From: Thermomicrobiaceae bacterium
GTDB lineage: Bacteria > Chloroflexota > Chloroflexia > Thermomicrobiales > Thermomicrobiaceae
Direction: 5' to 3'
DNA: 52,247 nucleotides
Assembly: GCA_014874455.1 (NCBI GenBank)
Contig: JADBJL010000078.1
Location: 1-52,247, forward strand
Made by a program: the position numbers and the translations under genes. How positions within the stretch are numbered: the first letter of the stretch is position 1; every line of letters starts with the position of its first letter. Of this stretch, positions 1 through 52,247 are shown piece by piece. A model generated the notes under the pieces. It was not told the DNA's origin. It made no database searches and saw only the letters and a program-made list of their open reading frames with translations.

Positions 1-195
1 ACTTTGTGCACGGTGCCCAGTGACCGGCGGGCACGTGCACGTCTACGATAGAACAGAAGATCGATCATCCACCGAGGCGTATTCCGGCGCCGGAAACACG
101 AGAGCAGGGTACCAGCCCCGACACGACGTTCGGCTGCGCCGCCAGGGCGCGCCGGCTGCGGGCCGACTCGCTCGGGGAAAGGGAAGGAGCCTGGA

Positions 196-603
196 ATGGC
201 CACACTCCAGCCTATCCTGCAGGTCGCGGACGTTGACGCATCGATCGCCTTCTACCGGGATGTCTTGGGGTTCTCGGTCGATCTGGCCGTGCCCGATGAG
301 TCGGGAAAGACAGTGCATGCCGAGCTCAGTCGCAACGGCGCGGCACTGATGTTCGCCCCGGCGAGCAGCCTCTCGGAGGCGGCACGCTCGCTCCTCGGTG
401 CCGGCGTGACCCTCTATATCACCGACAACGACGTCGACATCGACGCGTTCTACGAGCAGGTGCGCGCGGCCGGAGCGCGAATCGCTGAGCCGATCCAGGA
501 CCAGTTCTGGGGCGACCGGACGTTCACGGTGCAAGACCCTGACGGCTATCACCTGACCTTTGCCAAGAATGTCCACCTGTCCGCCCCCTCGATGATGCCG
601 TAG
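196..603 (+). CDS. VOC (glyoxalase/bleomycin-resistance fold) family protein
   Basis: A 135-residue single-domain protein with the vicinal-oxygen-chelate pattern. The N-terminal half begins with LQVADVDASIAFYRDVLGF, the usual first beta-alpha unit, and the second half ends with the typical VQDPDGYHLTFAK strand. Family members are small metal-dependent lyases, dioxygenases or drug-binding proteins acting in the cytoplasm; the substrate cannot be told from sequence. The start is ATG at 196, preceded by an AAGGAG ribosome-binding site about 8 bases upstream. It stands alone, separated from the next gene by about 250 bases that contain a palindrome and a hairpin. The fold assignment is firm; the function is open. 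Confidence 0.88.
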   Translation: MATLQPILQVADVDASIAFYRDVLGFSVDLAVPDESGKTVHAELSRNGAALMFAPASSLSEAARSLLGAGVTLYITDNDVDIDAFYEQVRAAGARIAEPIQDQFWGDRTFTVQDPDGYHLTFAKNVHLSAPSMMP

Positions 604-665
604 TCGATCGATCCGGCGCGTTCCGCCAGGGATGAGCGCGTCCCCGGCTCCCATGGTACACTGGT

Positions 666-681
666 TCGCGTACGTACGCGA
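666..681. promoter_or_regulatory. 16-bp perfect palindrome, possible operator
   Basis: TCGCGTACGTACGCGA is a perfect palindrome. It starts four bases downstream of a possible -10 hexamer TACACT (657-662), so it would cover the transcription start of the BNR-repeat gene. The form fits a dimeric repressor site such as those of the TetR family. No regulator gene is adjacent, and no good -35 is visible. Inference from symmetry and position only. Confidence 0.35.
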
Positions 682-744
682 CTGACGGCTGACCATGGAC
701 GATAGTGGAACCGCCACGGATCGCCTCTGCGGGCAGGACGATGG

Positions 745-780
745 AGAGCGAGGGCCGGGACCGCGTGCCCCCCTCGCTCT
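745..780 (+). other. Inverted repeat in the 604-856 intergenic gap
   Basis: AGAGCGAGGG (745-754) pairs perfectly with CCCTCGCTCT (771-780) around a 16-base loop. It could end transcription of the upstream VOC gene or structure the leader of the BNR gene. No U-rich run follows, so it is not a standard intrinsic terminator. Confidence 0.35.
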
Positions 781-856
781 TACGACCGGGTGCAAGCAGT
801 GAAGGAGCGCGATACCCGCGGCGGAGCGCTTGCAGGTGAGCAGAAGGGGAAACGCA

Positions 857-1973
857 ATGAGCAGGGTGCGAGTTCTCGTGGGGACGCGCAAGGGGGCCTT
901 CATCCTGACAGCAGACGGTAAGCGCGACAATTGGACGATCGATGGCCCCCCTTTTCGCTGGCTGGCAGATCTACCACATCAAGGGCTCGCCTGCCGACCC
1001 GAACCGGATTTATGCCTCGCAGACGAGCGGCTGGTTCGGGCAGGTCATCCAGCGATCTGACGACGGTGGGCAGACCTGGGAGCCGGTGGGCAACCGCTTC
1101 GAGTACGATGGCGTACCAGGGACGCACCAGTGGTACAACGGCACCCAGCATCCCTGGGAGTTCGCCCGCGTCTGGCATCTCGAACCGTCACTCGCGGATC
1201 CAGACACGATCTATGCGGGGGTGGAGGACGCGGCGCTGTTCCGCTCAACCGACGGTGGACAGACATGGCACGAGCTCTCCGGGCTACGCCGCGACTCCTC
1301 AGGGCATCTGTGGCAGCCTGGCGCCGGTGGGCTGTGCTTGCACACGATCCTCCTCGAACCGCAGAGACCCGGCCGGATCTTCGTCGCTATCTCGGCTGCG
1401 GGGGCCTTCCGCAGCGACGACGGCGGCGAGACCTGGCGCCCGATCAACCGTGGCCTGCACTCCGAGTACATCCCGGATCCCGAGGCGGAGGTCGGTCACT
1501 GCGTGCACCGCATTGCGCTGCACCCGTCGCGCCCCCAGGTGCTGTTCATGCAGAAGCACTGGGACGTCATGCGCAGCGATGACGCGGGCGAGTCCTGGTA
1601 CGAGGTCAGCGGAAACCTGCCGAGTGACTTCGGCTTCCCGATCGCCGTGCACGCGCACGAGCCGGAGACGGTCTACGTCGTGCCGATCAAGAGCGACCAG
1701 GAGCACTTCCCGCCCGAGGGCAAGCTCCGCGTCTACCGCAGCCGGACAGGCGGGCACGAGTGGGAACCGCTGACGAAGGGCCTGCCGCAGCGCGACTGCT
1801 ACGTCAATGTCCTCCGCGAGGCGATGGCCGTCGACGCGCTCGACCCGTGCGGGATCTACTCCGGTACCACGGGTGGCCAGGTCTACGTGTCGGCCGACTC
1901 GGGAGAGACCTGGCAGCCTATCGTGCGCGATCTTCCCGCCGTCCTATCCGTTGAAGTGCAAACGCTGCCATGA
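857..1973 (+). CDS. BNR/VPS10-like repeat (sialidase-fold) protein, frameshifted
   Basis: A beta-propeller protein with repeated Asp-box motifs such as [30 protein letters not shown] and [10 protein letters not shown], about one per 50-70 residues. Such proteins are called exo-alpha-sialidase-like or WD40/YVTN/BNR-repeat proteins, mostly of unknown substrate. The start is ATG at 857 ([15 protein letters not shown]) with an AGAAGGGG site upstream. The frame is lost in a C6T4 homopolymer at 946-955. Removing one base there restores [14 protein letters not shown] and a protein of about 371 residues; as given, the second frame is open from 942. This may be a real frameshift or a base-calling error. 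The stop overlaps the next gene's start by four bases, so the two are translationally coupled. Confidence 0.75.
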
Positions 1974-2266
1974 TCCGCGTCGTGCTTCCCCCTCACCTGC
2001 GGATCATGGCGCGGGTGGACGGCGAAGTCGCGCTCGAGGTCGAGGGAGCCGCGACCCTGCGCTCAGTGCTCGACGCGCTCGAGGCTGCTTACCCGGTGCT
2101 GCGCGGCACCATCCGCGACCAAGCCACGCAGCGGCGGAGGCCGTTCTTGCGGTTCTTCGCGTGCCAGCAGGATCTGTCCCACCAGCCGCCCGATGATCGA
2201 CAGCCCGAGGCGGTGGCGGAAGGCGTCGAGCCGCTGGTCATCGTGGCGGCAATCGCTGGTGGCTAA
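1970..2266 (+). CDS. MoaD/ThiS-like beta-grasp sulfur-carrier protein
   Basis: A 98-residue protein ending in AIAGG, the double-glycine tail used by ubiquitin-like sulfur carriers (MoaD, ThiS) for adenylation and thiocarboxylation. The centre matches the MoaD pattern of a strand, the helix [14 protein letters not shown] and a final IVAAIAGG strand. The start ATG overlaps the stop of the BNR gene (ATGA), so the two are co-translated. That pairing, together with the lack of other molybdopterin genes here, suggests a specialised role with the BNR protein rather than general molybdopterin synthesis. A rhodanese-ThiF fusion at 17591-18784 could be its activating enzyme. Fold and tail are clear; partner and pathway are inferred. 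Confidence 0.8.
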
Positions 2267-2464
2267 CCTGGCACGGCCTGGCTCCCCGCGGCTGGGCGGG
2301 CTGCCTGCGGTCGTCGGGCCACTGAGCGTCTGGCAGCTACGATCTGGGCGACGCACCGCGCCACTCGACGGACATCGCACAGCATCCGGCTGACAGCCGG
2401 CCACTGTGGCTCGCGAGGTGCGCAGAGCGCTGAGCGCCCCCCGACGCTGCTGCGGCAGAGTGCC

Positions 2465-4615
2465 TTATCCTGTGGCCGCGACGCCACGCCGCAGCAGCAG
2501 CGCGTTGATCGCGACGATGATTGTGCTCACCGACATCAAGAGCGCGCCGACCGCCGGTGCCAGAACTACCCCGACCGGCGCCAGCACGCCGGCCGCGAGC
2601 GGGATCGCGACCGCGTTGTAGCCGGTGGCCCAGAGGAGGTTCTGCACCATCTTTCGGTAGGTTACCCGGCTCAGTCGCAGCACGTTCACCACGTCCCGCG
2701 GGTCGTTGCGCACGAGGACGATGTCCGCGCTCTCGATCGCCACATCTGTCCCCGCTCCGATCGCGATCCCGACGTCGGCAGTCACCAGCGCTGGCGCGTC
2801 GTTGATGCCGTCGCCCACCATCGCGACCGACTCGCCACGGTTCTGGAGTTGCTTCACCACCTCTGCCTTCTCTGCCGGCAGTACCTGCGCAAAGTACTCA
2901 TCGATGCCCAACTCCCGCGCGACCCAGCGGGCTACATCCTCGCTGTCGCCGGTCAGCATTGCGACCCGCACTCTCATCTGCTTGAGCAGACGTACTGCCT
3001 GGTACGATTCAGGTCTGATCTGGTCGGCCAGCGCAAAGGCCGCCGCCACGCTGCCGTCGGCAATCAGGTAGACGATCGACTTCCCTTCCTCGCCCCACCG
3101 GCGTGCGATCTCAGCCAGCGAGGCAGGTAGCACGAGCTTCAACTCGCTGAGGAGTTGCGGCCCGCCCACCAGCGCCCGGCGGCCGTCGAGCTCGGCCTGG
3201 ATTCCTCGACCAGGCAGTGCCTCGACCCTCATGGCCGGCAGGAGGTCGAGCCGGCGCTCCTCGGCCAGCCGCCTGATCGCCCGCGCCATATGGTGCTCCG
3301 ACTCGGCCTCGACCGATGCGGCGAGCCGCACCGCCTCATCCTCGTTCCAGGTCTGCGCGACCGCGACGTCGGTGACGCCTAGCTCGCCACGAGTGAGCGT
3401 CCCGGTCTTATCGAAGACCACCGTCGTGACCAGTCGTGCGCGCTCGAAGGCGGTACGGTTGCGAACGAGGATGCCGCGTTGGGCCGACAACGCCGTCGAG
3501 ATGGCGATGACCAGCGGAATGGCCAGCCCCAGCGCGTGCGGGCAGGCGATCACCATCACCGTAACCGCGCGGGCGACCGCCTCGGTCAGCGAGCCGGTCG
3601 TCACCAGCCAGGCGATGAAGCTGAGCGCGCCGACCGAGAGCGCGACCAGCACCAGCCAGAACGCGACGCGGTCGGCCAGTCGCTGCATCCGCGTGCGCGA
3701 TTGCTGCGCTTGCTCGACGATTCGCATCACCTCGCCGAGGAACGACTCCGCCCCCACGAAGGTAACCCGGACACGCAGCGAGCCGTTCCCGTTGACCGTC
3801 CCCCCGATAACCCGGTCGCCCGGCCGCTTGGCGACCGGCCGTGACTCGCCGGTCACCATCGCCTCGTTGACCTCGGACTCGCCGCTCTCGACCACGCCAT
3901 CGGCCGGCACCTTGGCGCCTGGGCGCACCAGTACCAAGTCGCCGGGCTGGAGCTGGCTCACCGGGATCTCTTCTGTTCGCCCGTCGACGATCAGTTCCGC
4001 GGTGCTTGGAAGAAGCTTGGCGAGTTCTGTCAACGCGCCACGAGCGCGTCCGACCGCCCGCATCTCGAGCCAGTGACCCAGCAGCATGACGTCGATCAGC
4101 GTCACCAGTTCCCAGTAGAACGGCTTACCGGGTAGTCCAAGCGTGGTCGCCACGCTGTAGGCAAAGGCGACGCTAATGGCCAACCCAACCAGCGTCATCA
4201 TCCCTGGCAAGCGTGCCCGCAGCTCGTCGACCGCACCCTGCAAGAACACGCTCCCGCCGTAGATGAAGACGACCGCGCTGAGAAGCGGCGAGACCCACGT
4301 CGAGACGGGGAACTCCGGCGCGCGATAGCCCAGCAGGCTCTGCGCCGTCTCCGCGTAGAGGATTACCGGGATGCTGAGGATCAGCGAGATCCAGAACCGG
4401 CGCCGGAAGAGTTCCGGGCTGTGCATGGCATGCTCGGCATGCTCAGTATGTGGGGCTGCCTCGTGGCTCACATGCTCGGCAGCCGCAGCGGGGTGCGCCA
4501 CCTCTTCGCCAGGCTCCCGATGGTGATGCTCATGCTGCGGCAAGGCAGCCTCGTGGTGGCGCGCCTCATCGTCTCGCCGTCGGTCGCTGTGGTCATGATG
4601 GGATTGTGGACACAT
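2465..4615 (-). CDS. copB: CopB-type copper-translocating P1B ATPase
   Basis: A 716-residue heavy-metal P-type ATPase that exports copper across the cytoplasmic membrane. Residues 1-65 are His-rich and lack a CxxC metal-binding domain. Membrane helices follow from about 75. The actuator motif TGES is at 255-258, and the metal-site motif CPH at 358-360 marks the P1B-3 (CopB) class rather than CPC (CopA). The phosphorylation motif DKTGT is at 402-406 and GDGINDAPA lies near the C terminus. The open frame reaches 4708, but ATG at 4615 is chosen: GGAGAAGG lies just upstream, and the promoter and CsoR-like operator at 4679-4698 would otherwise be inside the gene. It stands alone and transcribes away from the lysW operon. 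Confidence 0.93.
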
Positions 4616-4678
4616 GGCGCCTTCTCCAGCACCTCTTCCCACTCGACACAACAGCAGTGCGCCACGAGCCGCCGGGGG

Positions 4679-4698
4679 ATTATACCCCTGTAGGGTAT
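4679..4698 (-). promoter_or_regulatory. copB promoter with CsoR-like copper operator
   Basis: On the minus strand a perfect -10 TATAAT lies at 4684-4679, and a weak -35 TTGTGG lies at about 4708-4703 with an 18-base spacer. The palindrome ATACCCCTGTAGGGTAT (4682-4698; ATACCC and GGGTAT half-sites with a 5-base centre) fills the spacer and overlaps the -10. G/C tracts flanked by TA, as in TACCC-N-GGGTA, are typical of operators of the copper sensor CsoR. Repression relieved by Cu(I) is therefore likely. No csoR gene is in the window. Confidence 0.72.
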
Positions 4699-4802
4699 TC
4701 AACCACAACGTGAGTCGTGCTCACGGGCCGAGGAGTCCTCTAAAGGCAGGGGCTGAACCGGTCGCACAGGTCGCTTCGCGCCACCTCCGGCAGCGAACCC
4801 TC

Positions 4803-4832
4803 TTGCGCAAACGGCGTCTCATGTGCTAGAGT
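4803..4832 (+). promoter_or_regulatory. Candidate promoter of the lysW operon
   Basis: TTGCGC (4803-4808), an 18-base spacer, then TGC-TAGAGT (4824-4832), an extended -10. The same -10 hexamer TAGAGT occurs with a 17-base spacer in front of the fadN and dpp operons in this window. Transcription would begin near 4839 and give a leader of about 330 nucleotides before lysW. Confidence 0.45.
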
Positions 4833-4839
4833 CACGCTG

Positions 4840-5107
4840 CTAGTCCCGATGTGGCAGGAGGCCAGGGACGGACAATGGTGCAGGGTGTAGAAACGATGAA
4901 TCGGACGGTGGAGAAACCCGGCGCGGCTGGTGCCGGGGGCTGTGCCGTCCTGGCCACCCCCGCACCTATCCCTGCCCCCAGGCGCCTGGGGGCTCCTGCC
5001 GCGTTCGGGGGAGCGGGAGGTCGATGGCTGTAACCCGAGTAGCCTGAGACTCCCTGGCGTAACGCAGATCCCCAGCGGCGGTGAGCCTTCGAGACTCACC
5101 GCCGTTT
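4840..5107 (+). ncRNA. Structured 5' leader of the lysW operon, candidate cis-regulator
   Basis: This stretch has no convincing gene but strong RNA pairing. GGACGG (4903-4908) pairs with CCGTCC (4945-4950) and encloses CCCGGC (4917-4922) paired with GCCGGG (4932-4937). A 20-base palindrome GCCCCCAGGCGCCTGGGGGC lies at 4974-4993, and a terminator-like hairpin ends the leader at 5076-5104. The order of nested helices followed by a terminator suggests attenuation or a riboswitch controlling LysW-pathway genes. I could not match it to the cobalamin, lysine, TPP, c-di-AMP or T-box consensus. A small open frame at 4896-5033 is not rich in Lys or Arg, so a classical leader peptide is unlikely. Confidence 0.45.
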
Positions 5108-5110
5108 TGT
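5076..5110 (+). terminator. Terminator-like hairpin (attenuator) before lysW
   Basis: CGGCGGTGAG (5076-5085) pairs perfectly with CTCACCGCCG (5095-5104) around a 9-base loop, followed at once by TTTTGTGTTGT. This has the form of an intrinsic terminator, yet it sits about 65 bases before the lysW start and after the proposed promoter. It is therefore more likely a conditional attenuator than the end of another gene; the upstream copB gene points the other way. Confidence 0.6.
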
Positions 5111-5170
5111 GTTGTCCTTTCGGCGACGGGACGGTGCTGGCTAGACGCGGTAGAGAGGAGCAGTAAGCCG

Positions 5171-5326
5171 ATGTGCCCGGAGTGTGGCGCCGAGCTGAAC
5201 CTGTCGGATGTCGAAGTCGGTGAGATCGTGCAGTGTGCCGACTGCGGTGCCGACCTCGAAGTGTTGTCGGTCGATCCCCTGGAGTTGGGGCTGGCTCCAG
5301 CCGAGGAAGAGGATTGGGGCGAGTAG
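5171..5326 (+). CDS. lysW: LysW amino-group carrier protein
   Basis: A 51-residue acidic carrier protein. Two CxxC pairs (Cys2/Cys5 and Cys22/Cys25) form the N-terminal zinc site, and the C terminus is EDWGE. In LysW the gamma-carboxyl of the final Glu is joined to the alpha-amino group of alpha-aminoadipate or glutamate, which protects it while the side chain is converted. The ATG at 5171 follows GAGGAG. The open frame runs further upstream, but the family starts at the first CxxC. It is the first gene of a seven-gene operon supplying all its partner enzymes. Confidence 0.95.
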
Positions 5327-5330
5327 CGCG

Positions 5331-6185
5331 ATGGATCGGATAGCGCTGCTGGTCGAGCGGCTGCGGGTCGAGGAGCGGCTGCTGATCGCCGCGTTCGCCG
5401 CCAAGGGGTGGGAGGCGACCCTGCTGCGACTGGCCGACCTCGCCCTCCCGCTCCAGGGAGGACGAGGCGAGCTGGCTGATCTCCCGCAGGCTGCGCTCGA
5501 CCGCACGCGAGCAACGCCGGAGAGCGCGGCGCTCTCGGCTCTGCTGACCTCGGCCGGTGTCGCCGTGGTCAACCGCGCCGCCACGACGCGGCTGTTGGCC
5601 GATCGGCTCGCTTTTCTCCGCCACATGCTCGTTGCTCGGATTCCGGTACCCCCGACCGTCGCGAGCTTCGGCCCGGAGGCGACTCTGCGGTCGATCGAGG
5701 CGCTCGGCTATCCGGTCTACCTCAAGTCGCTCAGCGCGAGCCCAGCGATGCCGGTGGCGCTGGTCGAGGATCGGGATGCCGCGGAAGCGCTGGTCGAGCA
5801 CCGCAGCGTGTTGGGAGACGAGCAAGCAGTACTGGTGCAGAAGGCGATAGCCGAGCCGGGAGAGGTGGTTCACCTCTTCATCGTCGGGCCGCACCTGGTC
5901 GCCGCAGCTCGCCGCGTCGACGAGCGGTGGCAGCTCGTCGGCACTGGCGCCTGGGAGCGCCTGGCCGGGGCGGTAGCGCAGCGACTCGGCACCGGCGTCT
6001 ACGAGATCGAGGCGGCGGAGACGGATGCCGGGCAGGTCGTCATCTCGGCAGACAACCTATTCGAGTTCCGGTCGCTCGCCGAACAGGAAGTGCCCATCGC
6101 TGAATCGATCGCTGACCACTTCCTCGAGCTCGTGGCGCGAGGTGCCGAGGTGAGCCAGATCCGGAGCGAGGGGGCATCGGTTTAG
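5331..6185 (+). CDS. Degenerate LysX-like ATP-grasp paralogue
   Basis: A 284-residue protein that aligns end to end with LysX at 7277-8167. Shared blocks include the N-terminal RVEERLL segment, IEALGYPVYLKS (LysX: LERIGYPAVIKP) and LFIVGPHLVAAARR (LysX: VFVVGDEVIAASYR). Key ATP-grasp residues are changed: the glycine loop after the lysine is lost, the DLR before VFVVG is VVH, and the metal-binding EVNGG is replaced by SADNL. A stretch of about 20 residues after the ADHWV region of LysX is shortened. It starts 4 bases after lysW and abuts lysK. I infer a paralogue that has probably lost ligase chemistry and may act as a partner or regulator of LysX, or bind LysW. Another activity is possible. 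Confidence 0.8.
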   Translation: MDRIALLVERLRVEERLLIAAFAAKGWEATLLRLADLALPLQGGRGELADLPQAALDRTRATPESAALSALLTSAGVAVVNRAATTRLLADRLAFLRHMLVARIPVPPTVASFGPEATLRSIEALGYPVYLKSLSASPAMPVALVEDRDAAEALVEHRSVLGDEQAVLVQKAIAEPGEVVHLFIVGPHLVAAARRVDERWQLVGTGAWERLAGAVAQRLGTGVYEIEAAETDAGQVVISADNLFEFRSLAEQEVPIAESIADHFLELVARGAEVSQIRSEGASV

Positions 6186-7274
6186 ATGACGGCGTTCGCG
6201 GCGATCGACACGGCTGGATTCCTAGAAGCGTTCCTTCGGATCCCGAGCCTCTCCTGCCAGGAGGCCGCCGCGGTCGAGTGGCTGTGCGAGCGGATGCGCG
6301 AGCTGGGGTATCAGGCGGGGCCCGACGGCGCTGGCAACGCGGTCGGCGCGCGGGGCGACGGGCCGCACGAGCTGATGCTGCTCGGCCACATCGACACGGT
6401 GCCCGGCTGGGTGCCGGTGCGGCGGGTCGACGGCGTCCTTTACGGGCGCGGGGCGGTCGACGCCAAGGGGCCGCTCGCAGCCTTCGTGCTCGCCGGTGCA
6501 CTGGCCGACCTGCCATCCGGCGTGCGGCTCACCGTGGTCGGCGCGGTCGAGGAAGAGGTGATGAGCTCGCGTGGGGCTCACTGGCTGGTACAGCACCACC
6601 AGGCGCCTAACGCCGTGGTGATCGGCGAGCCGAGCGGCTGGGACGGAGTCGTCCTCGGCTACAAGGGTTCGGTCGCGATCGAGTACGGGATCGCCCGCCC
6701 GATGGGACATGCCGCGGGGCCTGAGACCACCGCGGCGGAGCTGGCGGTGCGCTACTGGCTGGCCTTGCGCGACTGGGCCGCCAGCCGCAGCCAGGGTCAG
6801 GAACGCAGTTTCGATCAGGTGATTCCGACGCTCCTGGCACTCCATACGGCGAGCGATGGGCTGACCGAGCAAGCCTGGTTGCGCGCCAGCCTCCGGCTTC
6901 CGCCGGGTGTCGCACCGGAGGAGGCGGCGGCCGCGGCGCACCGAGTGGCCGGCCCGGGTAAGGTGAACGTCACCGTCAACGCCCCAGCCTTCCGCGTCGA
7001 CAAGCGGTCGCCCCTGGTACGCGCCTTTCTTGGGGCAATCCGCGAGGCAGGGGGTGAGCCACGACTCAAGGTCAAGACAGGGACGTCGGATATGAATATC
7101 GTCGGCCCGGCCTGGGGGTGCCCGATCGTGGCCTATGGGCCGGGTGATTCGCGTCTCGACCACACGCCCAACGAGCACGTGTCGATCGAGGAGTTCGAGC
7201 GAGCGGTAACGGTTCTGCGATTGGTGATCGAGCGGGTCGCCAGCCAGATGGCGAGCGGTCGATGGGAGCGGTAG
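6186..7274 (+). CDS. lysK: [LysW]-L-lysine / [LysW]-L-ornithine hydrolase
   Basis: A 362-residue M20-family metallopeptidase that releases the finished amino acid from the LysW C-terminal glutamate. Di-zinc ligands are visible in GHIDTVPG (His68, with Asp70), [10 protein letters not shown] (Asp92), VEEEV (Glu122-124), GEPSG (Glu148) and a C-terminal DHTPNEH. Length and motif order fit LysK rather than ArgE or DapE. The ATG directly follows the stop of the preceding gene, and lysX begins two bases after its stop, so coupling is tight. Whether lysine or ornithine is the main product cannot be read from this gene. Confidence 0.92.
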
Positions 7275-7276
7275 CA

Positions 7277-8167
7277 GTGAGCGAGGTCTGCATTGGGATC
7301 CTGCTGTCGCAGGTACGCGAGGAGGAGAAGCTGCTCCTTCGCGCGCTAGCGAGCCGTGGGGTCGAGCCGGTTCGTCTCTACGACCGGTCTCTCGTGTTGC
7401 ACCTCACGGACCCTGCCGACCTACCCAAGCTGGATCTCGTGCTCGACCGCTGCATGGCCCACAGCCGGGGCGTGACAGCGCTCCGGCTGTTCGAGTCGCT
7501 GGGTATCGCCACGGTGAATACCAGCCAGGCGATGGCGACCGCCGACGACAAGGTGACGACGACGCGGGCGCTGGCCGCTGCCGGCCTACCGACCCTGCGC
7601 TCTGCCGTCGCCTTCGACATCGAGTCGGCCCTGAAGGCCCTGGAGCGCATCGGGTATCCGGCCGTCATCAAGCCGGTGACCGGCTCCTGGGGCAGGCTGC
7701 TGGCTCGAGTCAACTCGCCGCGGGCCGCTCGCAGCCTGCTGGAGCATAAACGGGCACTCGGCTCCTACCACCACGGGATCTTCTATATCCAGGAGTACGT
7801 CGACAAGCCGGGCCGCGATCTCCGCGTCTTCGTCGTCGGCGATGAGGTTATCGCCGCGTCGTACCGCGAGGCTGACCACTGGGTGACCAATGTCGCCCGG
7901 GGCGCGGTCTCGCGGCCCTGCCCGGTGACGCCGGAGATCGCCCAGCTCGCCTGCCGAGCGGCACGGGCGATCGGCGTCGAGATCGCTGGGGTCGACCTGG
8001 TCGAGACGCCGGACGGTCTGAAAGTGATCGAGGTCAACGGCGGAGTGGAGTTCAAAGGCTTGATGCAGACCACGCACATCGACATCGCTGGCGCGATCGC
8101 CGACTACGTGATCCGCCGTGCCCGCGGCTCGACGCTGGCGCCGGCTACGCCAGCGTCGGTAGCGTGA
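7277..8167 (+). CDS. lysX: [LysW]-aminoadipate/glutamate ligase (ATP-grasp)
   Basis: A 296-residue RimK-type ATP-grasp ligase. It joins the LysW C-terminal Glu to the amino group of alpha-aminoadipate (lysine route) or glutamate (arginine route), using ATP. The full set of motifs is present: DDKVTTTRAL, YPAVIKPVTGSWGR (glycine-rich loop), DLRVFVVGDEV and the metal-binding IEVNGGVEFKG. GTG at 7277 is chosen because LysX proteins begin just before a GIL.S.VR.EEKLL segment; an in-frame ATG at 7262 would overlap lysK. It is the intact counterpart of the degenerate copy at 5331. Substrate choice needs comparison with characterised LysX and ArgX. Confidence 0.92.
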   Translation: MSEVCIGILLSQVREEEKLLLRALASRGVEPVRLYDRSLVLHLTDPADLPKLDLVLDRCMAHSRGVTALRLFESLGIATVNTSQAMATADDKVTTTRALAAAGLPTLRSAVAFDIESALKALERIGYPAVIKPVTGSWGRLLARVNSPRAARSLLEHKRALGSYHHGIFYIQEYVDKPGRDLRVFVVGDEVIAASYREADHWVTNVARGAVSRPCPVTPEIAQLACRAARAIGVEIAGVDLVETPDGLKVIEVNGGVEFKGLMQTTHIDIAGAIADYVIRRARGSTLAPATPASVA

Positions 8168-8192
8168 CAGGAAGCGAGGTCAGGGCTTCTTC

Positions 8193-9248
8193 ATGACGGT
8201 CGAGGTCTCCATTCTCGGTGGATCCGGCTACACCGGCGGCGAGTTGCTGCGGCTCCTGCTGAGCCACCCCGAGGTGCGGGTCAAGCAGGTGACCTCCCGC
8301 TCGCGGGCCGGCAAGTTCGTCCACACCGTGCACCCGAACCTCCGCAAGCGCACCCAGCTCAAGTTCGTCGCGCCCGACGAGCTGGAGCGCGTCGACGTGC
8401 TCTTCGCCTGCCTCCCCCACGGCGAGACCGCGCCACAGGTCGACCGGCTGCTGGAGCTGGGCTCGATCGTGATCGACCTGAGCGCCGACTTCCGCCTGCG
8501 TGACCCGGCAGCCTACCAGACCTGGTATCGCTGGACGCATCCCCGGCCAGAACTGCTCGCGCAGGCGGTCTACGGCCTGCCAGAGCTGCACCGCGCGGAG
8601 ATCCGCTCGGCGCGCTACATCGCCTCGCCGGGCTGCAACTCCACCGCGACTATCCTGGGCCTGGCACCGCTGGTGCGAGCTGGCGTCGTCGATCTCGACA
8701 TGCCGATCGTCGTGGAAGCTAAGGTCGGCTCATCGGGGGCTGGGGGCGAGGCCGGGCCGGCCAGCCATCACCCCGAGCGGAGCGGCGTGATCCGGCCCTT
8801 CAAGCCCAGCGGCCACCGCCATACGGCCGAGGTTCTGCAGGAACTCGCGGTCTGCGGGCGGACACCGCAGATCGGGCTGAGCGTGACGAGCGTCGAGGCG
8901 GTACGCGGCATCCTGGCTACCGCGCACGTCTTCCCGAACCGCGAACTGACCGACAAGGATCTCTGGCAGATCTACCGTGCGATGTACGGCCAGGAGCCGT
9001 TCATCCGCATCGTCAAGGAGGCGGCGGGCATCCACCGCTACCCGGAGCCGAAGATCCTGGCCGGCTCCAACTACTGCGACGTCGGCTGGGAACTGGAGGA
9101 GCTGAACGGCCGCCAGCGGATCGTGGTGATGTCCGCCATCGACAACCTGATGAAGGGGGCGGCCGGGCAGGCGGTGCAGGCGATGAACATCCGGTTAGGC
9201 TTCCCGGAGACGCTCGGGCTGGAGTTCCCCGGCCTGCACCCGCTGTGA
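8193..9248 (+). CDS. lysY: [LysW]-aminoadipate/glutamyl-phosphate reductase (ArgC family)
   Basis: A 351-residue NADPH-dependent semialdehyde dehydrogenase of the ArgC/LysY family. It reduces the acyl-phosphate made by LysZ to the semialdehyde. GGSGYTGGELLRLL at the N terminus is the nucleotide-binding loop. SPGCNSTA contains the catalytic cysteine (Cys148) that forms the thioester intermediate, and HRHTAEV supplies a conserved histidine. It lies third from last in the operon, followed by the kinase. The gene alone could be called argC; the LysW neighbours make the carrier-bound substrate the better call. Confidence 0.92.
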   Translation: MTVEVSILGGSGYTGGELLRLLLSHPEVRVKQVTSRSRAGKFVHTVHPNLRKRTQLKFVAPDELERVDVLFACLPHGETAPQVDRLLELGSIVIDLSADFRLRDPAAYQTWYRWTHPRPELLAQAVYGLPELHRAEIRSARYIASPGCNSTATILGLAPLVRAGVVDLDMPIVVEAKVGSSGAGGEAGPASHHPERSGVIRPFKPSGHRHTAEVLQELAVCGRTPQIGLSVTSVEAVRGILATAHVFPNRELTDKDLWQIYRAMYGQEPFIRIVKEAAGIHRYPEPKILAGSNYCDVGWELEELNGRQRIVVMSAIDNLMKGAAGQAVQAMNIRLGFPETLGLEFPGLHPL

Positions 9249-9334
9249 GACGGGCACGGGGAGCAGCCGAAGGGCGGCTGGCGCCCAGGCGGAGCGATGA
9301 AGTGACCGATCGATTGGCACAGGAGGGAGCGCAG

Positions 9335-10168
9335 GTGCTCGTCGTCAAGCTCGGAGGCAGCGCCGGGATCGACCCGGCCCACACGCTCGACGACCTGGCC
9401 GAGCTGAGCCGGCAGGAGCAGATCGTCTTCGTCCACGGCGCCAACGCCGTGCTCGACGAGTGGACGCGGCGGCTCGGCCGGGAGCCACGGCTGGTACAGT
9501 CATCGACCGGCCAGGTCAGCCGCTTCACCGACCGGGAGACGATGGATCTGATGCTGGCGGTCTACGCCGGCCTGGTCAACAAGCGGCTGGTGGAGGGGTT
9601 ACAGGCGCGCGGAGTCAACGCGGTCGGGCTAACGGCGCTCGACGGCAGGATCGCCCGCGGGCCGCGCAAGGATACGCTGCGCGCGATCGAGAACGGCAAG
9701 CCCAAGGTACTGCGCGGCGATTACGCTGGGAGCATCGAGGAGATCGACCCCGCGCTGCTCCTGCTGCTGCTCGACCACGGCTATTTGCCGGTGCTCACCC
9801 CACCGGCGCTGAGCTACGGCGGCGAGGCGATCAACGTCGACGGCGACAAGCTCGCGCTGCAGCTCGCGCTGGCGCTGCGGGCCGACGCGCTGGTCATCCT
9901 CTCCAACACGCCGGGGCTGCTCCGCGAGCTGGCCGACCCGGCGTCGCTTATCCGCGAGATCGACGTTGCCGACGAGGCGAGCGTCGAGGCAGCGATGACG
10001 GCCGCTCGTGGGCGGATGAAGAAGAAGGTGGAGGCCGGCTGCCGGGCGGTGCGCGCTGGCATCGGCCAGGTAGTCTTTGCCGACGCGCGGGTACCGCAGC
10101 CGATCCGCCGGGCGCTGGCCGGCGAGGGCACTGTGCTGCTCGCGCGCAGCCCGATCGGGGTACGCTGA
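9335..10168 (+). CDS. lysZ: [LysW]-aminoadipate/glutamate kinase (ArgB family)
   Basis: A 277-residue amino-acid kinase that phosphorylates the side-chain carboxyl of the LysW-bound substrate. VVKLGGS at the very N terminus binds ATP phosphates; FVHGAN and the C-terminal GRMKKKVEA block are typical of LysZ/ArgB. The frame is open from 9245, but GTG at 9335 has the best site, AGGAGG with 8-base spacing, and gives the short MLVVKLGG start normal for LysZ. The last base of its TGA stop is the A of the lysJ ATG. Earlier GTG codons (9245, 9302) are less likely. Confidence 0.9.
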   Translation: MLVVKLGGSAGIDPAHTLDDLAELSRQEQIVFVHGANAVLDEWTRRLGREPRLVQSSTGQVSRFTDRETMDLMLAVYAGLVNKRLVEGLQARGVNAVGLTALDGRIARGPRKDTLRAIENGKPKVLRGDYAGSIEEIDPALLLLLLDHGYLPVLTPPALSYGGEAINVDGDKLALQLALALRADALVILSNTPGLLRELADPASLIREIDVADEASVEAAMTAARGRMKKKVEAGCRAVRAGIGQVVFADARVPQPIRRALAGEGTVLLARSPIGVR

Positions 10169-11346
10169 TGATCACCCGCAGCACTGAGGAGATCGTCGCC
10201 CTCGACCGCACGCTGCAGCCGCCGCTATACGCCAAGCGTGGCCTGGCGCTGGTTCGCGGGGAAGGCGTCTGGCTCTGGGACAGCGATGGCCAGCGCTACC
10301 TCGACCTGATGAGCAACTACGGGGTGAACATCCTCGGCCACGCCCATCCCCGCGTCACCGCCGCCATCGTGGCGCAGGCCGGCAAGCTCTTGAGCTGCCA
10401 CCAGTCGTTCGCCAGCGACGTGCGTGCGGCGTTCCTGGAGCGGCTGCTGGCGGTCGCGCCGGCAGGGCTGACCCGGGCTTTCCTCTCGAACTCGGGAACC
10501 GAAGCGGTGGAGGCAGCGCTCAAGTTCGCCTGGGCGACGACCGGCCGGCCTAAGATCGTCGCCGCGCGGCGCGGCTACCACGGCCGCACGCTGGGTGCGC
10601 TGGCGGCGACCGCCGAGAAGAAGTACCGCGAGCCGTTTTTGGGTGTGCTCACCGAGGCCGAGCACGTTCCGTACGGCGACGTCGAGGCCCTGGCGGCGGC
10701 ACTGGACGAGCGCACCGCGGCGGTGATCCTGGAGCCGGTGCAGGGCGAGAGCGGGATCTACCCGGCTCCCGACGAGTACCTGCGCGCCGCCCGCGAGCTG
10801 ACGCGCCGGGTTGGAGCGCTCCTGATCTTCGACGAGGTGCAGACGGCCTTCCGCACCGGCGCCTGGTTCGCCTGCCAGCACGCGGGCGTGGCGCCCGACC
10901 TGCTCTGTGTGGCCAAGGGGATGGCCAACGGCGTGCCCATCGGGGCGACGCTGCTGACGGAAGAGGTCGCTTCGGCGCTGCCGTCCGGCGTGCATGGCAG
11001 CACCTTCGGCGGCAACCCGCTGGCCTGCGCGGCCGGGCTGGCGACGCTGGAGGCGCTGGCCGTCGACGCCTTGATCCCGCACAGCGCCGAGGTTGGTGCC
11101 TACTTCCTGCGCCGGCTGCGCGAGCTGGATCACCCGAGCGTGCGCGAGGTGCGCGGCCAGGGGCTGATGATCGGCATCGAGCTGAAGGGTCGCTCCACCC
11201 CGGTACTCAAGGCGATGCAGGAGCGCGGCCTGCTCGCCCTCCCGGCGGGAACCGTGGTCGTGCGCCTGCTGCCGCCGCTGATCATCACCCGCGACCAGGT
11301 AGACGAAGCCGTCGCCGGCATCGCCGCGGCGCTCGATGCGGCGTGA
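10168..11346 (+). CDS. lysJ: [LysW]-aminoadipate/glutamate semialdehyde transaminase
   Basis: A 392-residue class III PLP aminotransferase (ArgD/LysJ family) that transaminates the carrier-bound semialdehyde to [LysW]-lysine or [LysW]-ornithine. The cofactor motif [11 protein letters not shown] and the PLP lysine in AKGMANG (about Lys250) are present, as is [13 protein letters not shown] at the phosphate-binding region. The open frame extends back to 9460 inside lysZ, but ATG at 10168, overlapping the lysZ stop by one base, gives the normal N terminus. It closes the operon; the opposite-strand gene at 11492 follows. Confidence 0.92.
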
Positions 11347-11491
11347 CGCGGTACGCGAGAGACCGCGGGACTCAGGGCGCACCCTCGTCCCACGGCCTGC
11401 CACGGGTTGCACCGATGGGCACGGTGCCGATAGCGGCGACCCAGGGAGAACCGATCCCGGCTCGAGCGATCGGCACCGAGTGCTCAGCGGA

Positions 11492-11806
11492 TCAGCGCGC
11501 ACCCAGAGCAGTCAAGATCTCCTGGCTGATCGGCAGCACCTGCTCAATAGGCAGTGCCGGTGCTGTCCTGGTCGCTTTGAAGAAGCCGGCCCCGGCCGCT
11601 CGCCACTGGTCGATGGCGCGGAACACGTCCTCCGCCCGGTCAGCCTCCAACACCAGGATACCCCACCCGTCCGGCGTCCCATCCCAGCGAAGGATGTTCA
11701 CCCCAGCGGGTGGAAAGAGCGTGCTAGAGGTCAGCTTCTGGGCAATGGTGAGCCGCTCTTGCTCGGCCATATTCTCGTTAAGCTCCCATAGTGTCACAAA
11801 GAGCAT
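11492..11806 (-). CDS. DUF3303-like small ferredoxin-fold protein
   Basis: A 104-residue protein starting MLFVTLWELNENMAEQ, with a later PPAGVNILRWDGTPDGWGI segment and a VLEADRAEDVFRAIDQW helix. This pattern resembles DUF3303, a dimeric alpha-beta barrel relative of unknown function. The open frame extends to 11962, but ATG at 11806 is preceded by GGGAGGG. It is the first of three similar-sized minus-strand genes (next at 12075 and 12460) that seem to share the same fold class. Family placement is tentative; no catalytic residue is evident. Confidence 0.68.
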   Translation of the reverse strand: MLFVTLWELNENMAEQERLTIAQKLTSSTLFPPAGVNILRWDGTPDGWGILVLEADRAEDVFRAIDQWRAAGAGFFKATRTAPALPIEQVLPISQEILTALGAR

Positions 11807-12074
11807 CGCTGCACCCTCCCATACTGAACACGCCGAACACGGCGCCCTGACAACGGGGTTGCCTGATGTTTCTCCGGCATGCTCCGCAATCTTATCACCA
11901 CCCAGCGCACGGATCGCTCTCTCAGGACGCGCGAGTGCCCATGGAACGGGCTCGGCCAGCACGGTGATCCCCGCTCTCGCATGCCCGGAAGAGCGGGCTT
12001 CAGCCCATGCGGACTCGCGCAGGCTAGCCCAAGCCCTGATGGTGGGTTAGCTCCGTGGATAACCCGCATGTGCA

Positions 12075-12359
12075 TCACGCGGGCACGCGCCCAACGAGCT
12101 CTAGGAAGTACACATCGGGTCGGTCGGCGACCCCGGCCCGCTGCATCGTCTGGCGCAGATCCTCTGACTGCGCAAACTGCTCCGCCTCCTCAAGATCGTC
12201 CCAGTCGAGCAGGATGACCAGCTCATTGGGGTCACGAGTGCTCCGGAAGAGGTAGCCACCACCGGAGCCGTGAGCCTCGCGCGCGGCTCCGTGCTCGTCG
12301 AACACTGGCTTCCACGCGTCGAAGTCAGTCACTCTGTGCCGAATGAGGATGTAGGACAT
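12075..12359 (-). CDS. Dimeric alpha-beta barrel (ABM-like) protein
   Basis: A 94-residue protein starting MSYILIRHRVTDFDAWKPVFDEH. The pattern of a first strand, 'V.D...WK..FD.H...R...G', then 'LFRSTRDPNELVILLDWDDLEEAEQFAQS', is common in antibiotic-biosynthesis-monooxygenase-like and cyclase-like small proteins of unknown function. The start has an AGGAGA site upstream. It lies between the DUF3303-like gene and another ABM-like gene, all on the minus strand with gaps of 100-270 bases. Enzymatic activity cannot be asserted. Confidence 0.72.
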   Translation of the reverse strand: MSYILIRHRVTDFDAWKPVFDEHGAAREAHGSGGGYLFRSTRDPNELVILLDWDDLEEAEQFAQSEDLRQTMQRAGVADRPDVYFLELVGRVPA

Positions 12360-12459
12360 GGTATTCTCCTCTTCTCAGCGCACGCACGCGCCTATCACCT
12401 GGGCACGAGCCGGATAGGCCGGGCGCTGAGCCCGCTCGCCCAGCCTCTCGGCACGCACC

Positions 12460-12750
12460 TCACACCCGGTTGACCACCTCGAACATGTCGACCCTCGGCG
12501 ACTCGCTCGCGCCGAGCGCCTGCGCCGCCAGATCGCGCACCGGTTTGGCCGCCGCCGCGCTGGCCTGCATCGTTTCGGCCGACTCCCAGAGGGTGATTGT
12601 CAGCGCCTTGCCGCTTGTGTCGTTGATAAGAAGGTGGGCCCCCGCAAAGCCGGCCATCGCCCGGAGACGATCCGCTATCTCCTCGATCTGCCGAGATGCT
12701 TCGACCGCCCGGCCTGGCGAGCCCCTGTACGTGCTGACGCGTGCGAACAT
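12460..12750 (-). CDS. Antibiotic biosynthesis monooxygenase-like protein
   Basis: A 96-residue protein of the small ferredoxin-like ABM type: the first strand MFARVSTYRG, a helix with EEIADRLRAMAGFAGAHLLI, then ALTITLWESAETMQAS, the 'lWes.e.m.as' segment typical of this family. An AAGGAGGG site precedes ATG 12750. It is the third of three small dimeric-barrel genes in a row. ABM proteins range from quinol monooxygenases to heme-degrading enzymes, and many have no known function. No heme or substrate ligand can be assigned here. Confidence 0.72.
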   Translation of the reverse strand: MFARVSTYRGSPGRAVEASRQIEEIADRLRAMAGFAGAHLLINDTSGKALTITLWESAETMQASAAAAKPVRDLAAQALGASESPRVDMFEVVNRV

Positions 12751-12912
12751 CGGGAAACCCTCCTTGCTGGTGGAACACTCGTCGACGGGTCACTAGGCCA
12801 GTCTAGAGTCCCCTGCTCCCCGGCAACAGCCCAATCGTTGCTCAAGTCTTGGTCACTCTGTGGCTATCCTGCACATCCGGCTGGCGCGTTACCGGCCGCG
12901 ACCGTTAACGCG

Positions 12913-13320
12913 CTACCCCTTCCTCGCCTGGAGCGCGATGAATCGGTGCCCTTTCGACTCGTTGAGCATCTGGATTTCACTCTCCGATGGCGTGATCTCG
13001 ACGGTGTCGCTGTCTTCCCTCGTGCCGACGACCAGGTCAGCGATGAGCGTCAGCCGGTAGGTGCCGGGCTCGAAGTACCAGTCTGGTGGCCCATCGAAGA
13101 CGCAGATCGGGGTCTGGGCTCGGCCGGGGCTGACACTGAGCGGCGTGGCAACCGGCGAGCTGAACTACCGCTGGCTCGCCGGTTGCCTAGTCATCCTCGA
13201 AGGTCACCTGCTCAGCCCAGGAGAACGAGACCGGCTCCGTAGTTCCAGGACGCCTGTTACGGTGATGTCTGAACGAACAGCGTCGCGCCGCCGGCCTGCT
13301 TCTTGAAGTTAATGCTGCTC
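12913..13320 (-). pseudogene. Decayed coding remnant, broken frames
   Basis: No intact gene was found in this gap, but the minus strand reads like protein in several frames. From about 13164 down to a stop at 12913 it gives an 80-residue run including VFDGPPDWYFEPGTYRLTLI and DTVEITPSESEIQMLNESKG, with no start codon. A second frame ends EPVSFSWAEQVTFEDD at a stop at 13187-13189. A third gives INFKKQAGGATLFVQTSP near 13265-13315. The exported or Ig-like look of the first run is an impression only. I infer the C-terminal remains of one or two genes broken by frameshifts. The family is not recognised. Confidence 0.4.
13147..13187. repeat. 14-bp perfect inverted repeat
   Basis: GGCAACCGGCGAGC (13147-13160) and GCTCGCCGGTTGCC (13174-13187) form a perfect stem around 13 bases. 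On the minus strand it begins within the stop codon of the EDD-ending remnant, so it could be the old terminator of that gene. No U-run follows on either strand. Confidence 0.5.
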
Positions 13321-14082
13321 CGAACCCTGCCGTCCCCTCAGGAAGCAAGGGCGACCGTCTTCGGCCGACTCCTCGCCTACCACGTCTGGAACGGTGTGCT
13401 GCCCGTCCTGTTCGAGCACGAGGGGCGAATCATCCTCGATCATCTCGAGCAGAACCCGGTCTCGATCGAGCTGCCGCCGGTTCCGCGCTGGCAGCTCAGC
13501 GGGAAGTGGTACTCGATCCCGGCGACCGGCGCGCCGGCCAGCATCGGGGTTGGGCGCCGCGCTGGCGTCCTCGGCGAGAGCTGCCCGAAGGACACCGAAC
13601 TCTTCGGGCAGATCAGCACGCCCGAGATCGTCGCCCTCGAGATCCAGTACGAGGGAGCGTGGCATCGCTTCCGAGTCTCTGCGCCGCGCTACATCGTTCG
13701 CCTCGAATGCTTCTCCGGCATCCCGGCCGCCTACCGCTGGCTCGACGCGGACGGCGACATCGTCTGGATTCGGAGAACGGCGTGTTGTGACCGGGAGGCA
13801 CCTGGCCGGTTCCGGCCCCTCGGTTTGACCCGCCCTCGTCGGGAGAGTACGATTCAACGAGCGATTGGCCTGGCCACCAGCGAGTGGCCCCACGAAGGTT
13901 CAGGGACCTCGTGCACACGCGCGACGAGATCCGGCTCACCACGCTGGCTAGCTGCGCCGGTTGAGCGGGCAAGCTGGGCCCGGCGGCCCTGGCGCAGGTT
14001 CTGCGCCCGCTCGAGCAGCGCACTGATCCGAACCTGCTCGTTGGTCTCCAGACCAGCGACGACGCTGCCGTCTACCGTCTGA
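13303..14082 (+). CDS. Hypothetical protein, probably truncated remnant
   Basis: The first 160 residues look coding: GC-rich third positions and sensible segments such as LLAYHVWNGVLPVLFEHEGR, EIVALEIQYEGAWHRFRV and GIPAAYRWLDADGDIVW. No family is recognised. After about 13800 the translation becomes Arg/Ser-rich and crosses the selD promoter (13825-13853) and the first 170 bases of selD in another frame. The real product, if any, therefore ends or shifts frame near 13800. The start is unclear: TTG 13303 or ATG 13312, both without a good ribosome-binding site. It adjoins the decayed minus-strand stretch and may be part of the same degraded locus. Confidence 0.35.
   Translation: MKLMLLRTLPSPQEARATVFGRLLAYHVWNGVLPVLFEHEGRIILDHLEQNPVSIELPPVPRWQLSGKWYSIPATGAPASIGVGRRAGVLGESCPKDTELFGQISTPEIVALEIQYEGAWHRFRVSAPRYIVRLECFSGIPAAYRWLDADGDIVWIRRTACCDREAPGRFRPLGLTRPRRESTIQRAIGLATSEWPHEGSGTSCTRATRSGSPRWLAAPVERASWARRPWRRFCARSSSALIRTCSLVSRPATTLPSTV
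13825..13853 (+). promoter_or_regulatory. selD promoter
   Basis: TTGACC (13825-13830), a 17-base spacer, and TACGAT (13848-13853) form a good sigma-70-type promoter. Transcription would start near 13860, about 50 bases before the selD GTG at 13911. Its position supports the selenocysteine reading of selD and argues against coding by the overlapping hypothetical frame. Confidence 0.62.
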
Positions 14083-14975
14083 GCGACGAGCTGGCGCTCG
14101 TCCAGACCGTCGACTTCTTCCCGCCGGTCGTGGACGATCCGTACACCTACGGGGCCATTGCGGCGGCCAACGCGCTGAGCGACGTCTACGCCATGGGCGG
14201 TCAGCCGCTGCTGGCTCTCAACATCGCCGCCTGGCCGGAGGATAAGCCGCTCGAGTACCTGACCCGGGTCTTCGAGGGCGGCGCCGACAAGGCGGCCGAG
14301 GCCGGTATCGTGGTGGCCGGTGGCCACACTGTGACCGACGTCGAGCCGAAGTACGGAATGGTTGTGACCGGCTGCATCCATCCCCAGCGCATCCTGACCA
14401 AGGCCGGCGCCCAACCGGGCGACCTGATCTACCTGACCAAGCCGATCGGCACCGGGGTAATCACCACCGCGCACAAGGCGCAGAAGGTCGATCTCGCTCA
14501 CCTGGAGGCCGCCGTAGCCTGGATGCTCCGGCTGAACCGGCGAGCCTCCGAGCTTGTGCTCGAGCACGGCGCGCATGCGTGCACCGATGTGACGGGCTAC
14601 GGCCTGATCGGCCATGCCACCGAGGTGGCAGTCAAGAGCCGGGTCAAGCTGGTCATCGGCGCGGCCCAGGTTCCGCTCCTCGAGGGAGCCGAGCGCTACG
14701 CCCGCGAGGGCCTGCTGCCGGGTGGCGCCCGGCGCAACCGCGCCTACTACGGCAAGGGGCGGGCGAGCGTGCTGACCTGGTCGCCGGAGATCCCTGGGGT
14801 GTTGTGGGATCTCTTGTTCGACCCGGTCACCTCGGGCGGGCTGCTCTTCACCCTCCCTGCGGAGCGGGCGCCGGCTCTCGAAGCCGCGTTCCGGCAGGCC
14901 GGCGAGCCGCTCTGGCGCATCGGCACAGTCGAAGAGGGTCTGGGGCTGGTGATTCTCCCCAGCCTCAGCGGCTGA
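13911..14975 (+). CDS. selD: Selenophosphate synthetase, selenocysteine-containing (in-frame UGA)
   Basis: Makes selenophosphate from selenide and ATP, the selenium donor for selenocysteine and 2-selenouridine. A conventional frame starts only at 14130 and would lose the active site. Reading upstream in the same frame gives LTTLASCAG-U-AGKLGP, with UGA at 13962-13964 as codon 18 and Lys21 three residues on. This matches Cys17 and Lys20 of E. coli SelD, where Cys or Sec is allowed. Sequence continues without break through TSDDAAVYRL, FFPPVVDDPYTYGAIAAANALSDVYAMGG and DVTGYGLIGH, giving 354 residues. GTG at 13911 is the likely start. A SECIS-like hairpin follows the UGA at 13991-14007. rsmA and ispE lie downstream. 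Confidence 0.88.
13991..14007 (+). promoter_or_regulatory. SECIS-like hairpin of selD
   Basis: GGCGCA (13991-13996) pairs with TGCGCC (14002-14007) around the loop GGTTC. The loop begins 33 bases after the end of the UGA codon, within the spacing reported for bacterial SECIS elements. The leading GGU of the loop fits the SelB-binding pattern. It lies inside the coding sequence, as bacterial SECIS elements do. Confidence 0.6.
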
Positions 14976-15065
14976 TCCCGCCTGCCGGGATACTGCTGGT
15001 GCTCGCGGCTGAGGATGCCGCCACGCATACTCCCTTTGCGCAGTGCGACACCGAGGGCTGCCATA

Positions 15066-15905
15066 GTGGACACCGTCCCGATCCGCGAGCTGCTCCGCGA
15101 GCTCGACATCCGGCCGAGCAAGGCGCTCGGCCAGCACTTCTTGCACGACCCGAAGGTCGTGCGCCGGATCGCCGACCTGGCCGGCTTGACCAGCGACGAC
15201 CTGGTGGTGGAGATCGGGCCTGGCCTCGGCGTGCTGACCCGCGAGCTGGCGGCGCGTGCCGGCAAGGTCATCGCTATCGAGCTGGACGCGCGCCTGGCCG
15301 AATACCTGCGCCGCCAGCTCGCCGGCACCAACGTCGAGGTCGTCCACGGCGACGCGCTGGCAGTCGACTACGCCAGCCTGACCGGAGGACACCCCTACCA
15401 GGTCGTCGCCAACCTCCCCTACTCGGTGGCGACGGCCATCATCGAGCGGCTGCTGGCCGACGAGCACCCGCCCGAGCGGCTCGTTGTCATGGTTCAGCGC
15501 GAGGTGGCCGAGCGCCTGGCGGCTCGGCCACCCGACATGGCCCTGCTCTCAGTCGCCGCGCAGTTCTATGCCACGCCGCGGATCGCCTTCCGGATCGGCG
15601 CTGGCGCCTTCGTCCCACCACCAAAAGTGGAGTCTGCAGTCATCGTCCTTGAGCGCCGCAAGGAGACGCCGCTGCCGCGCGAGGAGCACGCCCGCTTCTT
15701 CCGGGTGGTGCGGGCAGGCTTCGCCCAGCGGCGCAAGCGGCTGGCCAACGCGCTGGCAGCCGGGTTAGGGTTGCCCAAGGAAGACGTCGAAGCAGCCCTC
15801 GTCGCGGCCGGGATCGACCCCAGCCGCCGGGCCGAGACCCTGGCGCTCGAGGAGTGGCTGACGCTATACCAGGCGCTGCGGGAACGGGTGCGCGATGCGG
15901 ATTGA
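15066..15905 (+). CDS. rsmA: 16S rRNA dimethyladenosine transferase RsmA (KsgA)
   Basis: A 279-residue SAM-dependent methyltransferase that dimethylates two adjacent adenosines near the 3' end of 16S rRNA during 30S maturation. Family motifs appear in order: KALGQHFLHD at the N terminus, VEIGPGLGVLT (motif I, SAM site), VIAIELDARL, VVANLPYSVAT (catalytic NLPY) and FVPPPKVESAVI, followed by the C-terminal helical domain. GTG at 15066 with GAGGG upstream is preferred over an ATG at 15015, which would add a non-conserved Arg/Pro-rich tail. It overlaps ispE by 11 bases; the rsmA-ispE pair is common in bacteria. Confidence 0.93.
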   Translation: MDTVPIRELLRELDIRPSKALGQHFLHDPKVVRRIADLAGLTSDDLVVEIGPGLGVLTRELAARAGKVIAIELDARLAEYLRRQLAGTNVEVVHGDALAVDYASLTGGHPYQVVANLPYSVATAIIERLLADEHPPERLVVMVQREVAERLAARPPDMALLSVAAQFYATPRIAFRIGAGAFVPPPKVESAVIVLERRKETPLPREEHARFFRVVRAGFAQRRKRLANALAAGLGLPKEDVEAALVAAGIDPSRRAETLALEEWLTLYQALRERVRDAD

Positions 15906-16782
15906 ACTGACCCGGGCGCTGACGTTGCTCGCCCCGGCCAAGCTGAACCTCGGCCTCGAAGTGATCGGGAAGCGCCCCGACGGCTACCACGAGGTGGTGA
16001 CGATCCTCCAGACGGTCAGCCTGTTCGACCGCCTGGAGCTGTCGCCGGCCGAAACGCTGGACTACGAGCCGCCGCCCGGCATCGCCGATGATCTGGTCGC
16101 GCGGGCCCTGGACGAGCTCGCGCGCCGGGGCATCGAGGTCGCGGCGCGCATCCGGCTCGGGAAGCAAATCCCGGTGGCGGCCGGCTTGGGCGGCGGCAGC
16201 AGCGACGCTGGCACGCTGCTCGGCGCACTGGCCCTGGCCGGGGTTCCCCACGCGCTGATCGACGAAGTTGCCGCCGGGCTCGGCTCGGATGTCCCCTTCT
16301 TCGTGCGCGGGGGAACCGCGCTGGCCACCGGCCGGGGTACCGAGCTCGAGCCATTGCCGACGCCTCCCGGCTGGTTCGTGGTCGTCGTGCCGCGGCTACA
16401 CCTGCCCGGCAAGACGCGCCAGCTCTACCAGGCGCTCGAACCGGGCGACTTCAGCGACGGCTCGGCCACGCGGGCGCAGGCGGAGCGGCTGCGCCAGGGG
16501 CTGCCACTCGACCCGGAATTGATCCGCAACCCCTTCATGCGCGTCCTCGAGCCCTTCCCCGAGGTACGCGAGGCGGCCGAGGCGCTGCGCGCGGCCGGCG
16601 CTCGCTGGGTCTGGCCCACCGGCGCCGGCCCAGCCCTGTTCACCGCGACTGGCGATTTCTCGTCAGCCAGGGATACCGCCCGGTTGGTGACGCGACCGGA
16701 TCTACCAGTGTTCATCTGCACAAGCGTCGGAGCCAGGATCAATCGCGAGCGGGTTGAGCGATTCGTTCGCCTTCGAACCTGA
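15895..16782 (+). CDS. ispE: 4-diphosphocytidyl-2-C-methyl-D-erythritol kinase
   Basis: A 295-residue GHMP kinase of the non-mevalonate (MEP) isoprenoid route that phosphorylates the 2-hydroxyl of CDP-methylerythritol. LLAPAKLNLGLEVIGKRPDGYHE is the characteristic N-terminal substrate-binding segment, and PVAAGLGGGSSDAG is the GHMP ATP loop. The C-terminal GHMP domain has WPTGAGPALF in place of the usual SGSG-type loop. The ATG at 15895 overlaps the end of rsmA, so translation is coupled. It implies that the organism makes its isoprenoids by the MEP pathway. Confidence 0.93.
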   Translation: MRIELTRALTLLAPAKLNLGLEVIGKRPDGYHEVVTILQTVSLFDRLELSPAETLDYEPPPGIADDLVARALDELARRGIEVAARIRLGKQIPVAAGLGGGSSDAGTLLGALALAGVPHALIDEVAAGLGSDVPFFVRGGTALATGRGTELEPLPTPPGWFVVVVPRLHLPGKTRQLYQALEPGDFSDGSATRAQAERLRQGLPLDPELIRNPFMRVLEPFPEVREAAEALRAAGARWVWPTGAGPALFTATGDFSSARDTARLVTRPDLPVFICTSVGARINRERVERFVRLRT

Positions 16783-16823
16783 CGGCGCTGTAACCCGCCG
16801 CCACGCTGGGGAGATCGCCAAGA

Positions 16824-17279
16824 TCAGCCACGCTGCAGGTACCGCTCCTCCCAGGCCCGCTGCTGGGCCTGGCTGACGCGGACGAAGGTGGCGCTCGCCT
16901 CGGCGAGGACGGTGCCGTCGTCGTCCACCAGCTCGCCCCGAGCTTCGACGATCCGCCCGCGCTCCTCGATGACGCACCCACGAACGCGCACCGGTGTCCC
17001 CACCTCGACCGGCCGGCGGAAGCGGAGCGACATCTGGGCGGTCACCGCCAGCCGGCCGCTCGCGATCACCGCCCAGCTCATGGCCTCGTCGAGCAGCGCG
17101 CTGATGATGCCGCCGTGCACGAGGCCGGCATACCCCTCGTGCTCAGGGCGCGGGGTAAACGCCGCCTCCACCGCGTCGCCGTCACGGAAGAAGGCGAGCT
17201 TGAGCCCGATCGGATTGCGCTCGCCGCAGCCGAAGCAGCCGTGATCGGTGACCGTGTTCACGCGCGCCCGCTCGCTCAT
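16824..17279 (-). CDS. PaaI-type hotdog-fold thioesterase
   Basis: A 151-residue hotdog-fold protein. The segment LVHGGIISALLDEAMSWAVI is the HGG..a.l.D.a motif of PaaI/YbgC-type acyl-CoA thioesterases, with the Asp/Glu of LLDEAM as likely catalytic residues. The start of the protein has HGCFGCGERNPIGLKL, a Cys-rich N-terminal segment frequent in this subfamily. Substrate is unknown; acyl-CoA hydrolysis is the usual activity. It is a single minus-strand gene between ispE and the rhodanese-ThiF gene, convergent with ispE. The fatty-acid operon at 19020-25499 makes an acyl-CoA role plausible, but this is inference. Confidence 0.85.
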   Translation of the reverse strand: MSERARVNTVTDHGCFGCGERNPIGLKLAFFRDGDAVEAAFTPRPEHEGYAGLVHGGIISALLDEAMSWAVIASGRLAVTAQMSLRFRRPVEVGTPVRVRGCVIEERGRIVEARGELVDDDGTVLAEASATFVRVSQAQQRAWEERYLQRG

Positions 17280-17532
17280 CGTCCCTCCCGCCAGTCTTCA
17301 CCCAGAGCCCCATGCCTGGCAGCCAGCCCCCATTCTAGCCGCCCGCGTCGCCTTCGACGCTTCGGGCCGCACGATCGATCGGCCGTCCCGCTCACCGCCG
17401 GCCGCCTTCGCTCCGCTCCCTGCAGGGGCTGGCTCCCGATCTCCTCTTCGGGCGGTGGCGATCAAAGCCGAGCTGGCCGTCTCGGTCAACCGGCACCACG
17501 AACGGAATACCTGCCCGGCTTGCGCGTTCAGG

Positions 17533-17538
17533 TACAAT
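17533..17538 (+). promoter_or_regulatory. Candidate -10 in the 17280-17590 gap
   Basis: TACAAT at 17533-17538 would start transcription near 17545, about 45 bases before the rhodanese-ThiF gene. No convincing -35 is seen at 16-18 bases. The rest of this 311-base gap shows nothing I can assign. Confidence 0.35.
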
Positions 17539-17590
17539 AGTGCAGATCACACGCTCGCGCGGTTCGATCGCGCCTACCCGGAGGGTGACG

Positions 17591-18784
17591 ATGGCAAAGC
17601 TCTACGATAGGCTGTTCCAGCAGATCAAGCGCTCGATCCGCGAGGTCGACGTCGCCACGCTGTACCAGGAGCTCCGCTCCGGTCGTCGGCCGGTGATCGT
17701 CGATGTACGCGAGCGCGAAGAGTGGGAACAGGGACATGTCCCCGGCGCGCTCTTCATCCCGCGTGGTTACCTGGAGATGCGCATCGAGGAAGATCTACCG
17801 GATAAGGACACACCGGTCTATGTCTACTGTGCCGGTGGTGTGCGCTCGGCCTTCGCGGCCAAGACGCTCGAAGAGCTGGGCTACCGCAACGTTTACTCGG
17901 TCGCTGGTGGCTTCAGCGCCTGGAAGCACGCTGGCTACCCGTTCGTCACGCCGCGCCAGTGGACGCGGGAGCAGCTCCAGCGATACAGCCGCCACTTCCT
18001 GATCCCAGAAGTGGGTGAGGAGGGTCAGGGGAAGCTCCTCGACTCCAAGGTGCTGCTCATCGGCGCTGGCGGCCTCGGCTCTCCGGCCGGTCTCTACCTG
18101 GCCGCAGCCGGCGTCGGCACCATCGGCGTCGTCGACTCGGACATCGTCGACCTGAGCAACCTGCAGCGTCAGATCCTGCACAGCACCGAGCGGATCGGCA
18201 CGCCCAAGACCGAGTCGGCACGCCAGACGCTTACCGCCCTCAATCCCGATGTCAACGTCGTCACCCACGATGTCTGGCTCACGAGCCAGAACATCCTGGA
18301 GGTCATCGCTGACTACGACGTGATCGTCAACGGCGCCGACAACTTCCCCACGCGCTATCTCGTCAACGACGCCGCTGTGCTACTCGGCAAGCCGGTCGTC
18401 GACGGCAGCATCTTCCGCTTCGACGGCCAGGTGACGGTCTACAAGCCGGGCGAAGGCCCGTGCTATCGCTGCCTCTATCCCGAGCCGCCCCCGGCTGAGC
18501 TGGCCCCGAGCTGCGACCAGGCCGGCGTGCTGGGCGTGCTCCCCGGCGTTATCGGCGTACTCCAGGCGGCGGAGACGATCAAGGTGCTCCTGGGCATCGG
18601 CGAGCCGCTGGTCGGCCGCGTGCTGATGTACGACGCGCTGACCGCCACGTTCCGCGAGCTGCGCGTGCAGCGCGATCCCGAGTGCGCGGCCTGCAGTCCC
18701 AGCTCGACGCTGACCCCGGAGAAGATCGGGGAGATCGACTACCAGCAGTCGTGCTTGCTGCCGACGCGGAGCGTCGCCGACTGA
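17591..18784 (+). CDS. moeB: Rhodanese-ThiF/MoeB fusion, sulfur-carrier adenylyltransferase
   Basis: A 397-residue two-domain protein. Residues 1-120 are a rhodanese domain with IVDVREREEWEQGHVPGA and the active-site loop around Cys80 (YVYCAGGVRS). Residues 130-397 are an E1-like ThiF/MoeB domain: ATP loop GAGGLGSP (158-165), NLQRQILH, GADNFPTR, PSCDQAGVLGVLPG with a candidate catalytic Cys, and zinc-binding CYRC and CAAC pairs. It should adenylate and sulfurate the C-terminal GG of a MoaD/ThiS protein, such as the one at 1970. In MOCS3 and MoeZ the rhodanese is C-terminal; here the order is reversed. Start ATG 17591 follows GGAGGGTGA. Which carrier it serves is not certain. Confidence 0.9.
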   Translation: MAKLYDRLFQQIKRSIREVDVATLYQELRSGRRPVIVDVREREEWEQGHVPGALFIPRGYLEMRIEEDLPDKDTPVYVYCAGGVRSAFAAKTLEELGYRNVYSVAGGFSAWKHAGYPFVTPRQWTREQLQRYSRHFLIPEVGEEGQGKLLDSKVLLIGAGGLGSPAGLYLAAAGVGTIGVVDSDIVDLSNLQRQILHSTERIGTPKTESARQTLTALNPDVNVVTHDVWLTSQNILEVIADYDVIVNGADNFPTRYLVNDAAVLLGKPVVDGSIFRFDGQVTVYKPGEGPCYRCLYPEPPPAELAPSCDQAGVLGVLPGVIGVLQAAETIKVLLGIGEPLVGRVLMYDALTATFRELRVQRDPECAACSPSSTLTPEKIGEIDYQQSCLLPTRSVAD

Positions 18785-19019
18785 GCCTTGCGCCGCAACC
18801 GGCCACAACGACCTCGCATCGCACGAGCGCGGTCTCGACCGGGTACCAGTACGGGGCGCCTGCCTGCCGGGCGCCCCGCCCACATCCCGGCCCACCGGCA
18901 GCGCGGTCGGAACGATCGGTGGGCTAGGACTTCGATGGCACGGCGTAACGGCCTACGACAGCGCTCTGGAGCTGGCGAATCAGCGCCGGCCACGGCCCGC
19001 CACGACGTAGGGAGCACTG

Positions 19020-20681
19020 CTACCCTTGCGACAGCTCCCCCGCCGACATACCGACCAATCCGGACTCGACCAGGTAGTTCCCGTACCGCTCGCGTAAAGC
19101 GAGCTTCAAGAACTTCCCCGTCGAGGTCTTCGGGATCTCCGTCACGAAGATGTAGGCGTCCGGTAGCCACCACGTGGGGAACTGCGGCGCCAGGAACTCC
19201 GCCAGCTCTTCCGGCGTCGCCTGCGTCCCCTCTTTGAGGGCGACGACCGCCACCGGCCGCTCGATCCACTTCGGGTGGCGCGCTGGGATCACCGCCGCCT
19301 CGGCGACCGCTGGGTGGGCCATGATCGCGTTCTCGAGCCGCACCGAGCTGATCCACTCCCCGCCCGATTTGACCACGTCCTTGGCGCGATCCTGGATCTG
19401 CACCCAGCCATGCGGGTCGATGGTGACGATGTCGCCGGTGCGTAGCCAGCCGTCACTGGTGAAGGCCTCAGCCCCTTCGGGCAGGTTGTAGTAGGCACTG
19501 GCTACCCAGGGGCTGCGCACCTCGAGTTCACCCATCGTCTCACCGTCCCACGGCACCAGCCCCTCGTCGTTGCGCGCCCGGATCTCGAAGAAAGGCAGTG
19601 GCCGCCCGGCCGTGGCCCGGTACTCGTACTGCTCTTCCATCGGCAACGCCAGCAGGTCGCGGTTCTGGCCGACGATCAGGCCGATCGGCGTGGTCTCGGT
19701 CATGCCCCAGCCATGGTAGACGTGGATCCCGTGCCGTTCCTGGAAACCCTTGATCATCGCCAGCGGCGCCGACTGCCCGCCGACCGCGACCGCGCGCAGG
19801 CTCGAGAGGTCGTACGCTCCTGGCTGCTTGTCGAGCAACTGCAGCAGGCCGAGCCAGAGCGTCGGCACGCCGCAGGTGAAGGTGACGCGCTCTGCTTGGA
19901 TCAAGTCGGCCAGGCTCGCCGGATCGAGGTGCGGCCCGGGGAAGACCTGCGTGCAGCCGAGCAGCGTTGCGGTGAACGGCAAGCCCCAGGCATTGACGTG
20001 GAACATCGGCACGACCGGCATCACGACGTCGGCCTCGGAGAGCGCCGCGGCATCGGGTAGCGCGCTGCAGATGGAATGAAGCACGATCGCCCGGTGCGAG
20101 TAGAGAACGCCCTTCGGCCGGCCGGTCGTCCCCGAGGTGTAGCACATCGCCGCCGCCTGCCGCTCGTCCAGCTCCGAGTAGGTGAACCCCGTGGGGTCTT
20201 CCGCTGCGAGCACCTGCTCGTAGTCGAGCATCCCCTCCGGAACTGCGCCGCGGGCACCCACGACGATGACCCGTTCGACCGGGATCCGCCCTCGTACGCG
20301 CTCGTAGACTGGCAGCAGGATCTCATCGACGAGCAGGACGCGATCGCCCGCGTGGTCGATCACGTAGGCGAGGTCGTCGGGCGGCAGGCGCAGGTTGAGG
20401 GTATGCAGTACCGCGCCGATCGAGGGGATCGCGAAGTATGCCTCCAGGTGCTGGGAATGGTTCCAGCAGAGCGTCGCGACCCGGTCGCCCTCGCCGACGC
20501 CGAGCCGGCGGAGCGCGAGCGCGAGCTGCTTTGTTCGGCGGATCATCTCCGAGTAGGGATAGCGGTGGAGGCGCTTGTCGGGAAGCCGGGTGACGATCTC
20601 CTTATGGCCGTAGAGCGTCTCGGCGCGCCGGAGCATCGCCGGGATCGTGAGCTGGTACTCCATCATCAGGCCACGCAGCAT
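19020..20681 (-). CDS. Medium/long-chain acyl-CoA ligase (AlkK-like)
   Basis: A 553-residue adenylate-forming enzyme that activates fatty acids to acyl-CoA. The P-loop-like motif MCYTSGTTGRPKGVLYSH, the YHGWGMTE motif and SDGWLRTGDI are all present, with the C-terminal catalytic lysine region IPKTSTGKFLK. The N terminus MLRGLMMEYQLTIPAML and CWNHSQHLEAYFAIPSIGAVLHTLN resemble AlkK-type medium-chain ligases. The frame extends upstream, but ATG 20681 is preceded by AAAGGAGG. It is the last gene of the minus-strand operon fadN-fadA-fadE-ligase and would feed substrates to the other three. Confidence 0.9.
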   Translation of the reverse strand: MLRGLMMEYQLTIPAMLRRAETLYGHKEIVTRLPDKRLHRYPYSEMIRRTKQLALALRRLGVGEGDRVATLCWNHSQHLEAYFAIPSIGAVLHTLNLRLPPDDLAYVIDHAGDRVLLVDEILLPVYERVRGRIPVERVIVVGARGAVPEGMLDYEQVLAAEDPTGFTYSELDERQAAAMCYTSGTTGRPKGVLYSHRAIVLHSICSALPDAAALSEADVVMPVVPMFHVNAWGLPFTATLLGCTQVFPGPHLDPASLADLIQAERVTFTCGVPTLWLGLLQLLDKQPGAYDLSSLRAVAVGGQSAPLAMIKGFQERHGIHVYHGWGMTETTPIGLIVGQNRDLLALPMEEQYEYRATAGRPLPFFEIRARNDEGLVPWDGETMGELEVRSPWVASAYYNLPEGAEAFTSDGWLRTGDIVTIDPHGWVQIQDRAKDVVKSGGEWISSVRLENAIMAHPAVAEAAVIPARHPKWIERPVAVVALKEGTQATPEELAEFLAPQFPTWWLPDAYIFVTEIPKTSTGKFLKLALRERYGNYLVESGLVGMSAGELSQG

Positions 20682-20812
20682 AGGGGCCTCCTTTGCAGTG
20701 ATGCGAACGGCGCCGTGCTCCCACCTCAGCCCATCGCTGCTCATCCCCGCGTTCACGCGGCGGGCGGCGGAGTACGCTCATCGTGCCGCCTCCCCTCCAC
20801 TCTCCGGCGGGC

Positions 20813-21964
20813 TCAGGCCGGGGTGGCCGCGAAGGCCTTGGCCAGCTCGCGGACGACGATGTTGCGCTGGATCTCGCTCGTCCCCTCGTAGATCTGGAGG
20901 AGCTTAGCGTCGCGGAGAAGTTTCTCGACCGGGTAGTCGAGCCCGTAGCCGTTGCCGCCGAAGATCTGCACCGCCTCTGTCGCCGCCCACATCGCGCTGT
21001 CAGCCGCGAACGCCTTGGCTGCCGCTGCCTCCAGCGTGTTGCGCTGGCCCCGGTCACCCAACCACGCCGCGTGGTAGGTGAGCCAGCGGGCGGCCTCCAG
21101 CCGGATCCGCATCTCCGCCAGCTTGTGTCCTACGGCCTGGTGCTCGATGATCGGGTGCCCCGTCGTCTGCCGCTGCAGCGCGTAGGCCAGCGCCTCGTCG
21201 AGACAGCGCTGGATCACGCCGACGCCGAAGGCTGCGATCATCGGCCGGGTGCGGTCGAACACCTGCATGGCCAGCAGGAAGCCCTCTCCCTCCTGGCCGA
21301 GGCGGTTCTCGGCGGGGATTTCGACCTCGTTGAACGTGATCTCGCCGGTGGGAGCGCACCGGTGGCCCAGCTTGCGCAACGTGCGCACCTCGATGCCCGG
21401 CGTCACGCGATCGACGATGAACGCGCTGATGCCCCGGCGGCCGGCCTCCGGCTCGGTCTTGGCGAACACGACGAAGAAGTCGGCAATCGGCGCGTTGCCG
21501 ATCCAGCGCTTCTGCCCGGTAAGCACGTAGCGATCGCCCCGGCGCTCGGCGCGCGTCTGAATCGCGGCCACGTCGGAGCCGGCCTGTGGCTCGGTCACGG
21601 CGTAGCTAGCGAACTCGCCGCTGAGCAGCCGGGGAAGCCACCTGCGCTTCTGCTCCTCGGTGCCTGCCAGGATGATCGGCTCGGCAGCCAGCCCGTTCAG
21701 GAGGGCCGCGGTGCCGAAGCCAGCGCAGGCCCAGGCGAACTGCTCGCACACCAGCGTGCCCTCGAGGATCCCGAGCCCCGGCCCGCCGTACGCGCGGGGG
21801 ATGTTCAGCTCGACCAGCCCCTCGGCCCGAGCGCGCGCGATCAGCTCTCGCGGGTGGCGCTCCTCGCGGTCGAGCTCGGCGGCGACCGGCAGCACCTCGC
21901 GCTCGGCGAAGGCCCGCGCCCGGTCGCGCAGCGCCCGCTGCGCCTCGGTCAGCACGAAGTCCAT
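20813..21964 (-). CDS. fadE: Acyl-CoA dehydrogenase
   Basis: A 383-residue FAD-dependent acyl-CoA dehydrogenase catalysing the first, desaturating step of beta-oxidation. It starts [17 protein letters not shown]. Recognisable blocks are [17 protein letters not shown] (FAD/substrate site), [17 protein letters not shown], and near the C terminus [20 protein letters not shown] and [11 protein letters not shown], which carries the glutamate used as catalytic base in most members. ATG 21964 has GAGGGAGG upstream; a longer frame to 22069 lacks family similarity. It lies 46 bases after fadA and 130 bases before the acyl-CoA ligase. Confidence 0.92.
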
Positions 21965-22010
21965 CGCTTGCCTCCCTCTGCACGGGGTTAACACGCAGCG
22001 CCAGCGTCTC

Positions 22011-23174
22011 TCAGCTGGTCTGACCGTCAGGGAACACCTCGAAGATGCCAGCCGCGCCCATCCCGCCACCGATGCACATGGTCACCATGCCCAGGCCCCC
22101 ACCGCGACGGCGCAGGGCGTGCACGAGAGTGGCCGCCAGCTTGGCACCGGTCGCGCCCAGCGGGTGGCCCAGCGCGATCGCGCCCCCCTGCACGTTCAGC
22201 CGCTCGCGCGGCAATTCGACCTCCTTGACCACGGCCAGAACCTGGGCGGCGAACGCCTCGTTCAGCTCGATGAGCTGGAGGTCGTCGAGGTCGATCCCGG
22301 CCCGCGTCAGGGCCTTGGGGATGGCTCGCGCCGGGCCGATCCCCATTACGTCGGGATCGACGCCAGCCACGGCGAAGGTGACGAAACGCCCGAGCGGCGC
22401 CACCCCGTGGGCCTCTGCGAACTCGCGGCTGGCCAGTACTACGGCAGCCGCGCCGTCCGAGTACGGGCTGGAGTTGCCCGCCGTCACGGTTCCTTTGGCT
22501 TTGAACGCCGGGCGCAGCGCCGCCAGCTTCTCCAGCGACGTGTCGGGCCGGACAGTCTCGTCCTGGGTGAACCAGCGAGGTCGGCCCTCCGGGTCGCGCC
22601 CGACGGCGATCGGCACGATCTCGCCGGCGAAGAGGCCCGCCTGCCAGGCCTGGGCAGCCTTCCGGTGGCTCTCCAGCGCGTAGGCGTCTTGCTCCTCGCG
22701 CGAGATGCCCCAGCGCTGCGCCACGCGCTCCGCCGTGAAGCCCATCCCGATATAGGCCTCGGTCAGCTCCGGGTGCAGCCGCGTGTGGAAGCCCGACATC
22801 GGCACCTGGCTCATCATCTCCACGCCGCCGGCCAGCACCAGATCCGCCATTCCGGTCATGATCGTCTGCGCTCCGAGCGCGATGGTCTGCAGGCCGCTCG
22901 AGCAGAAGCGGTTGACCGTCGCGCCAGGCACGCTCGTCGGGAAGCCAGCGCGCAGGATCGCCAGGCGCGCGATATTCAGCCCCTGCGACGCCTCGGGTAG
23001 CGCGCACCCCCAGAGCACGTCGTCGAGGAGTTCGGGCGCGACACCGGCCCGCTCCAGGGCCACGCGCATGACCGTCGCCGACAGATCGACCGGGTGGACA
23101 GAGGCCAGCGCACCGTCCAGCTTGCCGCGTCCCACCGGGCTGCGCACCGCGCTCAAGATGACCGCCTCTCGCAT
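22011..23174 (-). CDS. fadA: Acetyl-CoA C-acyltransferase (thiolase)
   Basis: A 387-residue thiolase that cleaves 3-ketoacyl-CoA with CoA in the last step of beta-oxidation. The nucleophilic cysteine lies in [39 protein letters not shown] and [10 protein letters not shown] supply the other active-site residues, including the general-base Cys in the last. The frame can start at 23192, but ATG 23174 ([17 protein letters not shown]) has an AAGGAGG site inside those extra codons and gives the normal start. It follows fadN by 18 bases; FadN and FadA work as a pair. Confidence 0.93.
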
Positions 23175-23192
23175 CGCTCGCGCCTCCTTCAC

Positions 23193-25499
<2,307 letters not shown>

Positions 25500-25639
25500 G
25501 GCCCCTCCTTCGCAGTCTCCCACTGAGGCGGGAGACACAGCAGCTTCTGGCCTCAGAGCGCTGGAGACTCGGCCGGGCCGGTTGGCGAGCCACCACTCGC
25601 ATCGGTCACCTGATCTCGCAACGAGCGCGTTCGCGACCG

Positions 25640-25668
25640 ACTCTATCAGCCACCGACTGTTCTGACAA
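25640..25668 (-). promoter_or_regulatory. Promoter of the fadN operon
   Basis: Reading the minus strand: TTGTCA (25668-25663), a 17-base spacer ending TGA, then TAGAGT (25645-25640), an extended -10. Transcription would start near 25633, leaving a leader of about 134 bases before fadN. The rest of the 25500-25884 gap shows no gene. No FadR-like operator was recognised. Confidence 0.6.
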
Positions 25669-25884
25669 GTCACGGTCGCCTGGCCGCCGGTGACCTACGA
25701 TCCAGAAGTCATCGGCACGGGCGAAGGATTAGCCGCCCCCTACCGATCATTTGCCTCATCGAGGCACCAATCACCGGGAACCGATGCCGCGGGTCAGGCA
25801 CGCTCGGCACGTCGGTGAAAGCGGGCCGGAGAGACAGCAACCCTCCACGCGCCGGGCGCGAAGAAGGGGGCCGGACTGGGTCAT

Positions 25885-27465
25885 CTAATCCAGGAAGTCG
25901 CGGAGCTTGCGGCTGCGGTTGGGATGACGGAGCTTGCGCAGGGCCTTCGCTTCGATCTGACGGATCCGCTCGCGGGTGACGCCGAACGCCTTCCCCACTT
26001 CCTCGAGGGTGTGGATGCGGCCGTCGTCGAGCCCGAAGCGGAGTTCGATCACCCGCCGCTCCCGCTCGTTCAGCGTCCAGAGCACTTCCTGAACCTGCTC
26101 ACGCAGCAGAGTCGCGGCAGCCGCATCCATCGGCGCCAGTGCCCGCTCGTCCTCGATGAACTCGCCGAGCGTGCTGTCTTCCTCCTGGCCGACCGGCATC
26201 TCGAGTGAGACCGGCTCCTGCGAGATCCGAAGGATCTCGCGGACACGCTCGGCTGGTATCCCGGCGACCGCCGCGATCTCGGCAGTGGTGGGATCGCGCC
26301 CGAGTTCCTGCGCCAACCGACGCGAGACACGCGCCAGCCGGTTGATGGTGTCGACGAGATGTACCGGGATCCGGATTGTCCGAGCCTGGTCGGCAATCGC
26401 TCGGGTGATGGCCTGACGGATCCACCACGTGGCATAGGTCGAGAACTTGTACCCCTTGTGCGACTGAAACTTCTCGACCGCTCGGATGAGGCCCAGGTTG
26501 CCCTCCTGGATCAAGTCGAGCAGGCTCATGCCCCGGCCGAGGTAGTGCTTGGCGATGCTGACGACGAGCCGCAAGTTCGCTTCGGCGAGTCGCTGGCGAG
26601 CGAGTTCTCCTTGCATCATAATCACGCGCCAGCGTTGCTCGAGCTGCCCATGATCGAGGCCGATGGACTCGAGCGACGGAGGAGACGCCGGCAGCGCTTC
26701 CAGCGGGTTAACGACGCGCTGCACCTCCGGCGGCAACAGCTCGAACTCTAACCGGCTGCGGCGCAGCCCCTCCTCCAGATCCTCGACGCTCAAGCCTCGC
26801 TCACTCGCGAAGCGCTGTGGTGCGTCGGGAGGCAGTTGCGTCAACGGCAGTACGGCGGCGAGCACCGCCCGCTTGCTCGCCGGGAACTGGCTCGGGTAGA
26901 GCGCCTGGTAAAAGGCGAGCGTGAGCGGCCAACTGGCGAGGAAGCGACGCCAGATCTCGTGTAGAACGGCCGCTGCCGAGTCCATACCGGCGTCACGGCA
27001 GGCTCGCTGCACCTCGACCAGGTAGTCCTTGAGCTCCACGGCCTGAGCCAGCGAGACTTCCTGCTCGGCGCTCAGCAGCGGTACCCGCCCGATCTCGGCG
27101 AGATACAGCCGCACCGGGTCATCGACGACCAGATCGGGCAGCCCGTCCGGTTCCCACGAAGTGGCCACGTCACCCAACTCGGCCAGCTCGAGGTCGAGCT
27201 CGGTCACGTCACCAGACTCCTGCACCCGGTCGTCGAGCTCCAGCACCACGCCGTGCGATGCCAGCCGCGCCAGGATCGCGTCCAGTTCCTGCGGGCCGAG
27301 CACAGCGCTGAGCTGGCCGAGCTGCTCTTCGCTCAGAAAGCCTTGCCGCCGGGCTTCGGCCTCGATGGCCTCGGCCACCTGCTCCGGCGACTCTGCTCGG
27401 CCGTTACCGGCCTCGGCTGCCGGTTCATGGCTTTGGCTGGCGCCTCGTCGTCTCGATTTAGTCAC
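25885..27465 (-). CDS. rpoD: Primary RNA polymerase sigma factor (sigma-70, RpoD/SigA)
   Basis: A sigma-70 factor of about 526 residues. Region 1.2 is [21 protein letters not shown], region 2 has [20 protein letters not shown] followed by [13 protein letters not shown] and [10 protein letters not shown]. Region 3 follows and region 4 has [17 protein letters not shown] and [18 protein letters not shown], the -35-binding helix-turn-helix. A non-conserved insert separates regions 1.2 and 2, as in primary sigma factors. The acidic N terminus resembles region 1.1. GTG 27465 is chosen because AGGGGG lies 7-8 bases upstream; an in-frame start at 27498 is possible. It is expected to read the TTGACA/TAGAGT-like promoters seen here. 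Confidence 0.9.
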
Positions 27466-27573
27466 CCCTCGACCCCCTATTGGTCGCGTGGGGTACATCC
27501 TCTCAACACGCTCGGCGGCATGCCAGTGATACTACGCTGGCGTCGGGAATTCAATCGCAGCCTGTCCCGCCGA

Positions 27574-28881
27574 TCACCGCTCGAGCTCGACCTCCCGCCG
27601 GAGCAGATCCTCGATTCGCTCACGCCGCTGGATGAGTCGCGCCTGTCCCTCACGCACGAGCACGACGGCCGGCCGCATGGCCAGGTTGTAGTTGCTCGCC
27701 ATCGGGAGACAGTATGCCCCAGCCGCAGGGATCGCAACGAGGTCACCAGGGCGAGGCTCCGGCAGCCTCGCATCGTACACCAAGATGTCGCCGGATTCGC
27801 AGTACTTCCCAGCTATGGTGACGACAGCGTCCGCTGGCCCGTCTCGATTGGCCAGCGCAGCCTCATAGCGAGCGCCGTAGAGGGCGGGCCGGATATTGTC
27901 CGCCATACCACCGTCTACACTCACGTAGCGGCGGATACCTGGGATCTCCTTGATCGCGCCGACCCGGTAGACCGCAACGCCAGCGGGCCCGACAATCGAT
28001 CGACCCGGCTCCAGCCCGAGCCTCGGCAAGGGAAAGCCGGCTGCATCTGCAGCGCGTCGAACCTTTTCAGCCACGACCCGCACCAAGGCATCGATGTCGG
28101 GCTGGGGATCTTCGGACACGTATGGGATCGCCAGCCCTCCGCCCGGGCTGATCTCTTCCGGTACCACGCCGAACCGCGCGGCCATCTCGCGCCCGAAGGC
28201 GAACAGCCGTTCGACCGCCTGGACGAACGGCTCCAGCTCGAACACCTGTGACCCGATATGCGCGTGATAACCTCGTAGCTTCAATGCTGGCATCGCAAGG
28301 ATCCGGCCGACCGCCCGCTGAGCATCGCCGTTGTCGATCAGGAAGCCGAACTTGGAGTCCACCTGACCCGTCCGACGGTAGGCGTGGGTGTGCGCGTCGA
28401 CACCGGGGTTGACTCGCACGAGCACGTCCAGTTCTCGCTGCGCCTCTGCTGTCACGCGCTCGAGCAAGTCGAGCTCGTAGTGGTTGTCCACCACCACCGC
28501 GCCGATACCCGCTGCCAGCGCCAGTCGAAGCTCGTCCTCGCTCTTGTTGTTCCCGTGGAACACGATCCGGGCTGGCGGGAAGCCCGCTGCTAAGGCGAAC
28601 TGGAGTTCCCCACCCGAGACGACGTCCAGCCACAGCTCTTCCTCATTCAGGAGCCGCAGCAGACCGACGCTGACATATGCCTTGCCAGCGTAGACGACCC
28701 GTGACCGCCCGGGGTAATGGCGAACGAGCGCCTCTCGGTACGCCGCACACTGGGCACGGATGGTCGCTTCGTCGTAGATGTAGAGCGGCGTCCCGTATTC
28801 CGCCGCCAGTCGCGGTACGGGAACTCCGCCGATCACGAGCTGGCCGGCGGCGTCACGGGCAGTTGTCTTTGGCCAGACCAT
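27574..28881 (-). CDS. lysA: Diaminopimelate decarboxylase
   Basis: A 435-residue fold-III PLP enzyme that decarboxylates meso-diaminopimelate to lysine. The PLP lysine is in VVYAGKAYVS; HAHIGSQ, SPGGGLAIPY (phosphate-binding glycines), GLEPGRSIVG and the dimer-crossing KYCESGDIL cysteine motif are all present. ATG 28881 (MVWPKTT) is chosen over a TTG at 28887. A TATAAT -10 lies about 70 bases upstream. It precedes the sigma factor on the same strand with about 110 bases between. Its presence shows a DAP lysine route, which bears on the purpose of the LysW operon. Confidence 0.94.
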   Translation of the reverse strand: MVWPKTTARDAAGQLVIGGVPVPRLAAEYGTPLYIYDEATIRAQCAAYREALVRHYPGRSRVVYAGKAYVSVGLLRLLNEEELWLDVVSGGELQFALAAGFPPARIVFHGNNKSEDELRLALAAGIGAVVVDNHYELDLLERVTAEAQRELDVLVRVNPGVDAHTHAYRRTGQVDSKFGFLIDNGDAQRAVGRILAMPALKLRGYHAHIGSQVFELEPFVQAVERLFAFGREMAARFGVVPEEISPGGGLAIPYVSEDPQPDIDALVRVVAEKVRRAADAAGFPLPRLGLEPGRSIVGPAGVAVYRVGAIKEIPGIRRYVSVDGGMADNIRPALYGARYEAALANRDGPADAVVTIAGKYCESGDILVYDARLPEPRPGDLVAIPAAGAYCLPMASNYNLAMRPAVVLVREGQARLIQRRERIEDLLRREVELER

Positions 28882-28947
28882 GGGCAATCCCGCTCGTCGT
28901 TACGCAGTGCCCGGCTCTTCGGCATCCCCTCCTCGCCGAGTGTTCGG

Positions 28948-28953
28948 ATTATA
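28948..28953 (-). promoter_or_regulatory. -10 element of lysA
   Basis: Minus-strand TATAAT at 28953-28948 matches the consensus exactly and would start transcription near 28941, about 60 bases before lysA. The -35 region is poor. Confidence 0.5.
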
Positions 28954-29056
28954 TACCGGTTTTCCGTGACGAGCACCCGGTGCACGGCCAGCGCCGCCTT
29001 GGTCGACGACAAAAGAGCGGGTAAGCTATCCCACAGCGTGCTCGACACGCCACGGC

Positions 29057-29080
29057 ACATCCTCCCACCGGGGAGGATGT
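29057..29080 (+). promoter_or_regulatory. Leader hairpin upstream of the ABC-F gene
   Basis: ACATCCTCCC (29057-29066) and GGGAGGATGT (29071-29080) pair perfectly around ACCG. The GGGAGGATG arm looks like a ribosome-binding site with an ATG, so the stem could sequester such a site. No U-run follows. ABC-F genes are often controlled by leader RNA, but this is only a candidate. Confidence 0.4.
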
Positions 29081-29161
29081 CGGTTGTCGGGCACTGAAAG
29101 AGTCCGAGAGCACGGAGGGCGCTGGCATCCGGGCCAGTCGATACTGGAGCGTAACCTCGGC

Positions 29162-31111
29162 ATGGGGACGACGATCCTCTCTACTGAGAAGCTGGCGAAG
29201 CGGTTCGGCGCCGAGGAGGTCTTCTCCGACGTGTCGTTCCAAATCCAGGAACGAGACCGGATCGGCCTGGTCGGCGTCAACGGTGCCGGCAAGAGCACGC
29301 TCCTGCGAATCCTCGCCGGTCTCGACCAGCCAGACGATGGGGCGCTGATCGTCCAGCGGGGGTTACGCGTCGGCTATCTGGCGCAGGAGACGGCAGTCGA
29401 TCCTGACCGCACGGTGCTCGACGCCGCGTTGGAGGCAATGGACGACGTGCGGCAACTCGGTCGTGACCTGGAGTCCCTCGCCGAGGCCATCGCGTGCGCG
29501 CGAGGCGACGAGCTGGAGCGGCTGCTCCTGGCCTACGAGCAGAAGAGTCTCCGCTACGAAGCGGCCGGAGGCTATGACCTGGAGCGGCGAGCAGCGGAAG
29601 TCCTCACCGGCCTCGGCTTCAGCGAGGAGGATCTCCCGCGGCCAGCGGGGCAACTCAGCGGGGGCCAGCGCACTCGGCTGGCGCTGGCTCGCGCGCTCCT
29701 GGCCGACCCGGATCTCCTGCTCCTCGACGAGCCGACGAACCACCTCGACCTGCAGGCCCTCACCTGGCTGGAAGGGTTCCTCCGCGCCTGGCGCGGAGCT
29801 TTCGTGGTCGTCTCGCACGACCGCTACTTCCTCGACCAGGTGACCGAGCGCACACTGGAGCTCAGCTTCGGCCGGCTCGACGAGTATCCGGGCAACTACT
29901 CGCGCTACCTCGAGCTGCGGGCCGAGCGGCTGGCCCGGCGCTGGGCCGAGTACGAGGCCCAGCAGGAGTTCATCCGCAAGGAAGAGGAGTTCATCCGGCG
30001 CTACCGGGCCGGCCAGCGTGCCCGCGAGGCGCGCGGCCGGGCGACCCGGCTGGCCCGGATCGAGCGGATCGAGCGCCCGCGAGAGCACGAGGCGCTGCGG
30101 CTCCAGCTCGCTACCGGTCTGCGCAGTGGGCGCCTCGTGCTCACCACCAGCGAGCTGGTCATCGGCTACCCGGCCAGCGATGGGTCAGAGCCGGTCGTGC
30201 TCTGCCGCACGCCGGAGCTGCTGGTCGAGCGCGGCGAGCGCGTCGCGATCATCGGCCCCAACGGCGCTGGCAAGACGACTCTGATCCGCACCTTGTTGGG
30301 CGAGCACCCGCCGCTGTCCGGCCTGATCCGCTACGGCACCGCAGTTCGCCCGGCCTACTACGCGCAAGGCCACGAGCAGCTCGACCCGAAGCTGACGGTG
30401 CTGACCACCATCATGCGGCGGCAGTCGATGAGCGAGGAAGCGGCGCGCACCCTCGCCGGCCGCTTCCTCTTCAGCGGCGACGACGTCCTTAAGCCGGTCA
30501 GCGCGCTGAGCGGCGGCGAGCGCAGCCGGCTCGCACTGGCGCTCTTGACGCTGGAGCGCGGCAATCTCTTGATCCTGGACGAGCCGACCAACCACCTCGA
30601 TATCGCCAGCCGTGAGGCGCTCGAATCCGTGCTGGAGGACTTCGACGGCACCATCCTGTTCGTCTCCCACGACCGCTACCTGATCGACCGGCTCGCGACT
30701 CGCGTCTGGTCGATCGAGGACGGCGCCTTGCGGATCACGCCGGGCAACTACACCGACTACCAGCGCCAGCGAGCCGCCACGCCGGACGGAGCGGCCCCAG
30801 CGCGCCCAGCGTCCGGTACCCCGGATGGGCGACCGCGCCTGGTCGAAGAGGTGCCGAGGACAGCCCGGCGCTCGCCGCGTCAGCTCGAGCGCGAGCTGCG
30901 GGCCGCCGAGGAGCGGATCGGCGAGCTGGAGGAGCGGCTCAACGCGCTGGCCGATGACCTGGCCGAGGCGACGGCCCGACGAGACATCGAAGCGATCGCC
31001 GAACTGGGCTCGGCCTATGAGGCGACGCAGGAGGAACTGGACGCGGCTTACCGGCGCTGGGAGGCACTCCAGGAGGAACTGGACGCCGTGAGTGGAGGCG
31101 TCGAGCGGTGA
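29162..31111 (+). CDS. ABC-F family ATPase (ribosome-associated)
   Basis: A 649-residue soluble protein with two ABC domains and no membrane segments. Domain 1 has Walker A GVNGAGKST (38-46), LSGGQRTRLALARALL and LLLLDEPTNHLD. A charged linker (RYLELRAERLARRWAEYEAQ) matches the P-site tRNA interaction motif region. Domain 2 has GPNGAGKTT, LSGGERSRLALALL and LLILDEPTNHLD. The C terminus is a predicted coiled coil (about 575-645), as in Uup and similar proteins. ABC-F proteins act on the ribosome in translation or antibiotic protection. ATG 29162 is chosen; an upstream frame to 29084 is less likely. It overlaps coaE by four bases. Confidence 0.92.
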   Translation: MGTTILSTEKLAKRFGAEEVFSDVSFQIQERDRIGLVGVNGAGKSTLLRILAGLDQPDDGALIVQRGLRVGYLAQETAVDPDRTVLDAALEAMDDVRQLGRDLESLAEAIACARGDELERLLLAYEQKSLRYEAAGGYDLERRAAEVLTGLGFSEEDLPRPAGQLSGGQRTRLALARALLADPDLLLLDEPTNHLDLQALTWLEGFLRAWRGAFVVVSHDRYFLDQVTERTLELSFGRLDEYPGNYSRYLELRAERLARRWAEYEAQQEFIRKEEEFIRRYRAGQRAREARGRATRLARIERIERPREHEALRLQLATGLRSGRLVLTTSELVIGYPASDGSEPVVLCRTPELLVERGERVAIIGPNGAGKTTLIRTLLGEHPPLSGLIRYGTAVRPAYYAQGHEQLDPKLTVLTTIMRRQSMSEEAARTLAGRFLFSGDDVLKPVSALSGGERSRLALALLTLERGNLLILDEPTNHLDIASREALESVLEDFDGTILFVSHDRYLIDRLATRVWSIEDGALRITPGNYTDYQRQRAATPDGAAPARPASGTPDGRPRLVEEVPRTARRSPRQLERELRAAEERIGELEERLNALADDLAEATARRDIEAIAELGSAYEATQEELDAAYRRWEALQEELDAVSGGVER

Positions 31112-31728
31112 GCCGGGCACGGCCGTACGTCATCGGTCTGACCGGGAACATCGCCTGCGGGAAGTCGCTGGTGCTGCGCACGCTGGCCGAACTCGGAGCC
31201 GAAACCATCGACGCCGACCAGGTGGCCCGGGAGGTGATGAGCCGGGAGAGCGCGGTGCTGGCGGAAGTAGCGCGGGCGTTCGGGCCGGAGGTCATGAACC
31301 CCGACGGCAGCCTCGACCGCCGCGCGCTCGCCCGGATCGTCTTCAGCGACCCCCAGCAGCTCGCGCGGCTGGAGGCGATCGTCCACCCGCCGGTCGTCGA
31401 GCTGATCCGCCGGCGCCTGGCCGAGAGCCGGAGCCCGGTGGTCGTCATCGACGCGATCAAGCTGTTCGAGGCGAGCCTCGCTAGCGACTGCGACGAAGTG
31501 TGGGTCGTCACCTGCACGCCGGAGCAGCAGCTCGCCCGGCTGATGGCGCGCGACCGGATCAGCCAGGAAGAGGCGCTGCTGCGCATCCGAGCCCAGCCCC
31601 CACAGGAGGAGAAGGTGCGCCGAGCCGATCGTGTCATCGACAACAGCGGCACGATCGAGGACACCATCGCGCAGGTGCGGGCGGCGTGGGCGGCGCTGCC
31701 GATTCACCGAGGCGATATTGGGGAATAG
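31108..31728 (+). CDS. coaE: Dephospho-CoA kinase
   Basis: A 206-residue P-loop kinase that phosphorylates the 3'-hydroxyl of dephospho-CoA, the last step of coenzyme A synthesis. Motifs are the P-loop GLTGNIACGKS, the substrate segment TIDADQVAREV, HPPVVELIRRRL, a VVIDAIKLFEA segment in place of the usual DxPLLFE, and VVTCTPEQQLARLMARD. The C terminus has the RADRVIDNSGTIEDT block of CoaE. The GTG at 31108 overlaps the stop of the ABC-F gene, which couples translation. The selenoprotein gene follows after about 90 bases. Confidence 0.92.
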   Translation: MSRARPYVIGLTGNIACGKSLVLRTLAELGAETIDADQVAREVMSRESAVLAEVARAFGPEVMNPDGSLDRRALARIVFSDPQQLARLEAIVHPPVVELIRRRLAESRSPVVVIDAIKLFEASLASDCDEVWVVTCTPEQQLARLMARDRISQEEALLRIRAQPPQEEKVRRADRVIDNSGTIEDTIAQVRAAWAALPIHRGDIGE

Positions 31729-31819
31729 CGTCGCACCCGCGAAGCGTTACAGCATACCGAGGCCGGATGCGGGCAGCCGGGATGCGTTTCCCACCAGGAG
31801 AGTCGGAAAGGTAAGGAAG

Positions 31820-32437
31820 ATGAGCGAGCCGATCCGCGTCGAGATCTGGTACGACTACGCTTGACCGTACGTCTACACTGCAGCGGTCTTGCTGCACTCG
31901 GTTAAGGATCGGACGAACGGCCAACTCGATCTCCGCTGGCGCTACTTCTCCCTCGAGCAGGTGAACCAGAAGCACGGGCCCGACTGGAAGCTCTGGGAGC
32001 AGCCGGAAACATACCCCAGCCGCGGGCGATTGGCCTGGAAGGGCGCCGAGGCGGCGCGGCAGCAGGGCCCCCAGGCGTTCGAGCGCTTCCACCTCGCCCT
32101 GCTCCGGCTGCGGCACGAGGAGAGCTGGGAGCTGACCAGGCCGGAAACGATCCTCGAGGCAGCCCGCAGAGCTGGGCTCGATCTCGATCGCTTCCAGCGC
32201 GATTTCGAGCAGGCCACGCTCGACGGCCTCGCCCGCGACCACGAAGAGGGCGTGCAGCGGCACGGCGTCTTCGGCACGCCAACGCTGGTCTTCGAGAACG
32301 GCCGGGCGGCCTACCTCAAGCTGCGCCCGCTCCCGCCGGAGTCCGAGTATGTCGCCGTCTGGGAGCGATTGAAGGACATCATCGCTGACCGCCCGTACAT
32401 CGAGGAGATCAAGCGGCCAGTTCCGCCAGCGCGCTGA
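31820..32437 (+). CDS. DsbA/FrnE-like thioredoxin-fold selenoprotein (in-frame UGA)
   Basis: A 205-residue thioredoxin-fold protein of the DsbA/FrnE/HCCA-isomerase group. Conventional calling ends at a UGA (31862-31864) after 14 residues or begins late at 31889. Reading the UGA as selenocysteine gives VEIWYDYA-U-PYVYTAAVLL, with Sec15 exactly where this family has its active-site Cys (YDYxCP). The other Cys of CxxC is Val, so this is a single-Sec site. The cis-proline loop GVFGTPTLVFENG is intact near the C terminus. ATG 31820 follows AAAGGTAAGGAAG. A SECIS-like hairpin with loop GGUCUU lies at 31879-31896. There is no signal peptide, so it should be cytoplasmic. The substrate is unknown; redox or isomerase activity is inferred. 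Confidence 0.88.
31879..31896 (+). promoter_or_regulatory. SECIS element of the DsbA-like selenoprotein gene
   Basis: TGCAGC (31879-31884) pairs perfectly with GCTGCA (31891-31896) around the loop GGTCTT. The loop starts 21 bases after the UGA. The GGUCU apical loop is the one used by E. coli fdhF, which SelB recognises. Position, stem length and loop all fit a bacterial SECIS element. Confidence 0.78.
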
Positions 32438-32460
32438 CTCCGCTGGTGACACCCTCGCCG

Positions 32461-32489
32461 AACCCGGCAGGCACAGCACCTGCCGGGTT
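32461..32489 (+). terminator. Hairpin terminator after the selenoprotein gene
   Basis: AACCCGGCAGG (32461-32471) pairs perfectly with CCTGCCGGGTT (32479-32489) around a 7-base loop, 24 bases after the stop codon. The following bases are only weakly T-rich. It probably ends the ABC-F-coaE-selenoprotein transcript. A TATAAT at 32500-32505 just after it may serve the next gene. Confidence 0.65.
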
Positions 32490-32583
32490 GACAGGTCGTT
32501 ATAATTGACCGTACCGGGCCGATTGCCGGTCGCTCTCGAGGAGAGCGAGCGCAGCCCGCCCGGCGACGGAGAGGATGTAGCCG

Positions 32584-33759
32584 GTGGACGCCTCAATTCG
32601 CCTTGGAAAGATCCGCGGGATCGAGATCGGTATCCACTACACCTGGCTGGTCGTCTTCGGCCTCCTCACGTACTCGCTCGCGGTCGGGGTCTTCCCCGAC
32701 TGGTACCCTGGCTGGGCACCCGAGACGTACTGGGCGGTCGGCGCGCTTGCCAGCCTGCTGCTCTTCGCCTCCGTGCTCGCGCACGAGTTGGGGCATTCTG
32801 TGGTCGCGCAGTCACGCGGCATTCCGGTCGCGAGTATTGTCTTGTTCATCTTCGGTGGCGTGGCGCAGATCGTCGAAGAGGCACGACGGGCGATCGATGA
32901 GTTCCTGATCGCCGTTGCTGGCCCGCTGGTGAGTGTCGTCATCGGGGTGAGCTCGCTCGTGCTGTGGCCCATCGCTGAGGGTGTCAGCGAGCCGCTGGGG
33001 GCGATCCTGCGCTACCTTGGCTTCGCCAACCTCATCCTCGTCGCCTTCAACCTTATCCCCGCGTATCCGCTCGACGGCGGGCGTGTGCTGCGTGCCTTCC
33101 TCTGGGGAGCGCTCGACAGCGTCTACCGCGCGACCCGCATCGCCTCAGCAGTCGGCGTGCTGATCGGCTTCCTGTTCATGGCCGGAGGCATCTTCCTGGT
33201 CTTCCGCGCGCCGCTGTCGGGCATCTGGCTGGTCGCCATCGGCTGGTTCCTCCAGAGCGCCGCCCAGCAGTCGTACCAGCAACTGATGGTGAGGCGCCTC
33301 TTCGAAGGCGTCCGGGTCGGGCAGCTCATGGACAGGGAACCGGTCACCATCTCGCCCGAGGTACCGGTCGATCAGCTCGTCGATGCACTGCTCAGCTACA
33401 ACGTGCGCAGCTTCCCGGTGATCGAGGACGGACGCCTGGTGGGAATCGTCACGCTGACCGATGTCCGCAACGCGCCGCGAAGCGAATGGGAGTCGCGTCG
33501 CGTGCGAGATCTGATGACCCCATTCGACCGCCTGGTCATCGCCACGCCAGATTCCGACATCGAGAGCGTGCTCCGTGCGATGGCGCTGCACGATATCCAT
33601 CAGGTACCGGTCGTGCGCGACCGCACGCTGCTCGGGCTCCTGACTCGCAACGCCCTGCTCCGCTTCCTCCAGCTCCGCCAGGAACTGATGCGGAGCCCGG
33701 AGGAAATCGCCCAGATGGTTGAGAAGCGCAGCCGACCATCCGACCTTCCCGGAGACTGA
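32584..33759 (+). CDS. M50-family site-2-type metalloprotease with CBS domains
   Basis: A 391-residue membrane protein. Hydrophobic helices occur at about 18-38, 50-78, 108-130, 142-165 and 175-215. The zinc motif HELGH is at 67-71, in a helix, and the third ligand motif NLIPAYPLDGGRVL follows. Two CBS domains (about 240-370) bind adenosyl nucleotides and probably gate activity. This architecture is that of SpoIVFB/Rip-like intramembrane proteases. GTG 32584 follows GGAGAGGA. A TATAAT at 32500-32505 may be its -10, although no good -35 is visible. It stands alone, so no substrate is suggested; anti-sigma factors or signal peptides are typical targets of the family. Confidence 0.9.
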   Translation: MDASIRLGKIRGIEIGIHYTWLVVFGLLTYSLAVGVFPDWYPGWAPETYWAVGALASLLLFASVLAHELGHSVVAQSRGIPVASIVLFIFGGVAQIVEEARRAIDEFLIAVAGPLVSVVIGVSSLVLWPIAEGVSEPLGAILRYLGFANLILVAFNLIPAYPLDGGRVLRAFLWGALDSVYRATRIASAVGVLIGFLFMAGGIFLVFRAPLSGIWLVAIGWFLQSAAQQSYQQLMVRRLFEGVRVGQLMDREPVTISPEVPVDQLVDALLSYNVRSFPVIEDGRLVGIVTLTDVRNAPRSEWESRRVRDLMTPFDRLVIATPDSDIESVLRAMALHDIHQVPVVRDRTLLGLLTRNALLRFLQLRQELMRSPEEIAQMVEKRSRPSDLPGD

Positions 33760-33959
33760 CGTCCTAGCCAACGCGTGACCCCTCTAGGAGCGGTACTCGC
33801 GTCCCAGGTATCGGGCCGGGCGCGACGGCGTCGAGCCCGCTGCGCCGCCAGTACGTCCTTGCCAGCGCAGGACGCGGCTTGACAATGCCGTAACCGCCGG
33901 GTAGGCTTGCCATCAATAGAACATTTGTGCCTGAGCTGTCGACCGCCCCGGAGGCCGTG

Positions 33960-34946
33960 ATGGCGAGTAAGGCAGCTAAGCCCGACGAGGCCGAGCGGCA
34001 GCCTCGCGCCCTCCAGCCACCGCTGTTCGAACTGGGGGCCGATGGCCGGCTCCGCGGCCACGTCGGCCTGCTACCGGATCTGACGCCCGACTCCAGCCTC
34101 GACGTCGCCCGCTACTGGTACCGGCGCTACCTCGAGCAGTCGGGGCATCCCCCGAACACGGTCAAATCGTATAGTTACGACCTCGCTGTCTTCGAGTCGC
34201 TCGTCGGCCCCAAGCCGATCCGGGCCATTACCCGGCGAGACATCGCGACCTTCCTCAACGAGAGCCGGGGTCGCTCCACTCGCAAGCGCCGGCTGACTAC
34301 CGTCTCAGGCTTCTTCAAGTACCTGATCAATCGGGCCAAAGTCCTCGACAACGACCCCACGGCGGCGTTCTACCCTGAGCACATCCCCCTCAAGACGCCC
34401 CAGCCGCTCTTCGCCGAAGAGCAGGAGCGGTTGCTGGCGGCCGCGGCGGACGACGGCCCGCGCGCGCACCTGGCCGTCTGGTTGATGCTGCGGCTCGGGT
34501 TGACTCGCTCCGAGGTACTGGGGCTGCGCGCCTCGCACATCGACTGGTCTGATCCACAGCGACCAGTGGTCTATATCTTCTACGAGACCCCCCGGCGCCG
34601 GCTGCGCGAGCGCAAGCTGCTAGCGGACGCCGAGTTGACCGGGATCTACCGGAGACTCCTCGACGAAAGCGACGAACCGCTCGACTACCTCGTGCCGATC
34701 CTGCCGCAGTCGCTGAACAAGCTGGTAGAGCGGGTCGCGCAGGCGGCGGGGATCCAGAAGCCGGTCACGCCGCAGACACTCCGCCACACCTTCGCGGTGG
34801 AGCAGGCCCGGCGCGGGGCCAGCGAGGACGAGTTGCTGGAGCTGCTGGGCCTGGCCGACGACGCCCGTAACCGGATGAGCGTGCGGCGCTACCTCAAGCT
34901 CGCCGCACCGCCACTGCCCGCCCGGGCGGAGACCGGCAAGGACTGA
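33960..34946 (+). CDS. Tyrosine recombinase (XerC/D-like) with altered catalytic residues
   Basis: A 328-residue phage-integrase-family protein. Residues 45-145 form the SAM-like core-binding domain (NTVKSYSYDLAVFESL). Residues 155-320 form the catalytic domain. The first Arg is in GLTRSEVLGL, the second in TLRHTFAVEQARRG, and the Tyr in RRYLKLA. The HxxR His is Gln (TPQTLR) and the later His/Trp is Leu in LGLADDARNRMS. A single-copy Xer normally keeps both. ATG 33960 follows GGAGG; a GTG at 33927 is less likely. It lies on the plus strand just 9 bases from the convergent kinase. It may be a diverged recombinase or a DNA-binding relative; mobility is not suggested by the surroundings. Confidence 0.8.
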   Translation: MASKAAKPDEAERQPRALQPPLFELGADGRLRGHVGLLPDLTPDSSLDVARYWYRRYLEQSGHPPNTVKSYSYDLAVFESLVGPKPIRAITRRDIATFLNESRGRSTRKRRLTTVSGFFKYLINRAKVLDNDPTAAFYPEHIPLKTPQPLFAEEQERLLAAAADDGPRAHLAVWLMLRLGLTRSEVLGLRASHIDWSDPQRPVVYIFYETPRRRLRERKLLADAELTGIYRRLLDESDEPLDYLVPILPQSLNKLVERVAQAAGIQKPVTPQTLRHTFAVEQARRGASEDELLELLGLADDARNRMSVRRYLKLAAPPLPARAETGKD

Positions 34947-34955
34947 CGCTGCCGC

Positions 34956-36578
34956 TCAGATGCGCCGGCGCAGAGACAGCCGGCAGAGCACATCCTCCAG
35001 CACCTGGGCCGAGGGCCGGTCGGTCTCGACCACGAGGTGCGGCAAACCGGCCACTTCAGCGAAAGTCTCGCCGTAGCGGGAGCGTTGTTCCTGGTAGATC
35101 GCCCAGGTGGCCTCGCTCACCTGGCCGGGCTCCTGTGCCCGGTACAGGAGCCGGTGATAGACGACATCGGGCGGGCAACGGCATTCGATCAAGAGGATCT
35201 CCGCGTCGTGGGATCGGGCCAGGTCGCGCGCCCGTTCCCGCCAGTGGGTGTCCAGGAAGGTCGCGTCGAGCACGATCGACTGTCTCTTACCCAGCGCCTC
35301 ATCGGCCCGCGCCAGCAGCGTCTCGTACGTCGCCCGCGTCAGCTCCGGGCCATAGATCCCCTCTCCGAACGGAACCGGGCGGCGGAGCTCGAGCGGCCGG
35401 CCGGCAAGCTCCTTGCGGATCACGTCGGAGGAGGCGAGCCGGGCACCCAGCACGCGCGCCAGCCGCCGCGACAGCACGCTCTTGCCCGTGCCAGCGAGCC
35501 CGCCCACCAGAAACAGCGTCGGGCACGCCGGCTCGACGATGTAGGACGTCGCCAGGTCGATGTACCGCTCGGCCTGGGTGCGCACGGCCAGGTATTCGGG
35601 CAACTCCGGAGCCAGCTCATCGGTGCGGAAGCAGTTGACCTTGGCGCGGACATGCGCCCGGTAAATCGAGAAGAAGTGGACGAGCCGAGCCAGATCGTCG
35701 TCCTCCAGCCGCGAGGACAAGAGCGCGACGAAGCGTGCCGCCAGATCAGGGCGGCCGTGGTGGTCGAGATCCATCGAGAGAAATGCGACGTCGACAGCCA
35801 CGTCGCCGCACCGGAGCCGTGGGTTGAACTCGATGCAGTCTACGATCTGCAAGCCGTCCGGCTCCGGCCGCTCGACGAACACGTGCGCCAGGTGCAGGTC
35901 GCCGTGTCCCTCCCGGATCCAGCCATCGGCCACCCGTCGAGCGAAGAAATCAGCCTGGCTCCAGAGGAAGTTCGACGAGACGTCCTCGATCCAGCGGAGC
36001 TGAATGGGCGCGATGATCTCGCCGACATACGGCGCGGTCTGCTCCAGGTTCTCGCGGATGTTGTACCAGACCGCCTCCGGCGTCCCCCACTCGTCGATCC
36101 CGGGGCCGCTCGCCGCCTCTTGACGGTAGAACCGCGCCAACCGGTCGGCGAGCGCGGACAGCACTGTCTCGTCGACCTCGTCCCGAGCGAGCATCCGTAG
36201 CAGCATCCGCTCATCTGGCAACCGGCGCATTTTGACCGCGTACTCGACGACGGGGCCCTCGCCGTAGAGCTGCAACCGCCCGCCGACCTCGAGTACCGGC
36301 ACCACGCCAAGGTACACGCCGCGCGTGAGCCTGCGGTTGAGCCGCACCTCCTCCTGGCAGAAGTGGTGCCGCCGTTCCAGGGTAGTGAAGTCGAGAAAGC
36401 CGAAGTCGACCGGTTTCTTGACCTTGAAGACCAGCTCACCAGCCAGAAAGACGATCGAGATGTGGGTCTCCTCGATGTCGATCGCCTCTACCGGGTAGGG
36501 ATAGGCCTCCGGCCGGCTCAGGTCGGCCAGCAGTCGGGCCACGTGCTGTCGCGCCGCGTCGTCATGATCGATCGCCAT
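34956..36578 (-). CDS. Two-domain protein: APH-like kinase plus P-loop kinase/zeta-like domain
   Basis: A 540-residue protein. The N-terminal 330 residues are an aminoglycoside-phosphotransferase-like kinase fold: AGELVFKVKKPVDFGF holds the nucleotide-binding lysine, GHGDLHLAHVFVE is the catalytic loop, and VDCIEFNPRLRCGDVAVDVA is the DFG-like metal-binding segment. The usual Asn of HGDLHxxN is His (HLAHV). Residues 350-540 are an AAA33-type P-loop kinase (FLVGGLAGTGKSVLSRRLA) with DATFLDTHWRERARDLA. Proteins of this architecture are widespread and mostly unassigned. The frame extends to 36872, but ATG 36578 follows a GGTGGAGCG site. It is convergent with the recombinase gene. Confidence 0.85.
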   Translation of the reverse strand: MAIDHDDAARQHVARLLADLSRPEAYPYPVEAIDIEETHISIVFLAGELVFKVKKPVDFGFLDFTTLERRHHFCQEEVRLNRRLTRGVYLGVVPVLEVGGRLQLYGEGPVVEYAVKMRRLPDERMLLRMLARDEVDETVLSALADRLARFYRQEAASGPGIDEWGTPEAVWYNIRENLEQTAPYVGEIIAPIQLRWIEDVSSNFLWSQADFFARRVADGWIREGHGDLHLAHVFVERPEPDGLQIVDCIEFNPRLRCGDVAVDVAFLSMDLDHHGRPDLAARFVALLSSRLEDDDLARLVHFFSIYRAHVRAKVNCFRTDELAPELPEYLAVRTQAERYIDLATSYIVEPACPTLFLVGGLAGTGKSVLSRRLARVLGARLASSDVIRKELAGRPLELRRPVPFGEGIYGPELTRATYETLLARADEALGKRQSIVLDATFLDTHWRERARDLARSHDAEILLIECRCPPDVVYHRLLYRAQEPGQVSEATWAIYQEQRSRYGETFAEVAGLPHLVVETDRPSAQVLEDVLCRLSLRRRI

Positions 36579-36700
36579 GCTCGCGCTCCACCCCGTTGCT
36601 GGTACGCAGTCGGAGGGTCTCGAAGTCCTCAGAACCCTACCGCGATCCTCTCCTTCGATGCAAGCGCACCTGGCTGAAGCTTCCCTCACCCCCTTGCCTC

Positions 36701-36722
36701 CTCTCCCGAACCTTCGGGAGAG
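36701..36722. repeat. REP-like palindromic sequence in the 36579-36920 gap
   Basis: CTCTCCCGAA (36701-36710) and TTCGGGAGAG (36713-36722) form a perfect 10-bp inverted repeat with a 2-base centre, flanked by CCCTCACCCCC and GGGG. This form is typical of dispersed intergenic palindromes in many GC-rich genomes. The rest of the 342-base gap shows no clear gene or promoter. Confidence 0.5.
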
Positions 36723-36920
36723 GGGATGCCTGGAGCGAGAGGTGGTCGAATACGGCCGACCCCAGGGTGGCCACGAGGCCGGTGCGGCGCCCGGTGAGCT
36801 CCTGATCGCTCGCTTCCGCCGCCCGCAGCCGTGGTGTGAGCGTGGTATCGTGAGTGTGACCGAGAGCAGCAAGCCGGGCCGACCCTGACAAGGACGATGT
36901 TCGTCGAGAGGAGTGGAGGC

Positions 36921-38447
36921 ATGCCAAGCCGTACCTGGATCGCCCGCGCGGTCGCCGCTCTCCTGCTCGCACTGGCTGCCCTGGCACCGCCGGCTTCAGC
37001 TCGGGCCGCGACCTTCTTTGCCAACGACCAGGTGCTCGTACCACGGGGACAGACGATCGACGACGATGTCTACGTCCTGAGCGGTACAGTCACGATCGAC
37101 GGACGGGTCAGGCGGAGTGTCGTCATCGCTGGGGGCACCATCACGCTCAACGGCCAGGTCGATGGCGACGTGACGGTGGCCGGCGGGACGGTGACGCTCA
37201 ACGGCCCGGTAGGTGGCAGCGTTCGCGTCGCGGGTGGGACGGTCACGATCAACGGCCCGGTCGGGTGGGACGCGCTGGTCGCTGGCGGAGACATCACGAT
37301 CGGTTCCGGGAGCAGGATCACCAACGATGTCGTCCTCGGCGCGGGGACTGCCTCGGTCTCTGGTCGTATCGGCGGCGACCTGCGCGGGAGCGCCGCGGAG
37401 ATACGTCTCCTCGGCGAGGTGCGCGGCGACGTCGTGCTCAATGTGGACGAGCGTCTCTCACTCGGGCCGCAGGCCGAGGTCGGCGGTGACCTGATCTACC
37501 GGGCTCCGCAACAAGCCAGCATCGACCCCGGGGCGCGCATCCAGGGTCAGACACGTTTCACCCAGACAGGAGCCGCAGCCGGCGGCCAGCCGACGCTCAC
37601 CGAGCGGGCGCTCGCTTGGCTCAGCAGCCTGCTCTTGCGGCTCGCCTGGGCGCTGGTCGCTGGTACGCTGCTGGTGCTGCTGTTGCCACGACGCAGCGCT
37701 GCGATCGCCGACACGTTGCGCGAGGCTCCGCTGGCCAGCCTGCTCTGGGGCATCGCCTTGCTGATCGCCGTCCCGATCCTCGCGATCGTCCTGCTGGTCA
37801 CGGTGGTCGGCGTCCCGGCCGGGCTTCTCCTGCTCGGCTTTTACCTGGCCGCACTCTACCTGAGCCAGGTCTTCCTCGGGCTCTCTCTGGTGCGGGGTGC
37901 GGTGCCTGGCTCGTGGCGCACCGACCGGCGCCTGCCGCTCTGGCTGACGATGCTGGTCGGTACGAGCCTGGTCGTGCTGGTGCGGCTCCTCCCGCTTCCG
38001 TTCGGCATCGCCGCCTGGTGGACGGCAATCCTGAGCTTCCTGATCGCCGCCCTGGCGCTTGGAGCGATTTGGACGGACGTGACCGGCTGGGGGAAGCCGG
38101 TGCCAGCGCTGGCGCCTGCTGCAGCGCCCGTGCCGCCGTCTGTGGAACCCGAATTGCCGCCGGTTGGCGGCGTGGCCCCCACGCCGCGGGCAGCGCCGAG
38201 CCAACCCGCAGCGGCGGAAGAGGAGAGGCCGATTACCGAGCCGAGCATTACGCCGCGGCGTCCGGCTCCTGAGCAGCCTGCCACCCCGAGCGAGGCCCAG
38301 CCAGCGGCTGGCCCGGCCATGGCGGAGCCGGCGCCAGCGCCTGAGCCAGAGGGCCAGCAGCCGCCCTCGCCCGAAGCACCCGAGACTCAGCCGGTTGAGG
38401 AGACGCGTCCGCGCGAGGAGCGGCCTACGACACCACCGCCGGGCTAG
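36921..38447 (+). CDS. Bactofilin-like beta-helix membrane protein with Pro-rich tail
   Basis: A 508-residue predicted envelope protein. A signal peptide (about 1-30; AVAALLLALAALAPPASARA) precedes a beta-helix of about 16-residue repeats such as TVTIDGRVRRSVVIAG, TITLNGQVDGDVTVAG and TVTLNGPVGGSVRVAG (35-190). This is the polymer-forming bactofilin-type repeat. About five hydrophobic segments follow (220-390; e.g. LLLRLAWALVAGTLLVLLLP), then a low-complexity Pro/Ala/Glu tail (about 395-508). Bactofilins polymerise at membranes to shape cells or anchor proteins; the exported helix with a membrane part here is a related but different architecture. ATG 36921 follows GGAGTGGAGG. The folate genes downstream are unrelated in role. 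Confidence 0.8.
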   Translation: MPSRTWIARAVAALLLALAALAPPASARAATFFANDQVLVPRGQTIDDDVYVLSGTVTIDGRVRRSVVIAGGTITLNGQVDGDVTVAGGTVTLNGPVGGSVRVAGGTVTINGPVGWDALVAGGDITIGSGSRITNDVVLGAGTASVSGRIGGDLRGSAAEIRLLGEVRGDVVLNVDERLSLGPQAEVGGDLIYRAPQQASIDPGARIQGQTRFTQTGAAAGGQPTLTERALAWLSSLLLRLAWALVAGTLLVLLLPRRSAAIADTLREAPLASLLWGIALLIAVPILAIVLLVTVVGVPAGLLLLGFYLAALYLSQVFLGLSLVRGAVPGSWRTDRRLPLWLTMLVGTSLVVLVRLLPLPFGIAAWWTAILSFLIAALALGAIWTDVTGWGKPVPALAPAAAPVPPSVEPELPPVGGVAPTPRAAPSQPAAAEEERPITEPSITPRRPAPEQPATPSEAQPAAGPAMAEPAPAPEPEGQQPPSPEAPETQPVEETRPREERPTTPPPG

Positions 38448-38489
38448 CCCAGGGCCGAAGAAGAGTGGAAGGAGCAGTAGGGTCAGCTC

Positions 38490-38867
38490 ATGTCCCTGGA
38501 TGCGATCGTGCTGCAAGGGATGGTCTTCTACGGCCACCACGGAGTCCACCCGGAAGAGCAACGCCTTGGCCAGCGCTTCGTCGTCGATGTCGAGGCGCGC
38601 GGCGACCTCCGTCCTGCTGGCCAGAGCGACGACCCTGCAAGGACGGTGAGCTACAGCGACCTCTACCGTCTGGCCCGGGAGATCGTCGAGGGGCCGCCAC
38701 GTCGGCTCATCGAGACGCTGGCCGAGGAGATCGCGACCGGCGTGCTGGCGCGCTTTCCAGCGGTCGGATCGGTCACCGTCACCGTCTGGAAGCCCGGCGC
38801 GCCGATCGCCGGGAGCGTCCTCGAGCGGGTCGGCGTCCGGATTACCCGAGAGCGGGGCCAGACATGA
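38490..38867 (+). CDS. folB: Dihydroneopterin aldolase
   Basis: A 125-residue enzyme that cleaves dihydroneopterin to 6-hydroxymethyl-dihydropterin and glycolaldehyde in folate synthesis. LQGMVFYGHHGVHPEEQRLGQ is the family signature containing the active-site Glu, and ETLAEEIATGVL and WKPGAPIAG are conserved later; the Lys of WKPGAP is the catalytic lysine. It overlaps folE by four bases (ATGA), starting the folate operon folB-folE-folP-folK. Confidence 0.92.
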   Translation: MSLDAIVLQGMVFYGHHGVHPEEQRLGQRFVVDVEARGDLRPAGQSDDPARTVSYSDLYRLAREIVEGPPRRLIETLAEEIATGVLARFPAVGSVTVTVWKPGAPIAGSVLERVGVRITRERGQT

Positions 38868-39418
38868 GGCAGATCGATCGCGCTCGCCTGGAGGCAGCCG
38901 TCTGCTTGATCCTCGAGGCGATCGGGGAAGACCTGGATCGGACGGAGCTGCGGCAGACACCGCGCCGAGCGGCCGAAATGCTCGGCGAGCTGCTCGGCGG
39001 GCTGGAACTCGACCCGGCTAGCTTCCTGGCCGAGCCGCTGGCCGAGCAGCACGAGGGGTTGGTCGTCATCCGCGACATCCCCGTACGCTCGGTCTGCGAG
39101 CACCACCTGGTACCGATGGTTGGCCGGGCGCACGTTGCCTATCTCCCTGCCGGGCAGATCGTCGGCTCCGACCGCATCGTCAAGCTGGTGGACGCACTGG
39201 CCCGCCGCCCCCAGCTTCAGGAGCGACTGACGCGCCAGATCGCCGAGGTGATCGAGCGGGCGCTGCACCCGCATGGGGTCGCCGTCCAGCTCGAGCTGGA
39301 GCAGATGTGCATGACGATCCGCGGCGTTCAGGCTCGGGAGAGCCGGGTCGTCACCGCCGTCTATCACGGCGCCTTCGAGGACGACCCAGCTCTCCGCACC
39401 CTGCTCGCCTCCTGGTGA
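38864..39418 (+). CDS. folE: GTP cyclohydrolase I
   Basis: A 184-residue type I GTP cyclohydrolase, the first committed enzyme of folate synthesis, converting GTP to dihydroneopterin triphosphate. SVCEHHLVPMVGRAHVAYLP contains the zinc-binding Cys and His residues, and QMCMTIRGVQ carries the second cysteine ligand. QTPRRAAEML is the usual N-terminal helix. The start overlaps the folB stop by four bases. An open frame reading further upstream (to 38465) is a shadow of folB. Confidence 0.93.
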   Translation: MRQIDRARLEAAVCLILEAIGEDLDRTELRQTPRRAAEMLGELLGGLELDPASFLAEPLAEQHEGLVVIRDIPVRSVCEHHLVPMVGRAHVAYLPAGQIVGSDRIVKLVDALARRPQLQERLTRQIAEVIERALHPHGVAVQLELEQMCMTIRGVQARESRVVTAVYHGAFEDDPALRTLLASW

Positions 39419-39462
39419 AGGCGTGTGCGGTAGACTACTTCCGTCAATGGCGGAGGGGAACA

Positions 39463-40296
39463 ATGGCGACGACACCAGCACAGGCCGCGACCGCGCTCGA
39501 GACGTGGGAGTGGGGCAAGCGAACCTACGTGATGGGCGTCATCAACGTCACGCCCGACTCGTTCAGCGGCGACGGCCTGGCGGGGCAGCTCGACGCCATC
39601 GTCGAGCGGGCACGGGCAATGGTGGCCGCTGGGGCCGATCTGATCGACGTCGGCGGTGAGTCGACCCGGCCAGGACACCGCCCCGTGCCGGCCGAAGAGG
39701 AGCTGCGGCGGGTGATCCCAGCCATCGAGGCGTTGGCGAAAACGATCACGGTGCCGATTTCGATCGACACCTCGAAAGCGGTCGTGGCCGAGGCTGCCCT
39801 CGAGGCCGGGGCCTCGCTCATCAACGACGTGCGCGGGCTCCAGGGCGATCCGGACATGGCCCCCCTCGTCGCGCGAGCTGGCGTGCCGGTGGTCATCATG
39901 CACGACCGGAAGGTCGAGTCAGTCGAGCGGCTGATCCCAGAGATCGTGCGCGAGCTGGCGCGGCGAATCGAGCACGCGCTGGCGGCGGGCATAGCGTGGG
40001 AGAAGATCATAATCGACCCGGGTTTCGGCTTCGGGAAGACTCCCGAGCTCAACCTGCTGCTGTTGCGGCGGCTCCGCGAGCTCACGGTGCTCGGTCGGCC
40101 CATTCTGGTCGGCACCTCGCGCAAGAGCATGATCGGCCACGTCCTCGGCACCCCACCCGGTGACCGTCTGGAGGGGACAGCCGCGACGGTGACGCTCGCG
40201 ATCGCCAACGGTGCCGACATTGTGCGCGTCCACGACGTGGCGGAGATGGTTCGGGTCGTGCGGATGACCGACGCGGTCGTGCGCGGGCGATGGTGA
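39463..40296 (+). CDS. folP: Dihydropteroate synthase
   Basis: A 277-residue TIM-barrel enzyme joining hydroxymethyl-dihydropterin pyrophosphate with p-aminobenzoate; it is the sulfonamide target. VMGVINVTPDSFSGDG, DVGGESTRPGH, SLINDVRGLQ, DPGFGFGKTPELN and GTSRKSMIG are the six-motif DHPS set. ATG 39463 with GGAGGGG just upstream is chosen. The last codons overlap the folK start by seven bases. It is the third gene of the folate operon. Confidence 0.95.
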   Translation: MATTPAQAATALETWEWGKRTYVMGVINVTPDSFSGDGLAGQLDAIVERARAMVAAGADLIDVGGESTRPGHRPVPAEEELRRVIPAIEALAKTITVPISIDTSKAVVAEAALEAGASLINDVRGLQGDPDMAPLVARAGVPVVIMHDRKVESVERLIPEIVRELARRIEHALAAGIAWEKIIIDPGFGFGKTPELNLLLLRRLRELTVLGRPILVGTSRKSMIGHVLGTPPGDRLEGTAATVTLAIANGADIVRVHDVAEMVRVVRMTDAVVRGRW

Positions 40297-40799
40297 GGGC
40301 ATACATCGGGCTTGGCAGCAACCTGGGAGACCGCCTCGCTTACCTGCGCGGCGCTGTCCGGGGGATGGCCGAGGTGGGCAAGATCGTTGCCATCTCCTCG
40401 CTGTACGAGAGCTCGCCGGTCGGCTACACCGACCAGCCCTGGTTCCTCAACGCAGTGATCGCGCTCGAGACTGAGGCATCGCCTGAAAGCCTGCACCGGC
40501 ACCTGCTGAAGCTAGAGAAGGCGACCGGGCGCGAGCGGCCGTTCCCGAACGCGCCGCGCACGCTCGACCTCGACATCCTGTTCTACGGTGACCTGGTGAT
40601 CGATCGGCGCGAGCTGACGATTCCCCACCCCCGGCTGCACGAGCGAGCCTTTGTTTTGGTGCCGCTCCTGGAGATCGCGCCCGGCCTCCGGCACCCGACG
40701 CTGCACGAGACCGTCCGCGAGCTACTCGCCGCGCTCGGAGATGTCAGCGCTCAGCTCCTCCAGATCGCCGGGCCCGAATGGGCGACCGGCGAGGGCTGA
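40290..40799 (+). CDS. folK: 2-amino-4-hydroxy-6-hydroxymethyldihydropteridine pyrophosphokinase
   Basis: A 169-residue HPPK that transfers pyrophosphate from ATP to hydroxymethyl-dihydropterin. IGLGSNLGDR starts the protein and is the family opening; PWFLNAVI, RTLDLDILFYGD (metal-binding Asp pair) and PHPRLHERAFVLVPLLEI follow in the usual order. The start ATG lies inside the end of folP, so the two are coupled. It closes the operon; nothing folate-related follows. Confidence 0.95.
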   Translation: MVRAYIGLGSNLGDRLAYLRGAVRGMAEVGKIVAISSLYESSPVGYTDQPWFLNAVIALETEASPESLHRHLLKLEKATGRERPFPNAPRTLDLDILFYGDLVIDRRELTIPHPRLHERAFVLVPLLEIAPGLRHPTLHETVRELLAALGDVSAQLLQIAGPEWATGEG

Positions 40800-40953
40800 G
40801 GGCCCCGTCCGCTGAGGGGAATGTGCGGAGCAAGACAGGCATCCCCGGGCCAGGGTCTCGTCGTGACGAAACGACTCGCGAACCTATCCGGAATCGCGCG
40901 GCAGACGCGATCGAGCAGGACAATGTTCGAAACTCTGGTGCGGAGGGAGACGC

Positions 40954-42444
40954 TTGAGCGGCCAGGCAGAGCGAGAGAGAAGCGGTCTCGTCCTGGCACT
41001 CGACATCGGCACCTCGTCGGCGCGAGCAGCACTCTTCGACTCGCGCGGCGCCCGGCTGTCCGGCACGCTCGTGCGCACCTCGTATCGCCTGCGCACGACC
41101 GAAGACGGCGGCGCCGAACTCGACCCGGACGAGCTGGCACAGGTCGTTGAAGCGCTGGTCGATCAGGCAGTCGCGTTGGCGGGGGCGCAGCCGATCGATG
41201 CCGTTGCCATGGCGACCTTCTGGCATAGCTTGCTCGGTCTCGACACGAGGGGAAGGCCGACGACCGCTGTCCTGACCTGGGCTGACACGCGGGCGAGCAG
41301 AGTCGTGCCAGCGCTACGCGCCCGGCTCGATCCGGCCTCACACCACCAGCGCACCGGAGCCTACCTGCATCCGAGTTATCCGGTGGCCCGGCTCGCCTGG
41401 CTCCGCGCCGAGCACCCTGACATCTGGGAGCGAACGACGCGCTGGCTCTCCTTCGCCGAATATCTCTTTCTCCGCTGGTTCGGCCAGGCGACCTGCTCCG
41501 TCTCGATGGCCTCCGGCACCGGGCTCTTCAACCACCTGACGCTGGACTGGGATCTCCCGACGCTCGAGGCACTCGACCTGGAGCCCAAGCATCTGTCGCC
41601 GATCGGCGACGAGCCGGCGACCGGTCTGCGCCCAGACTACACCCGGCGCTGGCCAGCGCTGGGCGAGGCCGCCTGGTTCCCCGCCTGGGGCGACGGCGCG
41701 TGCAGCAACGTGGGCAGCGGGGCGGTGGGGCTCGATCGGCTCGCGCTGATGGTGGGTACCTCCGGCGCCATGCGCTTGCTCTGGGAGGGTGCGCCGCCGG
41801 AGCCCCCGTTCGGGCTGTGGCTCTACCGGCTCGACCGGCGCCGGCCTGTGCTCGGGGGCGCGCTGAGCGAGGGCGGCAACTTCATCGATTGGGTGTGCCG
41901 CCAGTTTCGCCTGCCGCCGCTGGAGTCGTTACAGGACGAGCTGGCCGCGTTTCCGCCAGGCGCCCACGGGCTGACCTGGCTACCGTTCATCGCTGGCGAG
42001 CGCAGCCCGGGCTGGGCCGGAGATGCCCGAGCAACGCTCTCTGGCGTGCACCTGGACACCACTGCACTGGAGGTGCTGCGGGCAGCGCTTGAGGCGGTGG
42101 CCTGCCGCTTCGCTCTCGTCTACCGCTTGATCCAAGAGGCCGTGCCCGGCCAGCGGCTGCTCGTCGGCAGCGGCAACGCGCTGCTCAAGAACCCGGTGTG
42201 GGTTCAGATCCTGGCCGACGCGCTCGGGCAGCCGATCGTCCTCTCGCCCGAACCGGAGGCCTCGCTCCATGGGGCGGCCCTGGTCGCACTGGAGCGTCTG
42301 GGGTCGGGGAGCCTGGAGGCGCTGGCGCGCCCCATCACGAAGGACGGCGAGCCGGTCACGCCGAACCCCGGGTATATGCTAACCTACGAGGCGATGATCG
42401 CCAGTCAGCAAGCACTGTACCGCCGCCTAGTCGAAGAGAGATAA
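40954..42444 (+). CDS. FGGY-family carbohydrate kinase, gluconokinase-like
   Basis: A 496-residue sugar kinase. LALDIGTSSARAALFDSRG is the N-terminal phosphate-binding motif, MATFWHSLLGLD and LTWADTRASRV lie in the substrate-binding part and resemble gluconokinases, and GGNFIDWVC plus VGSGNALLKNPVWVQILAD are in the C-terminal ATP domain. The sugar is not certain; gluconate or a related acid is the best guess. The start is TTG at 40954, supported by GGAGGGAG 5 bases upstream. The transporter operon that follows has its own promoter, so joint function is not implied. Confidence 0.88.
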   Translation: MSGQAERERSGLVLALDIGTSSARAALFDSRGARLSGTLVRTSYRLRTTEDGGAELDPDELAQVVEALVDQAVALAGAQPIDAVAMATFWHSLLGLDTRGRPTTAVLTWADTRASRVVPALRARLDPASHHQRTGAYLHPSYPVARLAWLRAEHPDIWERTTRWLSFAEYLFLRWFGQATCSVSMASGTGLFNHLTLDWDLPTLEALDLEPKHLSPIGDEPATGLRPDYTRRWPALGEAAWFPAWGDGACSNVGSGAVGLDRLALMVGTSGAMRLLWEGAPPEPPFGLWLYRLDRRRPVLGGALSEGGNFIDWVCRQFRLPPLESLQDELAAFPPGAHGLTWLPFIAGERSPGWAGDARATLSGVHLDTTALEVLRAALEAVACRFALVYRLIQEAVPGQRLLVGSGNALLKNPVWVQILADALGQPIVLSPEPEASLHGAALVALERLGSGSLEALARPITKDGEPVTPNPGYMLTYEAMIASQQALYRRLVEER

Positions 42445-42542
42445 CTGCCGTGGCCGACGTCGAGCATCGTTCTGCAGGTGCAGCCTCTGGCTCACGGCCG
42501 ATGCTGGAGTACTCCAGACATTCTGTTCGCTTGACGCGGCGT

Positions 42543-42584
42543 GGACGCGTCGCTCTTGACATGGGCGACGCGTCCCGTTAGAGT
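42543..42584 (+). promoter_or_regulatory. Promoter of the dpp-like operon with an operator-like inverted repeat
   Basis: TTGACA (42556-42561), a 17-base spacer and TAGAGT (42579-42584) form a strong promoter. The -35 lies in the centre of a perfect 11-bp inverted repeat, GGACGCGTCGC (42543-42553) and GCGACGCGTCC (42565-42575), whose half-sites are 22 bases apart centre to centre, two helical turns. This suggests a repressor or activator site. It could also be the terminator of the sugar-kinase gene, but no T-run follows. Confidence 0.65.
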
Positions 42585-42686
42585 GTCTTTGATTTGCTTT
42601 CATTCCTTGCGCACGTTCGTCGATCTAAGGATGGATACGGCACGATAGTCGGTTATCTGCTGCCGATAACGTCAGAAGGGGGCATA

Positions 42687-42705
42687 CCGGCTCATGGTGA
42701 GCCGG
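42687..42705 (+). other. Short hairpin in the dppB leader
   Basis: CCGGCTCATGGTGAGCCGG forms an 8-bp stem with loop TGG, about 30 bases before the dppB start. It lies between the promoter and the ribosome-binding site. It may stabilise the transcript or modulate translation; nothing more can be said. Confidence 0.4.
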
Positions 42706-42736
42706 CAAGGTGCTGAGAGGTGAACGAGGGTGAACG

Positions 42737-43747
42737 ATGGTCATTTACCTGATCGTCAGGCGATTCTTCTTCCTCGTCTTCGTCTTGCTCGGCCTCTCGC
42801 TGATCACGTTCACCCTCTCGCACGTCGTGCCCAGTGATCCTGCGCGGATGATCGCCGGCCCCCGCGCCAGCCCGGAGGCAGTCGAGAAGATCCGCAAGGA
42901 CTACGGGCTGGATCGCCCGCTCTACGAGCAGTACATCCGTTACATGTCCGGCGTCGTCCGCCTGGACTTCGGCGAGTCGCTCTCCTCGCGGCGCCCGGTG
43001 AACCAGGACTTGAAGCGCTACCTGCCGGCAACGGTCGAGCTCACGCTCTACGCTATGCTCTTCGCGGTCGTGAGCGGGATACCGCTCGGCGTCCTGTCCG
43101 CCGTGAAGCGAAACTCACTGCTCGACGCGGTCACCCGGACGGTCTCCGTACTGGGCCTCTCGATTCCGTCGTTCTGGCTGGCGTTGATGCTCCAGTTCCT
43201 CCTGTTCGCCCAGCTCGGAGTTCTGCCGGACGGCCAGCGACTGCCGATCGGGGTCAAGGAGCCGCCCACGATCACCACCTTGTACACGGTGGACGCATTG
43301 CTCAGCGGGCAGTTCGGCCTGTTCCTCACCGCACTCAAGCACCTCGCCATGCCGGCGTTCGTCCTCGGGTTCGGCTCCCTCGCCATCGTGACCCGGATGG
43401 TTCGCTCCGGGATGCTGGAAGTGCTGGGCCAGGACTATATCCGGACAGCGCGCGCGAAGGGGTTGGAGCAAAAGACGGTCGTCATCCGGCACGCGCTCAA
43501 GAATGCCTTGCTTCCGGCGGTGACCGTGATCGGCCTCCAGATCGGGCTCCTGCTCGGAGGCGCGGTGCTCGTCGAGATCATCTTCTCCTGGCCGGGGATC
43601 GGTCGCTATGCGTTTACTGCTATCCAGAACTTCGACTACAATGCCGTTATCTCGGTGACGCTGATCATCGGCTTCGCCTACGTGACTGTGAACCTGCTGG
43701 TGGACATCATGTACGTGCTCTTGGATCCGAGGATCAGGGTGGTATGA
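42737..43747 (+). CDS. dppB: ABC transporter permease, DppB/OppB family
   Basis: A 336-residue inner-membrane permease of the peptide/nickel uptake family. Six membrane helices are expected; the first (FFFLVFVLLGLSLITFTLSH) and the N-terminal VVPSDPAR.IAGPRASPE block are typical. The EAA-type cytoplasmic loop is at YIRTARAKGLEQKTVVIRHA, which contacts the ATPase. A strong promoter with an inverted repeat lies upstream. The stop overlaps dppC by four bases. The substrate (peptide, nickel or sugar) cannot be told. Confidence 0.93.
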   Translation: MVIYLIVRRFFFLVFVLLGLSLITFTLSHVVPSDPARMIAGPRASPEAVEKIRKDYGLDRPLYEQYIRYMSGVVRLDFGESLSSRRPVNQDLKRYLPATVELTLYAMLFAVVSGIPLGVLSAVKRNSLLDAVTRTVSVLGLSIPSFWLALMLQFLLFAQLGVLPDGQRLPIGVKEPPTITTLYTVDALLSGQFGLFLTALKHLAMPAFVLGFGSLAIVTRMVRSGMLEVLGQDYIRTARAKGLEQKTVVIRHALKNALLPAVTVIGLQIGLLLGGAVLVEIIFSWPGIGRYAFTAIQNFDYNAVISVTLIIGFAYVTVNLLVDIMYVLLDPRIRVV

Positions 43748-44655
43748 CGGCCGAACCAAGGACAACAGAGCAGCGGCCGCTCGTGCTGGGGCTGGCCGAG
43801 CGGGAGGTTCGGCGGCAGGGGCCGCTGGCCTGGCTCGTCGCCTTCGCGCGCCAGAGCCCGCTGAACGTGCTGGCCTTGATACTTATCCTGCTCTTTCTGT
43901 TCCTCGTCGCTTTCGGGAGCGCCCTGGCCCCGCACGACCCGGTCAAGCCGAATATCCAGGTGAAGCTCCATCCTCCCTCCAGCACCTACTGGTTCGGCAC
44001 TGATGAACTGGGACGCGACATCCTGAGCCGGGTGATGAGCGGGGCCAAGTACTCGCTCGGCATCGCGTTCATCATCCTCTCGATCGCGCTGGTGATCGGG
44101 GTGTTGGTGGGGGCGCTGGCCGGGTACCTGGGCGGCCTGGTCGATGAAGTGCTCATGCGGGTCACCGACCTGTTCCTCGCCTTCCCGGCGCTGATCCTGG
44201 CTATGGCGATCGCGGCCACCCTGGGACGCAACCTGCAGAACGTGGTCGTGGCGCTGACGGCGGTCTACTGGCCCTGGTACGCCCGGCTGGTACGCGGGCA
44301 GGTACTGGCGGTCAAGGAGCGGGAGTTCGTAGAGGCGGCCCGGGCGGTGGGGGCAAGCCCGGGGCGGGTTATGCTGCGGCACATCCTGCCCAACACGATG
44401 GCGCCGGTGATCGTCCAGCTCACCATCGACGTCGGCTATGCGGTGCTGGCTACGGCCGGACTCTCGTTCCTGGGGCTGGGGGCACAGCCGCCGCTGCCCG
44501 AGTGGGGCACCATGATTGCGGGGGCGCGCACCTTCTTCCGCGAGGCCTGGTGGTATATCAGCTTTCCCGGCCTGGCGCTGACCTTGACGGTCGTCGGTTT
44601 CAACCTGCTAGGGGACGGGCTGCGCGACTATTTCGACCCACGTAGCCGGCAGTGA
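43744..44655 (+). CDS. dppC: ABC transporter permease, DppC/OppC family
   Basis: A 303-residue partner permease to DppB. It begins with a short cytoplasmic tail, one membrane helix (NVLALILILLFLFLVAFGSA), then WFGTDELGRDILSRVMSGAK, the standard DppC segment. The EAA loop is REFVEAARAVGASPGRVMLR. The C terminus LLGDGLRDYFDPRS is diagnostic of the family. It starts within the dppB stop codon (ATGA), so the two subunits are made in equal amounts. The substrate-binding protein gene follows after about 90 bases. Confidence 0.94.
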   Translation: MTAEPRTTEQRPLVLGLAEREVRRQGPLAWLVAFARQSPLNVLALILILLFLFLVAFGSALAPHDPVKPNIQVKLHPPSSTYWFGTDELGRDILSRVMSGAKYSLGIAFIILSIALVIGVLVGALAGYLGGLVDEVLMRVTDLFLAFPALILAMAIAATLGRNLQNVVVALTAVYWPWYARLVRGQVLAVKEREFVEAARAVGASPGRVMLRHILPNTMAPVIVQLTIDVGYAVLATAGLSFLGLGAQPPLPEWGTMIAGARTFFREAWWYISFPGLALTLTVVGFNLLGDGLRDYFDPRSRQ

Positions 44656-44748
44656 GACGGGGGAGCCAGTGGAAAGGAGCAGCACGACTCAATCCAGCAT
44701 AGAGGCAACACAGGGCGTGACGAGAGCGAGTAAAGGAGGAGGAGCACG

Positions 44749-46503
44749 ATGGCAGAGCGCTATCCGGAGCACTATCTGACCCTGTTGCTCAAAGCCCGCG
44801 CGGGCCGGCTCACCCGTCGGCAGGTGCTGCGTTGGGGCCTGCGGCTGGGGCTCTCGACCCCGGCCATCATGTCACTGCTGGCGGCCTGTGCCCAGCCGGA
44901 GGGCGGAGCGGCCCCCACCCCCACGAGCGCGCCAGCGGCCGGAGCGAGCCCCGCTCCGGGGGCCACGTCAACCGGCGAGCGGCGGCTGTCGGAGAACCGC
45001 GAGTTCGTCATCCTCTTCTCCGGTGGTGTGCCCGATCTCGACCCCCAGTCAGCCTACGACAACCAGGCGAGCGCCTTGTTCCTGGCCTGCTACGAGATGC
45101 TGATCCGACTCAAGGGGGAAAGCACGTTCGACTACGAGCCGATGCTGGCCCGCGAGTGGTCACACAACGACGAGCTGACCGAGTTCACCTTCAAGCTGGC
45201 GCCGAACGCCAAGTTCCACGACGGTACCCCCTGCGATGCCAACGCGGTGAAGGCGTCGTTCGTCCGCTTCCGGCGCATGGAGCGGGGGCCGTACAACGTA
45301 ATCAGCCGCTTCGTCGACAACCCGGAGGAGCAGATCGAGGTGGTCGATCCGACCACCGTGGTCTTCAAGACCCCCAAGCCGGAGCCGTTGTTCCTGGCCG
45401 CGATCGCCTCGGAGTACGGGCCGCTGGTGGTCTCGCCGGCCGCCATGGAGCAGCACAAGACGGCCGACGACCCGTACGCCCACGAGTGGTTCGCCCAGAA
45501 CATCGTCGGCACCGGGCCGTACCGGGTGGTCGAGGCCCTGCCGCAGGAGCGGTTCGTCTTCGAGCGCTTCCCTGACTACCACAGTGAGCCACCCTTCTTC
45601 GACCGGATCATCGCGCGCGTGGTGGTGGAGGACGCGACCCGGCGCCAGCTCATGGAGAGCGGTGAGGCCCACGGCTGCGCCTACATCCACCCCGAAGATC
45701 TGCTAGCGATGAAGGACAACCCGGCCTTCCAGGTGATCGAGTACGATACGACCGAGGTTGACTGGATCCGAATGAACTATGTCAAGCTCAACGCCAAGGC
45801 GCGGCAGGGATTCGCCTATGCCTGGCCCTACCAGGAGGTGATCGAGCAGGTGCTGCGCGGCTACGGGAAGCCGATCAATGGGCCGATCGCCGACACGGTC
45901 ATCGGCTACGATCCGAGCATCCCGACCTACACCACCGACCTGGAGAAGGCCAAGCAGCTCTTGACCGAGGCCGGCATCAAGGAGGGAGACACTTTCACTT
46001 ACCTCTTCGCCTCCGGCGACGCGACCGACTCGGCGATGGCTCAGCTCTTCCAGGCGAACCTGGCCCAGATCGGGATCAACCTCGAGCTCCAGCAGATGGA
46101 TCGCGCTGCGGTGATCGAGCTCAATTACGGCGACACGCCCCCTGAGGAGCGCCCACACTTCACCTCGAGCGGCTGGTGGCCCGACTACAACGACTCTTGG
46201 AACCAGATGTACCCCAACTTCCACTCCGATTCCGTCGGCTCCAAGGGATCCAACTCTTCCTTCTACCAGAACCCTGAAGTCGACAAGCTGATGGATCAGC
46301 TCAAGGTAGCGAAGACCGAGGACGAGATCCGCGAGCTGACCGGCAAGATCGTCAAGATCATGACCTGGGACGACCCGGCCGCTATCTTCTATGGCCAGAT
46401 CACCCGAGCGACCGTCCTGGCCAAGGATATTCGCGGCTTCATCCCCAACGGCATCTACATCGCCTCGTATAACTTCCACCAGATGTGGCGCGAGGCGATG
46501 TAG
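44749..46503 (+). CDS. Peptide-type ABC transporter substrate-binding lipoprotein (SBP family 5)
   Basis: A 584-residue extracellular binding protein of the DppA/OppA type. The N terminus has a twin-arginine motif (LTRRQVLRWG, Arg23-Arg24) and a lipobox LLAAC with Cys47, so it is probably exported by Tat and lipid-anchored. A Pro/Ala/Thr linker to about residue 75 follows. FKLAPNAKFHDGTPCDANAV is the family signature, and ASGDATDSAMAQLFQANLAQ is near the C-terminal lobe. It belongs with dppB and dppC but no ATPase gene is present. A strong AAAGGAGGAGG site precedes ATG 44749. The ligand is unknown. Confidence 0.93.
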   Translation: MAERYPEHYLTLLLKARAGRLTRRQVLRWGLRLGLSTPAIMSLLAACAQPEGGAAPTPTSAPAAGASPAPGATSTGERRLSENREFVILFSGGVPDLDPQSAYDNQASALFLACYEMLIRLKGESTFDYEPMLAREWSHNDELTEFTFKLAPNAKFHDGTPCDANAVKASFVRFRRMERGPYNVISRFVDNPEEQIEVVDPTTVVFKTPKPEPLFLAAIASEYGPLVVSPAAMEQHKTADDPYAHEWFAQNIVGTGPYRVVEALPQERFVFERFPDYHSEPPFFDRIIARVVVEDATRRQLMESGEAHGCAYIHPEDLLAMKDNPAFQVIEYDTTEVDWIRMNYVKLNAKARQGFAYAWPYQEVIEQVLRGYGKPINGPIADTVIGYDPSIPTYTTDLEKAKQLLTEAGIKEGDTFTYLFASGDATDSAMAQLFQANLAQIGINLELQQMDRAAVIELNYGDTPPEERPHFTSSGWWPDYNDSWNQMYPNFHSDSVGSKGSNSSFYQNPEVDKLMDQLKVAKTEDEIRELTGKIVKIMTWDDPAAIFYGQITRATVLAKDIRGFIPNGIYIASYNFHQMWREAM

Positions 46504-46526
46504 GCCGCGGGTCACTCGCGGAGTGC

Positions 46527-46555
46527 GAGGGCGCAGGCAGAGTGCCTGCGCCCTC
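46527..46555 (+). terminator. Terminator hairpin after the transporter operon
   Basis: GAGGGCGCAGGCA (46527-46539) pairs perfectly with TGCCTGCGCCCTC (46543-46555) around GAG, giving a 13-bp GC-rich stem 23 bases after the stop codon. No U-run follows, so it may be a pause or a processing stop rather than a classical terminator. Confidence 0.6.
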
Positions 46556-46700
46556 AGCATATGAGCGGCTCTCCAGGAGCGACTCTCGCTTGCGACCTTC
46601 CCCTCACTCGGGTATGGTGCAGGAAGTGGCACTGGCGTGATGAACAGGAGGGCGGAGAGTGAGCGCGCGAGTCCGGCGCCGTCTGTGGGGAGGGCAATCG

Positions 46701-47579
46701 ATGGTTCTCCCGCTTCGGCGGGTTCTCGTGTTCCCACCGGTGCCGCCCGACGACGCCGTGTCCTGGCAGGCCTTCGGCTATTTCCGCCCGATCGACCACG
46801 GCCGGGCTGTCACCGAGCATGCTGCCTTCCGGCAAATCCTGGCCGAGGCCGGCGTGGAGCTCGTCGTCGGTGAGATCGACGACCCGGCGCTCCAGGACGC
46901 GATCTTCCCTTTCGACCCGGTGCTGATCACCGACCATGGCGCGGTGCTCTGCCGTATGGGCAAGCCGCTGCGCGCTCGCGAGGTCGAGCTGGCCGAGCGG
47001 ACGATGTCCGACCTCGGTATCCCGATCGCCGGTCGCATCCGGGAACCCGGCACGCTGGAAGGGGGCGACTGCCTCTGGCTCGATGAGCACACGCTGGTCG
47101 TCGGGCGCAGTTACCGCACCAATAACGAGGGCATCAGGCAGCTCGAGGAGATCCTGGCACCGCTCGGAGTCACGGTGATGGCGTTCGACCTGCCCCACTG
47201 GCACGGCCCTGAGGAGTGCCTCCATCTGCTCTCGCTGATCAGCCTGCTCGACGACGACCTCGCGGTCGTCTACCTGCCGCTGCTCGCCGTCGAGCTCGTT
47301 CGCCTGCTGCGGCAGCGTGGCGTCGAGCTGATCCCGGTGCCGGACGAGGAGTTTGCGACCCAAGGCCCGAACGTGCTGGCGCTCGCGCCGCGCCGCTGTC
47401 TCATCCTCGAGGAGAACCGCGAGACGATTCGCAGGCTGGAGGCAGCCGGGTGCGAGGTACTCACTTACAGCGGCCAGGAGATCTCCCACAACCGCTCCGG
47501 CGGCCCGACCTGTTTGACCAGGCCGCTGCTTCGAAGCGAGGACTCAGAGAATGGGGGCGAGGATGTCGGCGGCGCCTGA
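46701..47579 (+). CDS. Amidinotransferase/dimethylargininase-like hydrolase
   Basis: A 292-residue enzyme of the pentein fold (arginine deiminase, DDAH, amidinotransferase). GTLEGGDCLWL and GRSYRTNNEGI are the early motifs, HGPEECLHLLSLISLLDDDLAVVY carries the catalytic His, and the C-terminal ISHNRSGGPTCLTRPL carries the catalytic Cys. It probably hydrolyses dimethylarginine or a related guanidino compound, releasing citrulline or ornithine. ATG 46701 with GGGGAGGG is preferred over GTG 46659, which also has a plausible site. It overlaps the methyltransferase gene by 29 bases in a different frame. Confidence 0.85.
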   Translation: MVLPLRRVLVFPPVPPDDAVSWQAFGYFRPIDHGRAVTEHAAFRQILAEAGVELVVGEIDDPALQDAIFPFDPVLITDHGAVLCRMGKPLRAREVELAERTMSDLGIPIAGRIREPGTLEGGDCLWLDEHTLVVGRSYRTNNEGIRQLEEILAPLGVTVMAFDLPHWHGPEECLHLLSLISLLDDDLAVVYLPLLAVELVRLLRQRGVELIPVPDEEFATQGPNVLALAPRRCLILEENRETIRRLEAAGCEVLTYSGQEISHNRSGGPTCLTRPLLRSEDSENGGEDVGGA

Positions 47580-48603
47580 GGCTCACCGGAAGGTAGTTGC
47601 TCTCGTCCAGGGCTATCAGACGGCCGCGCTGCTCATTACCTACGCGGAGCTGGGCATCGCCGACCAGCTCGCCACTCGCCCCTGCTCGGCCGCCGAGGTC
47701 GCCCAGGCCGTCGGAGCCGACGCGGGTGCGACGGCGCGACTGCTCGTGGCCGCCGAGGCGCTCGGGTTAGCCACACGGTCGGGCGAGACCTGGCACAACA
47801 CTCCTCTGGCCCAAGAGACCCTGGTCAGCAGTGCCCCGCGTTCGCTCGTCAACTTCCTCAAGCACCAGGGCGCGTTCTACCGCCGCTGGAGCCGCCTCAC
47901 CGAGGCCGTGCGTACCGGCCGCCGGCCCGAGGAGAACCGGCATGACGAGGCTGCCGCAGATTGGGTTCGGAGCTTCACGCTGATGCTCTACGACATCGCC
48001 CGCATACAGGCACCCGGGATCGCCGCCGCACTCGCCCCGCTCATCACCGGGTTGTCGCATCCGCCTCGTATCATCGACGTCGGAGGTGGACACGGAGAAT
48101 ACGCCATGGAGCTCGCGCGGCAGGTACCCGAACTCGAAGCCGTCGTCTTCGACCTGCCGCCGGTGATCGCCGTGACCGAGGAGCTGATCGCCCGCGCCGG
48201 ATTAGGCGATCGGGTACGGGCAGTGGCCGGTGACTTTCACCAGGACTCGCTCGGGTCAGGCTACGACCTCGCGCTGCTCTTCGGCGTCCTGGTGAGCGAG
48301 GACGAAGCATCGGCACTGCGTCTGCTCGCCAAAGTGCGCGAGGCTCTGGCTCCTGGTGGCTGGGTCGCAATCACAGTGCACATGCCGGAGCACCCCGAAG
48401 CACGCCTGCGCCAGGCGCTACGCGACCTCCATATGCTGCTCTCCACTGACCGTGGTCGGGTGCCGGACGCGGCGACCATCGAGGGTTGGCTGGCGAGGGC
48501 GGGCTTCGTCGTTCCACAGCGGCGACCGATCGAGGGCGATCCCGCGAACGCGGTGCTGGTTGCGCGCCGGCCAGCTACGGGAGAGCCATCGCCGGCCTCC
48601 TGA
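47551..48603 (+). CDS. SAM-dependent O-methyltransferase (class 2 family)
   Basis: A 350-residue protein. Residues 1-110 are a winged-helix dimerisation domain (AELGIADQLATRPCSAAEVAQAVGADAGATARLL) typical of plant-type small-molecule O-methyltransferases. Residues 170-330 are the Rossmann domain with IIDVGGGHGEYAMEL (SAM motif I) and a final LARAGFVVPQRR. Substrate unknown; polyketide and phenolic O-methyltransferases share the architecture. The N terminus overlaps the amidinotransferase stop, so the two are co-translated. ATG 47551 is taken; ATG 47563 is also possible. Confidence 0.86.
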   Translation: MGARMSAAPEAHRKVVALVQGYQTAALLITYAELGIADQLATRPCSAAEVAQAVGADAGATARLLVAAEALGLATRSGETWHNTPLAQETLVSSAPRSLVNFLKHQGAFYRRWSRLTEAVRTGRRPEENRHDEAAADWVRSFTLMLYDIARIQAPGIAAALAPLITGLSHPPRIIDVGGGHGEYAMELARQVPELEAVVFDLPPVIAVTEELIARAGLGDRVRAVAGDFHQDSLGSGYDLALLFGVLVSEDEASALRLLAKVREALAPGGWVAITVHMPEHPEARLRQALRDLHMLLSTDRGRVPDAATIEGWLARAGFVVPQRRPIEGDPANAVLVARRPATGEPSPAS

Positions 48604-48644
48604 GACCTCGACCGCACGACCCCGATTTCGCCGAACTCGCGAGC

Positions 48645-49892
48645 CTAGCGCACGAACGGAGTGAGCTGGCCAGCAAGCGCGTCGGCAAGCCAGCCCCTGT
48701 GCGCTGGTAGCAGCTCTGGAGGCAAGGTCTCCGGTGGGAAGAAAGCCGTCGCCGCGCTGCCAGCACTACCCGCCCGCGCAGTGCCACCGGCAACCTCCCC
48801 GAGGAAGCAGCAGGTGACATAGTGTACCGTCTCGCCTGCGGCGGACACGACCACCTGTGAGGTCGGCTCCGAGTAGACGCCGGTCAGGCGGCCGAGGCGC
48901 ACCTCGAGTCCAGCGAGCTCCCGCAGCACTCGGGCCATCGCCTCAGTCACCGTCTCGCCACGCTCCACCAGTCCCGCGGGCAACCCCCACAGGCCACTCT
49001 CGGGATGCATCACGACGAGCACGCGTCCGTCGTCGTCGAGCACGACCGCGGCAACACCAGCGACCACCCGCTCCGGCCAGGGATAGGACGGCTTGACCCA
49101 CGGACGGGCCGAGCGCCCTGGCTCGAAAAGGTCGAGCAGGGTGCGAATCCAGGCATCAGGAATCCGGTAGTCGTTCACCGCCGGATACCGCGGGGGCGTC
49201 TCAGTGACCAGGATCGCCGGGATCCCGGCCTGATGCGCGCCCACCACGTCCGATTCGGGGTTATCGCCGACCATGACGACCCGCTCGCGGGTCGGGAGGC
49301 TGGAGAGCGCCAGCTCGAACATCGGCGGGTACGGCTTCCCCACGACGACCGGTCGGCGGCCGGTCGCGACCTGTACTGCGCTGACCACGGCACCGGTTGC
49401 GGGCGCCGGCCCGCCGGGCAGCGGAAACCAGCCATCCACATTCACCGCCACGAAGCGGACACCCTGATGGACGTAGCGGCTGGCCCGCAAGATATCGAGA
49501 TACCCGAGGCGCTCGTCCGCGCCGACGACCACGGCCTCTGGCCGCCCATGGTCGACGACCTCGATCCCGACCTGCTCCAGCTCGGCACGCAGGCCGTCGC
49601 TCCCCAGAACGAAGGCCGAGCGCACACCTTCCCGTCGCAGGTAGCGAGCAGTGGCCTAGCCGCAGGTGATGATCTCGCCGACCCGGGCCTCGATGCCGAG
49701 GCCAGTCAGCTTCTCCGCGAGCTCGCGCCGCGTCGGTCTCGGGTCGTTGGTTAGAAACCGGATCGTCTTGCCGGCGCCTCGCAGCCGGCCGAGCGCCTCC
49801 GCTGCGCCGGGCAGCAACTCGGCTCCGATATAGACCACCCCGTCGAGGTCGAGGAGAAAAGCGTCGAACTGCTCTGCGAGCACCGCACACAC
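48645..49892 (-). CDS. HAD phosphatase-Nudix fusion interrupted by an amber codon
   Basis: The frame reads as one protein of about 415 codons but has a TAG at codon 79 (49656-49658). Residues 5-260 are a NagD-like (class IIA) HAD phosphatase: [15 protein letters not shown] (nucleophile Asp), [30 protein letters not shown] and [18 protein letters not shown]. The C-terminal 150 residues are a Nudix domain with [20 protein letters not shown], but the box continues RVLRELAGL, lacking two of the usual Glu residues of REUxEExGU. TAG replaces a codon in IITCG-x-ATARYL; a TGG-to-TAG change would explain it. It is either a pseudogene, a sequencing error or a recoded gene. GTG 49892 follows GGAAGAG. 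Confidence 0.75.
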
Positions 49893-50009
49893 CCTGTATC
49901 TCTTCCAGACGTCCGCATGCTCGTCACGACAGGCCGGCAGGCCGTGGGGCGACGGGCGCACCTTCGCAGACAGGTCTGGCACTCGGGCGCGGCGACCTCC
50001 AGCCGCCTG

Positions 50010-50954
50010 TCAGTCGGCGACGACGTGGGTACCCGAGCGGCCCTCGACCGCGTCGCGGGCGTGCTCGAGGGCCGCGATGACAGCGCAGCGGCCCGAGTGC
50101 CTGTCCACGAAGCGGATGGCTGCCTCGACCTTCGGCCCCATGCTGCCCGCCGCGAAATGCCCTTCGAACTGGTAGCGCCGAAGGTCGCTGACCGTGACGC
50201 GCTTGAGGGGTTGGGCTTCCGGTGTCCCATAGTGGAGTATGACGTTCGGTACATCGGTCAGGATCAGCAGCATGTCGGCCTCAAGCTCGCGAGCCAGGAG
50301 CGCGGCCGCCAGATCTTTGTCGATGACTGCCTCGACCCCCTCGTACCGCCCGTCGGGCCGACGTACGACCGGGATACCGCCACCGCCGCATGCGACCACG
50401 ATGACACCGTCGCTGATGAGCTGCTCGATTGCCTGGCGGTCGACGATCGTGACGGGCTCAGGCGAAGGTACCACCCGGCGCCAGCCGCGGCTGCCCTGCG
50501 GCTTCCACACCTGCCCGGTCGCCGCCATGATCGCCCGCGCTCGCTCCTCCGGCTGGTAGAGACCGATCGGCTTGGTTGGATCGAGCCACGCTGGGTCGTG
50601 GGGGCTGACTTCCGTCCGCGTGACTAGGGTGGCGACGACCCGGCTGAGACCGAGACGCTCGAACTCATAGCCGAGCGACTGTTGGATCATGAAACCGATC
50701 GTCGCCTGGGTCTGGGCGACGCACCAGTGCAGCGGGACGGCCGGCACCACCTCGCGCGCAAGCTCGTTCTTGACGAGCAGGTTCCCGACCTGCGGCCCGT
50801 TGCCGTGCGTGATCACCAGTTCGTAGCCACACGCGACGAGTTCGGCGAGCTGCCGGCTGGTCAAATCGACGTTGGCCTGCTGCTCTTCAGCCGTCCCCCG
50901 TTGCCCAGCCCTGACGAGCGCGTTGCCGCCGAGCGCGACGACGATACGCCTCAT
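50010..50954 (-). CDS. arcC: Carbamate kinase
   Basis: A 314-residue amino-acid-kinase-fold enzyme that makes ATP from carbamoyl phosphate and ADP. RRIVVALGGNALVRAGQRGT opens the protein, LVITHGNGPQVGNLL and VVACGGGGIPVVRR are the substrate and glycine-loop motifs, VIDKDLAAALLA and MGPKVEAAIRFV complete the family set. The ATG overlaps the stop of the upstream AllG gene by four bases, so the pair is co-translated. That partner suggests the AllK role in ureide/oxamate breakdown rather than arginine deiminase fermentation. Confidence 0.93.
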   Translation of the reverse strand: MRRIVVALGGNALVRAGQRGTAEEQQANVDLTSRQLAELVACGYELVITHGNGPQVGNLLVKNELAREVVPAVPLHWCVAQTQATIGFMIQQSLGYEFERLGLSRVVATLVTRTEVSPHDPAWLDPTKPIGLYQPEERARAIMAATGQVWKPQGSRGWRRVVPSPEPVTIVDRQAIEQLISDGVIVVACGGGGIPVVRRPDGRYEGVEAVIDKDLAAALLARELEADMLLILTDVPNVILHYGTPEAQPLKRVTVSDLRRYQFEGHFAAGSMGPKVEAAIRFVDRHSGRCAVIAALEHARDAVEGRSGTHVVAD

Positions 50955-52247
50955 GCCACCGGCTCTTCCTCAGCATGCCGCGTCCGCTCCTGCCCCAGGT
51001 ACGCGCGCTCGAAGGCGCGATACGCCTCAGTGAAGCAGCGGGCAGGCGGGCGCACGATCCCGGCACCGACCTGGCCGATCCCCGGCTCGCGGTGAGCGAT
51101 CCCGGTGTCGATCACCGGCAAGATCCCCGTCCGGACAACAGCGCGGAGGTCGATCCCCACCGGCGTGCCGCGGAAGTCCAGTACCGGAAGGCGAAAGAAT
51201 TCATGCTCGGCGGCCGTGATCTCGTACATCTCGAGCGTCGCGCGCACCGCGTCAGTGGGTGAGCCACCGATGAACTGGACGATCGCAGGCGCGCCCGCCA
51301 GCGCGAAGCCCCCGAAGCCGGCCGTCTCGGTGATGGCGCTGTCACCGATATCCGGGTTCGCGTCCTCAGGCCCAAAGCCGGGGAAGTAGAGCCCGCGGGG
51401 CACGTTCGCCGGGCCGGTGAACCAGCGGTCGCCCAGCCCGCTCACACGGATCCCGAACTCAGTGCCGTTGCGCGAGAGCGTGGTGACCAGCGAGCTTCCA
51501 GGAACGCCGTGCGCGGCATCGGCCATCACCTTGGCCGCCACCATCGCCAGGTTGACGAAGAAGTGGTCGTTCGAGTCGATGAAGCGGAGCACCTGCGCAA
51601 TGTCGCTCGACGGCGCGTCGCACTCCACGAGATGCGGCGCCAGCGTCCGGTAGAAGAGCGAGGTCGCCGCCTTGTTGCGGTTGTGGCACTCGTCGCCCAT
51701 CTGGAGCGCCTGGGCGATGATCGCACGCAGGTCGATGCCACCACTGCGCGCCAGCGCCTGGCCGACCAGCGGGGCCAACACCGCGCCGATCCAGCGGAGC
51801 CGCTCGATCACTTCCGGCGCATATGCCCCCATCCGCATCACCCGGCCGATGCCCTCGTTGAAGTTGGTGAAGGCCCGGTTCGAGCCCGCCGCGTTCTCGG
51901 CGATGTAGACCGGCATCGAGGGGGAGATCACGCCCGCCATCGGGCCTACCGCCTGGTGCTCGTGGTTCGGCGCCAGTTCGATCTCGCCTGATTCGAGGAG
52001 CCTGACGGCTGCCTCAGGAGTACTCGCCAGCCCTTCGAGCAGCGTCGCCCCGATCAGCGCGCCGCGCAGCGGGCCAGAGGCGTGCTTCCAGTCGATCGGC
52101 GGGCCGGCGTGCAGGAAGGTGCGTTCCGTCATACCCGGGATCACGTCGCGCGCACGCGCCACGCCCACCACGACCGGACTGCGCGGCGTCTTCGGATAGA
52201 GGAGGTTGCCGACCGGCGACTCCCAGGGCTCGTAGTGTGTCGGCAGC
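50951..52247 (-). CDS. allG: DUF1116 protein (YlbE/AllG), oxamate transcarbamylase subunit, partial
   Basis: A protein of the DUF1116 (YlbE/AllG) family, open to the right edge of the window, so its N terminus is missing; 432 residues are visible. Typical blocks include GPPIDWKHASGPLRGALIGA, GPMAGVISPSMPVYIAENAA, MGDECHNRNKAATSLFYRTL and SNDHFFVNLAMVAAKVMADA. In E. coli, AllG with AllF (FdrA) and AllH makes an oxamate carbamoyltransferase in allantoin breakdown, giving carbamoyl phosphate for the kinase next door. Here it overlaps arcC by four bases, which fits that pathway. AllF or AllH would be expected just beyond the edge. Function is inferred from family and context. Confidence 0.85.
   Translation of the reverse strand, partial: LPTHYEPWESPVGNLLYPKTPRSPVVVGVARARDVIPGMTERTFLHAGPPIDWKHASGPLRGALIGATLLEGLASTPEAAVRLLESGEIELAPNHEHQAVGPMAGVISPSMPVYIAENAAGSNRAFTNFNEGIGRVMRMGAYAPEVIERLRWIGAVLAPLVGQALARSGGIDLRAIIAQALQMGDECHNRNKAATSLFYRTLAPHLVECDAPSSDIAQVLRFIDSNDHFFVNLAMVAAKVMADAAHGVPGSSLVTTLSRNGTEFGIRVSGLGDRWFTGPANVPRGLYFPGFGPEDANPDIGDSAITETAGFGGFALAGAPAIVQFIGGSPTDAVRATLEMYEITAAEHEFFRLPVLDFRGTPVGIDLRAVVRTGILPVIDTGIAHREPGIGQVGAGIVRPPARCFTEAYRAFERAYLGQERTRHAEEEPVA

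Follow-up and report, generated by a model that had tools for sequence, protein, structure and literature searches.

The forward strand of a 52,247-nucleotide contig from a Thermomicrobiaceae bacterium (this whole stretch is called the window here) almost certainly carries, on the sequence evidence laid out below, a genuine selenoprotein gene at positions 31820-32437. Its predicted product, 205 residues long, is a cytosolic protein of the DsbA fold with a single selenocysteine (Sec), and it belongs to the DR2335-like (UxxV / DxxUP) family.

The reading frame is open except for one in-frame TGA at 31862-31864, and it ends with a TGA stop at 32435-32437. When the internal TGA is read as Sec, the translation starts MSEPIRVEIWYDYA-U-PYVYTAAVLLHS, and the active-site context becomes D-Y-A-U-P-Y-V, in which Sec 15 is aligned to the invariant Cys of Cys-type homologues. 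A purine-rich stretch at 31803-31819 of the same strand, 5' of the ATG, reads as a probable ribosome binding region. An earlier note on this DNA had described a 205-residue frame with a UGA inside it and a site where one Sec stands without a second Cys; our translation agrees on both points, as the whole protein is free of Cys. The source genome, that of a heat-loving member of the Chloroflexota, groups with Thermalbibacter, and the T. longus homologue is 93% identical to the window protein.

The active-site position is occupied by either Sec or Cys in all aligned homologues

Among 101 relatives screened, a match was found in 57 genomes, while searching 84,980 species yielded 80 loci, partly the same records as in the relatives' set. 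After removal of duplicates, 107 distinct sites could be aligned to residue 15, coming from Thermomicrobiales, from Dehalococcoidia including SAR202, and from one metagenome-assembled genome (MAG) labelled Proteobacteria. This column holds TGA at 51 sites and a Cys codon at 56 (46 TGC and 10 TGT), with TAA, TAG or any other residue at none of the 107, which bears out the proposal of the earlier note that UGA stands in place of the active-site Cys. The other three members of the genus all carry TGA here as well. Among Cys forms the nearest is L020 (67% identity), which is nested in the window gene's own clade, and therefore a switch between Sec and Cys must have occurred within the family. In a tree built without residue 15 and the 11 residues that follow it, by a quick method which does not infer direction, we counted at least 10 Sec/Cys changes, of which well-supported branches force 4, though the exact number is soft. 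Taken over more than 50 relatives across the phylum, this pattern suggests that the DR2335-like UxxV family has switched repeatedly between Sec and Cys.

There is hardly any room left for the view that the gene is a pseudogene, a sequencing error or a plain stop, in which case the product would be only 14 residues long and the TTG at 31889 would be the start of a shorter protein. An open reading frame of 182 amino acids does begin at this TTG 3' of the TGA, and an automatic caller would pick it, but TGA recurs in three further assemblies of the genus and altogether in 51 distinct sequences and is never replaced by TAA or TAG, and this is what rules the view out; moreover, the codons before the TGA vary almost only silently among members of the genus (e.g. 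3 silent and 0 replacing changes of 14), the first 14 residues make up strand 1 in the AlphaFold2 model, with high confidence, and the codons after the TGA are biased toward the hairpin described in the next section.

Two further observations were made during this comparison. A distant DsbA-like clade of the same class (L055, L056, L057 and L058; about 27% identity) also has a TGA at the active site, in the motif WAEYT-U-PW or WAEYY-U-PW, and is apparently a separate Sec type. In the MAG labelled Proteobacteria there is a Sec form (L082, 3001-3597) that is 55% identical to the window protein and adjoins a LUD/Fe-S (LutB-like) gene; this may reflect either gene transfer or a mis-binned contig.

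A hairpin at a fixed distance from the UGA accompanies Sec but not Cys

The sequence TGCAGC-GGTCTT-GCTGCA, an inverted repeat whose first base (31879) is the 15th past the UGA, corresponds to a putative bSECIS upper hairpin, UGCAGCG-GUCU-UGCUGCA (31879-31896, forward strand), with the apical loop beginning 21 nt after the UGA and a GU in the loop. The published bSECIS model demands a loop of 3-9 nt, a stem of 4-16 bp, a UGA-loop spacing of 16-37 nt, a G in the first two loop positions and an energy of -7.5 or lower (PMC13188914). In the window we found a 7-bp stem, the loop GUCU, a spacing of 21 and -8.9 kcal/mol, and the 51 nt from the UGA onward fold into the expected hairpin. The hairpin that the earlier note had placed 15 bases after the UGA, with a loop like that of E. 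coli fdhF, is thus where it was said to be, and it conforms to the bSECIS model. The GGUCU apical loop just 3' of the UGA is indeed common to both (we checked fdhF in E. coli genomes), while in the window the UGA and the loop are 2 nt further apart, and the stem is paired throughout and has no equivalent of the bulged U known from the fdhF stem. A scan of the window at Rfam gathering thresholds gave no hits.

The folding energy itself is not exceptional when compared with dinucleotide shuffles (z = -0.42). As this gave no support, we turned to codon and comparative tests. Upon 1000 synonymous recodings of the window sequence, a bSECIS-type structure of equal stability appeared in 1.5% (p = 0.015); for other members of the family this fraction ranged from 0.4% to 61% in Sec forms and from 32% to 100% in seven Cys homologues, which thus lack this codon bias. 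Within the main clade, which consists of 47 Sec and 54 Cys forms, the apical loop begins 20-21 nt past the UGA in 44/47 Sec forms, and no fixed hairpin position was seen among the Cys forms. All five core pairs are present in 25/46 Sec against 4/54 Cys forms (Fisher p 4e-7, with related sequences counted apart), and where the outer pair 19-34 is missing, there is usually an inner C-G pair 24-29 instead. A GU at loop positions 25-26 occurs in 40/47 Sec and 7/54 Cys forms, many relatives having GUGU or GUUU loops instead of GGUCU.

The motif U-P-x-V was found in 47/47 Sec forms of the main clade. The residues AAV at +6 to +8 after the site are present in 39/47 Sec and in 0/54 Cys forms, and for this reason the RNA signal appears to set the residues beside the active site. 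Within Dehalococcoidia, one subgroup (L133, L136, L142, L148, L151 and L154) has AGI instead of AAV after Sec, together with weak hairpins; the Sec forms L133, L136, L148, L151 and L154 have hairpins that are weak or unusual under the bSECIS model, and this subgroup perhaps uses a different SECIS shape.

The genome encodes the complete machinery for selenocysteine insertion

Two kinds of observation had been named in the earlier note as speaking against a selenoprotein, namely relatives with a stop at this site and no conserved sequence after it, and a genome devoid of Sec machinery. What we found instead is that relatives keep the TGA together with the hairpin, and that SelA, SelB, SelD and tRNA-Sec are all present in the source genome, which is 99.9% complete. 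SelA scores 534.7 bits; SelB, on contig C80, scores 326.9 bits, or 352 when its C-terminal piece is included, against a cut-off of 242; and a tRNA-Sec with the anticodon UCA lies at C96:287-383 (73.5 bits), a tRNA scan of the window being empty. The gene for selenophosphate synthetase, selD, is located in the window itself (13932-14975, forward strand; TIGR00476, 373.7 bits, E 7e-112) and has one in-frame TGA of its own, at 13962-13964 (ASCAG-U-AGKLG). As selD is thus itself a Sec form, the enzyme providing the selenium donor needs selenium for its own synthesis. In the plain list of open reading frames, selD begins late, at 14130.

SelA was found above its cut-off in 16/16 genomes with a Sec form of the protein, in comparison to 15/27 genomes with a Cys form (p 0.001); with SelA fragments scored as present, the p value becomes 0.018.

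The protein is most similar to DR2335 and matches a catalogued Sec type

The window protein belongs to the DsbA superfamily, as the earlier note had it: the Pfam DSBA domain (PF01323) is matched with E 9e-17 and 61.9 bits (cut-off 25.6). No NCBIfam model passed, the best being NF041057 with 20 bits against a cut-off of 190. The AlphaFold2 model has a pLDDT of 94.5. In the family alignment D12, P16, W40, N49 and H99 are invariant, the cis-Pro loop FGTPT and the C-terminal IKRP are conserved, and no second conserved Cys was seen.

The best match among solved structures is DR2335 of D. radiodurans (PDB 7dk9, 7dka; Z 25.1, rmsd 1.8 A over 194 residues), followed by Rv2466c (Z 18), kappa GST and YjbH (Z 16-17) and FrnE (Z 15). 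DR2335 is likewise a cytosolic DsbA fold with a single Cys, it is similar in sequence over residues 7-203 (E 5e-18), and FSL-Q-N, GVFGTPT and the C-terminal RPVP are common to both proteins. They differ in that DR2335 has Cys (CPYA) where the window protein has Sec (UPYV), and identity is about 30%. Fold, full-length similarity, a single redox residue and the absence of CxxC place the window protein among DR2335-like proteins. According to a Deinococcus review, the function of DR_2335 has not been reported (PMC8945050), and our literature search for a paper on structure 7DK9 found none.

The earlier note regarded a Sec form of such a protein as unusual, which does not hold, since a DsbA type with UxxV / DxxUP is already in the literature. 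The Global Ocean Sampling selenoproteome of 2008 lists 'DsbA 3' (pfam01323, UxxV), for which it counts 5 sequences and 72 Cys homologues (PMC2398784). It shares the Pfam family, the single Sec and UxxV with the window protein, and its marine source fits many SAR202/Dehalococcoidia members; on the other hand, the table holds five marine sequences and the match is one of motif and Pfam family only. A review of 2026 has an entry for 'DsbA-like protein form 2' (PF01323, DxxUP, MDP6049977.1; PMC13188914, citing Peng et al. 2016, PMC5029168), to which D-Y-A-U-P, the one Sec and the domain correspond, while the 'crotonase' name has no counterpart here. With PF01323, both motifs and one Sec, the window protein matches this catalogued type, on the basis of motif, domain and source. 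We found no literature report placing the type in Chloroflexota or giving its function, and the main text of deep-Sep has no mention of DsbA.

A lone selenol may act as a reductase that depends on a small thiol

We propose the following mechanism, of which the insertion of Sec is supported by the sequence comparison. SelB and Sec-tRNA(UCA) would bind the hairpin 20-21 nt 3' of the UGA at 31862 and insert Sec, which would then occupy the first position of U-P-Y-V, at the start of helix 1 in a cytosolic thioredoxin fold of the DsbA type. The selenol may attack a disulfide or an oxidised thiol of a substrate that lies against the cis-Pro loop (GVFGTPT), and, as there is no resolving Cys, the selenenylsulfide would need a second molecule, most probably a thiol of low molecular weight, for its resolution. 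By analogy, the protein would be a thiol-dependent peroxidase or a monoselenol reductase acting on mixed disulfides between proteins and small thiols, and we consider the reductase mechanism reasonably probable.

The analogy is to DsbA-type mycoredoxins. In NCgl2478, the ability to reduce a mycothiol mixed disulfide is retained by the C24S variant, in effect a single-Cys protein, and lost in C21S (PMC8280269). Rv2466c and NCgl2478 share with the window protein the cytosolic DsbA fold (Z 18 for Rv2466c) and a nucleophile at the same place, and a monothiol mode is possible for them, just as proposed here. Unlike the window protein, to which identity is 21%, they have a resolving Cys (CPWC/CPFC), depend on mycothiol and contain no Sec; the CPW/FC motif of the DsbA-type mycoredoxins is replaced by UPYV here. 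As for the small thiol itself, the source genome encodes an MshA-like glycosyltransferase (L158, C19:7392-8618; 380 bits) and a second CysS/MshC-like ligase (L156, C80:37640-38788; 403 bits), both scoring under the curated mycothiol cut-offs, with an equal score for cysS in the case of the MshC-like gene. From these genes a mycothiol-like thiol pathway outside Actinomycetota is possible. Of the bacillithiol genes, BshC is absent from this genome and BshA is under its cut-off. Which small thiol is the partner of the window protein is a guess.

A distinctly less probable option is that Sec serves as a nucleophile toward small electrophiles or peroxides, as in a transferase of the kappa-class GST or HCCA-isomerase kind or in a peroxidase, and not as a disulfide reductase. 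Kappa GST and HCCA isomerase have the same fold as our model (Z 15-17) and, like the window protein, no second active-site Cys. However, these enzymes have Ser at the nucleophile position and bind glutathione, while the position is strictly Sec or Cys here, which indicates chalcogen redox chemistry, and Rv2466c and DR2335 are structurally nearer.

The conserved linkage to coaE reflects inherited gene order

Directly upstream of the gene lies coaE, encoding dephospho-CoA kinase (31108-31728, forward strand; Pfam CoaE 7e-57; synteny across Thermomicrobiales). Its downstream neighbour encodes a site-2-type metalloprotease with CBS domains (Peptidase_M50; 32584-33759, forward strand), which is a conserved neighbour only within the own family. 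In nearly all Thermomicrobiales loci coaE is found 5' of the gene, whether this encodes a Sec or a Cys form, and coaE is in turn usually preceded by an ABC-F gene, so that this neighbour, called unusual in the earlier note, is an ordinary one in the order. CoA can act as a small thiol, and one might thus imagine a function linked to coenzyme A, such as reduction of CoA mixed disulfides. We regard this as improbable: the linkage is confined to one order, is the same for both forms and includes the unrelated ABC-F gene, whereas the neighbouring gene in Dehalococcoidia and related Chloroflexi is frequently rnc (6/7 tested). The connection with coaE is therefore reduced to simple inherited gene order, and neither coaE nor rnc points to a redox pathway.

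The window protein is neither a FrnE nor a classical DsbA

Least probable among the functional readings, and only barely worth keeping, is a Sec version of FrnE/DsbA that forms or isomerises protein disulfides. Apart from the Pfam DSBA match, it draws on a weak similarity between residues 1-47 and D. radiodurans FrnE (E 2e-4), and FrnE (PDB 5cnw, 5cp1) is a cytosolic member of the DsbA superfamily as well. Yet in fold FrnE matches less closely than DR2335 does (Z 15 vs 25), and CxxC is the defining feature of FrnE (PMC8945050), which often has a C-terminal CxxxxC in addition; the window protein has neither. Cys at the fourth motif position was found in 0/101 main-clade forms (0/54 Cys and 0/47 Sec). 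Without CxxC and a second Cys, the protein is not FrnE, an identity with classical DsbA is ruled out on the same ground, and the name FrnE-like given in the earlier note has to be replaced by a reference to the single-Cys DR2335, the nearest solved protein. The lack of a second Cys also means that there is no internal disulfide to donate. Furthermore, no signal peptide is visible and strand 1 begins at residue 5, which leaves no visible room for a secretion signal; the protein is thus probably non-secreted, as had been proposed, and located in the reducing cytosol. We infer that it is not a catalyst of oxidative folding like secreted DsbA, and the small-thiol-dependent reductase set out above is the reading we retain.

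What the family may tell about selenocysteine use

In its broadest and most tentative form, our proposal is that of a 'seleno-mycoredoxin', a lone-selenol reductase dependent on a small thiol and spread Chloroflexota-wide (Thermomicrobiales, Dehalococcoidia, SAR202), which would have undergone at least 4 and probably about 10 Sec/Cys switches, with AAV dictated by SECIS and released once Sec is lost. Ordinary annotation would truncate the window gene, and the UxxV / DxxUP DsbA is a selenoprotein type that has already been catalogued but never studied. With the sites gathered here, 51 Sec and 56 Cys and almost all of them from a single phylum, two questions become testable: the role of a selenol that has no partner Cys within a cytosolic DsbA fold, and the way in which Sec/Cys switching and SECIS constrain protein sequence.
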